Shown: positions 1-64,000 of the stretch, in pieces
Position numbering within the stretch: position 1 is the first letter of the stretch
How the letters are laid out: each line of letters starts with the position of its first letter
Origin: Planctomyces sp. SH-PL14
GTDB taxonomy: Bacteria; Planctomycetota; Planctomycetia; Planctomycetales; Planctomycetaceae
Direction of reading: 5' to 3'
Assembly: GCF_001610835.1 (NCBI RefSeq)
Contig: NZ_CP011270.1
Coordinates: forward strand, 2,126,001 to 2,190,000
Length of the DNA stretch: 64,000 nt
Program-made: the position numbers and the translations under genes
Notes under the pieces: generated by a model
What the model saw: only the letters and a program-made list of their open reading frames with translations
The model's database searches: none
What the model was told of the DNA's origin: nothing

Positions 1-33
1 TGGTGGTCCAAGCGGGAAGAAGGAAAGCAGTAG
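1..33 (+). CDS. possible C-terminal end of a protein cut by the window edge
   Basis: Frame 1 reads WWSKREEGKQ followed by TAG at 31-33. A basic/acidic tail of this kind would suit the end of a membrane or cytosolic protein, but ten residues cannot identify a family. The call rests only on an open frame to the edge and on the absence of any other gene in the first 250 bases. Confidence 0.3.
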   Translation, partial: WWSKREEGKQ

Positions 34-251
34 GCCGCCCCCTCCCGTAAGTCGTTCCATCACGGTTCACGGGGGCCGGAAGCCTCGCTTGGAGGCGGAG
101 TCACCGCAAAACGACGCAGCGGAAAAATACAGGCCCGCAGCGGCTTGAGACGCGCTCGGCGACGTTTACGGAACGTGAATTCCCCGCTTGTGTTCAACGC
201 AGAGCCCGGTGAGAATGACGGAGTGGGCTCCCCAACATCGAAGGTGGTCGC

Positions 252-1253
252 ATGAAGAGGCACGGGTTCACGTTGATTGAGCTGCTGGTGGTGATCGCGG
301 TGATCGCGGTCCTCGTTGCGATCCTCCTTCCGGCGGTTCAGCAGGCCCGTGAGGCGGGACGCCGGGCGACGTGCCTCAACAACATCAAGCAGCTCGGGCT
401 GGCAATCCACAACTACCATGAGACCTACAAGGTCCTGCCCTACGGCAGCGGCTACCGGCTCCGGTACGGGACGGCGATGAACGCGCCGAACATGGGGGGT
501 GCGCAGCACAGCTGGGTCGAACTGATCCTGCCGTACATCGAGCAGGAAAACACCTACAAGAAGCTCGATTTCAAGCTGGCCAACGTCGACCCGGCCAACG
601 TCCCGCATCTGGCCAACAAGCAGTTCTCCGTGCTGCGTTGCCCCTCGAATCCCTTCGCGCTGACGAACAAGCGGCGGGACAACGCCGACTTCGTCGACTC
701 CGGGACGGGGACGCCGGGGCTGTACTATCCGGCCGTCGCGGGATCGATCGAAATCGAGCCCGGCACGCTCTCGCCGGATTGCGGCTGTCGGTCAACCGCC
801 GTGACCGGCGCCTCAAACTGCTTCTGCAACACGGACAACCCGATGGCCAACGGGGACCGGTATCGGTCACGAGACTCGGAATGGTTCCCGATCAACAAGA
901 TCCCGGGGGCGTTTAACCGCGGCGTGACCCGCATCACTCTCGAAGACATCATCGACGGAACCAGCAACGTGCTGCTCCTGGGCGAGCGGAATGCCGAGGA
1001 GTGCTCGACCGGTGGGGCGTTCAGCTGGAATTGCCCCGTGCTGTTCACGGGGCAGAAGATCAACAGTCCCACGCGGACCAACGTTCCAACGGACACGTGG
1101 CGGAACTGCGGGGCGTCGAGCTATCACGTCGGGGGCGCGCACTTCTGCTTCGCTGACGGCTCGGTCAAGTTCCTCTCGGACTCGCTCGACCACCGGGTTT
1201 ACGTCTACCTCGGCGACAAGTCGGACCAGAACATCGTCCAGGTTCCGGACTGA
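252..1253 (+). CDS. DUF1559 domain protein, type II/IV pilin-like (H-x9-DG)
   Basis: A 333-residue prepilin-like protein. The N terminus is short and basic, then has [19 protein letters not shown], the class III prepilin cleavage/methylation motif (cleavage after G, Glu at +5), followed by one hydrophobic helix and QQAREAGRR. The rest matches the DUF1559 family, abundant in planctomycetes, and ends with HVGGAHFCFADGS, the H-x9-DG signature. Several cysteines between residues 175 and 195 may form disulfides. The ATG at 252 has AAGGTGG about eight bases upstream. Members of this family are thought to be exported pseudopilins; the real function is unknown. A small lipoprotein gene follows after a hairpin terminator, a pairing common in this phylum. 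Confidence 0.93.
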   Translation: MKRHGFTLIELLVVIAVIAVLVAILLPAVQQAREAGRRATCLNNIKQLGLAIHNYHETYKVLPYGSGYRLRYGTAMNAPNMGGAQHSWVELILPYIEQENTYKKLDFKLANVDPANVPHLANKQFSVLRCPSNPFALTNKRRDNADFVDSGTGTPGLYYPAVAGSIEIEPGTLSPDCGCRSTAVTGASNCFCNTDNPMANGDRYRSRDSEWFPINKIPGAFNRGVTRITLEDIIDGTSNVLLLGERNAEECSTGGAFSWNCPVLFTGQKINSPTRTNVPTDTWRNCGASSYHVGGAHFCFADGSVKFLSDSLDHRVYVYLGDKSDQNIVQVPD

Positions 1254-1276
1254 GCGTTTCTCGACGGCCGGATACA

Positions 1277-1313
1277 GCGGACCGATTCCGGAACATCGGT
1301 CCGCTTCTTCTTT
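1277..1313 (+). terminator. intrinsic terminator/attenuator between pilin-like gene and lipoprotein
   Basis: Ten-bp perfect stem GCGGACCGAT / ATCGGTCCGC with an 8-nt loop, followed by TTCTTCTTT. It lies 23 bp after the pilin-like stop and ahead of the lipoprotein, so it may set unequal expression of the pair. Confidence 0.75.
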
Positions 1314-1367
1314 GTGGACTGTGGGCTCGGATCACGCACGCCGCGGGTTCGCGGAATGGGAAAGAAC

Positions 1368-1784
1368 ATGATGGGAAGATGGGTTCTCTGCGCGGTGCTT
1401 CTCCTGGCCGGGTGCGGCGCCAAGCCCAAGGTGACCGAAGGGCTCAAGGCAGTGACAGGGAAGATCACCTACAAGGATCAGCCGGTCACGAGCGGCGTCG
1501 TGACCTTCTACACGGACCGGCGGGAGGGGATGGGCGCGACCGGCAACATCAATCCCGACGGGACGTACTCGCTCCAGACCAACGCGAATTCGCCCGGTGC
1601 GAAGCCCGGCGCATACAAGATCCGCATTGAATCGTGGTCCGTCCCTCCGAAGGTCACCGACGATGCCGTCGTCCCCGGAAAATCGGCCATCCCGGAGAAG
1701 TACGGCAACGTCGAGCAGTCCGGCCTGACGGCGACCGTCAAAGAGGACGCCAGCCAGACGATCGACTTCAAGCTGGTGGATTGA
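1368..1784 (+). CDS. small lipoprotein, carboxypeptidase-regulatory/transthyretin-like domain
   Basis: About 138 residues. It begins MMGRWVLCAVLLLAGCGAK, a lipoprotein signal peptide with lipobox LLAGC. The remainder (VTGKITYKDQPVTSGVVTFYT ... GTYSLQT ... PGAYKIRI) has the GxV/Y-F and G-x-Y-x-L pattern of carboxypeptidase regulatory-like beta-sandwich domains seen in many planctomycete lipoproteins. In-frame ATGs occur at 1356, 1368 and 1371. I prefer 1368 or 1371 because GGGAAAG lies just upstream and the signal peptide then starts normally. It is probably anchored in a membrane. Function is unknown, though genes of this type often sit next to DUF1559 genes as here. Confidence 0.85.
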   Translation: MMGRWVLCAVLLLAGCGAKPKVTEGLKAVTGKITYKDQPVTSGVVTFYTDRREGMGATGNINPDGTYSLQTNANSPGAKPGAYKIRIESWSVPPKVTDDAVVPGKSAIPEKYGNVEQSGLTATVKEDASQTIDFKLVD

Positions 1785-1836
1785 CCGGGGTGGACGGTCC
1801 AGGCTGAGCCGGTGGGCGTAAGCTTAACGGGCCCGC

Positions 1837-2367
1837 TCAAAGCAGGATGTCGGCCCGCGGCTGCAGCCCCGCATCGTTCTCCAGATCGGCGGCAATGTCC
1901 GCAAGCCGCCGCCCCGTCACCGGGTGCCGCGTGTCGGGAGCGATCTCGGCCAGCGGGATCGCCACGAACGCTCGCGTCGCGATGTCTGGGTCGGGGATCG
2001 TCAGGCCCGCCTCGCGAGAGACCCAGTCGTCATAAAGGCCGATGTCGAGATCGATCGTCCGCGGGGCGTTCCGGTTGTCGGGATCGCGAACGCGACCGAG
2101 GGTCGCCTCGATCTCCCGCAGCCGCTCTTTCAGTTCAGCCGGCGTCAGCGCCGTCTGCAGGTGAATGGCCCCGTTGCAGAAGTTGGCCTGGTCCGCGAAC
2201 CCGACGGGAGGGGACTCCCAGACGCGCGACGCCCGGACCACGCGGCCCAGCCGCTCCAGAAGCCTCCGCGCCGCGGGAAGACACTCCGCGGGACGGATGT
2301 TCGACCCCAGCAGCAGAAGAGCGTCATGCAGCGCGCCGGGGGGGGGCGGGGGGGAGCTACTCGCCAT
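1837..2367 (-). CDS. folK: 2-amino-4-hydroxy-6-hydroxymethyldihydropteridine pyrophosphokinase
   Basis: 176 residues, typical for HPPK, which transfers pyrophosphate from ATP to 6-hydroxymethyl-dihydropterin in folate synthesis. Recognised by LLLGSNIRP near residue 20, the ESPPVGF and NFCNGAIHL segments, and the metal-binding stretch RTIDLDIGLYDD with its DxD. It is the last gene of a three-gene operon and its ATG overlaps the folB stop by 11 bp, suggesting translational coupling. The N terminus (MASSSPPPPPG) is encoded by long C tracts and is an extension not needed by the fold. Confidence 0.95.
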   Translation of the reverse strand: MASSSPPPPPGALHDALLLLGSNIRPAECLPAARRLLERLGRVVRASRVWESPPVGFADQANFCNGAIHLQTALTPAELKERLREIEATLGRVRDPDNRNAPRTIDLDIGLYDDWVSREAGLTIPDPDIATRAFVAIPLAEIAPDTRHPVTGRRLADIAADLENDAGLQPRADILL

Positions 2368-2722
2368 CGCGGCTCCGCTCGATCGTCACGCCGACCGAGC
2401 GGGCGAACCGCAGCGCCCCCGGCTTGCGGACCGTGACCCCCACCTGCTCGATCCGCGGGTCGAAGGCCAGGCACAGCCCGGCGACCCGCTCGGCGAGATG
2501 CTCGACCAGCTTGAACCGGTTCTCCTCGACCTCGTGGATGATCGCCTTGGTCAGCGTCCGGTAGTTGACCGTGTCGTCGATGTCGTCGGAGATCCCGGCC
2601 GGACGGCAGTCGACGTTGAGACGGATCTGGAGCGTCACGTCCTGTCGGCTCAGCTGCTCTTCGGGGTTGATGCCGACGAACGTCCGGAGCAGGAGATCTT
2701 CGATGTCGATGGAGTCGCTCAT
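2357..2722 (-). CDS. folB: dihydroneopterin aldolase
   Basis: 121 residues, the usual FolB length. It converts 7,8-dihydroneopterin to 6-hydroxymethyl-dihydropterin and glycolaldehyde, one step before FolK. The sequence shows the N-terminal strand IEDLLLRTFVGINPEE, the DDTVNYRTLTKAIIHEVEENRFKLVEHLAERVAG core and the C-terminal VTVRKPGALRFARSVGVTIER strand typical of the T-fold aldolases. It lies 30 bp downstream of a pteridine reductase-like gene and overlaps folK, so the three genes are probably one transcript. Confidence 0.94.
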   Translation of the reverse strand: MSDSIDIEDLLLRTFVGINPEEQLSRQDVTLQIRLNVDCRPAGISDDIDDTVNYRTLTKAIIHEVEENRFKLVEHLAERVAGLCLAFDPRIEQVGVTVRKPGALRFARSVGVTIERSRDGE

Positions 2723-2752
2723 AGTCCCAGTTTCCCGCGAGATTGCCCGCCG

Positions 2753-3502
2753 TCAAACGTCGCGGGGAACGACGAGCTGTTGCCCGCCCGTGACGTGAAG
2801 AACCTCGCCGTTGACGAAGTCGTTCGTCAGGAGGAATTCGACCGCATCCGCAATGTTGTGCGGACCGCCGACTCTTTGGACCGGAATTCGGCCGGCCAGG
2901 GCTTCGAATTCCTCCCGACCGAATCCGGGAGGGGGAAGGATCGCCCCCGGCGCCACGCCGTTGACCCGGATCCGGGCCCCCAGTTCCTGGGCCAGAAGCT
3001 GCGTCATGGCGGCGAGGCCCGCCTTGGCGACCGTGTAGCCGGCCTGTCCCGGAACGGGATGCGTCCCCCGCCAGTCGATGATGTTCACGATATCGCCCGC
3101 CGTTCCGGCGGGAAGCTGTCGGGCCAGGGCTTGGCTGAGAAAGAACGGGCTCTTGAGATTGATCGCCTGGTGCCGGTCCCAGGAGGCCTCGGTCGTCTCT
3201 TCGAGCGTGGCGTTCTCGAAGATGGCGGCCGAGTTGATGAGGATGTCAGCCGTCCCGAACTTCGCCCGGACCGCGGCGAAGATTGTTTCCGCCGCCCGGA
3301 CGGGGTCAGCCAGATCGGCCGAGACGAATTCGATGTGCCGTCCCTGCTGGCGAAGTCGTTCGCAGACCGCGGCGGCCTCGTCGACAGACCGGCCGCAGTG
3401 GAGGAGGATCCGGGCACCGCGTTCCGCGAGGCGTTCGACGATTGCCCGTCCGATGCGGACTGCGCCTCCGGTCACGATGGCGGTCCGTCCTTCGATCGTC
3501 AT
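2753..3502 (-). CDS. SDR-family pteridine reductase-like protein (PTR1/FolM type)
   Basis: 249 residues, Rossmann-fold short-chain dehydrogenase. The cofactor loop is TGGAVRIGRA (residues 11-20) and NSAA is at 90-93. The catalytic positions are N115, D143, Y156 and K160: an Asp stands where most SDRs have Ser, with Asp+13=Tyr and Tyr+4=Lys. This D-Y-K pattern is known from trypanosomatid pteridine reductase PTR1. With folB and folK immediately downstream, a role in reducing dihydrofolate or a related pterin is likely; this is inference. ATG 3502 is preceded by GGGGAGG, a strong ribosome-binding site, so the long upstream extension of the frame, which runs into repeat copy A, is not coding. 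Confidence 0.85.
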   Translation of the reverse strand: MTIEGRTAIVTGGAVRIGRAIVERLAERGARILLHCGRSVDEAAAVCERLRQQGRHIEFVSADLADPVRAAETIFAAVRAKFGTADILINSAAIFENATLEETTEASWDRHQAINLKSPFFLSQALARQLPAGTAGDIVNIIDWRGTHPVPGQAGYTVAKAGLAAMTQLLAQELGARIRVNGVAPGAILPPPGFGREEFEALAGRIPVQRVGGPHNIADAVEFLLTNDFVNGEVLHVTGGQQLVVPRDV

Positions 3503-3614
3503 GAGCCTCCCCTTCACTCGGCGATGCATTCTATGGCGATGATAGAGGGTTGGTGGCTCCAGATTCAGGCACTTGCAGAAATCGGAGGCCTGCGCCGATG
3601 AGTGCCCCATCTCA

Positions 3615-3927
3615 CCGGGTCCAGGGGCACCCTGGTCAGGGGGTGCAGGGGGCAGAATGCCCCTTGCCCGCCGGAGGCCTGGCCGTCGAGAGATGTCTGA
3701 AGGAGCGCGTCTCCAGACGCGGACACCGTGCCGTATGCCCCTCACCTAAGACGCGGGGATTGCAAAGCGAGCGTGGAGTCCTCAACGCCGGTTCCACAAA
3801 GGGGACACCCGTTGCTTACCACGGTTCCTCAGAGAAGCGCCTCCGGCGGCAAGGGGTGACCCCCTTGACCCCGGCCGCCGTCGCACGTTGGGTTTGAGCT
3901 ATGGATGCTGTGCCGGCGAGGACGCGG
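3615..3927 (-). repeat. dispersed 0.3-kb hairpin-rich element, copy A
   Basis: Near full-length copy on the minus strand, running from CGCGTCCTCGCCGGCAC (3927 side) to the GGACCCGG end (3615 side). It begins ten bases after the stop of the RND gene and occupies the gap to the pteridine reductase. It has the GGCCAGG subtype in its 3' half (written CCTGGCC on the plus strand near 3678). No convincing ORF; the frames crossing it are shared by all copies only because the DNA is shared. Confidence 0.85.
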
Positions 3928-3936
3928 CTTAAGCGA

Positions 3937-6924
3937 TTACGAACGCGTCAGAGCAGGCACCGACGAGCGGCCATCAAAAGCAACATCACCCGCCGCATGA
4001 GACTCTGCAGCCCTCGGCGGGACATCCTCCGCCAGGCTGTACCGGGAATTCCAGCGATCCAGCACCGTCAGCAGCGACGGCAGGAAGATCAACGACACCA
4101 GCATCGAGCAGGTCACACCGATCGTCAGCGTCAGACCGAGACTCACAATCCCCCGGTGAGCCGAAATGATCATGCAGCCAAACCCGACCACCGTCGTCGT
4201 CGAGATCATGATGATCGAGTTGATCGTACACGTCGACATCCGGTACCGGCCCGCCTTCCCAGTCCCGATCGTCTGCTCGCGATAGTCGTGGACAACGTAA
4301 ATCCCGGCATCGACCCCCATCCCCAGGAGCAACGGAAGGACGATCATGTTCGCCGGGTTCAGGTTCATCCCCGTGAGCCCCATGATCCCGAAGGTCATGA
4401 AGCCCCCCGCCACCGGCGGAAGCAGAGCACAGAACGTCTTGAAAACGCTCGACCCGTCGAACACCGCCCCGACAAAGAACGCGACCGTCGCATAGATCGC
4501 CGCCAGGACCTTCGGCTCGAGCGGAGTCCCCCGCGACGCCCCGGTCCACGCCGCGAACGTGACGACGGCCACGGGCGTCAGCAGTGCGATGATGAGCGTC
4601 CCTCGCGGGAGGAAGTCGACAAGCAGGACGAGGACGATCATCGCCGTCGCAAAGACCGCCGCGTCGTAATAGCTGTCACGGATCTGCCGGGCCGCCTCGT
4701 AGTTCTGCAGCGGCGTCCCCGTGATCTCCGGATCGACGGAGCGGACCTCGCGAACGAACTCGCTCAGCGGCTCCTCGTCCCACACCTGGTGGGCCGGATA
4801 GACCTGGAGAGCCCACTCGCCGTGCCGGCTGACGAACCGGGACCGGAGCGATTCCGGAAGGTCCTGGATCGAGGCCGGCTGCGGATCGGCCACATCGAGC
4901 AGCATCCGGAACTGCGTGTGCAGAGCCATTCGCATGGCGTACTGATAACCGATCAGAAGCCGCCCCAGATGCTCCGGCGGCGCACTCTTCAGACCTTCGA
5001 GCAGCCCCCGCAGCATCGCGCCGGCACTGAGAGCCTCATTCCGCGAGACGGCCGACAGGGCGCCCGACAAATGCCCCAGTCCCATCATCATCGGCATCGG
5101 GTTCATCGAGCCGGGGGGAAGTTCGGCGGGGATCCGCTGGAGACGCGAGTGGAACTCCGAAACGAGCGGCACGACCCGCGACGCTGGAGACTCGGGGAGG
5201 GCGGAAGCGAGTTCCACAACCCGGCCCACCGACGGCAGAGCTTCGAACGCGGCCTTCCGCCGACGGGCTTCCTGCGGCGTGTCGGCGATCGAGACGCCAT
5301 ACAGCAGCGAGCCGTTCGATTGTTCAAACACGCGGTGCTGCAGGACGACCGACGGTGCGTCGGCGACCTGCATGTTGAGCAGGTTCGAGTCATAGACAAC
5401 CCGCGAACCGAGCCGACCGTCCTGGATCTGGAATCCGAGGCACCCGCCGCCGATGACGATCGCCGCGGCGGTCAGCCCCATCAGCCAGGGAGCGGTCGCC
5501 ACCCATCTCTGGAGCCGGACGCCGCTGAACGGACGCGGAAGGCGGCCCGGCTCGACATTGCGGTCGGCCAGGACGACGAGAGCGGGGAGCGACAGGAACG
5601 CCGCGACGACGCAGAGCAGGACCCCGCCGCCGGCGATGATCCCCAGTTCCTTGATCCCCTGGAAGCTCGTGAGAGCCGCGCAGAAGAAGGACATCGCCGT
5701 CGCGACGGCGCACGTGAGGATCCCCGAGCCGACCGACCCGGCGGTCCGGGCGAGGGCCGGCACGAGGTCGAGTCCTTCGTGGCGCAGCTCGAGGTAGTGT
5801 TCGAGGTAGTGGATCGCGTAATCGACCCCCAGGCCGATCAGGATCGACGCGAAGGTCATCGAGAGGATGTTGAGGTGGCCGACGACGACCGTCGCGAACC
5901 ACAGCGACCAGCAGACCCCGACCCCCAGCATGACCATCGAGATCATGGGGTGCCGCAGGCCGCCGAACCCGAGGAGCATGATCGCCAGGACGATGACGCT
6001 CGAAAGGATCGAGGCCAGCGTCATGTCGTCCTGGGAGCGGGCCATCTCGTCCGCCTCCAGGATCGGGATTCCCGTCAGGCCGACCGAGATCGATTCGTCG
6101 CGGCCATTGAACTCACGGATGATTTCCCGCAGCCGGGCGATCGACGCCGAGCCGCCGGCGAAGTCCTGGTCGCGGATCATCGGCGAGACGAGGAGGAACC
6201 CCATCGTTCCCGAGTCGCTCAGCTGGTACTGCGGCTTCTGGAGGTCTGAGAGCCCCTGTCCGGCCGAGGCGGGGATGATCTCCGGCCAGGGGGACTGGAA
6301 GTCGGTCGGGCTGGCGGAGAATCCCTGCAGGCTGTCGACGAGCTGCCGCGCCCGGATCAGGGCGTCGTCGAGGCGGGCTTCATTCTTCTGCCCGAGCGCC
6401 GATTCGATCTGCCGCGAAAGGCTCTCGGCATAGGCTCCGAGTTCCACGCGTTCCCAGTGCCCTTCCAGGATCGGCTCGAAGACATCGAGCTGCCGGAGGC
6501 CGAATTCCAGGATCGCCGGGGGGAGGTACTGCAGGCCTTTGGCCCGGAGCCTGGCCGGGTCGGTCCGCCACTGGACACGTGTAAACAGGTCGGGTTCCGC
6601 CTCGAGGGCGGCTCCCAGCGTGTCGAGGGTGGAAAGGATCTTCGCGCGGCTGTCGGCTTCGACGACGACGAGGATGTCCGGCGTTTCGCCGAACCGCTCG
6701 GTGTAGCGGAGCCAGCGCTGGTGGAAGTCGGCCGAGGGGTCAATGAGGTCCGCGCGGTCCGTCTTGAACTTGAGGACGGCGGCGGTCCAGCCGAGTGAGA
6801 CGACGCAGCTGATCGTCAGCAGCAGGATTGTGAGCTTGGGGAAGCGAGCAATCGCGAAGGTCAGAGCGGATAGGAACCGCCCCAGCAGGCCGAATTCGGG
6901 CTTCCGGGACGCTTCGCCCTCCAT
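3937..6924 (-). CDS. RND superfamily exporter, MMPL/HpnN-like
   Basis: 995 residues with the two-fold RND plan: a TM helix near residue 30, a large periplasmic domain (about 50-290), TM2-6, a second helix near 480, a second periplasmic domain (about 510-760) and the last TM group. The first TM cluster carries LIGLGVDYAIHYLEHY, with the Asp of the proton relay, and the second carries LLLGMGVDAGIYVVHDY. That both halves are in one chain without the AcrB-type docking signature points to the MMPL/HAE3 branch, which moves lipids. The architecture resembles HpnN, the hopanoid transporter, but no hopanoid gene lies nearby, so the substrate is open. Repeat copies A and B flank the gene. Confidence 0.88.
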   Translation of the reverse strand: MEGEASRKPEFGLLGRFLSALTFAIARFPKLTILLLTISCVVSLGWTAAVLKFKTDRADLIDPSADFHQRWLRYTERFGETPDILVVVEADSRAKILSTLDTLGAALEAEPDLFTRVQWRTDPARLRAKGLQYLPPAILEFGLRQLDVFEPILEGHWERVELGAYAESLSRQIESALGQKNEARLDDALIRARQLVDSLQGFSASPTDFQSPWPEIIPASAGQGLSDLQKPQYQLSDSGTMGFLLVSPMIRDQDFAGGSASIARLREIIREFNGRDESISVGLTGIPILEADEMARSQDDMTLASILSSVIVLAIMLLGFGGLRHPMISMVMLGVGVCWSLWFATVVVGHLNILSMTFASILIGLGVDYAIHYLEHYLELRHEGLDLVPALARTAGSVGSGILTCAVATAMSFFCAALTSFQGIKELGIIAGGGVLLCVVAAFLSLPALVVLADRNVEPGRLPRPFSGVRLQRWVATAPWLMGLTAAAIVIGGGCLGFQIQDGRLGSRVVYDSNLLNMQVADAPSVVLQHRVFEQSNGSLLYGVSIADTPQEARRRKAAFEALPSVGRVVELASALPESPASRVVPLVSEFHSRLQRIPAELPPGSMNPMPMMMGLGHLSGALSAVSRNEALSAGAMLRGLLEGLKSAPPEHLGRLLIGYQYAMRMALHTQFRMLLDVADPQPASIQDLPESLRSRFVSRHGEWALQVYPAHQVWDEEPLSEFVREVRSVDPEITGTPLQNYEAARQIRDSYYDAAVFATAMIVLVLLVDFLPRGTLIIALLTPVAVVTFAAWTGASRGTPLEPKVLAAIYATVAFFVGAVFDGSSVFKTFCALLPPVAGGFMTFGIMGLTGMNLNPANMIVLPLLLGMGVDAGIYVVHDYREQTIGTGKAGRYRMSTCTINSIIMISTTTVVGFGCMIISAHRGIVSLGLTLTIGVTCSMLVSLIFLPSLLTVLDRWNSRYSLAEDVPPRAAESHAAGDVAFDGRSSVPALTRS

Positions 6925-7162
6925 GGTCTCCCTTTGTCCTCAATACCGTTGTGGAAAACATCGCCGGGAGCCAGCCACCCGGAGGATGCCACACAGGACC
7001 ACCCGCCTCATTGCGGGGGGAACGCGTTCCAACCTGATCAATGGGTCCAAGTTAAACACGAAGGGCAATTCGAGGCAAGAGCGGGTCACCTTACAAGGCG
7101 GTTACCCTGGGCTGGCGGCGGGAGTTCGTCGCGAAGAACCCGGTCCCCGGCTCCCTCGAATA

Positions 7163-7475
7163 CCGTCCTTGCCGGCTCAGCGTTGTTTGCTCAAACCCAA
7201 TGTGCCACGGCAGTCTGGGGTCAAGGGGGCCACGCCCCCTTGCCGCCGGAGGCGCTTCCATGAGGAACCGTGGGAACAACGGACGCCCCCTTTGTGGGAC
7301 CGGCGTTGAGGACTCACCGCTCGCCCTGAAATCACCGCCGGTTGGTGAGGGGGCATCCGACAGGGTGTCCGCGTTTGGACACGGCGCGCTTCAGACATCT
7401 CTCGACGGCCAGGCCTCCGGCGGGCAAAGAGGCGTTGCCCCTCTGCACTCCCCACCAGGGGGACCCTGGACCCGG
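7163..7475 (+). repeat. dispersed 0.3-kb hairpin-rich element, copy B
   Basis: Full-length copy in plus orientation between the divergent end of the RND gene and the rpoC terminator. It shows the 5' hairpin GGGGGC CAC GCCCCC, the GCCGCCGGAGGC box, GAGGAACCGTGG, TTGGTGAGGGGGCAT, the GACGGCCAGGCCTCC junction and the 3' CCCTGGACCCGG end. It shares the variant TCGCCCTGAAATCAC segment with copy C. Both neighbouring genes are on the opposite strand. Confidence 0.9.
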
Positions 7476-7517
7476 TTCTATGGCAACCGCTTCCGGGCCT
7501 CGGAGGTTCTCCGGCCC

Positions 7518-7558
7518 CTTAAACACAACCGGCCGTCAGCAATGGCTGACGGCCGGTT
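7518..7558 (-). terminator. terminator of the rpoBC transcript
   Basis: Perfect 14-bp stem AACCGGCCGTCAGC / GCTGACGGCCGGTT with a 4-nt loop. On the minus strand it is followed by GTGTTTAAG. It lies 27 bp after the rpoC stop. Confidence 0.85.
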
Positions 7559-7584
7559 GGCGAATTTCTTCCTGTCTCCCCAAC

Positions 7585-11886
<4,302 letters not shown>

Positions 11887-11980
11887 GCGAACCTCCTTTG
11901 GAGGAGTTTTCAGTGGTCGGTATTAGTCGTCAGTCAGGAAGGCCGGCGGACATCAGAGGAGTCTTCGTCACCCGTCAGCA

Positions 11981-12011
11981 GTTCTCAGCCAAGCCTTCTC
12001 TGGCTGAGAAC
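11981..12011. repeat. inverted repeat in the rpoB-rpoC spacer
   Basis: Perfect 11-bp arms GTTCTCAGCCA / TGGCTGAGAAC with a 9-nt loop, in a spacer also rich in CAGT/ACTG words. Related words occur in other ribosomal spacers (near 20305, 22430, 41465). No T-run follows, so it is more likely a repeat unit or RNA-processing hairpin than a terminator. Confidence 0.65.
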
Positions 12012-12036
12012 CGATCACTGACAGCTGACAACTCGC

Positions 12037-15744
<3,708 letters not shown>

Positions 15745-16475
15745 GCTGAATCCTCAAATCCCGTGAGTCGGGGGTTGTACGAGCGAAAGGCGAAACGAAA
15801 CCGAAGGCCCGAGGGCTGTGCTGTCACAGAGCAGCGGCGGCCAGACAGCGAGGCGGCCGAAAACGCCACGCCGCCCTGAAGGGGAGGGGAACGGCTCGTG
15901 GCGATAAGAGAATGTGGTCCAGCCGAACAATGTGATCTTGCCGAATGCGGCGAGACCGGGCACCATCACCGGGCGACTTCAACCCTTTCAGGCGTGCGCG
16001 CAACGGCGGAACTCCTTGCAGCGGCGCGAGGCTTCTTCCTTCCACCACGCGCTCTCCCCCAATGTGTCGTTGACCTGCCGGACCGAAGCAGCTCCCCCGC
16101 TCGTCCCGACACCGTCCGTTTGCGACGACCATTCCTTCGCGGCCCGTCGGCCACTGCCGGAACAGTCGACGCCGATTTCCCGGCCCCTCAACGAAGACAC
16201 GAGCGGCGCGGAAATCCACGCCCCTCGGCTGACTTCTGTGGAGAGACCTCTCCTGCGGGAAGGTCGGCAATCCGAATGATAGGCAGCAAATCCCCCTGCG
16301 CCAACTGACTGGCGAGAGATTTGCACTACGTCGCAGCCATCCATGCTGTCAAATGCGAAATCCCAACCCGGCCGAATTTGACGCGAGTTGGGATTGCTGA
16401 GAGTTTTCAGTCGTCAGCTTTCGGCTATCAGCAATTCGCAGCCGACCACCGAAAGCCATCAACCGACAACCGAAA
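15745..16475. other. 731-bp non-coding spacer between rplL and rpoB
   Basis: No open frame here resembles a protein on either strand. The rplL-proximal end (about 16400-16480) carries CAGTTTTCAGTCGTCAGC-type repeat words. A hairpin lies at 16286-16324. Since rplL and rpoB are normally co-transcribed, this stretch should be a long leader or attenuator region of rpoB and could hold a separate promoter or a small RNA; none is evident by eye. Confidence 0.5.
16286..16324 (-). promoter_or_regulatory. nested hairpin in the rplL-rpoB spacer
   Basis: Outer stem GCAAATC / GATTTGC encloses an inner CGCCA / TGGCG stem. There is no T-run on the minus strand, which argues against a simple terminator. Its place downstream of rplL suits a processing or attenuation structure; this is inference. 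Confidence 0.4.
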
Positions 16476-16874
16476 CTACTTGAGCTCGACCTTGGCGCCG
16501 GCCGCTTCGAGTTCTTTCTTGATCTTCTCGGCTTCTTCCTTCGGAGCGCCGGTCTTGACGGGCTTCGGAGCCCCTTCGACGAGGTCCTTGGCTTCCTTCA
16601 GGCCCAGAGCGGTGATCGTGCGGACGACCTTGATGACTTCGAGCTTCTTCTCACCGACAGCGGCGAGAATGACGTCGAACTCGGTCTTCTCAGCAGCGGC
16701 CGGAGCAGCGCCCGGGCCAGCCGGAGCGGCAGCCATCATGACGGCCCCGCCGCCAGCCGGCTTGATGCCGTGAACTTCTTCGAGGTAGTCCGCCAGGGCC
16801 TTGGCCTGGAGGAGGGTGAGGCCGACGAGCTTGTCGCCGAGTTCCGTGGTCGCCGAATCAAATTCCTTGGACAT
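16476..16874 (-). CDS. rplL: 50S ribosomal protein L7/L12
   Basis: 132 residues. N-terminal dimerisation helices ([22 protein letters not shown]), an Ala/Gly/Pro-rich hinge, and the C-terminal domain [45 protein letters not shown] with the conserved factor-binding surface. Forms the ribosomal stalk with L10, encoded 86 bp upstream. Ends [11 protein letters not shown] as is standard. Confidence 0.98.
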
Positions 16875-16960
16875 GGTTCTCTCTCAGTTTTCGCGTGATC
16901 GCGTGTGTTAGGAATAAACAGAAAAACGAGCTCAGCTGGGATCGGAAAAGAGGAGCGCTC

Positions 16961-17515
16961 CTATGCGGCGTCTCCTTCCTTCTCTGCACCGGCCTTCTCC
17001 GCGCCTTCCTTCTCGGAGAGCGCTTTGACCTGACCGGAGAGATAACCTCCCGGTCCCAACAGGGCACCTGACAGCCGCGATGCCGGACTGAGAAGCAGTC
17101 CCGAAATCTTCGAGAGCAGTTCGGCGCGACCGGGGCTCTTGCTCAGATCCTCGACGCCCTTGGCATCCAGAACCTGACCATCGATGGCCCCGCCCTTGAT
17201 CGCGATCTCCTTGACGTCCTGGGACCACTTCACCAGCTCCTTGGAGAGCTGGACGACGTCTTCCCCACCCCACGCCAGAAGCGAGGGGCCCTTCAGGAGA
17301 CCGGCCATTTCGTCAAGCCCCGCTTCCCGCAGTGCGACGCGGGCGAGCGAGTTCTTGACCGTCGAAACACGGATCCCCTTCTGCACGAGAGACAGACGGA
17401 ACCGGTTGTCCACACTGGGCGTCATCTTCGACGTATCGAGCACGAGCATGTCCCGGCTCTCCCCCAGACGCTTCCGGAGGTCGTCGATCAACATACGCTT
17501 GACGACTTTACTCAT
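16961..17515 (-). CDS. rplJ: 50S ribosomal protein L10
   Basis: 184 residues starting MSKVVKRMLIDDLRKRL. The body shows LVQKGIRVSTVKNSLARVALREAGL and LLKGPSLLAWGGEDVVQLSKELVKW, the usual L10 rRNA-binding domain, and an Ala/Glu/Lys-rich C-terminal helix that binds L7/L12. The frame is open for 21 codons upstream of this ATG, but the upstream residues do not belong to the family. The C terminus (GAEKAGAEKEGDAA) is a longer charged tail than usual. Confidence 0.97.
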   Translation of the reverse strand: MSKVVKRMLIDDLRKRLGESRDMLVLDTSKMTPSVDNRFRLSLVQKGIRVSTVKNSLARVALREAGLDEMAGLLKGPSLLAWGGEDVVQLSKELVKWSQDVKEIAIKGGAIDGQVLDAKGVEDLSKSPGRAELLSKISGLLLSPASRLSGALLGPGGYLSGQVKALSEKEGAEKAGAEKEGDAA

Positions 17516-17608
17516 GATTCCAACGAGAGGCTGAAGGCTATGGGCTGCAGGCCAAATGGAGCCGACAGCAAAGCTCACCCGGCAGAGGACGCCGGGGCAA
17601 AACGAAAA

Positions 17609-18313
17609 CTAGGCCAGGATCCGGACACCCGGGGTCTGCGTCCCCGAGATCGTGACGCTGCGAACGTACTGCCCCTTCGAGGCGGTCGGCTTCAGCGTCT
17701 GGATCATCTTGAGGAGGGCATTGGCGTTGTCGGTGAGCTGCTCTTCCGAGAACGACATCTTGCCGACGATCGTGTGGACAATTCCGGCGTCATCGCAGCG
17801 GAACTCGACCTTACCGGCCCGGTATTCCCGAACCGCATTGGCGACGTCCATCGTGACCGTCCCGGCCCGCGGCGACGGCATGAGGCCGCGGGGACCGAGC
17901 ACGCGGCCCAGGGGACCGACGACGCCCATCATGTCCGGCGTCGCGATCGCGACGTCGAAATCCATCCAGCCTTCCTTGATCTTGTCGGCGAGCTCCTTGC
18001 CGCCGGCGTGCTCCGCCCCAGCCGACAGGGCGACCTGAACGTTCGGCCCCTGGCAGAAGACGACGACACGCTTCGACTTGCCAATCCCGTGCGGATAGAC
18101 GATCGAACCGCGAACGATCTGATCGGCATGCTTCGGGTCGACGCCGAGACGGATCGAGACTTCGATCGTCTGATCGAGCTTCGACGGCTTGATGCCGGCC
18201 GGGAGGCTCGTTTCGAACTTCTTGAGGGCGGCAACCGCCTTGGGGAGATCCAGGACGCCGAGCTTGGCAGCCTGCTCCTGAAGGAATTTCTGACGCTTGG
18301 AGAGCTTGGCCAT
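17609..18313 (-). CDS. rplA: 50S ribosomal protein L1
   Basis: 234 residues. [14 protein letters not shown]... with [32 protein letters not shown] and the signature [18 protein letters not shown]. It binds 23S rRNA at the L1 stalk and in many bacteria represses its own operon. Stop lies 94 bp upstream of the rplJ start; rplK is just upstream. Confidence 0.98.
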
Positions 18314-18360
18314 GATCCACCGACGAAAACTGTGTTCTAAAAACTTCGGGCCGCGGCCGA

Positions 18361-18786
18361 CTACTCGACGATGGTGATCCCCATGCTGCGGGCGGTCCCG
18401 CAGATGATCCGATAGGCGTGATCCATATTGGGGGAATTCAGATCCTTCTGCTTCGTCTTGGCGATCTCCAGGACCTGCTCCTTGGTCACCGTCCCGACCT
18501 TCTCGGTCCGGGGATTCGCCGCACCCTTGGCGACTTGGGCGTACTTCTTGAGAAGGACGGCCGCCGGCGGGCTCTTGAGAACGAAGTCGAACGACCGATC
18601 GTTGTAGATCGAGATCACGACCGGAACGATCATCCCGTTCAGGTCGCGCGTCGCGTCGTTGAACTGCTTGACGAACTGCCCGAGGTTCACACCGTGCGGT
18701 CCGAGCGACGTACCGACCGGAGGAGCCGGCGTTGCCTGGCCACCCGGGATCTGAACCTTGACCTCTGCGGTCTTCTGCTTAGCCAT
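18361..18786 (-). CDS. rplK: 50S ribosomal protein L11
   Basis: 141 residues with [37 protein letters not shown] and the C-terminal [33 protein letters not shown]. The Pro-rich N-terminal hinge is intact. It binds the GTPase-associated 23S rRNA segment. First ribosomal gene after nusG, 110 bp gap. Confidence 0.98.
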
Positions 18787-18896
18787 CGCCGTCCCTCTAT
18801 TCCAATCGCTCGGTCAACAACCGGTCGCTGCCAACAAAATCGCCGCTGTATTCTGAAACGTGTCCCCCGACTTCCGAGCACCGGAAGCGGCCAGCC

Positions 18897-19580
18897 CTAC
18901 ACCTTTTCCACCTGCCAGTGCTCAAGCTCCACCTCGGTCGGGCGACCGAAGATCTGAATCAGCACCTTGACCTTGCCGCTGGTCGAGTCCAGGGAGTCCA
19001 CGGTCCCTTCGAAGCTTTCGAAGGCCCCCTCCTTGATCTTCACGTGCTCGCCGACCGCAACGCTGAAGCGAACCTGCGGGGTGGCGTCCTTGGCCCCGGC
19101 TGCCGCAGCCCCTTCGGCGTCCCCTTCCACGGGAACATCCAGGCCGAGCATCCGCGAGACCTCGACATCGGACATCGGAATCGGCTTGCCGCCGGCCCCC
19201 GTGAAGTCGCCGATGCCGGTGGTGCCCAGGACGAGATACCACGTCTCGTCGTTGAGGTCCATGTTGATCATCATGTAGCCCGGAAAGAGCTTCTGCTCCC
19301 GGACCTTCCGCTTGCCGTTCTTCGTCTCGACGACCTTTTCGGTCGGAATGACGATCTCGCCGAAGTGCTCCTGGAGCCCCTCCATCTTGATCCGCTTCAG
19401 CAGCGAATCCTTGATGCTCTTCTCGCGGTTGCTCTGAACCTTCAGAACGTACCAGCGGAAAGGAGACTCCGGAACTGCCGCGGCGGCAGGAGCTTCCGGC
19501 GCGGACTCCTCCGGCGCAGCGGAGGCCGCAACGGCCTGGCCGTCGTGCGCGTCGTCGGTCGTGTCTTCCGGCTCGCTCAT
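18897..19580 (-). CDS. nusG: transcription termination/antitermination protein NusG
   Basis: About 227 residues from [10 protein letters not shown]. An acidic, Ala-rich N-terminal extension of roughly 45 residues precedes the NGN domain ([21 protein letters not shown] ... [30 protein letters not shown]). An inserted acidic/Ala stretch follows, then the KOW domain ([22 protein letters not shown] ... [18 protein letters not shown]). NusG contacts RNA polymerase and ribosomal S10/Rho. Start is uncertain among TTG 19598, ATG 19592 and ATG 19580. The insertion between NGN and KOW is longer than in E. coli. Confidence 0.95.
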
Positions 19581-19717
19581 GGGGGGGAGCATTTTCAACG
19601 AACGGTTAAATTATTTCAAGCCACAACGATTGCGTTTTCTTGACGTTGCGGCATAGGCGACAACGGCGCCCGCATCAACGGCCCGCGAATCCTTCGCAAC
19701 GACCCGTACCGCCAACC

Positions 19718-20155
19718 TCAGGCGCTGATTTCCAGGAACCCGATGAGGCGGAACAAGGCGACCCACAGGTAATCGCAGATCGCCAGGTAGGCGCCGAACA
19801 GGAACATCACGCCGACCACCACCATTGCGGCGCGACGGAGGTACTCCCAGCTCGGCCAGTTGACCTTGGCCATCTCCGCTTCAACGGAGATCAGGAAGTT
19901 GGCGAACGGCGGGTAGTTGACGATGCGGTACGCGCCCCAGGCGGCCACGGCCGCGAGAGCCACCGGAACCCCGAGGTTCACCGCGCGAGGCGCGTCGCTC
20001 AGGAGGGTCTCCTTGAGCCGCCAGCAGCCAACGACTGCCAGCGCGAAGATCGCCACGGCGGTCGCCTGACGAACCAGCCGCCCTTGCGTCCGCTTGAAGA
20101 TCCCGGTCCCGAAGAACGCGGAGAACATCGATTGATCGTCCAACGCCTTCGACAT
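19718..20155 (-). CDS. secE: preprotein translocase subunit SecE
   Basis: 145 residues. Two predicted N-terminal TM helices (VAIFALAVVGCW, LGVPVALAAVAAWGAY) precede the conserved SecE core: amphipathic EAEMAKVNWPSWEYLRRAAMVVV and the last TM GVMFLFGAYLAICDYLWVALF. Three TM segments as in gamma-proteobacteria rather than the single-TM form of many bacteria. Gene order tRNA-Trp-secE-nusG-rplK is the widespread arrangement. Confidence 0.94.
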   Translation of the reverse strand: MSKALDDQSMFSAFFGTGIFKRTQGRLVRQATAVAIFALAVVGCWRLKETLLSDAPRAVNLGVPVALAAVAAWGAYRIVNYPPFANFLISVEAEMAKVNWPSWEYLRRAAMVVVGVMFLFGAYLAICDYLWVALFRLIGFLEISA

Positions 20156-20204
20156 GGACTTCCGTTCGCTTGCTTGTCGCCAGGGACTCGATTTCCGAAT
20201 TGAA

Positions 20205-20277
<73 letters not shown>

Positions 20278-20361
20278 CTGAAGGAGCTCTCCAGCCTTCG
20301 GTTGCCAGTTCTCAGCCAGAGACCCTGACTGACGACTGAAAACCCTCGACTGACGACTTCC

Positions 20362-20517
20362 TCACTTCTTCCGCGATTCCTTGTGATCGGTGTGCTTGCG
20401 GAGCTTCTTGTTGTACTTCTTCAGCGTCAGCCGCTCGGTGCCGCGCGTTTCCTTGGGAGTCCGGTAAGTGCGGAGGCTCGTTTCCGTGCACTCGAGCCAG
20501 ACATATTCACGGGCCAT
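20362..20517 (-). CDS. rpmG: 50S ribosomal protein L33
   Basis: 51 residues starting MAREYVWLECTETSLRTYR, then TPKETRGTERLTLKKYNKKLRKH, the L33 core. It lacks the two CxxC pairs of zinc-binding L33, so this is the zinc-independent form. Placement between tuf and tRNA-Trp/secE is standard. The ATG at 20517 is chosen because upstream residues do not fit L33. Confidence 0.96.
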   Translation of the reverse strand: MAREYVWLECTETSLRTYRTPKETRGTERLTLKKYNKKLRKHTDHKESRKK

Positions 20518-20713
20518 GATCGACTCCAACCGCCTGACGCAGGCGTCCTGATTCTGGAAGACCACAAAGGCCGCCGGGCCCAAACCCGCCAGCCTTCGCG
20601 ACTGCTTTCACTGATCCGCTGAGCGGACGCTCTTCAATTCGTCCGCCGCCGGGACCATTCATTCGATTTCCCGCCGGGATTCACTCCCCGCGGCAGCCGG
20701 CGATCCGGCAAAG

Positions 20714-20744
20714 CCGAAACCCGGCGAAGATCGCCGGGCTTCGG
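20714..20744 (-). terminator. hairpin after tuf
   Basis: On the minus strand CCGAAGCCCGGCG and CGCCGGGTTTCGG flank a 5-nt loop, 12 bp after the tuf stop. Only a short T stretch lies in the descending arm and none directly follows, so it may terminate weakly or act in processing between tuf and rpmG. Confidence 0.5.
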
Positions 20745-20755
20745 AAGTTCAACAA

Positions 20756-21952
<1,197 letters not shown>

Positions 21953-21998
21953 TTCTCTTGCTCCAACTCCCAGTTACGAATGGTTTTCTGCGAATACG

Positions 21999-22015
21999 AC
22001 AGCCGACTCGGCTGT
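21999..22015. promoter_or_regulatory. palindrome in the tuf leader
   Basis: ACAGCCGA-C-TCGGCTGT, 8-bp arms around one central base, between tRNA-Thr(GGT) and tuf. It could be an RNA hairpin with a 5-nt loop or a protein site. No partner protein is suggested by the context. Confidence 0.35.
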
Positions 22016-22098
22016 TCGATATGGACTCACGGGCGTCCTGGCACGTCACTGGAAATCTAAACCGCGACCGACGCCGACACGACCGGCAACATACCGGA

Positions 22099-22171
22099 AG
22101 CTGCTGCTGGGATTTGAACCCAGGACCTCGTCCTTACCAAGGACGCACTCTACCAGCTGAGCTACAGCAGC
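22099..22171 (-). tRNA. tRNA-Thr (GGT anticodon)
   Basis: 73-nt cloverleaf. Acceptor GCTGCTG / CAGCAGC, D arm GCTCAGCTGGTAGAGC, anticodon arm CGTCCTTGGTAAGGACG with GGT, T arm CTGGGTTCAAATCCCAG, discriminator T. CCA not encoded. Equivalent in position to E. coli thrT. Confidence 0.96.
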
Positions 22172-22245
22172 AGAGAGTTTTCGATTTTCGGCCGCTCGCC
22201 CCCAGCTTGAAACTGAAGACGGGAAACCGATCACCGACGACTCAC

Positions 22246-22316
<71 letters not shown>

Positions 22317-22475
22317 AGGGGGAGAGCTTTTCGGCAGCCAGCACCTGGTGGCCGGCCAGGGTCACTGGACGGCCCCTTCGCCTGGCGGGCGGAAGGCTCG
22401 AACAAATTGTCCTCGTCAGTCTTCGCCGCAGCCATTTCTGGCTGAGAGCGGGTTCCCGACGGCGAGTTACATCAG

Positions 22476-22557
22476 TGGGGAGAACAGGATTCGAACCTGT
22501 GAAGGCAGAGCCACCAGATTTACAGTCTGGCCCCGTTGGCCGCTTGGGTATCTCCCC
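22476..22557 (-). tRNA. tRNA-Tyr (GTA anticodon)
   Basis: 82-nt class II tRNA with a long variable arm. Acceptor GGGGAGA / TCTCCCC, anticodon arm CCAGACTGTAAATCTGG with GTA, T arm ACAGGTTCGAATCCTGT, discriminator A. Equivalent to E. coli tyrU. Confidence 0.96.
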
Positions 22558-22685
22558 GATTTTTCCAACCGGGCGATTCACCCGGATCTGTCAATTTCGG
22601 ACTGGTCGTCGCCGACCGTTCATTTCGAACCGGAACACCGTCCCGGCTCCGCCGAACCCGCGTTGCCGCAAGTTCGGTTTCCATC

Positions 22686-22759
<74 letters not shown>

Positions 22760-22790
22760 GGGATCGTGTTTCGACGCGGAAGGGGTCGAA

Positions 22791-22818
22791 ACTATATCGT
22801 TCCGGACCTCGTCTGCAA
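22791..22818 (-). promoter_or_regulatory. sigma70-type promoter of the tRNA-tuf cluster
   Basis: On the minus strand TTGCAG, 16-bp spacer, TATAGT, 31 bp ahead of tRNA-Thr(TGT). It is a close match to TTGACA/TATAAT. It is the only strong promoter seen upstream of this block. Confidence 0.75.
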
Positions 22819-23243
22819 GTGGAACACCGCCTGCAAGGGGAACGCGTTCGCCAACCGCGGATCGCGGTTTCGAACTGCGGGCTCAACGAAAGGCCGAAAA
22901 GTATAAGGACGGCCCGGGGATCTCTGCAAGCGCGTCGCGGAACGGCGCGATTGCGGATCGTGCTGGCCCCCAAAGTTTTCGGTTTCCTGGCCCGCTCTGT
23001 CCCGTCATTCGGCCTCCAGCCCCCCGATTCGACCGGCCGCCGCCGCCTCTCGTTTCCCTCGGCCACGGCGAATCGACGGAACTGCGTCCTCCACCGGCCA
23101 GGACGAATTATTCCAACAGACCCGGCCAGGTGAACACACGGCCACAACCGCCCGCGGACGACCGCCGCGCCATGCGTCGGAACTCGCTGGCAAAACCGGT
23201 AGACTCCCGACACAGACACGCGACGCGCCCCTCAGGTTCCCCC
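22819..23243. other. intergenic region between tRNA cluster and DUF3050 gene
   Basis: About 425 bp with no convincing gene. The frame upstream of the DUF3050 ATG is open for 38 codons but its residues look random. The stretch should hold divergent promoters; beyond the one at 22791-22818 I see no clear motif. Confidence 0.4.
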
Positions 23244-24032
23244 ATGTCCACGCCCAGCCCGCTGGCCCAGATCGACGCCCGCCTCGTACCTCTGCGGGGC
23301 CGACTGCTCTCGCACCCCGTCTACGACGCCATCCGGGACCTCGCCGGCCTCACCACCTTCATGGAGCACCACGTTTTTGCGGTCTGGGACTTCATGTCCC
23401 TCGTCAAGACGCTCCAGCGGCAGCTGACGACGATCACCGTGCCGTGGACCCCGCCGGCCGACCCGATCAGCGCCCGGATGATTAACGAGATCGTGCTGGG
23501 AGAAGAGACCGACCTCGACGACGAACAGCGGCCGCTGAGCCATTTCGACCTCTACCGCAGCGCCATGACGGAAGCCGGGGCCTCCCTGGAAGGGTCCGAA
23601 AGCCTGATCCGGGAGATCCGGGCGGGGACCCCGCTCGAGCCGGCGCTCGCCGGCCCCGCGATTCCCCCCGCGGCAGCGGAGTTCGTCCGGCAGACCTTCC
23701 GCATCATCGACTCGGGCGACATGCCGACGATCGTGTCGGCCTTCGCGTTCGGGCGGGAAGACCTCCTGCCGCGCGTCTTCCGCAGGCTGGTGGCGGACAT
23801 CTCGCAGCGGTTTCCCCATCGGCTCGGGCGATTCCTGTACTACCTCGACCGCCATATTTCGCTCGATGGCGAAGCGCACGGCCCCCTCGCGATGCGGCTC
23901 GTGACCCGGGCCTGCGGCGACGACCCCGAGCTCTGGAAACGGGCCGAGGAAGCCGCCGTCGCGTCGCTCGAAGCCCGCATCGCCCTCTGGGACGCCATGG
24001 CGGCAAAGATTTCCGCTTCCACTCCAGCCTGA
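23244..24032 (+). CDS. DUF3050 domain-containing protein
   Basis: 262 residues. The hallmark stretch LTTFMEHHVFAVWDFMSLVKTLQRQLT near residues 38-65 and later FGREDLLPRVFRRLV and FLYYLDRHISLDGEAHGPLAMRLV identify the DUF3050 family, an all-helical group that looks like the heme-oxygenase-like fold (family knowledge, not tested here). Conserved His residues (HH near 45, the DRHISLD and EAHGP region) could bind metal or heme. Biological role unknown. ATG 23244 begins MSTPSPLAQIDARL; the longer upstream frame is rejected. Confidence 0.82.
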   Translation: MSTPSPLAQIDARLVPLRGRLLSHPVYDAIRDLAGLTTFMEHHVFAVWDFMSLVKTLQRQLTTITVPWTPPADPISARMINEIVLGEETDLDDEQRPLSHFDLYRSAMTEAGASLEGSESLIREIRAGTPLEPALAGPAIPPAAAEFVRQTFRIIDSGDMPTIVSAFAFGREDLLPRVFRRLVADISQRFPHRLGRFLYYLDRHISLDGEAHGPLAMRLVTRACGDDPELWKRAEEAAVASLEARIALWDAMAAKISASTPA

Positions 24033-24281
24033 TCCGGCGGGCCTCAAAGTCTTCCCAGGCTGCCTCGCCGCGTGCCTCGCGGCCATGCAAAACGCTACAT
24101 CCGCCGCGGACGCGCCGTTTTTCGGTATTCCTGCCCGCCGGCACCGGACGATGTCCAGTAGGACGACGGAAAGTCCGGCGGAGCGAGTTCGCCTGGACGC
24201 CTCCCGCATTGAGTTACCGAAACCGGCCCGACGGGACAGCCCGCACCCCTTCCTCACGGCCAACGCGAGGCGGATGGATTC

Positions 24282-25094
24282 ATGGAAGAGCACAAACCGC
24301 GAATTGCAGGGACCTGGTCTCCTGCTGCCGGCCCGTGGCTGGAGATCGTCCGGGGGAAGACGAGCTTTCCCTGCCGCCCGATCCAGAAGGACCGGTTCCT
24401 GATCGGCGCCGGCAGCCAGTGCGACCTCCAGCTGGGAGGGACGTCGACGCCGATGCTGCACTGTCTGATCCTGGCCACGGAGACCGAGGTCTCGATCGAA
24501 GCCTTCGTCCCCGCTCCGTCGCTGCGGATCGACGGCGTGGCGACGCGTTCAGCCGAACTCCTGGGGGGAGAACTGATCAGCATCGGCGGCGTCGACCTGC
24601 GGTTCCACGCCCGACCGGCGACCGCCAGCTCGACGCGGTCCGCGACGCTCCGCGAGCGGTTCGACGCCGCTCATCTCTCGCCGCCGGAATCCGCCGACGA
24701 CACGGCCGATCCGGCGGACATGACCATGCCGCAGCTTCTGGACGCTCTCGAGGCGGAGATCGAGCGGGTCAGTGCGTCCGAAGAGCGGCAGGAGCTCGGC
24801 GCGATGGCCCTGCTGGAAGCGGTTCGCGGGGCCGCCGACGAAGAGGTCTCTCCGGAGTTCGCCCCACTGGGGGAGGCCGATACCGCCCATGAGTTCGCCA
24901 CGCTGCCGATCGACACGGAAGCACTCACGGAGCGGGAGGAGCAGATCCGGGAGTTCGGCGAAGTCCTGTCCGCCCGGGCCACGGAGCTGGCCGGGATCCA
25001 GGAACGGCTTGCGATCCAGATCGACCAGGTCCGCGAGAAAGTCCGCCTGATGGAGCGGCCCGACGACTCGGAGCCGCTCCGGATCAGTGCGTGA
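24282..25094 (+). CDS. FHA-like domain protein with C-terminal coiled coil
   Basis: 270 residues. Residues about 20-110 look like a forkhead-associated domain: RFLIGAGSQCDLQLGG (strand and phosphothreonine-site Gly-x-x-x-x-C-D), then MLHCLILATETEVSIEAF, LRIDGVATRSAELLGGELISIGGVDLRF. The conserved SxxH is replaced by PMLH, so phosphopeptide binding is uncertain. A Thr/Ser-rich linker follows, then a long acidic helical region (LTEREEQIREFGEVLSARATELAGIQERLAIQIDQVREKV) likely to form a coiled coil. No signal peptide. Repeat copy C begins about 57 bp downstream. Confidence 0.7.
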   Translation: MEEHKPRIAGTWSPAAGPWLEIVRGKTSFPCRPIQKDRFLIGAGSQCDLQLGGTSTPMLHCLILATETEVSIEAFVPAPSLRIDGVATRSAELLGGELISIGGVDLRFHARPATASSTRSATLRERFDAAHLSPPESADDTADPADMTMPQLLDALEAEIERVSASEERQELGAMALLEAVRGAADEEVSPEFAPLGEADTAHEFATLPIDTEALTEREEQIREFGEVLSARATELAGIQERLAIQIDQVREKVRLMERPDDSEPLRISA

Positions 25095-25150
25095 ACGGCC
25101 GGAGTGATGGCGAGGCGCCCGAAGAGGTCAACACTCGCCACCTCGAACAG

Positions 25151-25481
25151 CGTCCTGGCAGGCACGGTTCTGCCAGCTCAAACACAACGTGCCACGGCAG
25201 CCCGGGGTCAAGGGGGCCTGTGTTGTTTCTTTGGCCCCCTTGACCCCGGAGGCGCTTTCGTTGAGGAACCGTGGGACACAACGGACGTCCCCTTTGAGCA
25301 AACGGCGTTGAGGACTCACCGCTCGCCCTGAAATCACAGCCGGTTGGTGAGGGGACATCCGGCACGCTGTCCGCGATTGGACACGAGATCCTTCAGGCAA
25401 CTCTCGACGGCCAGGCCTCCGGCGGGCAAAGGAGCGTTGCCCCTCTGCACTCCCCACCAGGGGGGCCCCCTGGACCCCAGG
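25151..25481 (+). repeat. dispersed 0.3-kb hairpin-rich element, copy C
   Basis: Full-length plus-orientation copy. Its 5' hairpin is enlarged to 17-bp perfect arms CCGGGGTCAAGGGGGCC (25202-25218) / GGCCCCCTTGACCCCGG (25233-25249) with loop TGTGTTGTTTCTTT. Other copies except H have only a 3-nt loop here. It has the GACGGCCAGGCCTCC subtype and a 3' CCAGGGGGGCCCCCTGG hairpin. Confidence 0.9.
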
Positions 25482-25509
25482 TAAGGGGCGCACCGCCGGA
25501 CCACATGAT

Positions 25510-27030
25510 CTACGTCGCTGGGGCCGGCTCCGCTTCCGGCGCCGCCGGCGGCAACCCTTCCAGACGAACTTCGCCAAACTTCTGCTGGCACTTGGGACAC
25601 TTCGCCTTCGCGATCCCCTTCGCCCCCTTGCCGCCAAAGTCCGCCTTCGCCCGCCCCTCTTCACTCATCGTCAACCCGCAGCCGGCACACTTCCAGCCGA
25701 CCGTGACCAGCTTGACCGTCGGGTCCGCCTTGTAAAACTCAAGGTTGTTGAGCGACTTGAACGCCCCGCCGTACGTGCAGCGGTGCTCCGTGAACTGATC
25801 CTGCATCGGGATCCCGCAGTCACGGCCGAAGTCCACGAGACCGTAGAGCTCGGAAACGGCCTGCGCCAGAGCGCGGAACTCCGTAATCCCAAACGACAGG
25901 TACCGCGGCGGATCGGTGTCGGCAAGCGACGGAAGCTGCACCGCAATGCGGCCGCCCCCAAAGACCGGAACGCCGGCGAACATCGACTGCGAGCGGTTGG
26001 CCACGGGCTGCACGACCCGCATTTCCTGGAGCTGCTCCGGCTTGAAGAACAGCTTGTCCGCGGCGGGAATCTCCGCCGGCGGCTTCCCTTCCTTGAGATG
26101 CTGAAGGACCACGTCCCGCGGATCCTTCTTGTCGCCGCCGCCGAACATTCCCCCGGCCTTCTTGCCGAGCGTCACCACGACCATACCCTCCGGCCCGAAG
26201 CCGAGGTCGACGTTCGTGAACACCTTGACGAGGCTGTCGGGCTTGAGGACCAGCTTCTCCGGCGGAACGACGTGCAGGTGCGCGTCCTGAATCCAGCGGC
26301 CGTAGGCGACCGACTGTTCGACGGCCGACTTGTCCCCGGCCCCCTTCGACTTGGAAACCGAGTAGTCTGGCGGATCGACCGGAACGATGAACGGGGCCCG
26401 GCAGCGCGGACAGCGGCCGGTCATCCCGCGATGCTGCTCCTTGACCTCCACGCGGCAGCCGTACGGGCAGAAGATCATCAGCCCGCCGGACGCCGTCCGC
26501 ACACCGCCGGTCGCCGACCGCTTCTTGCGGCGGCGGGCGGACTCGGTGTCATCCTGCATCGCGATGTCGAGCAGTGCGTCGGCGGGGTTCTGCGGACGAG
26601 CCGGAGCTTCGACCGGAGCCTCAGCCCCCTTGACCGGCTCCAGCATCGGGATCGCGGCGGGGGCTTCGTCCTTCGCCGGGGCCGACGACAGCAGCGACGT
26701 CGGCGACCCGACGAGGGCTCCCCCCAGCGGCGCGATCGGCGAGAGCTGGAAGCCCCCGTCGTCGTCATCCTCCTCTTCCGCTTCCGGTCCCGCCTGGGCG
26801 GTCAGCGAAGCGGCCTCGCCGGCCGACATCGCGGTATAGGTGGAGGGATTCGGCCGCGCCTGCATCTCCTCGAACTTTTCCTGGATCTTGGGGTTCATGA
26901 ACGCCCCGCAGTTCCAGCAGCGGACCATCCCACCCCGCACGCTCTCGCCGCACTCGGGACAGGGGCGGAGGGACTGCTTCGCCAGGACGTTGCCCGGGAG
27001 CATCGGCTCTTCGGTATCTTCAGGACTCAT
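25510..27030 (-). CDS. protein with three zinc ribbons, unknown function
   Basis: 506 residues from ATG 27030; a GTG four codons upstream is also possible. Three Cys4 groups are visible: PCPECGE...CWNCGAF near residues 24-45, FCPYGCR...GRCPRCRAPF near 190-220, and CAGCG...CPKCQQKFGEV near 455-490. Between the first two is a low-complexity acidic/Pro/Ala linker with EEEDDDDGG. The middle (280-440) is a globular region with FFKPEQLQEMRVVQPVANRSQSMFAGVPVFGGGRIAVQLP and no family I can name. Cytosolic by sequence. Likely a lineage-specific regulatory or scaffold protein; I do not assign a function. Confidence 0.72.
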   Translation of the reverse strand: MSPEDTEEPMLPGNVLAKQSLRPCPECGESVRGGMVRCWNCGAFMNPKIQEKFEEMQARPNPSTYTAMSAGEAASLTAQAGPEAEEEDDDDGGFQLSPIAPLGGALVGSPTSLLSSAPAKDEAPAAIPMLEPVKGAEAPVEAPARPQNPADALLDIAMQDDTESARRRKKRSATGGVRTASGGLMIFCPYGCRVEVKEQHRGMTGRCPRCRAPFIVPVDPPDYSVSKSKGAGDKSAVEQSVAYGRWIQDAHLHVVPPEKLVLKPDSLVKVFTNVDLGFGPEGMVVVTLGKKAGGMFGGGDKKDPRDVVLQHLKEGKPPAEIPAADKLFFKPEQLQEMRVVQPVANRSQSMFAGVPVFGGGRIAVQLPSLADTDPPRYLSFGITEFRALAQAVSELYGLVDFGRDCGIPMQDQFTEHRCTYGGAFKSLNNLEFYKADPTVKLVTVGWKCAGCGLTMSEEGRAKADFGGKGAKGIAKAKCPKCQQKFGEVRLEGLPPAAPEAEPAPAT

Positions 27031-27491
27031 GGAGACCACCACAGACTTCAGTGAACAACGCAGAATGCAGGACCGGAGAATTCCGGGATCAGGAGGTTCG
27101 AGCCGGCGGGACCCGCGCGGCTCGAAGAATTCCTAGCCTACCGGCGGAATTGTCGGATGGGAACTACGGATCAGGAAATCCCGTTGCGGCACCGGAGCGG
27201 CGCGGCGTGGGGTCGAACAGGACACTTCGAAGGAAAGTAACAAGCGTGCGAATTGTGGCGGCTCGTCCGCCCGAATGTGCCGTCGCCAGCCAGAGGCGCA
27301 GGGGCCTGCCTGTCGTGCGAAGGCGCCCCGGACCGCACAGGCCCCGAAAACGGAGCGAGGCCTCGAATCTTCCCGCGACCGGCCGCGCCGGAATGCCGCT
27401 TGCGTTCGGAGTCCAGTGCCAGTGGATCCGTGTGGCCGTCCATACGGTGGCGCCCCTTCAGGCGTCTCGACACAGTGTTGCAGGTACGACG
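27031..27491. other. divergent intergenic region
   Basis: About 460 bp between the minus-strand zinc-ribbon gene and the plus-strand PRC-barrel gene. Open frames exist on both strands but none has family features. It should contain two divergent promoters; no strong consensus is visible. Confidence 0.4.
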
Positions 27492-28130
27492 ATGAAGACC
27501 ATGTTTCAGAAGACGACGCTTGCCCTCGGGCTGAGTGCGGCCTTGGCGATCCCGACCCTCGCGGCCAACGCCCAGGAAGCTCCGCCGCGGCCGAGCGCGG
27601 ACCGCAGCGACCGCGGCGCTCCTCGTGAAGAACCGGCTCCGCGGACCGCCCCGCGCGAAGCGGTCGAAGATCCGCAGGCTCCCCGCGATGCCGCACCGCG
27701 GACGACCGAAGCCGCTCCGGCCCGCCAGGCGCCCGTGGAAGACGCTCCCGCCGCCGAACGGCCGGCCCCCTCCGGCCAGAGCTACCGCGCCAAGCAGGTC
27801 CTCGGATCCCAGGTGAGCATCACCGGCAACGTCTCGATCGGGACGGTGGAGGACATCGTCTTCGGCGACGAAGGGTATATCGAGTACCTCGTCGTCCAGA
27901 ACGAAGGGAAGCTCGTGACGGTCCCCTGGGAAGCGGCCAAGTTCGATTTCCAGCAGCGGAAAGCGACCGTCAACATCACCCAGGAACAGTTCAAGCAGGT
28001 CCCGACCTACACCACGAACCAGTACCCGACGTTCTCGGCCCCGCAGTATCGGGCCGAGATCTTCCAGCGGTACAACACGACGCCGCGGGTCGACCGCCGC
28101 GTCGACCGGCGGGTTGACCGCCGGAACTGA
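27492..28130 (+). CDS. secreted PRC-barrel domain protein
   Basis: 212 residues. MKTMFQKTTLALGLSAALAIPTLAANAQ is a signal peptide with cleavage near ANA-Q. A Pro/Ala/Glu/Arg-rich disordered region follows (about 30-100). The PRC-barrel-like domain is at about 105-165: AKQVLGSQVSITGNVSIGTVEDIVFGDEGYIEYLVVQNEGKLVTVPWEAA. The C terminus has three tandem VDRR units. PRC barrels occur in RimM, photosynthetic reaction centre H and many envelope proteins; here a periplasmic role is likely but undefined. A strong terminator follows. Confidence 0.83.
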   Translation: MKTMFQKTTLALGLSAALAIPTLAANAQEAPPRPSADRSDRGAPREEPAPRTAPREAVEDPQAPRDAAPRTTEAAPARQAPVEDAPAAERPAPSGQSYRAKQVLGSQVSITGNVSIGTVEDIVFGDEGYIEYLVVQNEGKLVTVPWEAAKFDFQQRKATVNITQEQFKQVPTYTTNQYPTFSAPQYRAEIFQRYNTTPRVDRRVDRRVDRRN

Positions 28131-28160
28131 GTGGACCGGGCGTCAAAGACGCCGCGTCCC

Positions 28161-28199
28161 AAGGGACAGGTGCCGGGAAACCGCACCTGTCCCTTTTTT
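28161..28199 (+). terminator. intrinsic terminator after PRC-barrel gene
   Basis: Eleven-bp stem GGGACAGGTGC / GCACCTGTCCC, 9-nt loop, then TTTTTT. Lies 32 bp after the stop. Confidence 0.92.
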
Positions 28200-28288
28200 C
28201 GTTGGGGCCTTCTCGTTTGACGGCGCCCGCCGATCGGCGAGACTGGACCTCTGAGCCGGATTCCGGTCGAGGTCCAGAGGTGCTTCCC

Positions 28289-29218
28289 GTGAGACTTCCC
28301 ATCGTCCTGGCGGTCCTGTGGCTGGCCAGACTGAGCGCGGCGGGCGAGTTTGTCGTCACGGCGCCGCCGGCAGACATGAAGGCCGACCCGTTCTATCGCA
28401 AGTACATCGATGCGGGGGGCTACCCCATCGTGTCGAGCGAGAAGGTGAGCGACTACGCCCTGAAGGAAGCGGCATATCTCGTCTCGACCATGCTGGCGAA
28501 CCGCCCGGACGTGAAGGAGGCGATGGTCCGCGGCGGGTCGCGGCTGATCGTCATGGGGGCGGGCGAGTTCACGACGCAGGTCCCCGAGCACAGCCACCTG
28601 AAGCCGGCCGAATACTGGGACGCGCGGGCCCGCGGCCTGGGCGGCTCGGAGACCGACCCCGTCTGCTCCTGCGGGGAGGAAAACCTGCTGGGCTTCGAGG
28701 GGGACCCGTACGCCGCCGAATGCATCCTGATCCACGAGTTCGCCCACAACATCCACCTGCGGGGGATGCGGGTGGTCAATCCGGAGTTCGACGCCCGGGT
28801 CCGCGCGGCGTACGACGACGCGATGGCGAAAGGGCTCTGGAAGGGGAAGTACGCGTCGACGAACCACCACGAGTACTTCGCCGAAGGGGTCCAGTCGTGG
28901 TTCGACAATAACCGCGAGAACGACCACGATCACAACCACGTGAACACCCGCGCCGAGCTACAGGAGTACGACCCGCCGCTGGCGAAGCTCTGCGAAGAGG
29001 TGTTCGGCCAGACGGAGCTCACTTACACGAAGCCCGCCACGCGGCTGCGGGACCACCTCGCGGGGTACGATCCGTCGCAGGCCCCCCGGTTTGCCTGGCC
29101 GGAGCGCCTCACGGATCAGCGAACGGCGATCCGAAAGAAGTCGGCGGAACGATCGAAGACCGCCGAGGAGCAAGGGGAGCAACCGGCCCCGAAGGACGCT
29201 GACAAAGAGCGACGATAA
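28289..29218 (+). CDS. secreted HExxH metallopeptidase-like protein
   Basis: About 309 residues from GTG 28289, with AGAGG eight bases upstream. The N terminus MRLPIVLAVLWLARLSAAG is a signal peptide. The body has CSCGEENLLGF, then ILIHEFAHNIHLRGM (HExxH zinc motif near residue 155) and downstream NHHEYFAEGVQSWFD, where the Glu of EYFAE is a good third ligand, as in gluzincins of the anthrax-lethal-factor-like group. C terminus is Lys/Glu-rich. The 53-kb protein at 52986 has the same HExxH...E-[YF]-FAE plan. Probable exported zinc peptidase; substrate unknown. Confidence 0.78.
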   Translation: MRLPIVLAVLWLARLSAAGEFVVTAPPADMKADPFYRKYIDAGGYPIVSSEKVSDYALKEAAYLVSTMLANRPDVKEAMVRGGSRLIVMGAGEFTTQVPEHSHLKPAEYWDARARGLGGSETDPVCSCGEENLLGFEGDPYAAECILIHEFAHNIHLRGMRVVNPEFDARVRAAYDDAMAKGLWKGKYASTNHHEYFAEGVQSWFDNNRENDHDHNHVNTRAELQEYDPPLAKLCEEVFGQTELTYTKPATRLRDHLAGYDPSQAPRFAWPERLTDQRTAIRKKSAERSKTAEEQGEQPAPKDADKERR

Positions 29219-29534
29219 CTCTCATCGCACAATGGTGTTGCAGTCGACCACCCTGCGGTCGACGCCCGAAACTCCTGCGGCGACACCTCCGCGCAAGCCG
29301 ATCTTGAAGCAGGAACGAACGCCGGCGTTGGCGAAACTCCCGCTGGGAACGCCAAAGACGGAACGGCTGGGGCCCGTGATTGCCGCCCCAGGGCCACCGC
29401 CGCCCGAAAACAAAAGCGGTCTTCCAGTCTTGTCCGGCCCCGGGATTCTGGTAACCTTTCCGACCCGTTTGTACAGCGGGCTCGGAACGTGTCGCGTTTC
29501 TGCCGGAAGTTTCTGCAGCGAACAGGAGTGTTGA
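29219..29534. other. intergenic region upstream of rpsU
   Basis: About 315 bp without a supported gene. It probably carries the rpsU promoter; no convincing -35/-10 pair was recognised. Confidence 0.4.
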
Positions 29535-29729
29535 GTGGTCAAGTTGCGTATGCGGGATAACGAGTCGGTGCAGGATGCGGTCCGTCGGTTTCGTAAGCTG
29601 GTCGAGCACAGCGGGATCAAGAAGGAACTCCGCCGCCGCGAATACTTCGAAAAGCCGAGCGAGCGCCGCCGCCGGGAAAAGCTCCGCTCCAAGCAGCGGG
29701 CCCGGATCAACCAGGCCAACAACACCTGA
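29535..29729 (+). CDS. rpsU: 30S ribosomal protein S21
   Basis: 64 residues: [48 protein letters not shown]..., the standard S21 sequence with its Arg/Lys-rich tail. The start is GTG with AGGAG six bases upstream. S21 assists initiation on the 30S subunit. The gene stands alone here, between a peptidase-like gene and coaB, and has its own terminator. Confidence 0.97.
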
Positions 29730-29799
29730 ACCTCCTGTGCCGCCCGGCCGCTCCCTGCAGAGAGCGGAACGCAGCGGACAGTGAGTCGTGATGAACACA

Positions 29800-29829
29800 G
29801 GACCGCCGGAAATCCCGGCGGTCCTTTTG
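29800..29829 (+). terminator. terminator after rpsU
   Basis: Ten-bp stem GGACCGCCGG / CCGGCGGTCC, 5-nt loop, followed by TTTT. Lies 70 bp after the rpsU stop. Confidence 0.85.
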
Positions 29830-29894
29830 CGTTTGAAGCGGGCCGACCGCGCTGACGTGACGAGATCACCGACCCTCGAAAGCGGACCCCAGGC

Positions 29895-30557
29895 ATGCGC
29901 GTCCTGATCACCGCCGGCCCCACGCGGGAATACCTCGACGACGTCCGGTACCTCTCGAACGCCAGCAGCGGCCAGATGGGCTACTCGATCGCCGAGGCCT
30001 GCCTCGCCGCCGGCTGGGAGGTCATTCTGGTGAGCGGGCCGGTCTCGATCGCCCCCCCGAAGTCTCCCCTTTGCGAGACCCGCGCCGTCGAGACGACGGC
30101 GGACATGCTCGCCCGATGCGTCGAAGCCTATCCCGGATGCGACGGGGTCATCGCCACGGCGGCCGTCTGCGATTACAAGCCGGTCCAGCGCGTGACGGGC
30201 AAGATGTCGAAGTCGGGCGGCCCGATCACGATCGAGATGATCGAGACGGACGACGTGCTGGCCAACCTCGGTTCGATGAAGCGGCCCGACCAGTGGATCC
30301 TCGGCTTCGCGCTCGAAGCCCAGAACCCGCGGGAGAACGCGCTGCAGAAACTCCGCCGCAAGAACTGCGACTGGATCATCCTCAACAGCCCGGCGGCGAT
30401 CGGATCGGCCGACAACTCCGTCGAACTCATCGGGAGCGCCGGCGACACGGCCGCCACGTGGTCGGGCCCGAAGACGCAGGTGGCCGCCCAGATGGTGGCC
30501 TGGCTCCAGGCGACCCTCTCTCCTCCGGCGAAACCGGCCCGCCGCAAGAAGGCCTGA
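29895..30557 (+). CDS. coaB: phosphopantothenate--cysteine ligase (CoaB domain only)
   Basis: 220 residues. LITAGPTREYLDDVRYLSNASSGQMGYSIAEA is the CoaB nucleotide/substrate signature at the N terminus, followed by VIATAAVCDYKP, KMSKSGGPITIEMIETDDVLANLG and GFALEAQNP. It joins cysteine to 4'-phosphopantothenate in coenzyme A synthesis. In most bacteria CoaB is fused behind the flavoprotein decarboxylase CoaC; here it is a separate protein and no CoaC gene is adjacent. C terminus is a short Pro/Lys tail. Confidence 0.92.
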   Translation: MRVLITAGPTREYLDDVRYLSNASSGQMGYSIAEACLAAGWEVILVSGPVSIAPPKSPLCETRAVETTADMLARCVEAYPGCDGVIATAAVCDYKPVQRVTGKMSKSGGPITIEMIETDDVLANLGSMKRPDQWILGFALEAQNPRENALQKLRRKNCDWIILNSPAAIGSADNSVELIGSAGDTAATWSGPKTQVAAQMVAWLQATLSPPAKPARRKKA

Positions 30558-30567
30558 GCGACTGAAG

Positions 30568-31257
30568 TCACGGCTCCGAGAGCGCCCCCGGAAGCGGACG
30601 AACGTCGCTCCAGTCGTCCCACTGGCTCGCCTGGTAGATCGTCCCGCCGTCCAGATCGAGGCCCGTAAGACACCCGCTCCGGTCGTAGACCCAGGTATCG
30701 AGACAGATCCAGCCGGCGTGGACATGCGGCTGCCGACGCTTCTGCGGAGTGTGACCGCAGACGACGGTCTTCCCCGACAGATGGGGCGGAGCCGAGGGAT
30801 CGATCCGCTGCCACCGCAGATCCCGAACCGTCTGCCGGTCGAGAGGGAGGGCAGGGGAGAGGGAGGCGTGGGAGACGATGTGGCGATCCAGCTCCAGCCA
30901 CTCGAGGGAGTTCTCCAGCAGCGCGACATGTTCGGCGGGAATGCCCTGCAGCCCGCAGCCGTAGGACTCCAGCATCTCCGGCCCGCCGTGGTTCCACCAC
31001 GCCTCGGCCCACGTCCCGCCCCGCAGGGCATCGAGGAACATCTCCTCGTGGTTCCCGCGAACCACGCTCACGAGGCCGCGTGACCGCAAGCGGAGAACGC
31101 GCTCGATGACCTGACGGGACTGCGGCCCACGGTCGATCAGGTCCCCCACGAACACGAGATGATCGCTCTCTCGCAGGGCCGCCAGATCGAGGACGCGCTC
31201 GAGCGCCCGGTCGCAGCCGTGGACATCTCCCACCACGATGGTCCGCGGTGAACTCAC
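30568..31257 (-). CDS. PPP-family metallophosphatase (serine/threonine phosphatase-like)
   Basis: 229 residues with all PPP motifs: VGDVHGCDRAL near residue 9, VGDLIDRGPQS near 38, RGNHEEM near 67, then ...SHASL near 130 and CGHTPQKRR near 165. These bind two metal ions. Similar small enzymes (PrpA/PrpB, ApaH-like) act on phosphoproteins or dinucleotides; substrate not decidable here. Start is GTG with GGAGG upstream. Convergent with coaB: the stops are 10 bp apart. Confidence 0.9.
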   Translation of the reverse strand: MSSPRTIVVGDVHGCDRALERVLDLAALRESDHLVFVGDLIDRGPQSRQVIERVLRLRSRGLVSVVRGNHEEMFLDALRGGTWAEAWWNHGGPEMLESYGCGLQGIPAEHVALLENSLEWLELDRHIVSHASLSPALPLDRQTVRDLRWQRIDPSAPPHLSGKTVVCGHTPQKRRQPHVHAGWICLDTWVYDRSGCLTGLDLDGGTIYQASQWDDWSDVRPLPGALSEP

Positions 31258-31371
31258 CAGCCGACTCCCTCCATCCGGATCGAAACCTCAACAGAACGTC
31301 AAGGGACTGCAGGCTCCGAAACAATAAAATTCACGTTTGCCGAATCTTGTGCCGCCGCAGCCAACTCGGGT

Positions 31372-31387
31372 TGTCAACCTGTTGACA
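31372..31387. promoter_or_regulatory. operator-like palindrome over a -35 element
   Basis: TGTCAAC-CT-GTTGACA, perfect 7-bp arms with 2-bp centre. Its right arm overlaps the -35 hexamer TTGACA of the promoter at 31382-31409, the arrangement expected for a repressor site. The cognate regulator is not identifiable. Confidence 0.5.
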
Positions 31388-31409
31388 CGCTTCTTCCGGC
31401 CATTAATGT
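31382..31409 (+). promoter_or_regulatory. sigma70-type promoter of the Cys-rich secreted protein
   Basis: TTGACA, 16-bp spacer, TAATGT. Located about 140 bp ahead of the ATG at 31548, giving a long leader. A second TTGACA at 31430 lacks a matching -10. Confidence 0.6.
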
Positions 31410-31547
31410 AAGCCGCAGAATCGCCAACTTTGACAAAGTCTGTCTACTTTACCAGGTTGGTCAGAGGCGGCACCCGTGAGGGATCGCGAGCTCGGACGCC
31501 CCCATGTGGCTTTCCCACATTTCCGAGGAGATCGAGGAGTGACACCC

Positions 31548-32030
31548 ATGTTGCGTCAGATTGCTGTTCTCGCTGTTGCGGCCCTCGTCACGATGGTTTC
31601 GACCAACGACGCCCAGGCTGGCCGCCGTCACCGTGGTCACGGCCACGGTTGCTGTGCCCCGAGCTGCTGTGCTCCGAGCTGTGCGGCCCCGAGCTGCGCT
31701 GCTCCGTGCGGCGGCCATGGCTGTGCCCCGAGCTGTGCCGCTCCTTGCGGCAACGGCTGTGCCCCGAGCTGCGGTGCTCCTTGCGGCACCGGTGCCTGCG
31801 GCAACGGCTGTGCTCCGAGCTGCGGCGCCCCGTGCAACGCCTGCACCAGCGCTTGCGCTCCGGCCCCGACCTGCTGCCACACGGCCGCCGCTTGTGCGAC
31901 CGGCTGCGGCGCTGCTCCGTGCAGCTACAGCCCGGCTGCTGGCCAGGCTGCTCCGGCTGCCCCGGAAAACGCTCCGGCTCCTCCGGCCGAAAAGCCGGCC
32001 GCTCCGGCCCCGGCCGAAAAGGCCGCCTGA
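31548..32030 (+). CDS. secreted Cys-rich protein with CAPSC/CAAPC repeats
   Basis: 160 residues. [24 protein letters not shown] is a signal peptide. After [10 protein letters not shown] comes a region of about 85 residues with some 30 cysteines in short repeats ([25 protein letters not shown]), then an Ala/Pro tail ending PAEKAA. GAGGAG eight bases ahead of ATG 31548 supports the start. It has its own promoter and terminator. Many intra- or intermolecular disulfides or metal binding are possible; planctomycete cell walls and stalks are known for Cys-rich proteins, so a structural envelope role is a reasonable guess, not shown. Confidence 0.8.
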
Positions 32031-32059
32031 GTTTGCTTCGAGCATTCTCTGCTCATCAG

Positions 32060-32095
32060 GAACCTGCTTCCTTACGGAAGCAGGTTCTTTTTTTT
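32060..32095 (+). terminator. terminator after the Cys-rich gene
   Basis: Twelve-bp perfect stem GAACCTGCTTCC / GGAAGCAGGTTC with loop TTAC, followed by eight T. A textbook intrinsic terminator 29 bp after the stop. Confidence 0.95.
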
Positions 32096-32164
32096 GCGCG
32101 CGTCGCGATCCGGAGGGTTGCGGCCGGAGGACAGCCGGAGGCGAGAAATCGGCCCCTCGAAAAC

Positions 32165-32243
32165 GTTCCGTCCACACCAGCCCGAAGCGCAAGCGAGGGA
32201 ACTCACCGGTCGTCGCTCGCGCGTCGGGCCAGTGCGAGTTTCC
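32165..32243. repeat. palindromic dispersed repeat, copy 1
   Basis: Arms CACACCAGCCCGAAGCG ... GAGGGA and the inverse TCGCTCGCGCGTCGGGCC. The same unit occurs at 53820-53903. Its translations (SPKRKRG, PEAQARE) turn up as tails on planctomycete ORFs, a sign of a widespread intergenic palindrome rather than a gene. Confidence 0.8.
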
Positions 32244-32252
32244 AGACCGAGC

Positions 32253-32585
32253 CTACCGCCGCCAGGGACGGACCACGACGGCGACGACCGCCAGAACGAA
32301 CAGCGCGGGCAGAAAGGCTCCCGGCCGCCGGACGATAAACACCAGCCCGGCGATGATCGCCGCGAGCAGAATGGGAGACATCTGCATCACCGGCCGCGTG
32401 CTGGGACGCATCGGAAGGGCCAGCCAGAACGCTCCCATGAGGACCGAGACCCGCAGCAGGGCACTCCCGAGCGCCGTCGCCGAGGAGTCGACGAAGAAAA
32501 AAATCAGTCCGCCGCTCGCCGCGCAGACCAGCGCGATCGCCCCGACGAGCGTACGATTGATGCCGACAGAATTGGTCGTTGTCAC
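32253..32585 (-). CDS. small membrane protein, unknown
   Basis: 110 residues from GTG 32585 (TTTNSVGINRTLVGAIALVCAASGG...). Four hydrophobic stretches are visible: LVGAIALVCAASGGLIFFFV, ALLRVSVLMGAFWLAL, SPILLAAIIAGLVFIV and GAFLPALFVLAVVAVVV, ending RPWRR. The frame is open further upstream, but those residues are Arg/Ser-rich antisense shadow of the BatA/VWA gene. The hydrophobic periodicity supports a real protein; the start has no good ribosome-binding site. It is divergent from the next gene. Confidence 0.6.
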   Translation of the reverse strand: MTTTNSVGINRTLVGAIALVCAASGGLIFFFVDSSATALGSALLRVSVLMGAFWLALPMRPSTRPVMQMSPILLAAIIAGLVFIVRRPGAFLPALFVLAVVAVVVRPWRR

Positions 32586-32727
32586 GCCGCCGAGTGTAGC
32601 GGCTCCGGCGAGACCGGAAGCAAGGGCAGGTTCCGCCGGGCTGATTCCCAGGAGGAGCAGTCCCGGTCGTTTCCCTCCGCGATCTCGATAAACTGCCAGG
32701 GTCTCTCGGCTCGGTGTGGAAGGTGAG

Positions 32728-35190
32728 ATGTCGCTGCTGAATCCCGCATTGCTGGCCGGCCTGGGGCTCGTCGCGGTCCCGGTCATCCTGCACCTGCTGC
32801 TCCGCCAGAAGCCGAAGCCGATGCTCTTTCCGGCGCTGCGGCTGATCCAGAAACGGAGCATGCAGAACAGCCGCCGCTTCCGCCTCCGGCACTGGTGGCT
32901 TCTCTTCCTGCGGATGGCGGTCCTGGGGCTCATCGTCTTCGCCCTGACCCGCCCCTCGCTCCCCCCCGCCAACTACGGTCTCTCGAGTCGCGAGTTCGTC
33001 ACGCTCGCGGTCGTCGCCGTGGCCGGGATCGCCACGTATCTCGTCCTCCTGCGGAGGTCCAAGACTCAGGGCGAGAACCGGTCCGACTTCGCCTATCGCC
33101 GGACGCTCCTGCGGGGATGGACGACGGCGGGGACGCTGGCGGCTCTCGCCCTGCTCGTCGGCTGGCCCTACCAGCGACGCGTCGCGGCCGAGATCACCTC
33201 TCCCTCGCCGCAGGCGGTCATCGACCTGCCGGTGGCGGCGGTGTTCCTGTTCGACACCAGCCTCAGCATGACCTACTTCCAGGAGGGGCAGTCCCGGCTC
33301 GAAGTCGCCCGGACGCTGGCCGAGAACCACCTGGGGGAGCTGCCGGTCGGCAGCAAGGTCGCGGTGGCGGACACCGCCTCGGACAACCCGCTGATCTTCC
33401 AATCGACGCTCATCGCCGCCAAGTCGCGGATGACGGAGCTCAAGCCCGAGCCGATCGGCCTGCCGCTCAACCAGCGGCTGCGGTCCGCGCTGTCACTTCA
33501 GGAAGACGACCGCCGGCGGACGCTCGCCGAACTGGGGAACCTCCCCGAGCAGAGCCGCAAGGACCAGTACCTCCGCCGGGTCTACATCCTGACCGACCTG
33601 GCCAGCCACCAATGGCAGACCTCCGCGGCCGCGCTGCTCAAGGCGGACCTCGAACGGCTGGCGCAGGTCGGCGTCTACCTAATCGACGTGGGCGAGATGC
33701 AGCCCCGCAATGCCGCGATCCGCGCGGTCCGCCTCTCGCGGCAGAAGATCCCGACGGGCGGAAACCTCCTCGTGCAGGGGACCGTCCAGGTCGACGGCGA
33801 ATCATCCGGCACGCTCCCGCTCCGGCTCCTGCTGAACGATGCCCAGGGAAACCCGATCCAGCGGGGACGGGTCGATGCCAAGGTCGAATCGGGACAGCCC
33901 GCGACCGTCGAGTTCGAGATGCTGACCGGTCTCGTCGGGAACGTCGTCCACGGCGAAGTCCGGATCGAATCGAGCGACCCGCTCGCGTTTGATGACGCAC
34001 AGTTCTTCACGATCGAAGTCGGCGATCCGACGCCGGTCCTCGTCGTCGCTCCCAGCGAGGCGGTCGCCTTCGAGTGGCTCGTGGCGCTGGAACCGTTCGA
34101 CGACCGCTCGACGGAGAAGAACCGGTTCGCGGTGACCTTCGCCACACCGCAGGAGCTCGAATCCGCCGACCTGCAGAAGTACCAGACGGTGTACCTCGTC
34201 AACGTCCCCGGTCCGTCGGACGCCGTCTGGTCCCAACTGGATCGCTTCGTCGACGCCGGAGGAGGCCTGGGAATCCTCCTCGGTGCCCCGAGCCCGCCGA
34301 TCAAGCCGGAACTCTACAACCGCCCCAAGGCCCAGGTCTTCCTCCCCGGCCAGCTGATGTCCTCGACCTCCCAGAGCCGGCACCGGATCAAGCTGGAGCA
34401 TGAGCATCCGATGTTCTGGAAGTTCCGCCAGTACGAGGGGAACGGGAGCTTCGCGATCACAGAGCAGGAAGTGAGCATCTTCCGGTTCTGGCGCGTCGAT
34501 CCCGCCGCAGGCACGACGATCCTGGCCCGCTACAACGATCCCGACAACGCCCCCGCGCTGATCGAGAAGACGCACGGGCGAGGGCGGACGGTCATGTTCA
34601 CGACGGGCGTCAATCTCCCGGACGCCGAGCGGCAGCGGTGGAACAACTTCCCCAGCACGCTCCTGGCCCCGTGGGTCTTCCGGGCCTTCGCGGACCAGAT
34701 GACCGAGTACCTCTCGCGGGTCTCGGAGTCCTCCTACAACTTCCTCGCCGGCGAAGAGCCGCGGCTGGCGGTTTCCCCGTCGCCGGTCGACCGCGGCTTC
34801 CGGCTCCGTCACCCGGGCGTGCTGCAGACGCGGCTCGATGTCGCGGCGAACGCCTCTCAGGCCGCTGTCGGCCGCGTGCGGGAGATCGGCCACTTCGACC
34901 TGATCCCGCCGGACCAGCCGCAGCCGGTCACCGGCTTCAGCGTCAACGCCCGCCCCGAAGAGAGCGACCTCACGCGGCTCAAGCCGACCGAGATCGAGGA
35001 CCTCTTCGGAAAAGACCGCTGCCAGGTCGCCCGCTCGCTCGACGAGCTCAAGGCGGACATCAACACGGCCGACCTCGGCAAGGAGATCTTCCCGATCCTG
35101 CTGACGCTCGTCGTCGTCTTCTATTGCGGCGAGCACCTCGTCGCGAACCGGTTCTACGAGGCGGAGAATGAAGTCGCCGTCCCCCGATGA
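32728..35190 (+). CDS. BatA/VWA domain membrane protein
   Basis: 820 residues. N terminus MSLLNPALLAGLGLVAVPVILHLLLRQKPKPMLFPALRLI is the BatA (aerotolerance-type) N-terminal membrane domain; TM helices follow near 55, 90 and 135. A VWA-like domain starts at VAAVFLFDTSLSMTYF (DxSxS MIDAS) near residue 175. Further regions resemble a CARDB-like beta domain and a glutamine-amidotransferase-like domain (VLVVAPSEAV ... LDRFVDAGGGLGILLGAP). The last hydrophobic segment is near the C terminus. Such proteins sit beside MoxR ATPases in many planctomycetes; no moxR gene is in this window. GGAAGGTGAG precedes ATG 32728. Confidence 0.87.
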   Translation: MSLLNPALLAGLGLVAVPVILHLLLRQKPKPMLFPALRLIQKRSMQNSRRFRLRHWWLLFLRMAVLGLIVFALTRPSLPPANYGLSSREFVTLAVVAVAGIATYLVLLRRSKTQGENRSDFAYRRTLLRGWTTAGTLAALALLVGWPYQRRVAAEITSPSPQAVIDLPVAAVFLFDTSLSMTYFQEGQSRLEVARTLAENHLGELPVGSKVAVADTASDNPLIFQSTLIAAKSRMTELKPEPIGLPLNQRLRSALSLQEDDRRRTLAELGNLPEQSRKDQYLRRVYILTDLASHQWQTSAAALLKADLERLAQVGVYLIDVGEMQPRNAAIRAVRLSRQKIPTGGNLLVQGTVQVDGESSGTLPLRLLLNDAQGNPIQRGRVDAKVESGQPATVEFEMLTGLVGNVVHGEVRIESSDPLAFDDAQFFTIEVGDPTPVLVVAPSEAVAFEWLVALEPFDDRSTEKNRFAVTFATPQELESADLQKYQTVYLVNVPGPSDAVWSQLDRFVDAGGGLGILLGAPSPPIKPELYNRPKAQVFLPGQLMSSTSQSRHRIKLEHEHPMFWKFRQYEGNGSFAITEQEVSIFRFWRVDPAAGTTILARYNDPDNAPALIEKTHGRGRTVMFTTGVNLPDAERQRWNNFPSTLLAPWVFRAFADQMTEYLSRVSESSYNFLAGEEPRLAVSPSPVDRGFRLRHPGVLQTRLDVAANASQAAVGRVREIGHFDLIPPDQPQPVTGFSVNARPEESDLTRLKPTEIEDLFGKDRCQVARSLDELKADINTADLGKEIFPILLTLVVVFYCGEHLVANRFYEAENEVAVPR

Positions 35191-35650
35191 CCGCCCTCCG
35201 CCGGCCGGCCGGATCCGGACCGCGTGCGTGCTCTGCTGGGCGAGCCCGGCGACGTCGCTCGGCCTGCTGGCGGGGTTGCTGACGATGTCGAGCGGCGGCC
35301 GCGTGTTCCGGCATCGCCACACGCTCGAGTTCTGCGGCGGCTTTTCCGACTGGTTCCTCGGCCGGATCGCGCATGCGAGCGCCATGACGCTCGGCCACGT
35401 GATCCTCGGCCGGACGCCGGCGGACCTCGACCGGACCCGGCTGCATGAGTGGGTCCATGTCCGCCAGTACGAGCGGTGGGGCCCGGCGTTCCTCCCGGCT
35501 TACCTGCTGGCCTCAGGCTGGCTCTGGATGCGGGGCCGCGACTGTTACCGCGAGAACCCGTTCGAAGTCGAAGCTTTCGCCGACGACGCCCGCCGCGAGC
35601 GGGAACGCCGCTCCGGCGGCGGCGACGGCCCTTGTCAGTTCGAGACCTGA
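35168..35650 (+). CDS. small protein with HEWVH motif, unknown
   Basis: 160 residues; its ATG overlaps the previous stop by 23 bp, suggesting coupling. One hydrophobic stretch (ATSLGLLAGLLTMSSGG) is followed by HASAMTLGHVILGRT and RLHEWVHVRQYERWGPAFLPAYLLASGWLWM, then FEVEAFADDARRERER. HEWVHVRQYE fits an HExxH zinc site with a downstream Glu (FEVEAFA) as a possible third ligand. It resembles small integral membrane metalloprotease-like proteins of unknown role. Its end overlaps the convergent alcohol dehydrogenase-like gene by 16 bp. Confidence 0.75.
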   Translation: MKSPSPDDRPPPAGRIRTACVLCWASPATSLGLLAGLLTMSSGGRVFRHRHTLEFCGGFSDWFLGRIAHASAMTLGHVILGRTPADLDRTRLHEWVHVRQYERWGPAFLPAYLLASGWLWMRGRDCYRENPFEVEAFADDARRERERRSGGGDGPCQFET

Positions 35651-36591
35651 AGCAGGACCTTGAGATTCTCCGGCCGCGCGGCGGCCCGCATCGCCTCTTC
35701 TCCCTCCTCAAGCGGGAAGCGGGCCGTAATGAGCGGCCGGACGTCGATGTCCCGGTCGGCGAGCGCCTCGATCGCCTTATCGAACGGACCGCAGCGGGAG
35801 CCGACGACCGTGATCTCGTCGATGACGACTGCCGCCAGGTTCGGTCCGTGAGGCGCGGCGGTCGTGGTCTTGAGAACGAGGGTCCCTCGGGGCCGGAGGA
35901 GGCGGAGTGCCGTCTCGACGCCGCCGGACGAACCGGTGCAGTCGACGACGAGGTCCGCCTCGCGCTTGATCGGCAGGGCGTCGAGGAGGCAGGTGTCGAC
36001 GCCGGCATCGGCCAGCCGCTGGAGCTTCCACTCATGCTTGCCGACCGCGGTCACCCGGCAGCCGGCGCGGTGCAGGACCTGGGCGCAGAGGTTCCCGAGG
36101 CGGCCGTCGCCGAGGACGACGGCGCTCCGGACGGGCTTCAGGTCGAGCTGGGCCGGAATCTGGAACGCGGCGGCGAGCGGCTCGATGAAGACCGCCTCGT
36201 CGTCGGAGACCGAATCGGGGATCAGGTGGAGGTTCCGCTCGGGGACGAAGACCCGGTCGGCGAAGGCGCCGTCGTGGTCGAGGATGCCGATGACGGAGCG
36301 GTTGGGGCAGTGGTTGGAGAGCCCCTGGCGGCACAGGTCGCAGCGGTGGCAGCTGCAGTTGATCTCGCCAGCGACGCGGCGGCCGGCGAACTTGCCGCTT
36401 TCCGCGATCCCGACGAACTCGTGGCCGAGGATCCCCTGGAAGCCCATGTAGCCGCGGGCCAGCTGGAGGTCGGTTTCGCAGACGCCGGCCCGCAGGACGC
36501 GGATGGGGATTTCGCTGGGTCGGGGATCGCGTCCCGTGTGTTCCGCCGCGTATCGAACCTGTCCGCCCGCTTCGAGAATGAGCGCTCGCAT
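35635..36591 (-). CDS. zinc-dependent alcohol dehydrogenase-like (MDR) protein
   Basis: 318 residues. GroES-like domain with catalytic-zinc ligands in AGVCETDLQLARGYMGFQGILGHEFVG and the structural-zinc cluster CSCHRCDLCRQGLSNHC near residues 80-96. The Rossmann part begins SAVVLGDGRLGNLCAQVLHRAGC, with Gly-x-Gly-x-x-Gly as GDGRLG, then VDCTGSSGGVETALRLLRPRGTLVLKTT. It should oxidise an alcohol or polyol with NAD(P). Substrate unknown; threonine- and sorbitol-type enzymes are closest in pattern. ATG 36591 has GGAGGG upstream. Confidence 0.88.
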   Translation of the reverse strand: MRALILEAGGQVRYAAEHTGRDPRPSEIPIRVLRAGVCETDLQLARGYMGFQGILGHEFVGIAESGKFAGRRVAGEINCSCHRCDLCRQGLSNHCPNRSVIGILDHDGAFADRVFVPERNLHLIPDSVSDDEAVFIEPLAAAFQIPAQLDLKPVRSAVVLGDGRLGNLCAQVLHRAGCRVTAVGKHEWKLQRLADAGVDTCLLDALPIKREADLVVDCTGSSGGVETALRLLRPRGTLVLKTTTAAPHGPNLAAVVIDEITVVGSRCGPFDKAIEALADRDIDVRPLITARFPLEEGEEAMRAAARPENLKVLLQVSN

Positions 36592-36672
36592 GTTGCCCTC
36601 CGGCTGGATCGTTGCGAAATCCGGCGAGTGTCGCAAGGAGCGGGACCGCGTCCCTGCCTCGTCGCTTGAATA

Positions 36673-36989
36673 CCGTACCCGCCGGCGCGGCGTTGTTCGC
36701 TCCAACCCATCGTGCCACGGCGGCCTGGGGTCAAGGGGGCCACGCCCCCTTGCCGCCGGAGGCACTCCTGTGAGGAACCGTGGTAAGCAACAGACGGCCC
36801 TTTGTGGTACCAGCGTTGAGGACTCCACGCTCGCTCTGAAGTCCCCGCGGATTGGTGGGGTGGCATCCGGCACGGTGTCCGCGGTTGGATACTCCCTCCT
36901 TCAGACATCTCTCGACGAGAGGGCCTCCGGCGGGCAAAGGGGCGTTGCCCCTCTGCACTCCCCACCAGGGGTGAACCCCTGGACCCCGG
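36673..36989 (+). repeat. dispersed 0.3-kb hairpin-rich element, copy D
   Basis: Full-length plus-orientation copy whose 3' end (GGACCCCGG) stops two bases before the stop codon of the convergently placed membrane-protein gene. It carries the GACGAGAGGGCCTCC subtype. The 3' hairpin is CCAGGGGTGAACCCCTGG. Confidence 0.9.
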
Positions 36990-36990
36990 A

Positions 36991-37746
36991 TTAAACAGGT
37001 TGTCCCAGTGATTGCTGCAGCAGCGACGCCGCCATCTCACCCATGAAGACCAGAATCACCGCCGCAAACAACACCCCCGTCGCCGACTGCGTGTTCCGAT
37101 ACCGCAAGATCCGGAACACCAGAATCGCCAGAACAAAGGGCCCTACAATCCCCGCCCCCCACCGCAGCAACCACCACACCGGATGCTGACTCAGAAGCGA
37201 CGTCGACGCAAACACCACCAGCCCGACCCCCACCGCCGCCCGAGCCACCACCGCCGCCAGATACTGCCAGTTCAGCCGAATGAGCGGAGCCAGCGGCATC
37301 CCGCGTGCCGTCAGATACCAGTGTCCAAGCAGCATCGCGGCCGTACTCCCGCCGATCAGCCACGCGGACGAAAGGGCGGAGACCACCGCCGGGACCAAGC
37401 CGGCACCGCGACTCTGCGTGCCGATCAACAGAAGCAGCGACAGCCCACACAGCAGCCACGCCCCCCAAGTCCCGCCAGTGCGGCGCTCGAGCGTCCAGAG
37501 CACCGAACTGACAAAGCTCGTCACCGCCGCCGCGATCGCGCCAACACGAAGCCAGACCGGGTTCACCAGCGACGTCCCGGCGGAAAGACTCGGAAGCTGG
37601 TCGATCGTCAGCAGCACCAGAACCGAAAGCCCGAGCGTCAGCAGATTCTGAATGCGGAAAAAGCCGGACGTCACCTGCCGCCGCGGCATCAGACACCACG
37701 TCAGGCTTAGGCCGCAGACGAGGCTCAGCGCGAACTGCGGAATCAT
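36991..37746 (-). CDS. polytopic membrane protein, unknown
   Basis: 251 residues with about seven or eight hydrophobic segments spread over the whole length (for example FALSLVCGLSLTWCLM, LTLGLSVLVLLTID, VGAIAAAVTSFVSSVLW, WLLCGLSLLLLIG, LIGGSTAAMLLGHWYL, GVGLVVFASTSLL, GIVGPFVLAILVFRIL, ATGVLFAAVILVFMGEMAA). A conserved-looking GHWYLTARGMPLAPL lies mid-protein. No family is recognised and neighbours do not suggest a role. Confidence 0.75.
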   Translation of the reverse strand: MIPQFALSLVCGLSLTWCLMPRRQVTSGFFRIQNLLTLGLSVLVLLTIDQLPSLSAGTSLVNPVWLRVGAIAAAVTSFVSSVLWTLERRTGGTWGAWLLCGLSLLLLIGTQSRGAGLVPAVVSALSSAWLIGGSTAAMLLGHWYLTARGMPLAPLIRLNWQYLAAVVARAAVGVGLVVFASTSLLSQHPVWWLLRWGAGIVGPFVLAILVFRILRYRNTQSATGVLFAAVILVFMGEMAASLLQQSLGQPV

Positions 37747-37861
37747 CTATCGCCTCGGCAGAGCGCCCCAATGAAGTCGACTGGTGGAAACCCTCGGTCG
37801 CCACGCTCGCAAGCGTGTCATCCTCGCGGTTCAAACGGCCAGAATCACGCCTCGGAACCGC

Positions 37862-38458
37862 TCAATTCGAGCGATTGATCAGGGACATCGCCTCGGCCCG
37901 GCTCGACGGATTCGACTTGAAGAGCCCGCGGACGGCGCTCGTCACGGTCAGCGCCCCGGGCTTCCGGATCCCGCGAATCGTCATGCAGGAGTGCTCCGCC
38001 TCCAGGACGACAATCACTCCCTTGGCCCCCAGCTCGTTGTTCATCAGGTCCGCGATCTGGTGCGTCATCCGCTCCTGGACCTGGGGCTTCCGCGAAATCT
38101 CGTCGACGATCCGCGCCAGCTTCGAGAGCCCCACCACTTTCCCCTTCGGCAGATAGCCCAGGTGCGCCTTGCCGATGAACGGCAGCAGGTGGTGCTCGCA
38201 CATGCTGTTGAAGCTGATATCCCGCACGAGGACGAGCTCGTCGTACTCCTCGGAGAAAACCCGCTTCATGTGACGGGAGGGATCGAGATGCAGCCCGGCA
38301 AACAGCTCCTTGTACATCCGCGCGACGCGGCCCGGAGTCTCCAGGAGCCCCTCGCGGTCGGGATTCTCGCCGACCGCCGCCAGGATCTCTCGAACGGCCC
38401 GCTCGATCCGAGGCAGGTCCACAGGGTTCGGCTCGTCGGGTGCGGAGCTCTCGGACAC
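37862..38458 (-). CDS. folE: GTP cyclohydrolase I
   Basis: 198 residues from GTG 38458. Type I enzyme: [26 protein letters not shown], then [25 protein letters not shown] (zinc Cys and two His), [30 protein letters not shown], and [32 protein letters not shown] with the second zinc Cys. It makes dihydroneopterin triphosphate, the first step toward folate, feeding FolB/FolK at 1.8-2.7 kb. The frame runs upstream to a TTG inside a repeat motif, which is rejected. It follows rplQ but a terminator separates them. Confidence 0.94.
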
Positions 38459-38556
38459 GGAGTGGCGACCTCGCGAGACAACGGAAAGACGGGCACTTCT
38501 CCCGTCGACGCCGTCAATTCTTACGGAAAACTGACGACTGAAAACTGGCAACTCAA

Positions 38557-38589
38557 TAAAAAAAGCTCGACGCGAGCGACGTCGAGCTT
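38557..38589 (-). terminator. terminator of the rpmJ-rplQ transcript
   Basis: Stem AAGCTCGACG / CGTCGAGCTT with a 7-nt loop, followed on the minus strand by TTTTTTT. It lies 24 bp after rplQ. Confidence 0.93.
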
Positions 38590-38613
38590 CGTACTTCCGT
38601 CTTCAGAGCCACG

Positions 38614-39198
38614 TTAGCCCTGAGCTTCCGCCTTCGCGGGCTCGACCATCGGAGCGGCGCTCTTTTTCTTCCGGTCGCGATCCCCTCCCACAAACTCGAT
38701 CAGGGCCTGCTCACCGCCATCCCCAAGCCGCCGGTTGGCGAGCCGAACAACTCGGGTATAGCCGCCGGCCCGATCACGGAACCGGGGACCCAGATCGTCA
38801 AACAGGATCCGCACCGCGTCCTTGTCGCGGAGCAGAGCCATCGCCTGCCGACGAAGAGCGATCGCCGGCGCGATGGCCGCGTTCCACTTCGTCCAGGCAT
38901 CTGATTCACGCCACTTCTTGTACTCTTCCGACCGCTTCTCCGCCTTCGTGCCGAGACCAGCGGCCTTCTCTGCGTGCGGCAGAGACTTCTTGGCCATGGT
39001 AATCAGCTTCTCGACGTACGGGCGGATCTCCTTGGCCTTCGGAACCGTCGTCACGATCCGTCCCTGGACCTTGGCCGCCCCCGGCTCGTCCGCCTTGGCT
39101 TCCACGGTCTTGATCAGGGCGCAAGCCATGTTCTGAAAGAGGGCCCGACGATGCTGAACATCCCGTCCCAGTCGCCGGCCGCGTGCCAAGTGTCGCAT
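38614..39198 (-). CDS. rplQ: 50S ribosomal protein L17, with internal insertions
   Basis: 194 residues against about 120-130 in most bacteria. The start MRHLARGRRLGRDVQHRRALFQNMA, the middle TTVPKAKEIRPYVEKLITMAKK and the end LGPRFRDRAGGYTRVVRLANRRLGDGGEQALIEFVG are canonical. Extra residues lie after the first helix (VEAKADEPGAAKVQGR) and, mainly, a Lys/Glu/Trp-rich stretch of about 45 between the second helix and RRQAMALLRDKDAVRILFDDLG, plus a C-terminal Lys/Ala tail. L17 lies near the tunnel exit, so the insert is probably solvent-exposed. Confidence 0.95.
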   Translation of the reverse strand: MRHLARGRRLGRDVQHRRALFQNMACALIKTVEAKADEPGAAKVQGRIVTTVPKAKEIRPYVEKLITMAKKSLPHAEKAAGLGTKAEKRSEEYKKWRESDAWTKWNAAIAPAIALRRQAMALLRDKDAVRILFDDLGPRFRDRAGGYTRVVRLANRRLGDGGEQALIEFVGGDRDRKKKSAAPMVEPAKAEAQG

Positions 39199-39323
39199 TG
39201 CTCTTACCCTACTCCAGGGGAGCCGAACTTCGGCTCCTCAGTCATTCTTAAATTCTGTCTGCAACTCGTCGCCGGCACGTCATTCGAGCCGGCCACCGCA
39301 CTACGTCGCACTACAACGTCGAA

Positions 39324-40334
39324 CTACCGCGTCGAGCTGCTGGGAACCCGCATGCCGAGCCGCAGACCGATCGAGGTCAGCCGCTCGCGGACTTCCAGGA
39401 GAGTCGTTTCGCCGAAGTTCCGGACCTGCAGGAGCTGGTCTTCGGTCTTCTGGACGAGGTCGCGGACGCTCGTGATCCCTTCCGATTCCAGGCAGTTCGT
39501 CGCCCGGACCGAGAGGTTGAGTTCGGCGAGGGACATCGACAGCTTCTCTTCGAGCTCCAGGTCGATCGGAGCGTAGCCGGTCGACTCGAGCATCCCCTTG
39601 AGCCCCGCTTCCGGCGGCAGTTCCGGCCCCGGCTCGCGGTAGCTGATGAACGGGTTGAGGTGCTTCCGGAGGATCTTCGCCGCTTCGACGAGGGCCATGT
39701 CCGGCTTGACCGTCCCGTTGGTCCAGATCTCGAGGGTCAGCTTGTCGTAGTTCGTCCGCTGACCGACGCGGGTATCTTCCACCCGGTACCGGACGCGGGT
39801 CACCGGCGAGAAGGCAGCGTCGAGCGGAATCGATCCGAGCTCGGGCATTTTCTCGTGCGTTTCGATCGCCGGGATGTAGCCGCGGCCGTTCTCGACCGTC
39901 AGCTCCATCTGCAGCGGGACGTCGTCGGTCATCGTGGCGATGACGAGGTCCTTGTTGACGATCTCGATCTGGTCGTCGGTGATGACGTCGGCACCGGTCA
40001 CAACGCCCCGCTCATGGCGGTCGATGCGGATCGTCTTGGTGGTCGTGCCGTGGTTCTTGACGACGAGCGACTTCAGGTTCAGGCAGATGTCCGTGACGTC
40101 TTCGACAACGCCCGGGATCGTGCTGAATTCGTGCTGGACGCCGTGGATCTTGGCGCGGGTGATCGCGCTCCCTTCCAGGCTGGAGAGGAGGATCCGCCGC
40201 AGGCTGTTCGCCAGCGTATGCCCGAAGCCCCGCTCGAACGGCTCAACGACGAACAGTCCGTAGGTCCCCGTGATCGTCGCCCGATCGGGCTCGACACGGC
40301 TGGGAAGCTCCAGGTTTCGCCAACGAATTCGCAT
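39324..40334 (-). CDS. rpoA: DNA-directed RNA polymerase subunit alpha
   Basis: 336 residues. N-terminal dimerisation domain with [29 protein letters not shown], the insert [17 protein letters not shown], then [32 protein letters not shown]. The C-terminal domain has [48 protein letters not shown] with the helix-hairpin-helix that binds UP elements. Downstream of rpsK by 128 bp; rpsD, which usually lies between, is absent. Confidence 0.99.
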
Positions 40335-40462
40335 GCTGCTGCTCCACTCGCGTGGACTGCCGGCTCTCCGCCCCGGAAGCCGTGCCGTCCACTCTCAGGA
40401 CAATGGATGATCGCGTTCGATCCTAACCCCAACCTTGACCTTGCCACGCCACGAGGACGGGC

Positions 40463-40873
40463 TCAGACACGGCGCCGCTTGCGCGGCCGGCAGCCGTTGT
40501 GCGGCAGCGGGGTGATGTCTTCAATGCTCTTGACCGTGACACCGCCGAACTGCAGTCCGGTGATGGCACTTTCGCGGCCCGATCCCGGCCCACGAACGCG
40601 GACTTCCATTTCCTTCACGCCGAACTTGCGGGCCTTGTCGGCACACGTTTCGGCGGCTCGCTGAGCAGCGAACGGGGTGCTCTTCCGCGACCCCTTGAAC
40701 CCCGAGCTTCCCGCCGAGGCCCAACACAGAACGTCGCCATTCACGTCGGTGATGGTGACGATCGTGTTGTTGAACGTCGCCTTGACGAAGGCAATCGCCC
40801 GCGTGACGTTCTTGCGAATCTTCTTCTTGCCACCCGAGGAAGATCCTCCCCCGGTCTTGCCTGCCTTGCTCAC
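40463..40873 (-). CDS. rpsK: 30S ribosomal protein S11
   Basis: 136 residues from GTG 40873. Gly/Ser/Lys-rich N terminus, then [50 protein letters not shown], and [44 protein letters not shown]. All hallmark S11 features. GTG is preceded by GGGAGC. Confidence 0.98.
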
Positions 40874-41036
40874 GTCCGGCTCCCCATCGTGCGACCTAGG
40901 TCGCGTGAATCGCGCTGTCTTTCAAACCTGACCGAGTACCGGCCTTAACAACCTGGCTCAACCGACCTGGCTCACCCGGCTTGAACTTGCATCTCCGCCA
41001 GAGCAGGAATGCCATTCGGCCGGCCCAGTCCGCCGC

Positions 41037-41423
41037 TCAGTGACGGGCGTCCTTGACGCCCTTCTTTCCGGCGACCGTCTTCTTGATCCCCTTGCGGGTC
41101 CGGGCGTTCGTCCGGGTCCGCTGGCCGCGGCACGGGAGGCTCCGGCGATGCCGAAGACCCCGGTAGCTGCCGATGTTCCGCAGCCGGCCGATGTTCTCCT
41201 GGACCTGGCGGCGAAGCTGACCTTCGACCGTGTAGTCGTTGTCCAGCGTGCTGTTGATCTTCTGGATGTCGTCTTCGCTCAGCTCGCGAGCGCGACGCTG
41301 CATGTCGAGGCCGAGGTTCCGGCAGATCTCGATGGCACGGGGCTGGCCGACGCCGTGCAGATACTGCAGGGCAATGTAGGTCGGCTTGTCGTTCGGGATG
41401 TCAACACCGAGAACACGCGGCAT
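41037..41423 (-). CDS. rpsM: 30S ribosomal protein S13
   Basis: 128 residues: MPRVLGVDIPNDKPTYIALQYLHGVGQPRA, ..., QENIGRLRNIGSYRGLRHRRSLPCRGQRTRTNARTRKG, ending with a Lys-rich tail. Contacts the head of the 30S and the tRNA. Follows rpmJ. Confidence 0.98.
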   Translation of the reverse strand: MPRVLGVDIPNDKPTYIALQYLHGVGQPRAIEICRNLGLDMQRRARELSEDDIQKINSTLDNDYTVEGQLRRQVQENIGRLRNIGSYRGLRHRRSLPCRGQRTRTNARTRKGIKKTVAGKKGVKDARH

Positions 41424-41536
41424 GAAACGCCTCTTGGAGTTGGAAAGTCGTCAGTCCTCAGTTTTCAGCCTGAGACAACCTGCGACTCCCACCTCTTCTT
41501 ACTGATGACTGAGAACTGACGACTGAAAACTCCGAA

Positions 41537-41653
41537 TCAACCCTGCCGCTGCTTGTGGCGGGGGTTCGAAGAGCAGATCACATAAGTCCGGCCCTTACGG
41601 CGAACGATCTTACACCCTTCGCAGATCCGCTTGACACTCGCACGGACTTTCAT
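41537..41653 (-). CDS. rpmJ: 50S ribosomal protein L36
   Basis: 38 residues: [39 protein letters not shown]11, C14, C27 and H33 form the zinc site, so this is the zinc-binding type. First gene of the alpha cluster (rpmJ-rpsM-rpsK-rpoA-rplQ). About 113 bp separate it from rpsM and contain CAGTTTTCAG-like repeats. Confidence 0.96.
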
Positions 41654-41826
41654 GACTTGACCTATCTCGGCAAACAACGCTCCCGGCGAACCCGCGCGGG
41701 AATCGCGAACTGTAATGGATTAACGCAAATCGAACAAGCAACCTCGAAAAATGTCCCTTGACGGGGCCCTTCCGAGTCCTCTCAACCAGTCCCCAGCGAT
41801 GTCCGCCGAGCCCTGCCGAGGCCAGA

Positions 41827-42336
41827 TTACTTGATCGAGCTGGCGGTCGGGACGACCCACACCTTGACGTCGGCTTCGATGTCCGGGTGGAACTGGATGC
41901 GGACAGTGTACATCCCCAGTTCCTTGAGCGGACCTTCCAGCCGGACGTGTTCCGGTTCAACCGGATATCCAGCGGCGACGAGCGACTTGCTGATGTCAAC
42001 GCCGACGATCGAGCCGTACAGATGCCCTTCCTCGGTGGCGTTCGCCTCGAGGGTGACGCTGTAGTCCTTGATCTTCTTAGCGATCTCGCGGATCTCGGCC
42101 AGCTTCTTCTGAGCGGCTTCGTCCTGGCGCTTGCGGTGGCTCTCGACCATCCGCTTGTTCGCTTCCGTCGCCACGGTGGCGAGGCCCATCGGCAGCAGGT
42201 AGTTCCGGGCAAACCCGGGCTTGGCCCGAATCAGGTCCCCCTGGCTGCCGACCCCTTCCAGGTTCTCGGTCAGCATGAGCTGCACGCCGCCGCGCACGTC
42301 CTTGGAACGAACTCGTTCTTTCCGCTTCACTGGCAT
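41827..42336 (-). CDS. rplI: 50S ribosomal protein L9
   Basis: 169 residues starting MPVKRKERVRSKDVRGGVQLMLTENLEGVGSQGDLIRAKPGFARNYLLPMGLA, the L9 N-terminal domain. A long connecting helix (ANKRMVESHRKRQDEAAQKKLAEIREIAKKIKDY) and a C-terminal domain (LYGSIVGVDISKSLVAAGYPVEPEHVRLEGPLKELGMYTVRIQFHPDI) follow. A 15-20 residue basic N-terminal extension is present relative to E. coli L9. Last gene of the rplY-pth-rpsF-ssb-rplI series. Confidence 0.96.
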   Translation of the reverse strand: MPVKRKERVRSKDVRGGVQLMLTENLEGVGSQGDLIRAKPGFARNYLLPMGLATVATEANKRMVESHRKRQDEAAQKKLAEIREIAKKIKDYSVTLEANATEEGHLYGSIVGVDISKSLVAAGYPVEPEHVRLEGPLKELGMYTVRIQFHPDIEADVKVWVVPTASSIK

Positions 42337-42453
42337 GGGTCTGATCCTCGTTCCAGCCGGGCACTCCCGGCCGTTCTTTCCGCCCGGCGGCGCTCGCACC
42401 GGCCGGCAGGTGAACTCAAAGTCCTCCGCCCCAACATCGCCTCGATGGCGACC

Positions 42454-42975
42454 TCAGAACGGCACCTCGTCATTCGGGGAGTCGAAACTCGACTCCTGGT
42501 TGTAATCACTGGACGGCGCGCTCTGCGGCCGGCCCCCACCACGGGAACCGCGCCCCTCGCCGCCGCCATACTGCTGCGGCCGACCCCCGGCTCCCCGGGC
42601 GCCGCCATCAGCTCCTCCACCGCCGCCGCCCCCGCCTTCACGGCCGCCGAGCATCGTCATCTGCTCGCCAACCACGCGGAGCTTCGACCGCTTCTGTCCC
42701 GACTCCTTATCGGTCCAGGAATCGAGCTGCAAACGACCTTCGATCAGGACACTCCGCCCCTTGGCGAGGTATTCCCCGGCCACCTCCGCCTGACGCCCCC
42801 ACAGGGTCACGTCGACGAAGGTCACCTCTTCCTTGCGCTCGTTCGCCTTCTGGTCAAACCACGTCCGATTAACGGCAAGTCCGACTTCCGCAACCGCCTG
42901 TCCGCCGGCGGTGTACTTGACTTCCGGATCCCGCGTCAGATTCCCGACCAGGATCACCTTGTTGAAGCTCGCCAT
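42454..42975 (-). CDS. ssb: single-stranded DNA-binding protein
   Basis: 173 residues. OB fold: MASFNKVILVGNLTRDPEVKYTAGGQAVAEVGLAVNRTWFD...EEVTFVDVTLWGRQAEVAGEYLAKGRSVLIEGRLQLDSW, followed by a Gly-rich linker and the acidic tip DSPNDEVPF, which recruits partner proteins. Placement between rpsF and rplI is common (rpsR replaced or absent here). Confidence 0.97.
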   Translation of the reverse strand: MASFNKVILVGNLTRDPEVKYTAGGQAVAEVGLAVNRTWFDQKANERKEEVTFVDVTLWGRQAEVAGEYLAKGRSVLIEGRLQLDSWTDKESGQKRSKLRVVGEQMTMLGGREGGGGGGGGADGGARGAGGRPQQYGGGEGRGSRGGGRPQSAPSSDYNQESSFDSPNDEVPF

Positions 42976-43065
42976 CTCTCGCTCCCAGTTCTCGCCAGGG
43001 TCAAATGTTCACCGAGGCCAAGCCCCAGCACTGAACAGGATAACACCTGTCGTCGGGACTCTCTA

Positions 43066-43440
43066 CTAGAACACCGCCGGAGCTTCGGCAGCGGGGGTTC
43101 CGCCCGCATGGTGCTCGCGGCAGGCTTCGACCATCGCGTTGAAGATCTGCGACGGGTGCTGAATCAGCAACTGGCGAATGACGACTTCGCTGAGCTTGCA
43201 GAGGCGATTCAGCTCGGTGACCTGGCCGCCATCCATCGTGAACAGCGTCAGATAATGCAGGCCCTTCTTGTGCCCGTCGACAGGGTAGGCCAGCTTCCCT
43301 TCCTGCCACGGCATCTTGAGGATGACTTCCGCGCCGCAGCGGTTCAGGATCTCGCCGATCGCCTCTTCGGTCCCGCGGGCATCCACGGCAAAACGGCCGC
43401 TGTCCACGAGAAACATGCACTCATAGTTCTTCAGAGCCAA
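43066..43440 (-). CDS. rpsF: 30S ribosomal protein S6
   Basis: 124 residues: ALKNYECMFLVDSGRF...EEAIGEILNRCGAEVILKMPWQEGKLAYPVDGHKKGLHYLTLFTM...ELNRLCKLSEVVIRQLL. The only sensible start is TTG 43440, with GAGGG just upstream; the next ATG would delete the first strand. The C terminus (GGTPAAEAPAVF) lacks the Glu stretch of E. coli S6. Confidence 0.94.
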   Translation of the reverse strand: MALKNYECMFLVDSGRFAVDARGTEEAIGEILNRCGAEVILKMPWQEGKLAYPVDGHKKGLHYLTLFTMDGGQVTELNRLCKLSEVVIRQLLIQHPSQIFNAMVEACREHHAGGTPAAEAPAVF

Positions 43441-43548
43441 CTTCCCTCTCCCTCAATCGCGCGGGTTCAAGGTTCAGAGCCTTGCGGCTCGATCAGCGAA
43501 CTGGCCGGCACCACAACGGCGCCACAACCACTCCGCCGGCAGTACGGA

Positions 43549-44127
43549 TCAGACCGAGCCTTCCGGTGCCGCGTTGACGCGATTCATCGCGGCGGTCACC
43601 CCTTGCTCGACCCAGAGCCGAACGGCATCCACCGCTCGACCCACTGCCAGGTCCACATCGTCGGTTTCCGCCTTGGCGAACCGCCCCAGGACATAGTCCG
43701 TGGCGGCCATCTGCCCCGGCGGGCGACCGACTCCAAATCTCAGCCGGGCGAACTGATTCGACCCGAACTGATCAATTGCATTCTGCAGGCCCTTCTGCCC
43801 CCCGGCCGAGCCAGCCGCCCGCAGGCGAAGCTTTCCGACCGGAAGGTTCATGTCGTCACAGACGACCAGCAGGTCCACCAGCGGCACCTTGTGAAACCCG
43901 ACCATCTGCCGGATCGCGTTGCCGCTCAGGTTCATGAACGTTTGCGGACAGGCGAGAAGAACCGTCTCACTTCCCATCCGGACTTCACAGCACTGGCTGC
44001 TGAACTTGAGTCGCCATCCGGCGGCCGGGTCCAACTTCGCACAGGCCTCAACAACCACAAACCCAATATTGTGACGGGTCCCCAGATACTGCCGGCCAGG
44101 ATTCCCGAGACCGACCACCACCTTCAC
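43549..44127 (-). CDS. pth: peptidyl-tRNA hydrolase
   Basis: 192 residues from GTG 44127, which has GGGGAGG five bases upstream; an earlier GTG at 44151 overlaps the rplY stop. KVVVGLGNPGRQYLGTRHNIGFVVVEAC holds the catalytic His, PQTFMNLSGNAIRQMVGF the substrate Asn, and VCDDMNLPVGKLRLRAAGSAGGQKGLQNAI the catalytic Asp and loop. It recycles tRNA from peptidyl-tRNA. rplY-pth is a frequent pair. Confidence 0.95.
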   Translation of the reverse strand: MKVVVGLGNPGRQYLGTRHNIGFVVVEACAKLDPAAGWRLKFSSQCCEVRMGSETVLLACPQTFMNLSGNAIRQMVGFHKVPLVDLLVVCDDMNLPVGKLRLRAAGSAGGQKGLQNAIDQFGSNQFARLRFGVGRPPGQMAATDYVLGRFAKAETDDVDLAVGRAVDAVRLWVEQGVTAAMNRVNAAPEGSV

Positions 44128-44150
44128 GGGAACCTCCCCAGGCCCGACCA

Positions 44151-44780
44151 CTAGGCCGAAGCCGCACCTTCCTTAGGCTTCCCAGCCGCGTCCGCCTCGG
44201 GGGCCGCACCGCCGCCCGAACCCGGATCCGCCTTCGGCTTCGCAATGTGAACGACGACAAGGTCCGGAGCGTTCTTGATCACGACACCGGCAGGCAGATC
44301 GGTCAAATCCTTGACATGCAGGGACTGGTCGAGCTCCAGAGCGGCAATCTTGACGATAATCTGATCCGGAACCTCGAGGGCCGGACACTCGACATGCAGC
44401 GAGTGCAGCGGCTGCTCGACGTGGCCGCCGGCCACAACGCCGGGGGCCGTACCGCGGAGCTGGATCGGCACTTCGACCAGAACCCGCTGCGTGGCGTCGA
44501 CCCGCTGGAAGTCGACGTGGTAAACGTGATTCGAAAACGTGTCCCACTGGACATCGCGGACAAGGACGCTTTCGACCTTGCCGTCCACGTCCAGGTCGAC
44601 AACCTTCACGCCGGCATTGATCAGCGGGCGGACCTTGTCGGCAGCCACCTTGACGGGGACCGGATCCTGGCCGTGACCATAGACGTTACAGGGGACGATC
44701 CCCTGAATGCGGAGATTCCGGCAAGCCCGGGTCCCCTCTTCCGTCCGCTTCGACACGCTCAGCTTGACCGCTGTGGACAT
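44151..44780 (-). CDS. rplY: 50S ribosomal protein L25 (CTC family)
   Basis: 209 residues, the long two-domain CTC-type L25. N-terminal 5S-rRNA-binding domain: VSKRTEEGTRACRNLRIQGIVPCNVYGHGQDPVPV, with HVDFQRVDATQRVLVEVPIQLRG closing it. The C-terminal domain (CPALEVPDQIIVKIAALELDQSLHVKDLTDLPAGV) is followed by a Gly/Ala-rich tail. First gene of its transcript, about 137 bp downstream of a good promoter. Confidence 0.95.
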   Translation of the reverse strand: MSTAVKLSVSKRTEEGTRACRNLRIQGIVPCNVYGHGQDPVPVKVAADKVRPLINAGVKVVDLDVDGKVESVLVRDVQWDTFSNHVYHVDFQRVDATQRVLVEVPIQLRGTAPGVVAGGHVEQPLHSLHVECPALEVPDQIIVKIAALELDQSLHVKDLTDLPAGVVIKNAPDLVVVHIAKPKADPGSGGGAAPEADAAGKPKEGAASA

Positions 44781-44916
44781 GACCAATCCTGCAACAACAC
44801 AAACCGACAGATCCGCAACCGCCCGCCAGAACCGCCACCGGAATCGCAACTTGCGGCAAACATCGCGCCGACAAATCGAGACACCGGTCCCGCGGTCCAA
44901 AAACGGGAAGCGGAAC

Positions 44917-44945
44917 AAGATATCGGTGCGGTCCCGTTGTTGCAA
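44917..44945 (-). promoter_or_regulatory. promoter of the rplY-pth-rpsF-ssb-rplI transcript
   Basis: On the minus strand TTGCAA, 17-bp spacer, TATCTT. Good spacing and fit; lies about 137 bp before the rplY ATG. Confidence 0.6.
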
Positions 44946-45211
44946 CTCCGCCAGCGAAAAAAGCCGGTCGAAGCATTGCGCCATCGCGGCCTCGGGCTAT
45001 AAACTGCCGCCCGCAGACCGGAAGACCCGCCGCCAAGGGACCAAGGCGCACCGCGAACTCCACCTTGGACTGCGCCGACACGGGAACCGCCCGTCCCCGA
45101 AGAAGAAGACGGCACGCCAGGGGCAGCGACGCGAAGCGCCGTGCCCGCTGACTGGAAATTCGCTGCAAACAGGATCGTACGCGATACAACTCCGAATGCC
45201 GCGCCAGTTCC
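44946..45211. other. divergent spacer between rplY and rpsL promoters
   Basis: Non-coding stretch between the two back-to-back promoters. No gene or other element recognised. Confidence 0.4.
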
Positions 45212-45240
45212 TTGACGCGTTTTTTCCGGACCGCTACAGT
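45212..45240 (+). promoter_or_regulatory. promoter of rpsL-rpsG
   Basis: TTGACG, 17-bp spacer, TACAGT, about 60 bp ahead of rpsL. Near-consensus. Confidence 0.75.
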
Positions 45241-45302
45241 TCGCGTTTCCCCTTCGGACTCCCAGGGGATTTTGTCGGCTTTTGCTCCTGATATTTCAGT
45301 CC

Positions 45303-45680
45303 ATGCCCACGATCAATCAGCTGATTCGCAAGCCCCGGAAGAAGCAGGGGAACCGCACCAAGACTCCCCTCCTCGAAGGGTGTCCGTTCAAGCGGGGCGT
45401 CTGTCTGATCGTGCGAACGATGACCCCGAAGAAGCCGAACTCGGCTCTCCGGAAGATCGCCCGCGTTCGGCTCTCGAACGGCAAGGAACTGACTGCTTAC
45501 GTTCCCGGTGAAGGCCACAACCTTCAGGAACACAGCATCGTCCTCGTCCGCGGCGGTCGTGTTCGCGACCTTCCGGGGGTGCGGTACAAGATCGTCCGCG
45601 GGGTGCTCGATACCCTCGGCGTCCAGAACCGGAAGCAGGCCCGCAGCCGCTACGGTGCCAAGCGCCCCAAGGGCAAGTAA
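45303..45680 (+). CDS. rpsL: 30S ribosomal protein S12
   Basis: 125 residues: [96 protein letters not shown]. The streptomycin-related loops [11 protein letters not shown] and DLPGVRYK are wild type. The decoding-centre protein; first gene of the str cluster. Confidence 0.99.
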
Positions 45681-45764
45681 TTCTCGCTCGCAGCATTCGG
45701 CTTCGTGTTGTCTCTGAGTCGATCGTTTTCGCACATTTCCTTTTGAAGGCCTCCTGAGTTAACC

Positions 45765-46238
45765 ATGGCGAAGAGCTTTACCGCCAGCGCAACGCAACTG
45801 AAGCCGGATCCCCGTTACGGCTCGCTCCTGATCTCGAAGTTCATCAACTGCCTGATGTACGACGGTAAGAAGGGCGTGGCGATGGGGGCGTTTTACGAAG
45901 CCATGGACATGATTGCCAAGAAGCTGCCCGACGTGGAGCCGTCGGAAGTCTTCACCCGGGCCGTGGAAAACGTCCGCCCGAGCATCGAAGTCCGCTCGAA
46001 GCGCGTCGGTGGTGCGACGTACCAGGTCCCGACTCCGGTCGGTCCGAAGCGTCAGCAGACCCTCGCCATCCGCTGGATCCTCGCTGCCGCCCGCGGCCGC
46101 AAGGGACGCGGCATCGCCTTCTCGCTGGCCGACGAGTTCATGGCCGCCTTCAAGCGGGAAGGAACCGCGATGACGACTCGCGAGAACGTCCACCGCATGG
46201 CCGACGCGAACAAGGCGTTTGCTCACTTCGCATGGTGA
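45765..46238 (+). CDS. rpsG: 30S ribosomal protein S7
   Basis: 157 residues with [74 protein letters not shown] and [28 protein letters not shown]. Binds the 3' major domain of 16S rRNA. A terminator follows before fusA. Confidence 0.99.
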
Positions 46239-46278
46239 ACCGCAAGGTTCACTTCGAAGATCAACCGAGATTTCCGAA

Positions 46279-46315
46279 CGAGAGGTTTTCCCATACGGGA
46301 AGACCTCTCGTTTTT
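46279..46315 (+). terminator. terminator between rpsG and fusA
   Basis: Stem CGAGAGGTTTTCCC / GGGAAGACCTCTCG with one G-U pair, loop ATAC, then TTTTT. It implies that fusA is at least partly expressed from its own promoter. Confidence 0.9.
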
Positions 46316-46399
46316 CGTTGAACACCGTTCTTTGTTGAACGAATGCCGGAGGGGATTCACTCCGGCCCCGCGCATCCCATCCAGCCGTCTGGCGATCCC

Positions 46400-48475
46400 A
46401 TGACACCCATCGAAACGCTTCGCAATATCGGCATCGTGGCCCACATCGATGCCGGCAAGACGACGACGACGGAACGGATCCTGTTCTACACCCATGCCAT
46501 CCACCGGATGGGGAACGTCGACGACGGCAACACGACGACCGACTTCGACCCCGAAGAGGCGAAGCGGGGGATCACGATCTACTCCGCGGCGATCACCTGC
46601 CGCTGGAAAGACGTGACGATCAACATCATCGACACCCCCGGCCACGTCGACTTCACGGCCGAAGTCGAGCGCAGCCTGCGGGTCCTCGACGGCGCGGTGG
46701 TCGTGTTCAGCGCCATGGAAGGGGTCGAGGCCCAGAGCGAGACCGTCTGGCGGCAGGCGAACCGGTACGGCGTCCCGCGGATGTGCTTCATCAACAAGAT
46801 GGACCGCATCGGCGCCAGTTTCGAGCGGGTTCTCGATCAGATGCGGAAGCGGCTGGGGGCCGATCCCTGCCCGCTGTTCATCCCCATCGGGGCGGGGCAG
46901 GCCTTCGAAGGGATCATCGACCTCCTGGACATGAAGGCGATGTACTTCGACTTCGAGTCCAAGGGGGAGAAGATCGACATCCGCGACATCCCCGAGGAGC
47001 ACCTCGAATCGGCGAAGCAGTGGCGGGACAAGCTCGTCGAGACGGTCGCCGTCATCGACGACGCGGCGATGGAGACCTACCTCAACGACGGCGACCTCCC
47101 GATCGAGACGATCCACCAGCTTCTCCGCCGGGGAACGATCGAGCGGCGATTCCAGCCCCTCTTCTGCGGAACGTCGCTGAAGTACTGCGGCGTCCAGCCG
47201 CTCCTCGACGGCGTCGCCCGCTACCTCCCGAGCCCGCTCGACCGTCCGCCGGTCAAGGGGATCAACCCGAAGCCGAAGAAGAACGAGCCGGCCGAGACCG
47301 AGCGGAAGCCGTCGGTCGACGATCCGGTCGCGGCGCTCGTCTTCAAAATCCAGGCGGACAAGCACGCCGACCTGTGCTTCGCCCGCGTTTACTCCGGCGT
47401 CCTCAAGAGCGGCTCGCGGATGCTGAACCCGCGGACGGGGAAGATGGAGCTCATCAGCCAGCTCTGGCACATCCAGGCGGACCAGCGGGAGAAGCTCGAG
47501 ACCGACCAGGTGCTGGCCGGGGACATCATCGGGATCGTCGGCCCGAAGGAAGTCGTCACCGGGGATACGCTGTGCGACCAGCGGAACCCGGTCCTGCTGG
47601 AGTCGATCACGTTCCCCGAGACCGTCATCTCGATGGCGGTCGAGCCGGAGACGAGCGGCGACCGCAAGAAGCTCGAAGACGCTCTCGGACGGCTGGGGCG
47701 GCAGGATCCGACGTTCAAGGCCAAGGTGAGCGAAGAGACCGGCCAGACGCTCATCAGCGGGATGGGCGAGCTCCACCTGGAGATCATCCGCGAGCGGCTG
47801 CACCGCGACTTCAACCTGAACGTGCGGGTCCACAAGCCCCGCGTCAGCTACCGCGAGACGGTCACCAAGATGGTCCGCGGGGAAGGGGAGTACAGCCGGG
47901 TCAACGGCGGCGAGACGAACTACTGCAAGGTCCGCATCCGGATCGAGCCGACCGACGGGGCCGAGACGATCGCGGTGAAGAGCGAGCTCAAGTTCGACGC
48001 CCTGCCGGCGGAAGTCGACCGCCTCATCAACCAGGCGGTCCAGGAGGCGGCCCAGTCGGGCGGTCTCGTCGGTTACCCGCTGCTGCATGTCCGCTTCGTC
48101 ATCGAAGCGGTCGATTACGTCCAGGGGCAGTCGACCGAGGAGGCGATCCGGGCGGCGTCCGCGATCGCGGTCCAGAACGCCCTCAACGGCGGCCAGATCG
48201 CGCTTCTCGAGCCGATCATGAAGCTCGAAGTCGTGACCCCGCCGGAGTTCCTCGGCAACATCCAGGCGGACCTCAACCAGCGGCACGCCCGGATCGTCGG
48301 CAGCGAGCCCCGCGATCACCTGACAGTCCTGTCCGCCGAAGCCCCGCTGGCGAAGATGTTCGGCTACTCGACCCACGTCCGCAGCCTCTCGACCGGCCGC
48401 GCGTCGTACTCGATGGAGCCGCTCAAGTACGATCTGGCGCCGAAGGACGTCCTCGACGAAATGCTCGGGCGGTAG
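46400..48475 (+). CDS. fusA: elongation factor G, divergent switch I
   Basis: 691 residues from ATG 46400 ([30 protein letters not shown]-loop at 14-22). All GTPase motifs are present: [30 protein letters not shown], and the C-terminal domains IV/V ([57 protein letters not shown]). The switch I segment reads [23 protein letters not shown] instead of the usual DGAATMDWM-x-QE-x-ERGITI, like EF-G2/mtEFG2 and spd-type EF-Gs. It catalyses translocation or ribosome recycling. Only EF-G gene in the window. Confidence 0.93.
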
Positions 48476-48553
48476 TTTTGCGATCGGCGGTCAGCAGACG
48501 TCGAAGGAAGCGGTCGGTTCCCTGAGGCCGGTTGTGCGCCTGTTCCGCGGAGC

Positions 48554-49933
48554 ATGATGTCGACCGTGACGCCCCCGCCGAAAGCTGAAGCCCGCCGCCC
48601 CGCGACCGACGGGTGGCTGTGGGGGATCGTCGTCCTGGCGATCGCGCTGCGGATCGCCGCGGTCTGCACGTTCTCCGGCGAGCTGAACAAGGATCGCGAC
48701 GCCTACCTCGGCATCGCCCGGGCTGTCGCGGCGGGAGACGGGTTTTCGACGCCAGGATCGACGCGTCCGACCGCCTATCGTCCTCCGCTCTACCCGCTGC
48801 TCCTCGCGCCGATCTCGGGGACCGACCAGCTCTGGCTGCGGGCCGGCTTGCAGGTCGCCCTGGGGGCGGGGACGGTCCTGCTGACCTGGGTCGCCGCACG
48901 GCGGCTGACGGAGCCGGCGTGCTCCCCTTCTCGTCACTCTGCCGCCTGGACGCACCGGATCGCCGCCGGGATCGTGGCGATCGATCCAATGCTGCTGCTC
49001 TACACGCCGCAGATGATGACGGAGACGCTCGCGACGTTCCTGGCCGCGGCGGTCCTCGCGCTCGGCATGTCCCCGCCCGTGAGCTGGTCGCGGTCCCGGC
49101 AGATCGCGATCGGCGCCGGCCTGGGACTGGCCTGCCTCTGCCGCCCGACCTTTCTTCCCGGCGCCGCGCTGTGGGCCCTGTGGATTGCCTGGACGGGCCT
49201 GCGGCCATCGCGTCGAGAAGCCGCCAGTTCGCCGCTCGCCAATGCCCCCGCCGCCGAGCGGCTCCGCCGGCTGCCGTGGCTCGCGCTTCTCGCCCTCGGG
49301 CTGACGATCGCCCCCTGGCCGATCCGCAATCAGCTCCGGTTCGGCCGTCCGATCGTGACGACGACCCACGGCGGCTACACGCTGCTGCTCTCGAACAATC
49401 CCGTCTACTACGCCGAGGTCGTCCGCGCTCCCTGGGGGACCGTCTGGGCCGCCGACAGCCTGGATCGCTGGCAACGGGAGCAGACGGAGCTGGCCGCCGC
49501 CGCGGGCGCCCGGGGAGAGATCGCCGAAGACCGCTGGTATTCCGATCAGGCCCGAGCCTGGATCGGAACTCACCCCCGGGAGTTTCTCGAAGCCTCCCTG
49601 CATCGCGTGCGGAGTTTCTGGAAGCTCGCTCCCTCGGGAGAAGGGGCGGGGCAGGGGAATGCGGTGCGGAACCGGATCATTGCGGTCTACTACGGCCTGC
49701 AGTTCGGCGTCGCGCTGTGCGGACTGGTGGGAGTGCTCAGGCGGCGAGACGGGCGGTTCGCGCTGCCGCTCCTCCTGATCCTGTCTCTCACGGCCCTGCA
49801 CGCCGTCTATTTCAGCAACGCCCGGATGCGGGCACCGCTCGTCCCGGCCCTGGCCCTGCTCGCCTCCGGATGCGGTCTCTTCCGCCGATCCGAGAGCGCC
49901 GCCGCCCCTTCGGACGAAGCGCGAAACACCTGA
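48554..49933 (+). CDS. glycosyltransferase family 39-like membrane protein
   Basis: 459 residues. TM near 22-40, then a loop with NKDRDAYLGIARAVAAGDGF and the motif RPPLYPLLLAP, as in ArnT/PMT-type (GT-C) transferases that use polyprenyl-phosphate sugars. Further TM segments are near 90, 130, 160, 190, 250, 390 and 425; the periplasmic loop is short. The acceptor is unknown. The next 700 bp hold only repeats. MM start; second Met is equally possible. Confidence 0.8.
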   Translation: MMSTVTPPPKAEARRPATDGWLWGIVVLAIALRIAAVCTFSGELNKDRDAYLGIARAVAAGDGFSTPGSTRPTAYRPPLYPLLLAPISGTDQLWLRAGLQVALGAGTVLLTWVAARRLTEPACSPSRHSAAWTHRIAAGIVAIDPMLLLYTPQMMTETLATFLAAAVLALGMSPPVSWSRSRQIAIGAGLGLACLCRPTFLPGAALWALWIAWTGLRPSRREAASSPLANAPAAERLRRLPWLALLALGLTIAPWPIRNQLRFGRPIVTTTHGGYTLLLSNNPVYYAEVVRAPWGTVWAADSLDRWQREQTELAAAAGARGEIAEDRWYSDQARAWIGTHPREFLEASLHRVRSFWKLAPSGEGAGQGNAVRNRIIAVYYGLQFGVALCGLVGVLRRRDGRFALPLLLILSLTALHAVYFSNARMRAPLVPALALLASGCGLFRRSESAAAPSDEARNT

Positions 49934-50030
49934 AAGCGGTCTGCTGCAGCGGTCCGCCGGCGTTGCTCTGGTGTGTGTATCCCGAAAGTCGGTGGAACAT
50001 TCCGACAGGCGGATCGGGGGGACGACATCG

Positions 50031-50185
50031 GGAGGGCGAGGCTCCAGCCGAGCCGCGGCGGTGGAGTACGTCTCCAGTCTCGCCCGATGAGAACCGTGCC
50101 GTTCCCGGAAGATGGGGCGGGAGGTCGAGGCGGCAGAGGGAGGGCGTTTGCGAACCTTCGCGGCTCAGCAGGAGCTTGGCCCTCC
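50031..50185. repeat. inverted repeat pair, GGAGGGCGAGGCTCC family
   Basis: Left arm 50031-50058 (GGAGGGCGAGGCTCCAGCCG...) and right arm 50160-50185 in reverse (GCGGCTCAGCAGGAGCTTGG...). About 100 bp lie between. The left arm translates as REGEAPAEPR, a string common in planctomycete annotations. Confidence 0.7.
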
Positions 50186-50225
50186 TGAGGGCTTTCCCTG
50201 TTCATCGGTGGACTCCTCGTCCCCT

Positions 50226-50315
50226 GTTCTCCGTGCCCTCTGTGCCTCTGTGTTTCCTTCTCCCCGAAGAGTTTTGAAACGCAGAGAAACGGAGAACACA
50301 GAGAAGACGAGGAGG
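50226..50315. repeat. inverted repeat pair, CACAGAG/CTCTGTG family
   Basis: TTCTCCGTGCCCTCTGTGCC on the left and AACGGAGAACACAGAGAA on the right. This word family (ACAGAGAACACGGAG) occurs in many unrelated bacterial genomes. The centre is TTTCCTTCTCCCCGAAGAG. Confidence 0.65.
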
Positions 50316-50548
50316 AGAGGGCGGGGATACAGATCGGGTACGGGGTCAACGCTGCGGGTCAGCTGGCGCTTCGCCCTCCCAGTCCCCGACGATCAGGCCT
50401 CTCCCACTCGAGCGACGCCACCGACTTTCCAGGCGCACACACTCGCTGTACCGCGCGATTCCCACCGCTCGTTCGATCATCAAAACCGTGTAGCCACTCA
50501 CCCGATCCATTGCAATCGCTTATGGGTCGCATTCGCCTCCCCGCCTCT

Positions 50549-50576
50549 TTGATTCGCGCGGGGCGCCTCATATACT
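50549..50576 (+). promoter_or_regulatory. promoter of the peroxiredoxin gene
   Basis: TTGATT, 16-bp spacer, TATACT, about 72 bp ahead of the ATG. Clear sigma70-like match. Confidence 0.7.
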
Positions 50577-50647
50577 CCTCGCAGATTTGCTCGCGGCGCT
50601 GGGACATCACCCTCGCCCTACCGTTTCTGAGGACAGGTTCACCGCAC

Positions 50648-51190
50648 ATGAGCGCACAGGTTGGCAAGCCGGCACCGAACTTCTCCGTGCTCGCATACGA
50701 TCGCACCAAGAACAACAGCGACCAGCAGTTCCGCACCATCAACCTTTCCGATCTCCGCGGAAAGTGGGTTCTCCTCTTCTTCTACCCGCTCGACTTCACC
50801 TTCGTCTGCCCGACGGAAATCGTCTCCTTCAACAAGGCCCTCGGCGACTTCCGCGACCGCAACTGCGAAGTCCTGACCGCCAGCACCGACAGCGTCTACT
50901 CCCACAAGGGCTGGTGCGACGCTCACGGCGACCTCGCGGGCCTCAAGTACCCGATGCTCGCCGACACGACGCACGAGCTGTCGAAGGCCTACGGCGTCCT
51001 CAAGGAAGACATGGGAATCGCCTACCGCGGCACGTTCCTGATCGATCCGAACGGCGTCGTCCGCTGGACCTCGGTCAACGACCTCTCGGTCGGCCGCAGC
51101 GTGGAAGAGTGCCTCCGGATCCTGGACGCCCTCCAGACCGACAAGCTCTGCCCGTGCAACTGGAAGGCCGGCGAGAAGACCCTCAGCTAG
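50648..51190 (+). CDS. 2-Cys peroxiredoxin, AhpC/Prx1 type
   Basis: 180 residues. Peroxidatic C54 in [17 protein letters not shown], with [18 protein letters not shown], and resolving Cys at 168 or 170 ([15 protein letters not shown]). Reduces peroxides in the cytosol. The next gene encodes an AhpD-like CMD protein, so the pair may be an oxidative-stress operon. ATG 50648 begins [14 protein letters not shown]. Confidence 0.94.
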
Positions 51191-51336
51191 TTTCAAGCTC
51201 GGGACCGCCGACGAGCTGGCTACTCGTCGGCGGCTCCTCTTCCGGGCTCCATTCCTCTCTTCCTGTTCTCTGCACGCCGCCGACACTCGCTCGGATCGGT
51301 CAGCGCTCTCCACTCCTTTCCGAGTCCGTCGCTCCC

Positions 51337-51957
51337 ATGGCCCGTCTCGCTCCGCTTCCCAAGTCCGACGCTCCGGAAAACGTCGTCGCCACCTACGAAC
51401 GCCTCGAAGAGCTCTTCGAGGGGCAGATTCCCGACATGTTCCTGCGGATGGGCCGGGTCGAGCCGTTCCTCAAGGACTTCTACATGAACTTCAAGAAGTT
51501 CGTGTACAACCCGGGCACGCTCGATGCGAAGACGAAGGCGATGCTCGGCCTGGCGGTCAGTCTGCACGCCAAGTGCGATGTCTGGATCGACTACTTTTCG
51601 AAGCGCTGCCAGGCCCTCGGTTGTCCGGAGCAGCAGGTCAATGAAGTGCTGGCGATCATCGCCATCAACTACACGTACAACACGTTCTTCAAGTTCCGCG
51701 ACCTGAGCGGGAGCGCCCTGTTCGAGGGGATGGCGGTCGGCCTGCGGGCCCACACGTTCTCGAACACGTCGCTCGACGACAAGACGGTCGAGCTGCTGAA
51801 CATCGCGATCAGCGACATCAACGCCTGCAAGCCCTGCACGAGCGGCCATGTCGAGAAAGCCCGGGCTCTCGGCCTTTCGGACGAGCAACTGCTTGAGTGC
51901 ATCCAGTGTGCGGCGACTGTGTATGCCGGGGCCCAGTTCGAGAACTTCGGTTCGTAG
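51337..51957 (+). CDS. carboxymuconolactone decarboxylase/AhpD-like protein
   Basis: 206 residues, two tandem CMD-like halves. The C-terminal half has the AhpD redox site [14 protein letters not shown] with C164, C167 and H171; the N-terminal half has only AKCDVW (C80). It may reduce the upstream peroxiredoxin, as AhpD does AhpC in some bacteria; that is inference from the motif and the neighbour 146 bp upstream. Confidence 0.88.
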
Positions 51958-51995
51958 CCGAATCCGATCATCGCCGACGATGCGACGCGCCCCGG

Positions 51996-52496
51996 TCAGC
52001 CGGGGCGTTTTCGTTCGATGACGCTGATGTGGCCGTCGGATTCGAGGCTGCAGAGTTTGACTTCGGCGATGTCTTCGATGCCGTGCTGTCGGAGGTGGCT
52101 CATCAGTTCGTCCTCGGAGATGAGTTCTTTCCGCATGTTCCGCCGCTGCATTTCGCCGTCTTTGACGAGGGGGAGGGTTGGTGGCTGCAGGATCGGGCGG
52201 AGGCGGGGGTAGCGGGCGCCGAGCCAGTCGAAGAAGTAGTCCCAGCCGACGATCGTGGAGATCAGGACGACCCCTTCGGTGATGGATTTGTACTCGCTGG
52301 CCATCGCGTTCTGTGCGGCGTCGGCAATGAGGGTCACGACGAGCAGGTCGCCGAGGCTGAGGGCGCCCGCTTCGCGGCGGAGCATGCGGAAGATGACGAA
52401 CAGGAAGAGGTAGATGAGTGTCCCGCGGAGGACGATCTCGCCGAGGTGGATGGTAGGGACGAAGGTGGAGTTCCAGTCGAATGCGACCGCGAGCAT
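51996..52496 (-). CDS. DUF421/YetF-like membrane protein
   Basis: 166 residues. Three TM segments (LRGTLIYLFLFVIFRML, LGDLLVVTLIADAAQNAM, EGVVLISTIVGWDYFFDWL) followed by a soluble part with LVKDGEMQRRNMRKELISEDELMSHLRQHGIEDIAEVKLCSLESDGHISVIE, the YetF/DUF421 C-terminal domain. Function unknown in most species; B. subtilis YetF-type proteins affect spore/germinant stability. Confidence 0.88.
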   Translation of the reverse strand: MLAVAFDWNSTFVPTIHLGEIVLRGTLIYLFLFVIFRMLRREAGALSLGDLLVVTLIADAAQNAMASEYKSITEGVVLISTIVGWDYFFDWLGARYPRLRPILQPPTLPLVKDGEMQRRNMRKELISEDELMSHLRQHGIEDIAEVKLCSLESDGHISVIERKRPG

Positions 52497-52581
52497 GAGT
52501 GCCCCCGTGGGAACCGGGAATTCAAACCAGAGGCTTCATCATACAGGTGAGTGGGCACCATCGCTGGGCGGTGATCGAACC

Positions 52582-52905
52582 CCGTCCTCGCCGGCACGAC
52601 TCCCATAGCTCAAACCCATCGTGCTACGGCAGCCTGGGGTCAAGGGGGCCACGCCCCCTTGCCGCCGGAGGCATTTCGGTGAGGAACCGTGGTACACAAC
52701 GGACGTCCGTTGTGTGGTACCCGCTATGAGGACTCCCTCAACCTGTCCCGCTGGCTTTGCAATCCCCGCGGGTTGGTGAGGGGGCATCCGGCACGTTGTC
52801 CTCGCTTGGAGACGTGCTCCTTCAGACAGCTCTCGACGAGAGGGCCTCCGGCGGGCAAAGGGGATTCTCCCCTCTGCACTCCCCGACCAGGGTGCCCCTG
52901 GACCC
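52582..52905 (+). repeat. dispersed 0.3-kb hairpin-rich element, copy E
   Basis: Full-length plus copy between two divergent genes. It has the GACGAGAGGGCCTCC subtype. Its start CGTCCTCGCCGGCACG and 5' flank TAGCTCAAACCCATCGTGC match copies G and A closely. Confidence 0.9.
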
Positions 52906-52985
52906 AGTCAGGTGTCGCGTTTCGCGATGACAGACGCGATGATCGCCCCGTCCCCCATCGCTCTTCCCGCTGACCGGAGTCTCCC

Positions 52986-53756
52986 GTGTCGAGCCGCCAT
53001 CTGCTGCCCCTGCTCCTCGGACTCGCGCTGCTGTCCCCCAACACAGCCATCGCCAACGATCCCCCCATCCCCACCGCCCACACCCGAAAAACGATCGAAG
53101 GCTGGACCGTCGAGGTCGACAACCGCCTCCTCACCGGCGAACACCACGAACTCGGCACACGGGCCCTCCACCTCCTCGAAGACCGCCTCTTCGAGATCGC
53201 CCTCATCCTCCCCGCCGACAAGGTCGAGCGGCTCCGACAAGTCCCGATCTGGCTCGACGCCACCCACGGCTCGCTGAAGTCAATGCAGTACCACCCCAGC
53301 GCCGGCTGGCTGAAGAGCCACGGCTTCACGGAAGCCCTCGAGAAGTGCGTCCACATTCCCGACGCCGCCCAGTTCGCAAGCGCCCGCCACCACCACCAGC
53401 AGCCCTGGGCCGTCCTCCACGAGCTCGCCCACGCCTACCACGACCAGGTCCTCGACTTCGACCACGCCGGGATCCGCGCCACCTGGGAACAGGTCCGCGA
53501 AGGGAAACGGTTCGAGAAGGTCCGGCACATCGACGGACACGACACCAGGCATTACGCCCTGACAGATCAGAAGGAGTTCTTCGCCGAAATGACCGAGGCC
53601 TACTTCGGCCTGAACGACTTCTTCCCCTTCCATCGAGCGGACCTGAAACAGTCCGAGCCCGAAGTCTTCGCCCTCATGAAGTCGATCTGGGGCGACATCC
53701 CGCACGACCGCCGCGAACCCCAAGGAGCAACGCCGGAGAAGGTCGCGGCCCCATGA
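52986..53756 (+). CDS. secreted HExxH metallopeptidase-like protein
   Basis: 256 residues from GTG 52986 (GGAG seven bases upstream). Signal peptide SSRHLLPLLLGLALLSPNTAIA. The middle has LPADKVERLRQVPIWLDA, then WAVLHELAHAYHDQ (HExxH near residue 145) and QKEFFAEMTEAYFGLNDFFPF, where the Glu of EFFAE can be the third zinc ligand. This is the same plan as the protein at 28289. Likely an exported gluzincin-like peptidase related to the anthrax-lethal-factor-like group. Confidence 0.78.
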   Translation: MSSRHLLPLLLGLALLSPNTAIANDPPIPTAHTRKTIEGWTVEVDNRLLTGEHHELGTRALHLLEDRLFEIALILPADKVERLRQVPIWLDATHGSLKSMQYHPSAGWLKSHGFTEALEKCVHIPDAAQFASARHHHQQPWAVLHELAHAYHDQVLDFDHAGIRATWEQVREGKRFEKVRHIDGHDTRHYALTDQKEFFAEMTEAYFGLNDFFPFHRADLKQSEPEVFALMKSIWGDIPHDRREPQGATPEKVAAP

Positions 53757-53819
53757 GTCCGCTCACCCCCCACGCCCCAATGGACCTATTAGGCTCTGTT
53801 TGAATACGAACCTCGGAGG

Positions 53820-53903
53820 CGTTCCGCCCACACCAGCCCGAAGCGCGAGCGAGGGAATTTCCGCGTCGTCCCTCGCTTGCGCGTCGGGCTGGTGTGCGTT
53901 TCC
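53820..53903. repeat. palindromic dispersed repeat, copy 2
   Basis: Arms CACACCAGCCCGAAGCGCGA / TCGCTTGCGCGTCGGGCTGG, total span about 84 bp. Related to copy 1 at 32165-32243. Sits between the peptidase-like gene and the Rieske gene, whose ends converge. Confidence 0.85.
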
Positions 53904-53912
53904 AAACAGGAC

Positions 53913-54221
53913 CTAAACCTCCACCTCGACCGCGTCGTCGACCACCCGGACCGGAAACCTGTCGAGGGCCAGCCGCGGCGTGAGGCAATGCTTCCCCGTC
54001 GTGACGTCGTATTGCCAGCCGTGCCAGGGGCACGTCACCACGCAGCCCGTCACCTTCCCCTGGGCCACCGGGCCTCCGGCGTGCAGACAGATCCCGTCAA
54101 CGGCGTGGAACGCCCCGTCGAGATTGAACACCGCCACGATCCGGTCCCCCACGGTGAACTCCCGCCCTTCGCCGACGGGAACCTCGGAGACGCTCGCCAC
54201 TCGCTTCCACTCCGCCATCAT
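53913..54221 (-). CDS. Rieske-type [2Fe-2S] ferredoxin
   Basis: 102 residues. Cluster ligands C45-x-H47 (CLHAGG) and C64-x2-H67 (CPWHGWQ), with the standard fold FHAVDGICLHAGGPVAQGKVTGCVVTCPWHGWQYDVTTGKHC. Small soluble single-domain type, similar to dioxygenase ferredoxins or NirD. It lies 46 bp downstream of GluQRS; a functional link is not evident. ATG 54221 has GTGAGG upstream. Confidence 0.9.
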   Translation of the reverse strand: MMAEWKRVASVSEVPVGEGREFTVGDRIVAVFNLDGAFHAVDGICLHAGGPVAQGKVTGCVVTCPWHGWQYDVTTGKHCLTPRLALDRFPVRVVDDAVEVEV

Positions 54222-54267
54222 CAACCTCACTGACTCGATCTCACCATCCTCATCGCCGGGGCCCGAT

Positions 54268-55278
54268 CTACGTCTCCGCCGCCGGCCGCAGTAACCACTT
54301 CCAGTCCGCATCGGCCATGACGAACGGCTCCGCCGGGACCGTTCGGATGTCGAAGTCCGGAAGGAGACGCCGGGCCGCGATCGGCTCGCGCGTCGGCCGC
54401 AGTCCGCAGGACCACGCGAGGAATCCGATGAGCCGCTCGGCCGGAACGCCTCGCTCGCGAAGCAACGCAATCCGCGTGTCCCCGTGCCGCTTCGCCAGCC
54501 GCCGCCCGTCCGGGCCGACAACGAGCGGGACATGAACGAACTCCGGCGGCGTCCATCCGAAGGCCCGATACAGGAGCCGCTGCCGATGGGCGCTCGGCAA
54601 CAGGTCATCCCCCCGGCAGACCTCGGTGACTCCCATCGCCTGATCGTCGAGGACCACCGCCAACTGGTACGCCGGACCGCCGTCGGTTTTCCAGACGACG
54701 AAATCCCCCAGATCCCGCCCCACATCACACACCCGGTCACCCAGAATCCCGTCGGCGAACTCGTCGACCGTCCCCGCCGTCCGGAAGCGCCAGCAGTACG
54801 GTTGGCCGGCCAGGTCCCGAGCGTCGTTCGCGGTCCGCCCGGCACACGTTCCGGGATACACCGGCCCCTCCTGGCCAACGTGCGGCGCGCTCGCCGCTGC
54901 CGCGACATCGGCCCGGGTGCAGCGGCAGGGATACACCGCCTCCATCGCCTGGAGACGCTGCAAAGCCTCCGTATAGGAGGCTAGCCGCTCCGTCTGGATG
55001 TATGGCCCATGAGGTCCGCCGAGATCCGGTCCTTCATCCCAGTCCAGACCGAGCCACGCCAGATCGTCGATCGCCTGTTGAGTCGCCCACGGCTTGATGC
55101 GGGGGGAATCGATGTCCTCGATCCGCAGCAGCACGCGCCCGCCGCGCGAGCGGATCGACAGCCAGGCGAGCAGATAGGTCCGCGCGTTCCCGACATGCTG
55201 AGCCCCGGTCGGCGACGGCGCCAGCCGGCCGACAGGGACCGTACGGGGGTAAGCCGGTGTCGCCATCATGCCGGGCAT
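54268..55278 (-). CDS. gluQ: glutamyl-Q tRNA(Asp) synthetase
   Basis: About 336 residues. The HIGH-like motif is GRLAPSPTGAQHVGNART, and the second signature is LVVGPDGRRLAKRHGD (KMSKS region). The Cys cluster of YPCRCTRADV...YPGTC binds zinc as in GluQRS. It lacks the anticodon-binding C-terminal domain of GluRS. It attaches glutamate to queuosine-34 of tRNA-Asp. Start among ATGs 55278, 55269 and 55266; none has a strong ribosome-binding site. Confidence 0.9.
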   Translation of the reverse strand: MPGMMATPAYPRTVPVGRLAPSPTGAQHVGNARTYLLAWLSIRSRGGRVLLRIEDIDSPRIKPWATQQAIDDLAWLGLDWDEGPDLGGPHGPYIQTERLASYTEALQRLQAMEAVYPCRCTRADVAAAASAPHVGQEGPVYPGTCAGRTANDARDLAGQPYCWRFRTAGTVDEFADGILGDRVCDVGRDLGDFVVWKTDGGPAYQLAVVLDDQAMGVTEVCRGDDLLPSAHRQRLLYRAFGWTPPEFVHVPLVVGPDGRRLAKRHGDTRIALLRERGVPAERLIGFLAWSCGLRPTREPIAARRLLPDFDIRTVPAEPFVMADADWKWLLRPAAET

Positions 55279-55406
55279 CTTGAGGAACCGCCTGGACTCC
55301 GACAAACGAGACCGGAGGCTTTCCCTCCCGCGGCTTGCCACCCCCAACGCACGTTGTCACAGTCTCGGCGGCCATCTTCCAACCCTCTCCCCTCGATCGT
55401 CCGCCC

Positions 55407-55595
55407 GTGAGTCAAAACGCTCCGTCGCCGATTCCGTCCCTCCTCCCGGCTTCACGTCCGGCCGCCGCTGCGCCGCAGAACTGTCAGCGGGCCTGCCCGG
55501 TCTGCGGCGGGTCGCTTTACGAGATCCGCCACAAGCTGCACTGCCAGCGGTGCCATACGATTGTGGAGACGTGCTGCGAAGGGGGCCGCGGCTAG
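55407..55595 (+). CDS. small zinc-ribbon protein ending in CC
   Basis: 62 residues from GTG 55407. Ala/Pro-rich first half, then CQRACPVCGGSLYEIRHKLHCQRCHTIVETCCEGGRG: CxxC twice about 16 residues apart, plus a Cys-Cys pair near the end. Looks like a rubredoxin-like or ribosomal zinc-ribbon fold. Divergent from GluQRS with an intergenic distance of about 130 bp. Start poorly supported; function unknown. Confidence 0.6.
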   Translation: MSQNAPSPIPSLLPASRPAAAAPQNCQRACPVCGGSLYEIRHKLHCQRCHTIVETCCEGGRG

Positions 55596-55620
55596 AGGCG
55601 GACCTGCGCCGTGTTGCGAA

Positions 55621-55812
55621 CCGGCGACGAGGACTCCCTCAGGACACACCGCTCGCTTTGCAATCCCAGCGGGTTATGTGGGGGGGGCATACGGCACATT
55701 GTCCGCGTCTGGACACACACTCCTTCAGACAGTTCTCGACGGCCAGGCCTCCGGCGGGCAAGAGGGCGTCGCCCCCTTGCATCCCCTACCAGGGGTACCC
55801 CCTGGACCCCGG
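55621..55812 (+). repeat. dispersed 0.3-kb hairpin-rich element, copy F (5'-truncated)
   Basis: Begins at CCGGCGACGAGGACTCCCTC and keeps the 3' two thirds. The 5' hairpin, GGAGGC box and GAGGAACCGTGG segment are missing. It has the GACGGCCAGGCCTCC subtype and the full 3' end. It starts 26 bp after the zinc-ribbon stop and precedes glgC. Confidence 0.88.
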
Positions 55813-55943
55813 TTCTGTTGCTCGGGGGATGGCCTACGAACGCCCCCGGAGCCCCCGTTCTTCATCTTCGGTTGCCATCCGACCTCCATCCGGTTCAACT
55901 GCCACATGAGACCGATCGGACCGGACTCAAAGAGGAGTGCCGC

Positions 55944-57203
55944 ATGCGCGACGTGCTGACGCTGGTTCTCGCCGGCGGAAAAGGGACACGCCTGGAACCA
56001 CTCACCATCGAGCGTTCCAAACCCGCCGTCCCCTTCGGCGGGGTCTACCGGATCATCGACTTCACCCTCTCCAACGCCGTCAACAGCGGCCTGCGGCGGA
56101 TCCTCGTCCTCACGCAGTACAAGGCGGCCAGCCTCGACCGCCATCTGCAGCGGACCTGGAAATTCCTCTGCCGCGAGTTCGGCGAGTTCATCGACGTCCT
56201 CCCCCCGGAACAGCGGCTCGGCGAGCAGTGGTATCAGGGAACCGCCGACGCCGTCTACCAGAACATCTTCAACCTGGAACGGGTGCCGGCCGAACACATC
56301 CTGATCCTCTCGGGCGATCACATCTACAAGATGGATTACAGCGAGATGATCGCGGCCCACGTCGAGTCCGGAGCCGATGCCACCATCGGCTGCCTCCCGG
56401 TCTCGCTCCCCGAAGGCCGCAGCTTCGGGATCATGGGGATCGACGACCAGCACTGGGTCCGCCGCTTCGCCGAAAAACCCGCCGAGCCCTTCCCGATCCC
56501 CGGCGACCCGGACCGCTGCCTGGCGTCGATGGGAATCTACGTCTTCAACGCTCGGTACCTCTTCGACCGGCTCTGCTCCGACGGGGCCCGCCGGGACAGC
56601 TCGCACGACTTCGGCAAGGACATCATCCCGTCGATCATCCAGAACGACAAAGTCCTCGCCTTCCCCTTCCACGACAAGAACACCGGCCGCACGCAGTACT
56701 GGCGGGACGTCGGGACGCTGGACGCCTACTTCGCGGCAAACATGGACCTCGTGGCGGTCCACCCGGAGCTGAACCTGTACGACCAGAACTGGCCCGTCCG
56801 CGCCTACGCGCCGCCGCTCCCGCCCCCCAAGTTCGTCTTCGCCGACCAGACCAGCGTCCCTCCCCGCTGCGGACACGCCATCGACAGCATGGTGTCCCCG
56901 GGCTGCATCATCTCCGGCGGACGGGTGAATCACTCCGTCCTCGGCTTCAACGTCCGGGTCAACAGCTACGCCGACGTCGACGAGTCGATCCTGTTCGAAG
57001 GGGTGTCGGTCGGCCGGTCGAGCCGGCTGCGGCGGGTCATCATCGACAAGGGGGTCCAGATCCCCGAACGGACGGAGATCGGCTTCGACCGCGACGCGGA
57101 CCTCGCCCGCGGCTACACCGTGACCGACTGGGGAGTGACGGTCGTTCCGCAGTCCCACGCCGGAGTCTCGAACTCGGTCGCGTTCGGTGATCCCGACACG
57201 TAG
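55944..57203 (+). CDS. glgC: glucose-1-phosphate adenylyltransferase
   Basis: 419 residues. LTLVLAGGKGTRLEPLTIERSKPAVPFGGVYRIIDFTLSNAVNSGLRRI is the ADP-glucose pyrophosphorylase N terminus, followed by QGTADAVYQNI, ILILSGDHIYKMDYSEMI and FAEKP near the glucose-1-P site. The C-terminal beta helix is present (SMVSPGCIISGGRVNHSVL...). It makes ADP-glucose for glycogen. AGGAG precedes ATG 55944. No other glycogen gene is in the window. Confidence 0.97.
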   Translation: MRDVLTLVLAGGKGTRLEPLTIERSKPAVPFGGVYRIIDFTLSNAVNSGLRRILVLTQYKAASLDRHLQRTWKFLCREFGEFIDVLPPEQRLGEQWYQGTADAVYQNIFNLERVPAEHILILSGDHIYKMDYSEMIAAHVESGADATIGCLPVSLPEGRSFGIMGIDDQHWVRRFAEKPAEPFPIPGDPDRCLASMGIYVFNARYLFDRLCSDGARRDSSHDFGKDIIPSIIQNDKVLAFPFHDKNTGRTQYWRDVGTLDAYFAANMDLVAVHPELNLYDQNWPVRAYAPPLPPPKFVFADQTSVPPRCGHAIDSMVSPGCIISGGRVNHSVLGFNVRVNSYADVDESILFEGVSVGRSSRLRRVIIDKGVQIPERTEIGFDRDADLARGYTVTDWGVTVVPQSHAGVSNSVAFGDPDT

Positions 57204-57225
57204 GGCCGACGGCCAACACGGCCTG

Positions 57226-57268
57226 TCAAAAGCAAAACGGACGGTCGTTTCCGAGGAAACGCCGTCCG
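57226..57268 (-). terminator. terminator for the nfeD-pepP-iscA-like operon (possibly bidirectional)
   Basis: Stem CGGACGGTCGTTTCC / GGAAACGCCGTCCG with one bulge; on the minus strand followed by TTTTGCTTTT. It lies between the convergent ends of glgC and the iron-sulfur gene. Confidence 0.8.
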
Positions 57269-57312
57269 CTTGTGAATCAGTCGTCCGCGAGTCGCTCTGA
57301 CGCGAGCGGAGA

Positions 57313-57642
57313 TCAGACCGAAAAGCTGCTGCCGCAGCCGCAGCTCTTGGTCACGTTCGGGTTGTTGAACTCGAACCCGCGACGGTCAAGGCCGTCGTGG
57401 TAGTCGATCGTCGTGCCGTCGAGGTACAGGTCGCTCTTCTTGTCGACCACGACCTTGAGGCCGTGCTGATCGGACACATGGTCCTTGGCGGCGTCGAAGT
57501 TCGTATCGAAGCCGAGCTTGTAAGAGAAACCGCTGCAGCCGCCGCCGGCAACCGCCACGCGGAGGACCGTCGAATCCGCCATCTTGTTGTCGGCAATCAC
57601 CCGCTTCACTTCGAGGGCGGCCTTTTCCGTCACATTGACCAT
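57313..57642 (-). CDS. HesB/IscA/SufA-type iron-sulfur assembly protein
   Basis: 109 residues from ATG 57642. [17 protein letters not shown] holds the first Cys, and [10 protein letters not shown] the C-terminal CxC pair, the A-type carrier signature (C...CGC). It transfers Fe-S clusters. ErpA, IscA and SufA cannot be separated by eye. It is the last gene of a minus-strand series with pepP (147 bp upstream). An upstream TTG is rejected. Confidence 0.93.
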
Positions 57643-57788
57643 CGCGTCAAAACTCCTCAATCTGGAAAGGACGAGTTGCCATAAGTATAGCAGTCGCAGC
57701 CCTGCCGCAAGGGCCAGATTTCGGCGGGACGACGGCCGCCCGTCGACGGGGCAGCTGCGGCACCCAGGACACTGTTCACACGAACAGG

Positions 57789-59075
57789 TCAGCGACGCAT
57801 CAGGCTCTCGATTTCGTCTCCCTCAATGGGAATGTCCGCCATCAGGTCGACCGGACCATCTTCCGTGACCAGGATGTCGTTCTCCAGCCGGATCCCGAAC
57901 TTCTCCTCGGCCACGTAAATCGCCGGCTCGCAGGTCAGAACCCAGCCCGGCTGCACCGGCCGGCTCGCCGCGCCGACGTCGTGAACGTCCAGCCCCAGCG
58001 AGTGGGCGACCCCGTGCATGAAGTACTTCTTGAAGAGCAGCTTGTCCGGATCCTGCTTCTCGACTTCCTCGGACTTGAGGATTCCGAGCGACAGGAGCTC
58101 CTGCTCGACGAGCTTCTCCGTGAGGGTCCGCAGGTCCCTGAGCAGCACCCCCGGCACCATCGCCGACGCGACCTGCCGGAACACCCGCAGCACGGCGTCG
58201 TAAACGCTCCGCTGCCGCGGCGTGAAACGGCCGTCGACGGGAATTGTGCGGGTCATGTCGGACATGTACTGCCCGTAGCCTGCCCCCACGTCCATCAGCA
58301 GCAGTTCGCCGCTGCGGCACTCCTGGTCGTTCTCGTTGTAGTGCAGGACGCAGTTGTTCTCGCCGGAGCAGATGATCGGCGGATAGGCGAAGACCCCCTT
58401 GTTGCGGATGAACTCATGGGCAAACTCGGCCTCGACCTCGGCCTCGTTCACCCCCGGACGGACGAACTCGAGTGTCCGGAGGAATCCCTTGCGGGTGATC
58501 CCGCACGCCTTGCGGATCAGGTCGACCTCGTCCGACGACTTCACCAGCCGCAGGTCGTAGAGCAGGGGAGCCAGCCGGCGGTAGGTATGGAGCGGAAAGT
58601 TCGCCTGGCACTCACGGATGAACCGCCGGTCGCGGGTTTCGACCGGACCGACCCCCTTGGCGTATTCATTCGCGTTCAGGAACAGTTCGTCGCTCTCGAG
58701 AGCGAGCTGCCGGAAGACGGAGGGAAACTCCGACAGGAACTTCACGTTCGCAATGCCGGAGACCGCCTTCGCCTCGTCCCGGGAGAGCTTGTGTCCCTCC
58801 CAGATCCTCAGAAGCTCGCTCGACTCGCGGATGAACAGGACTTCGCGGAGCTTCTCGTCGAAGGCCCCCGGGGCGAGGAGCAGGACCGTCTCCTCCTGGT
58901 TGACCCCGGTCAGGTAGAACAGGTCGGCATTCTGGTGGAACCCCATCGTGCCGTCCGCGTTGGTCGGCATGATGTCGTTCGAATGGACGGCGGCCACGGC
59001 GTTCATGCCGAGGCGAGCCGCCAGCCGGCGGCGGTTGTTGACAAAGAGCTCCGCGGGAATGGGGACGGACTTCAT
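57789..59075 (-). CDS. Xaa-Pro aminopeptidase (M24B)
   Basis: 428 residues. The N-terminal creatinase-like domain ([19 protein letters not shown]) is followed by the pita-bread fold with metal ligands: D in [12 protein letters not shown] in [10 protein letters not shown] in [18 protein letters not shown] in LTCEPAIYV and E in IRLENDILV. Cleaves N-terminal residues ahead of proline. Length and motifs fit PepP. Upstream neighbour is an NfeD-like gene 49 bp away. Confidence 0.95.
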
Positions 59076-59124
59076 TCCAGTTCCTTGAACGATCCGGTCG
59101 CTTCGCAGTCAAAGCCGGAGCGTA

Positions 59125-59688
59125 TCAGGTCAGGAACGGATCGTCTTCGGGAGCGGTCGCCTTCCGGTCCTCGTCCGTCTGGATCGGGCTCGTGCAGCGT
59201 TTGACCAGAACCCGCGTTCCGCGGACGGCGACGACCTCGATCGGCTCGCCCATGTTGATCAGGATCCCTTCCGTGAAGGCGTGCAGCCGTTCCTCACGGA
59301 CCCGCACCATCCCGCCGGGGCTGAGGAGCGTGATCGCCACTCCCTTTTCACCGACCAGTTTCGCCAGGTGATCGAGCTCATCCTGGTAGGGGAGAACCTC
59401 TTCCGGTTTGGGGGCCTGCAGGAGCACGCGGTTCCCCAGCGGCGAATTCGCGAGGACGCTGAATGCCGAGAATGCGACGATGGGGACGAGCACGATCAGC
59501 CCGCCGACGAAGCTCCAGAAGGTCGTCGTCGACGTCATCCCCCAGGCCTTCCAGGCGAAGTAGATTGCCGCCGAGAAGGAGAGGAACACCATGATGCCGA
59601 GCGCTCCGCCGGTCGGGATGAAGACTTCCGCCACGAGGAGCAGGAAGCCGGCGACCACGAAGATGATGGCAAGCGTTTGCGGGTCCAT
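59125..59688 (-). CDS. NfeD-like membrane protein
   Basis: 187 residues from ATG 59688. About three TM segments (TLAIIFVVAGFLLLVAEVF with PTGG after it, GIMVFLSFSAAIYFAWKAW, FWSFVGGLIVLVPIVAFSAF), then a C-terminal OB-like region (LVGEKGVAITLLSPGGMVRVREERLHAFTEGILINMGEPIEVVAVRGTRVLVKR), the NfeD C-terminal domain. Such proteins usually pair with a stomatin or ClpP-like partner; none is adjacent. Confidence 0.88.
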   Translation of the reverse strand: MDPQTLAIIFVVAGFLLLVAEVFIPTGGALGIMVFLSFSAAIYFAWKAWGMTSTTTFWSFVGGLIVLVPIVAFSAFSVLANSPLGNRVLLQAPKPEEVLPYQDELDHLAKLVGEKGVAITLLSPGGMVRVREERLHAFTEGILINMGEPIEVVAVRGTRVLVKRCTSPIQTDEDRKATAPEDDPFLT

Positions 59689-59891
59689 GACCAATCAAAC
59701 CATCCGTAGGAGAGGGTGGACACCCGATTTTAGGCAACGTCCTGGGATTGTGCAGTCAGCATGCCATAACGGGGGGGCCGGTGTTTCCCGGGAGAATTGA
59801 CAATCGTTCGCCAGGGAGTCCCTGAGGGGGCAGTCGTCGAAGGGGGGTCAGTGAGGGCAATCGGCGAAATATCCTGTCCCGCTAGCTCGAA

Positions 59892-60214
59892 CCGCGTCCT
59901 CGCCGGCACGACCCCCATAGCTCGAACCCAACGTGCGACGGCAGCCGGGGTCAAGGGGGCAACCCCTTGCCGCCGGAGGCACTTCCACGAGGAACCGTGG
60001 TAAACAACGGATGTCCCCTTTGTAGGACCAGCGTTGACGACTCCCTTACATCACATAGCTCGCTTTGCAGTCCATGCGTATTGGTGAGGGGGCACACGGC
60101 ACGTCGTCCGCGCTTGGACACGAGTTCCTTCAGACATCTTCCGACGAGAGGGCCTCCGGCGGGCAAGAGGGCTTCGCCCCCTTGCATCCCCCACCAGGGT
60201 GCCCCTGGACCCGG
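59892..60214 (+). repeat. dispersed 0.3-kb hairpin-rich element, copy G
   Basis: Full-length plus copy. Start CGCGTCCTCGCCGGCACG and 5' flank TAGCTCGAACCCAACGTGC resemble copy A most closely; subtype GACGAGAGGGCCTCC. Lies between divergent NfeD-like and beta-CASP genes. Confidence 0.9.
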
Positions 60215-60345
60215 TTGGGCGCAATTTCGGATCAGCATCCAGCAAACTCTTGCGTCCCCAAGGTTCCCCCACTCCGGACTTCTGGCGGACTGGACACACC
60301 GCTACCCTCAAAGGCTCGGTCGGATCGCTCAACTGGAGACCGCTC

Positions 60346-61740
60346 ATGAAGATCACGTTCCTCGGAGCCGCCGGCGAAGTCACCGGAAGTCAGCACCTCA
60401 TCGAGACCCGCAACCTCCGGCTCCTCCTCGACTGCGGCTTCTTCCAGGGACCCCGCTCCGAATCCCGCAGCAAGAACGAGCGATTCCACTGCCGGCCGCG
60501 CGATCTCGACGGCGTCATCCTCTCACACGCCCACATCGACCACTGCGGCAATCTCCCCGGCCTCTACCGCGACGGCTACCGCGGCGAAGTCTTTTGCACG
60601 GAAGCAACCGCGGACATCTCCGAGCAGATGCTCCTCGATTCCGCCAAGATCCAGGAGGAAGACGCCCGCTACCTCTCCCGACGGCTGAACCCGGGACACC
60701 CCCCGGTCGAGCCGCTCTACACGGAAGAGGATGTCCGCGGCATCCTGCGACGGTTCCATCCGGTCAGTTTCCACCAGTGGCACGAGCTCGCCAAGGACTG
60801 CCGGGTCCGCTTCGTGCCGGCCGGGCACATCCTCGGCTCCGCGATCACGGAGCTGGAGATCCTCGACGGTTCCGACTGGAAGAAGGTCGTCTTTACGGGG
60901 GACGTCGGCCGCCGCGGAATGCCCCTCCTCGTCGATCCCGAGCCGGTCGACGGCGGAAACGTCCTGATTATCGAGGCAACCTACGGCAACGAAGTCCATC
61001 CCGCGCCGGACGACATCAAGGTGGCCCTGAGGGACATCATCGCCGAAACGGTCCAGCGGGGCGGGCGGGTGATCATCCCCGCCTTCAGCCTGGGGCGGAC
61101 GCAGCAGGTCGTTTACTACCTCAACGAGCTGTTCAACGAAGGACAGCTCACCTCGGTCCCGATCTACGTCGACAGCCCGCTCTCCAATCGGGTGACGAAG
61201 ATCTTCCGTCGTTACGTCGAAGAGCTGGACGACGACGTCAAAGCGACGCTGCAGCGGGACAAGGACATTTTTGATTTCCCGAACCTGCGGTACACCGAAT
61301 CGCAGCGGGAGAGTGCCGCACTGAATGGGCACACCGAGCCGTTCGTGGTGATCTCGGCGAGCGGGATGTGCGAGAGCGGGCGGGTGGTGCACCACATCAA
61401 GCATGCGGTCGCGGATGAGCGGAACACGATTGTGCTGATCGGGTATCAGGCGCCGGCGACGCTCGGCTGGCGGCTGCAGCAGCGGCAGCATTACCTGCGG
61501 ATCTTTGATCATGAGGTGCCGCTGCGGGCGCAGGTGATTTCGCTGAGCGGCCTTTCGGCGCATGCGGACGCGGTCGATCTCAAGTGGTGGATTGAGCAGA
61601 GCGCCGCCAAGGGGAACTTTGGGCAGGCGTTCGTGGTGCATGCGGAAGCCCGTGGTGCTCAGGGGATGGTTGAGTTGCTCCGAGACAATTGCGACCAGGA
61701 GCCGATCATTCCGCGATTCCGTCAGACATTCACCGTCTGA
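60346..61740 (+). CDS. MBL-fold beta-CASP ribonuclease
   Basis: 464 residues. MKITFLGAAGEVTGSQHLIE, then the metal site ILSHAHIDHCGNLP (HxHxDH), AGHILGSAI, TGDVGRRGMPLL, and the beta-CASP motifs ISASGMCESGRVVHHIKH and GLSAHADAVDL, as in RNase J/CPSF-73-type nucleases of the Ysh1-like family. Processes RNA ends. GGAG precedes ATG 60346. Repeat copies G and H flank the gene. Confidence 0.93.
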   Translation: MKITFLGAAGEVTGSQHLIETRNLRLLLDCGFFQGPRSESRSKNERFHCRPRDLDGVILSHAHIDHCGNLPGLYRDGYRGEVFCTEATADISEQMLLDSAKIQEEDARYLSRRLNPGHPPVEPLYTEEDVRGILRRFHPVSFHQWHELAKDCRVRFVPAGHILGSAITELEILDGSDWKKVVFTGDVGRRGMPLLVDPEPVDGGNVLIIEATYGNEVHPAPDDIKVALRDIIAETVQRGGRVIIPAFSLGRTQQVVYYLNELFNEGQLTSVPIYVDSPLSNRVTKIFRRYVEELDDDVKATLQRDKDIFDFPNLRYTESQRESAALNGHTEPFVVISASGMCESGRVVHHIKHAVADERNTIVLIGYQAPATLGWRLQQRQHYLRIFDHEVPLRAQVISLSGLSAHADAVDLKWWIEQSAAKGNFGQAFVVHAEARGAQGMVELLRDNCDQEPIIPRFRQTFTV

Positions 61741-61770
61741 AACAAGTTGCCAAAACGCGGCGCCCCCTTA

Positions 61771-62102
61771 CCGGGTCCAGGGGCACCCTGGTGGGGGATG
61801 CAAGGGGGCAACGCCCTCTTGCCCGCCGGAGGCCTGGCCGTCGGGAGATGTCTGAAGGAGCACGTGTCCAAACGCGGACACCGTGCCGTATGCCCCCTCA
61901 CCAACCCGCGGCAATTGCAGGGCAAGCCGTGAGGTGTGAAGGAGACCTCATAGCCGGTCCCCAAAAGGGGACGTCAGTTGTTTGCAGCGGTTCCTCGTGG
62001 AAGCGCCTCCGGCAGCAAGGGTCTGTGTTGTGCTTCTGGGCCCTTGACCCCGGCTGCCGTTGCAAGCTGGGTTGCGCGAATGGCCCGGTCCGGCAAAACG
62101 GC
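61771..62102 (-). repeat. dispersed 0.3-kb hairpin-rich element, copy H
   Basis: Minus-orientation copy with a diverged 5' end. Its 5' hairpin has a loop segment CTGTGTTGTGCTTCTGG (plus strand) with arms CAAGGG / CCCTTG. The loop is related to that of copy C but inverted relative to the rest of the element. Subtype GACGGCCAGG. It begins 31 bp after the beta-CASP stop. Confidence 0.85.
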
Positions 62103-62282
62103 GGTTCACGCACCTGAAGGCGGTCTCTTTTTCGCCTTATTTCTTTCGATGTCGTCAGTTTTCTGCGACTCAACTCCAGAGGCCGGTCTCCCTGTTGACC
62201 TGCGCCAGCACGTCGCAACCGCCCCACGAAAAATACGCATCACCAATCACCACTTCATCTTAGAGAACATAAACCGAACAAG

Positions 62283-62312
62283 TTGACAAAATCGTAATGT
62301 ACGCGGCATCAT
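62283..62312 (+). promoter_or_regulatory. possible promoter of the second pilin-like gene
   Basis: TTGACA at 62283-62288 with a weak -10 CATCAT at 62307, 18-bp spacer, in an AT-richer stretch about 80 bp ahead of the ATG. The region 62103-62391 otherwise shows no gene. Confidence 0.4.
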
Positions 62313-62391
62313 TTCAACTGACATTGCGTCTCAGTGTTCGCACACAAAACGGCGAATCGTTCGCCTTGGGTCTGACTCTCAACGACAGAAA

Positions 62392-63405
62392 ATGACCACC
62401 ACTCATCCCTACCGCCGCGGTTTCACCCTCATCGAACTGCTCGTCGTCATCGCCATCATCGCGGTGCTCGTCGCCATTCTCCTGCCGGCGGTCCAGCAGG
62501 CTCGGGAAGCGGCCCGGAAATCCCAGTGCCTCAACAACATGAAGCAGCTCGCCCTGGCAGCCCACAACTACCAGAGCACCTTCACGTTCTTCCCCCCCGC
62601 CACCTGCGTCGCCGGAACGTCCGTCAGCCAGCCCTGGTCCGGACAGGCCTTCCTGCTCCCCTACATCGACGGCGGAAATCTCTACTCCAAGATCGACTTC
62701 TCAAAAGGCTACGGGCAATCGCCGAATCTGGACGCCAACATCAAGACGCTCCGCGTCCCGGTCCTGATCTGCCCCAGCGACGTTAACGACCGCACCCGCC
62801 TGACGACGACCGCCCCGATCGTTCCCGAGCACTACCCGCTCTGCTATGCCCTCAACATGGGAACCTACCTGATCTACGACCCGGTCACGAACCGCGACGG
62901 CGGCGCCGGCTTCGGCCCCAACGCCAGCCTGAACCCGGGAAGCTACACGGACGGAATGAGCAACGTCCTCTGCATGGCGGAGGTCAAGGCCTTCACCCCC
63001 CGCTTCCACGACGCTCCGCCGCTCGGCTCCACGACGATCCCGACCTCCCCCGCCGACATCGCCACGCTCTTCGGCGGCGGAGCGTTCTCGAACGCCAACG
63101 GCCACACGGAATGGGTCTGCGGACGGGCCATTCACAACGGCGTCACGACGACCTTCACGCCGAACACCGTCGTCCCCTACACGACCGGCGGCGTGAAGTA
63201 CGACATATCGGCCTGCACGCACCGGGAAGGGGCCCACGCCACGAACCCGACCTACGCCGCCATCACCTCCCGCAGCTACCACACGGGGATCGTCAACGTC
63301 AGCCTCATGGACGGCTCGGCTCGCTCCGTCGGCGAGAACATCGCCCTGGAGACCTGGCGGGCCCTCGGCACGCGGGCCGCGGCAGATAAGACCGGCGAGT
63401 TCTGA
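62392..63405 (+). CDS. DUF1559 domain protein, type II/IV pilin-like (H-x9-DG)
   Basis: 337 residues. N-terminal [21 protein letters not shown] (prepilin cleavage after G, Glu at +5), followed by [26 protein letters not shown], the DUF1559 signature. The C-terminal H-x9-DG is [13 protein letters not shown]. Same family as the gene at 252, with a different middle. Probably an exported pseudopilin; role unknown. No lipoprotein gene follows it within the window, unlike the first copy. Confidence 0.93.
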
Positions 63406-63435
63406 TCGCCGCCGCATCCGGGATCGCGGCGCCGG

Positions 63436-64000
63436 TCAGGCCGGGCCGAGGATGGTGTCCTGCTCGATCGCCGCGGAGCCCGGACGCCGCGTCCGGGCCT
63501 CCTGCGGATCCATCGCAAACAGCGGACTGATCTCGACCTTCACGCCGTCACGGACCGCCACACCCGCTTCCCGCAGCAGGTCGGCCGCGTTGCGGCAGAG
63601 AGCAGCGCGCGAGGTCTCGGGCGAGTCCTTGCCGGTGGCGTTCTTCACGGGATTGAACTCCCGCTTCCGGTCCCCTTCGACGACAAGGGCCACGTCGGTC
63701 AGCGGCAGGACGTCAAAGATGAACTGTTCGAACTTGTAGGCATTCTTCTGGTCCGGACGCGGTTCAACGCGACTGCCAGAGGCGTCGACATACGGAACCG
63801 GCTTGTGCGCGATGTGGAACGGCAGGGCGTTCTCAACACTCGTGATCCGGGCCAGGAACGCGCGATCGAAGGCGTGAACCGCCGTATTGCCGGCCCACAG
63901 GAGCAGTCCCCCGGCGGCATCGACCGCCTGCGCCCGCTCCAGCGGAAGATCGCTGTACTCGATGATCTGGGTCCGTCCGTCCAGGCTGACCAGGACCCCC
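63436..64000 (-). CDS. UDP-N-acetylglucosamine/UDP-sugar pyrophosphorylase, UAP1-like (C-terminal part)
   Basis: The reading frame is open from the stop at 63436 to the window edge, about 187 residues; the start lies beyond the edge. The sequence DGRTQIIEYSDLPLERAQAVD, LLLWAGNTAVHAFDRAFLARI, ALPFHIAHKPVPYVDASG and NAYKFEQFIFDVLPL matches the C-terminal half of eukaryote-type UDPGP enzymes (UAP1/AGX). These make UDP-GlcNAc from UTP and GlcNAc-1-phosphate, a cell-wall precursor. A GTG inside the frame at 63693 is not the true start. Confidence 0.9.
   Translation of the reverse strand, partial: GVLVSLDGRTQIIEYSDLPLERAQAVDAAGGLLLWAGNTAVHAFDRAFLARITSVENALPFHIAHKPVPYVDASGSRVEPRPDQKNAYKFEQFIFDVLPLTDVALVVEGDRKREFNPVKNATGKDSPETSRAALCRNAADLLREAGVAVRDGVKVEISPLFAMDPQEARTRRPGSAAIEQDTILGPA

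Follow-up and report, generated by a model that had tools for sequence, protein, structure and literature searches.

A FolM/PruA/PTR1-type reductase encoded with folB and folK: a candidate dihydrofolate or dihydropterin reductase in the folA-less planctomycete Planctomyces sp. SH-PL14

The first gene of a compact folB-folK unit in the genome of Planctomyces sp. SH-PL14 encodes an SDR of the PTR1/FolM/PruA type. We consider it highly probable that this protein is some kind of pterin/folate reductase. On balance, we lean towards the view that it is an NADPH-dependent reductase of the FolM/PruA/PTR1 kind, which fulfils the role of dihydrofolate (or dihydropteroate) reductase in a planctomycete that possesses thyX and lacks folA. 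It is the best-placed candidate for a dihydrofolate reductase (DHFR) in this genome.

The gene is located in a window of 64,000 nucleotides, which is the whole stretch of DNA analysed here (positions 2,126,001 to 2,190,000 of contig NZ_CP011270.1). All positions given below refer to this window unless stated otherwise. The host genome is represented by one contig of 8,442,773 bases and is 100% complete.

Gene organization and general features of the SDR

The SDR consists of 249 residues and is encoded on the minus strand, with an ATG at position 3502 and a stop codon at 2753-2755 (Table 1). The frame on the plus strand of the same interval (2753-3502) is open too, yet it is antisense to the SDR and was rejected. 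The position of the SDR gene ahead of folB and folK, as given in an earlier sequence-only reading of this DNA, was borne out; the order is SDR-folB-folK, and we add that this tight unit is located on the minus strand. The SDR and folB genes are separated by 30 nt, while folB and folK overlap by 11 nt.

Table 1. Features of the SDR-folB-folK unit (window coordinates)
Feature	Position	Strand	Basis
PTR1/FolM/PruA-type SDR, first gene of the unit; candidate dihydrofolate/dihydropterin reductase	2753..3502	-	ORF, profile, structure, tree
TGGAVRIGRA (T11-A20), TGx3RxG cofactor loop with Arg16	3443..3472	-	motif
Asp143 codon; column occupied by Ser/Thr in most other SDRs	3074..3076	-	alignment
Tyr156 codon (YxxxK)	3035..3037	-	alignment
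Lys160 codon (YxxxK)	3023..3025	-	alignment
FolB-family protein (dihydroneopterin aldolase; resembles FolX too), sole PF02152 match found in this genome	2357..2722	-	profile
FolK (6-hydroxymethyldihydropterin pyrophosphokinase)	1837..2367	-	profile

The protein passes the cut-offs of PF00106 and PF13561 and displays the SDR fold with the YxxxK motif (Y156/K160). Its scores with two curated models were 224.5 bits for NF006597 (PRK09134; cut-off 281 bits) and 204.9 bits for NF006598 (pteridine reductase PRK09135; cut-off 288 bits). Since both values are below the respective cut-offs, the SDR is not assigned to either of these families. The nearest named relatives, encoded in two loci (L169 and L170) of 'Planctomycetaceae bacterium', share 54% identity with it.

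Both downstream genes were recognized by the corresponding profiles: FolK scored 119.4 bits with TIGR01498 (cut-off 54.1), and FolB scored 83.1 bits with TIGR00525 (cut-off 72.15). The score of the FolB-family protein with the FolX model NF008418 was 108.8 bits, which is below the cut-off of 152 and compares with 226.5 bits for E. coli FolX. The protein shows 40% identity with E. coli FolX and 38% with FolB. Residues E22, Y54, and K100, which we take to be the catalytic residues, were invariant in a seven-row alignment that included E. coli FolX. Judged from these similarities, the single FolB-family protein may cover both the aldolase and the epimerase steps.

A repeat roughly 190 nt long is scattered over the window, at positions 7276-7466, 25278-25468, 36786-36976, 52707-52897, 55610-55800, and 60015-60205. 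Identity of the other copies with the reference copy lies at 61-89%, and similar fragments were located at 3604-3772 and 61760-61927. Translated words similar to this repeat were found in stop-to-stop ORFs beside folP and beside two RibD_C matches elsewhere in the genome, so that the repeat is probably a genome-wide family.

Catalytic residues and cofactor loop

Residues 11-18 of the SDR read TGGAVRIG and conform to TGx3RxG; the catalytic residues are D143, Y156, and K160. The sequence-only reading had listed the TGGAVRIGRA cofactor loop, which corresponds to residues 11-20, and the D143-Y156-K160 set with Asp in place of the usual Ser; both are present in the 249-residue translation exactly as described. 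The value that it attached to the PTR1-like arrangement of these residues was overstated. Namely, an Asp followed by Tyr at +13 and Lys at a further +4 represents ordinary SDR spacing, and just two characters are therefore informative, the replacement of Ser by Asp and that of Gly by Arg in the cofactor loop. The Arg of TGx3RxG has been described as specific to pteridine reductases (PMC13259868; PMC1971073).

Among the SDR matches retained from the genome, these two characters are confined to one protein. Among the 32 SDR matches (E <= 0.001), this SDR alone has R16 or D143; the other 31 have neither, and 29 of these 31 carry Ser or Thr in the Asp column. Relatives were collected by a scan of GTDB species genomes, in which 580 relatives matched and the best 80 were retained as named loci. 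R16, D143, and Y156 were conserved in all 80 named homologues (best 80 of 580), and position 160 was occupied by Lys in 76 and by Arg in four of them; these counts are biased, because the loci were fetched by peptide patterns, one of which contains DWR.

Deviating sets of catalytic residues occur among FolM-like SDRs of other planctomycetes. Five of them (G023, G056, G110, G141, and G147) have Cys instead of the catalytic Asp and retain Arg16. In G018 (locus L108), the FolM-like SDR encoded immediately before FolB has His at the position of the catalytic Tyr.

Conservation of the linkage to folate genes

FolB and FolK are encoded within approximately 2 kb of the SDR in all seven sampled genomes of the family. 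FolB is located directly downstream in five of these seven, and 1.4 kb lies between the SDR and FolB in the remaining two (G048 and G069). In the wider phylum, FolB was also found beside the SDR in G010, G018, G027, G052, G072, G088, G098, G101, and G126, and as a fragment in G057; the distant planctomycete G088 displays the order folE-SDR-folB-folK. Among the named loci (best 80 of 580 relatives), 53 have FolB as a same-strand neighbour of the SDR, no more than 154 nt away from the ORF end; the corresponding number for FolK is 21. Linkage of the SDR to folB, folK, and folE recurs across many phyla.

One planctomycete family (G027, G052, and G072; loci L114, L115, and L118) shows a peculiar arrangement, in which the FolB and FolK matches lie in one ORF, likely a fusion, beside a FolM-like SDR on the opposite strand.

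These patterns bear on the reading that the SDR acts on a substrate that is neither a pterin nor a folate and stands beside folB by chance. SDRs are very diverse, and the protein misses the cut-offs of both of its best curated NCBIfam models. Even so, we hold this reading to be most unlikely, given the invariance of R16, D143, and Y156 in the pattern-biased set of 80 homologues and the recurrence of the folate-gene linkage in so many phyla.

Structural similarity and phylogeny

A sequence search against the PDB gave Brucella FolM chains as the best match of the SDR (148 bits). With the AlphaFold model of the SDR (mean pLDDT 93.5) as the query, Foldseek placed Brucella FolM chains at ranks 1-7 (35% identity; TM 0.90-0.91 by query length), T. 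brucei PTR1 at rank 8 (32% identity), and FabG chains from rank 10 onwards. All 50 rows listed were SDRs. The structure-based placement thus agrees with the one foreseen in the sequence-only reading. The ranking obtained with VIA-align was rejected as a guide to function, because SDRs with many different functions tied in it (Z 33.4-34.5), the top rows being L-rhamnose dehydrogenase; fold alone, accordingly, does not settle the function.

A quick maximum-likelihood tree was built from 92 rows, which include Brucella FolM and E. coli FolM and leave out PTR1 and PruA. The SDR grouped with four members of its own family (SH-aLRT 96) inside a 49-row clade (SH-aLRT 98), which also comprised sequences from Chloroflexota, Cyanobacteriota, Omnitrophota, and Pseudomonadota as well as Brucella FolM. 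E. coli FolM and chain 3gem formed a long separate branch outside this clade, and eight other SDRs of the same genome were placed apart from the SDR. The branch uniting all pteridine-type SDRs had a support of only 80. Of the window and locus rows in the SDR's clade, 34 out of 48 have FolB in their locus, versus 4 of 33 in the other large planctomycete-rich group; these counts refer to loci of unequal length and leave out the contig-end FolB fragment of G057.

Taken together, the motifs, the Foldseek ranking of the predicted model, and the tree, in which PTR1 is not represented, support the placement of the SDR in the PTR1/FolM/PruA group. The earlier proposal, which derived a dihydrofolate or dihydropterin reductase from the linkage to folB and folK, stands as far as this placement is concerned; the choice between the two reactions stays at the level of a candidate assignment.

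Comparison with characterized reductases

Like the SDR, the type represented by Brucella FolM (5tgd, 5bt9) and Agrobacterium PruA possesses the Arg and the Asp-Tyr-Lys set, as seen in alignments with Brucella FolM. The Brucella protein is just about 35% identical to the SDR, and the latter differs in adjoining folB-folK in a genome without folA. The FolM structures from B. suis and B. canis (148 bits) are closer to the SDR than is E. coli FolM (61 bits), and they presumably represent the same protein as the PruA homologue of B. abortus. Agrobacterium PruA and this B. abortus homologue are reported to reduce dihydrobiopterin, dihydroneopterin, and dihydromonapterin; the same source describes dihydrofolate as not an effective substrate for PruA and reports the highest activity of a P. 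aeruginosa homologue with dihydrofolate (PMC13259868).

E. coli FolM (dihydromonapterin reductase, NP_416123.1) has TGGGRRIG and shares with the SDR the Asp, +13 Tyr, +4 Lys arrangement. The two proteins display 29% identity over 132 residues. Phe95 of the SDR presumably occupies the place of the pterin-stacking Phe113 of PTR1, and E. coli FolM has Trp where the SDR has Phe95. Also, unlike the SDR gene, E. coli folM is not adjacent to folB, and E. coli has folA. Dihydrofolate was described as a poor substrate for purified FolM, which was argued not to serve as a DHFR 'in bacteria expressing FolA' (PMC5587915). Since that argument is worded for FolA-expressing bacteria, it need not apply to bacteria without folA.

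The TGx3RxG motif is common to the SDR and trypanosomatid PTR1 (T. brucei, 2c7v and others; PMC1971073). PTR1 additionally has a salvage role, in which it reduces folic acid and fully oxidised pterins. Oxidised pterins were reported not to be acted on by E. coli FolM, Xylella PD0677, or PruA (PMC1971073; PMC13259868).

The model for TmpR-type pteridine reductases (NF012208) was matched by all 26 members of the SDR alignment, but these proteins match many general SDR models too, and NF012208 was absent among the 25 best models of the SDR. The soil pteridine reductase AEW5_Tri01, which was found by drug selection, confers trimethoprim resistance on E. coli (PMC8066302). The resistance conferred by this soil enzyme suggests that FolA can be circumvented by means of such a bacterial pteridine reductase.

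Folate-related gene content of the genome and the family

A profile search with PF00186 (DHFR), which gave matches in 9 of 14 control genomes, detected no folA in the genome examined here or in any of the seven sampled genomes of its family, this one included. All seven possess thyX and lack thyA; one thyX was present in this genome, and two matches were found in G137. The survey for folA, thyA, and thyX proposed in the sequence-only reading has thus revealed thyX only, and a canonical folA was not found. PF02152 (FolB) had one match in each of the seven genomes.

The search for aromatic amino acid hydroxylases (PF00351) gave no match in any of the seven, so that the known consumer of tetrahydromonapterin was not seen. 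E. coli, which contains tetrahydromonapterin (PMC1971073), was likewise without a PF00351 match when used as a control. The missing hydroxylase, therefore, does not exclude a pterin role.

Two matches to PF00809 were identified in the genome, namely FolP, which is encoded apart from the SDR unit, and a domain in an ORF of 1377 codons, which is probably MetH. The 204 upstream codons of the folP ORF match no Pfam family. A flavin-dependent DHFR2 fused to FolP was consequently not seen, because no second Pfam domain was found in this ORF.

Some RibD_C proteins can replace DHFR, as reported from work on mycobacteria, and the genome has five matches to PF01872 (RibD_C), namely RibD and four additional ones. 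One of these proteins, or a bifunctional RibD, might accordingly be the DHFR, with the SDR performing another pterin step. We consider this to be very improbable. Within the family, the extra matches occur sporadically, which makes this a weaker rival: 8 of 13 family genomes have none beyond one RibD-like match, and one of these eight has no match at all. The 13-genome sample overlaps with the seven genomes surveyed for folA, thyX, and FolB in this genome (G000) and G024 only. Furthermore, three of the four extra proteins of this genome reach no NCBIfam cut-off, the fourth (L252) being outside that scan. L252 (positions 5774398-5774985 of the contig) is interrupted by an in-frame stop codon and is possibly a defunct gene.

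Distribution across the phylum

Among 149 sampled planctomycete genomes, folA was present in 54 and thyX in 72, both genes occurring together in just one; 71 of the 72 thyX genomes thus lack folA, and the two genes are nearly mutually exclusive. A strong thyA match coincided with folA in 50 of the 54 genomes, 18 genomes with a best thyA match below 90 bits having been excluded from this thyA set of 50. The quality of the assemblies varied, with 88 of 149 reaching a completeness of 90% or more and a contamination of 5% or less; 38 of these 88 possess folA.

FolM-like SDRs were recognized in 49 planctomycetes. This number is a lower bound, with motifs checked in fetched hits only; it includes the five proteins with Cys for Asp and the one with His for Tyr (G018), and the scores of several FolM-like hits do not exceed those of FabG-like hits. 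Among the 71 genomes with thyX and without folA, a FolM-like SDR was found in at least 35. The SDR is clearly associated with thyX (Fisher p 1e-4) and weakly with the absence of folA (Fisher p 0.046), neither value being corrected for kinship. A clean phylum-wide swap of folA for the SDR was not seen: folA was also present in 12 of the 49 genomes with a FolM-like SDR, and 58 of the 100 without a recognized one lack folA. The PF00351 hydroxylase occurs in 6 of the 49.

Thirty-six thyX genomes contain neither folA nor a recognized FolM-like SDR, and 24 of the 149 genomes have no folA, thyX, or strong thyA match. Many of the assemblies are incomplete, and another DHFR may be missing in these two groups of genomes.

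Proposed role of the SDR

The gene content of the genome favours the role of a dihydrofolate reductase for the SDR. We infer its substrate, its cofactor, the order of glutamylation, and its physiological role as follows. FolB and FolK from the SDR unit would yield hydroxymethyldihydropterin pyrophosphate, from which FolP, encoded elsewhere, would form dihydropteroate. After glutamylation, the SDR would reduce the dihydro form to tetrahydrofolate, with NADPH held by the TGx3RxG loop and with Asp143, Tyr156, and Lys160 supporting proton and hydride transfer. Since ThyX, unlike ThyA, does not convert tetrahydrofolate to dihydrofolate, a slow reductase would be enough. Cells that rely on ThyX have been described as having no need for a high DHFR capacity but as still requiring some DHFR (PMC1971073).

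The preference of the characterized PruA and Brucella relatives for dihydropterins counts against this role. The SDR might instead be a dihydropterin reductase in the sense of PruA and FolM, which, together with the FolX-like FolB, would make tetrahydromonapterin or a similar compound for signalling or for an unknown enzyme. Dihydrofolate would then be reduced by an unrecognized protein, or reduced folate would be taken up, as was proposed for the folA-less anammox planctomycetes of Ca. Scalindua (PMC12213060). The closest solved structures are those of Brucella FolM, which shares the well-supported clade of the SDR, and the PruA homologue of B. abortus is reported to have a PruA-like substrate profile (PMC13259868). 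The FolB neighbour scores higher with the FolX model than with the folB model, though below the FolX cut-off, and some planctomycetes have the SDR along with folA or the PF00351 hydroxylase. Conversely, the lone PF02152 match must act as the aldolase if the cell synthesizes folate de novo through the standard pathway, and the linkage extends to FolK, an enzyme of the folate pathway. The lack of PF00351 matches in the seven family members also speaks against a dihydropterin role, which would, moreover, leave the organism without an identified DHFR. We regard this role as possible but not as the one to be expected, and retain reduction of dihydrofolate (or dihydropteroate) as the preferred reading.

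Implications

Several elements of this picture are not new. A study published in 2007 described FolM as DHFR1, the TGx3RxG motif, the presence of folM in clusters of folate genes, and the case of Parachlamydia, which possesses folM and lacks folA (PMC1971073). De Crecy-Lagard et al. (2007) also pointed out that ThyX is used by many bacteria in which no DHFR can be recognized, and that the genes for DHFR in these bacteria awaited identification (PMC1971073). The new elements are the extent of the FolB-linked branch and a one-contig genome in which a search for the usual DHFR alternatives remained largely without result. A literature search of titles and abstract openings, with closed journals outside its scope, found no claim of an SDR as a planctomycete DHFR.

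In 2025, folA was reported to be missing in all Scalindua MAGs of a study on the planctomycete Ca. Scalindua, and a supply of tetrahydrofolate from other bacteria was inferred; the terms FolM and pteridine reductase are absent from the main text of that paper (PMC12213060). The SDR candidate bears on this published reading, which takes the loss of folA in planctomycetes as a sign that they depend on other organisms.

A one-contig genome with thyX and without folA, in which FolB occurs once and a single SDR of the pteridine reductase type belongs to the folB-folK unit, offers a one-protein test of the missing-DHFR question. More tentatively, the FolB-linked branch of FolM/PruA-type SDRs, with members in Planctomycetota, Chloroflexota, Cyanobacteriota, Omnitrophota, and others, might represent the long-missing DHFR of many thyX-dependent, folA-less bacteria, for which this planctomycete family would be a clean test case.
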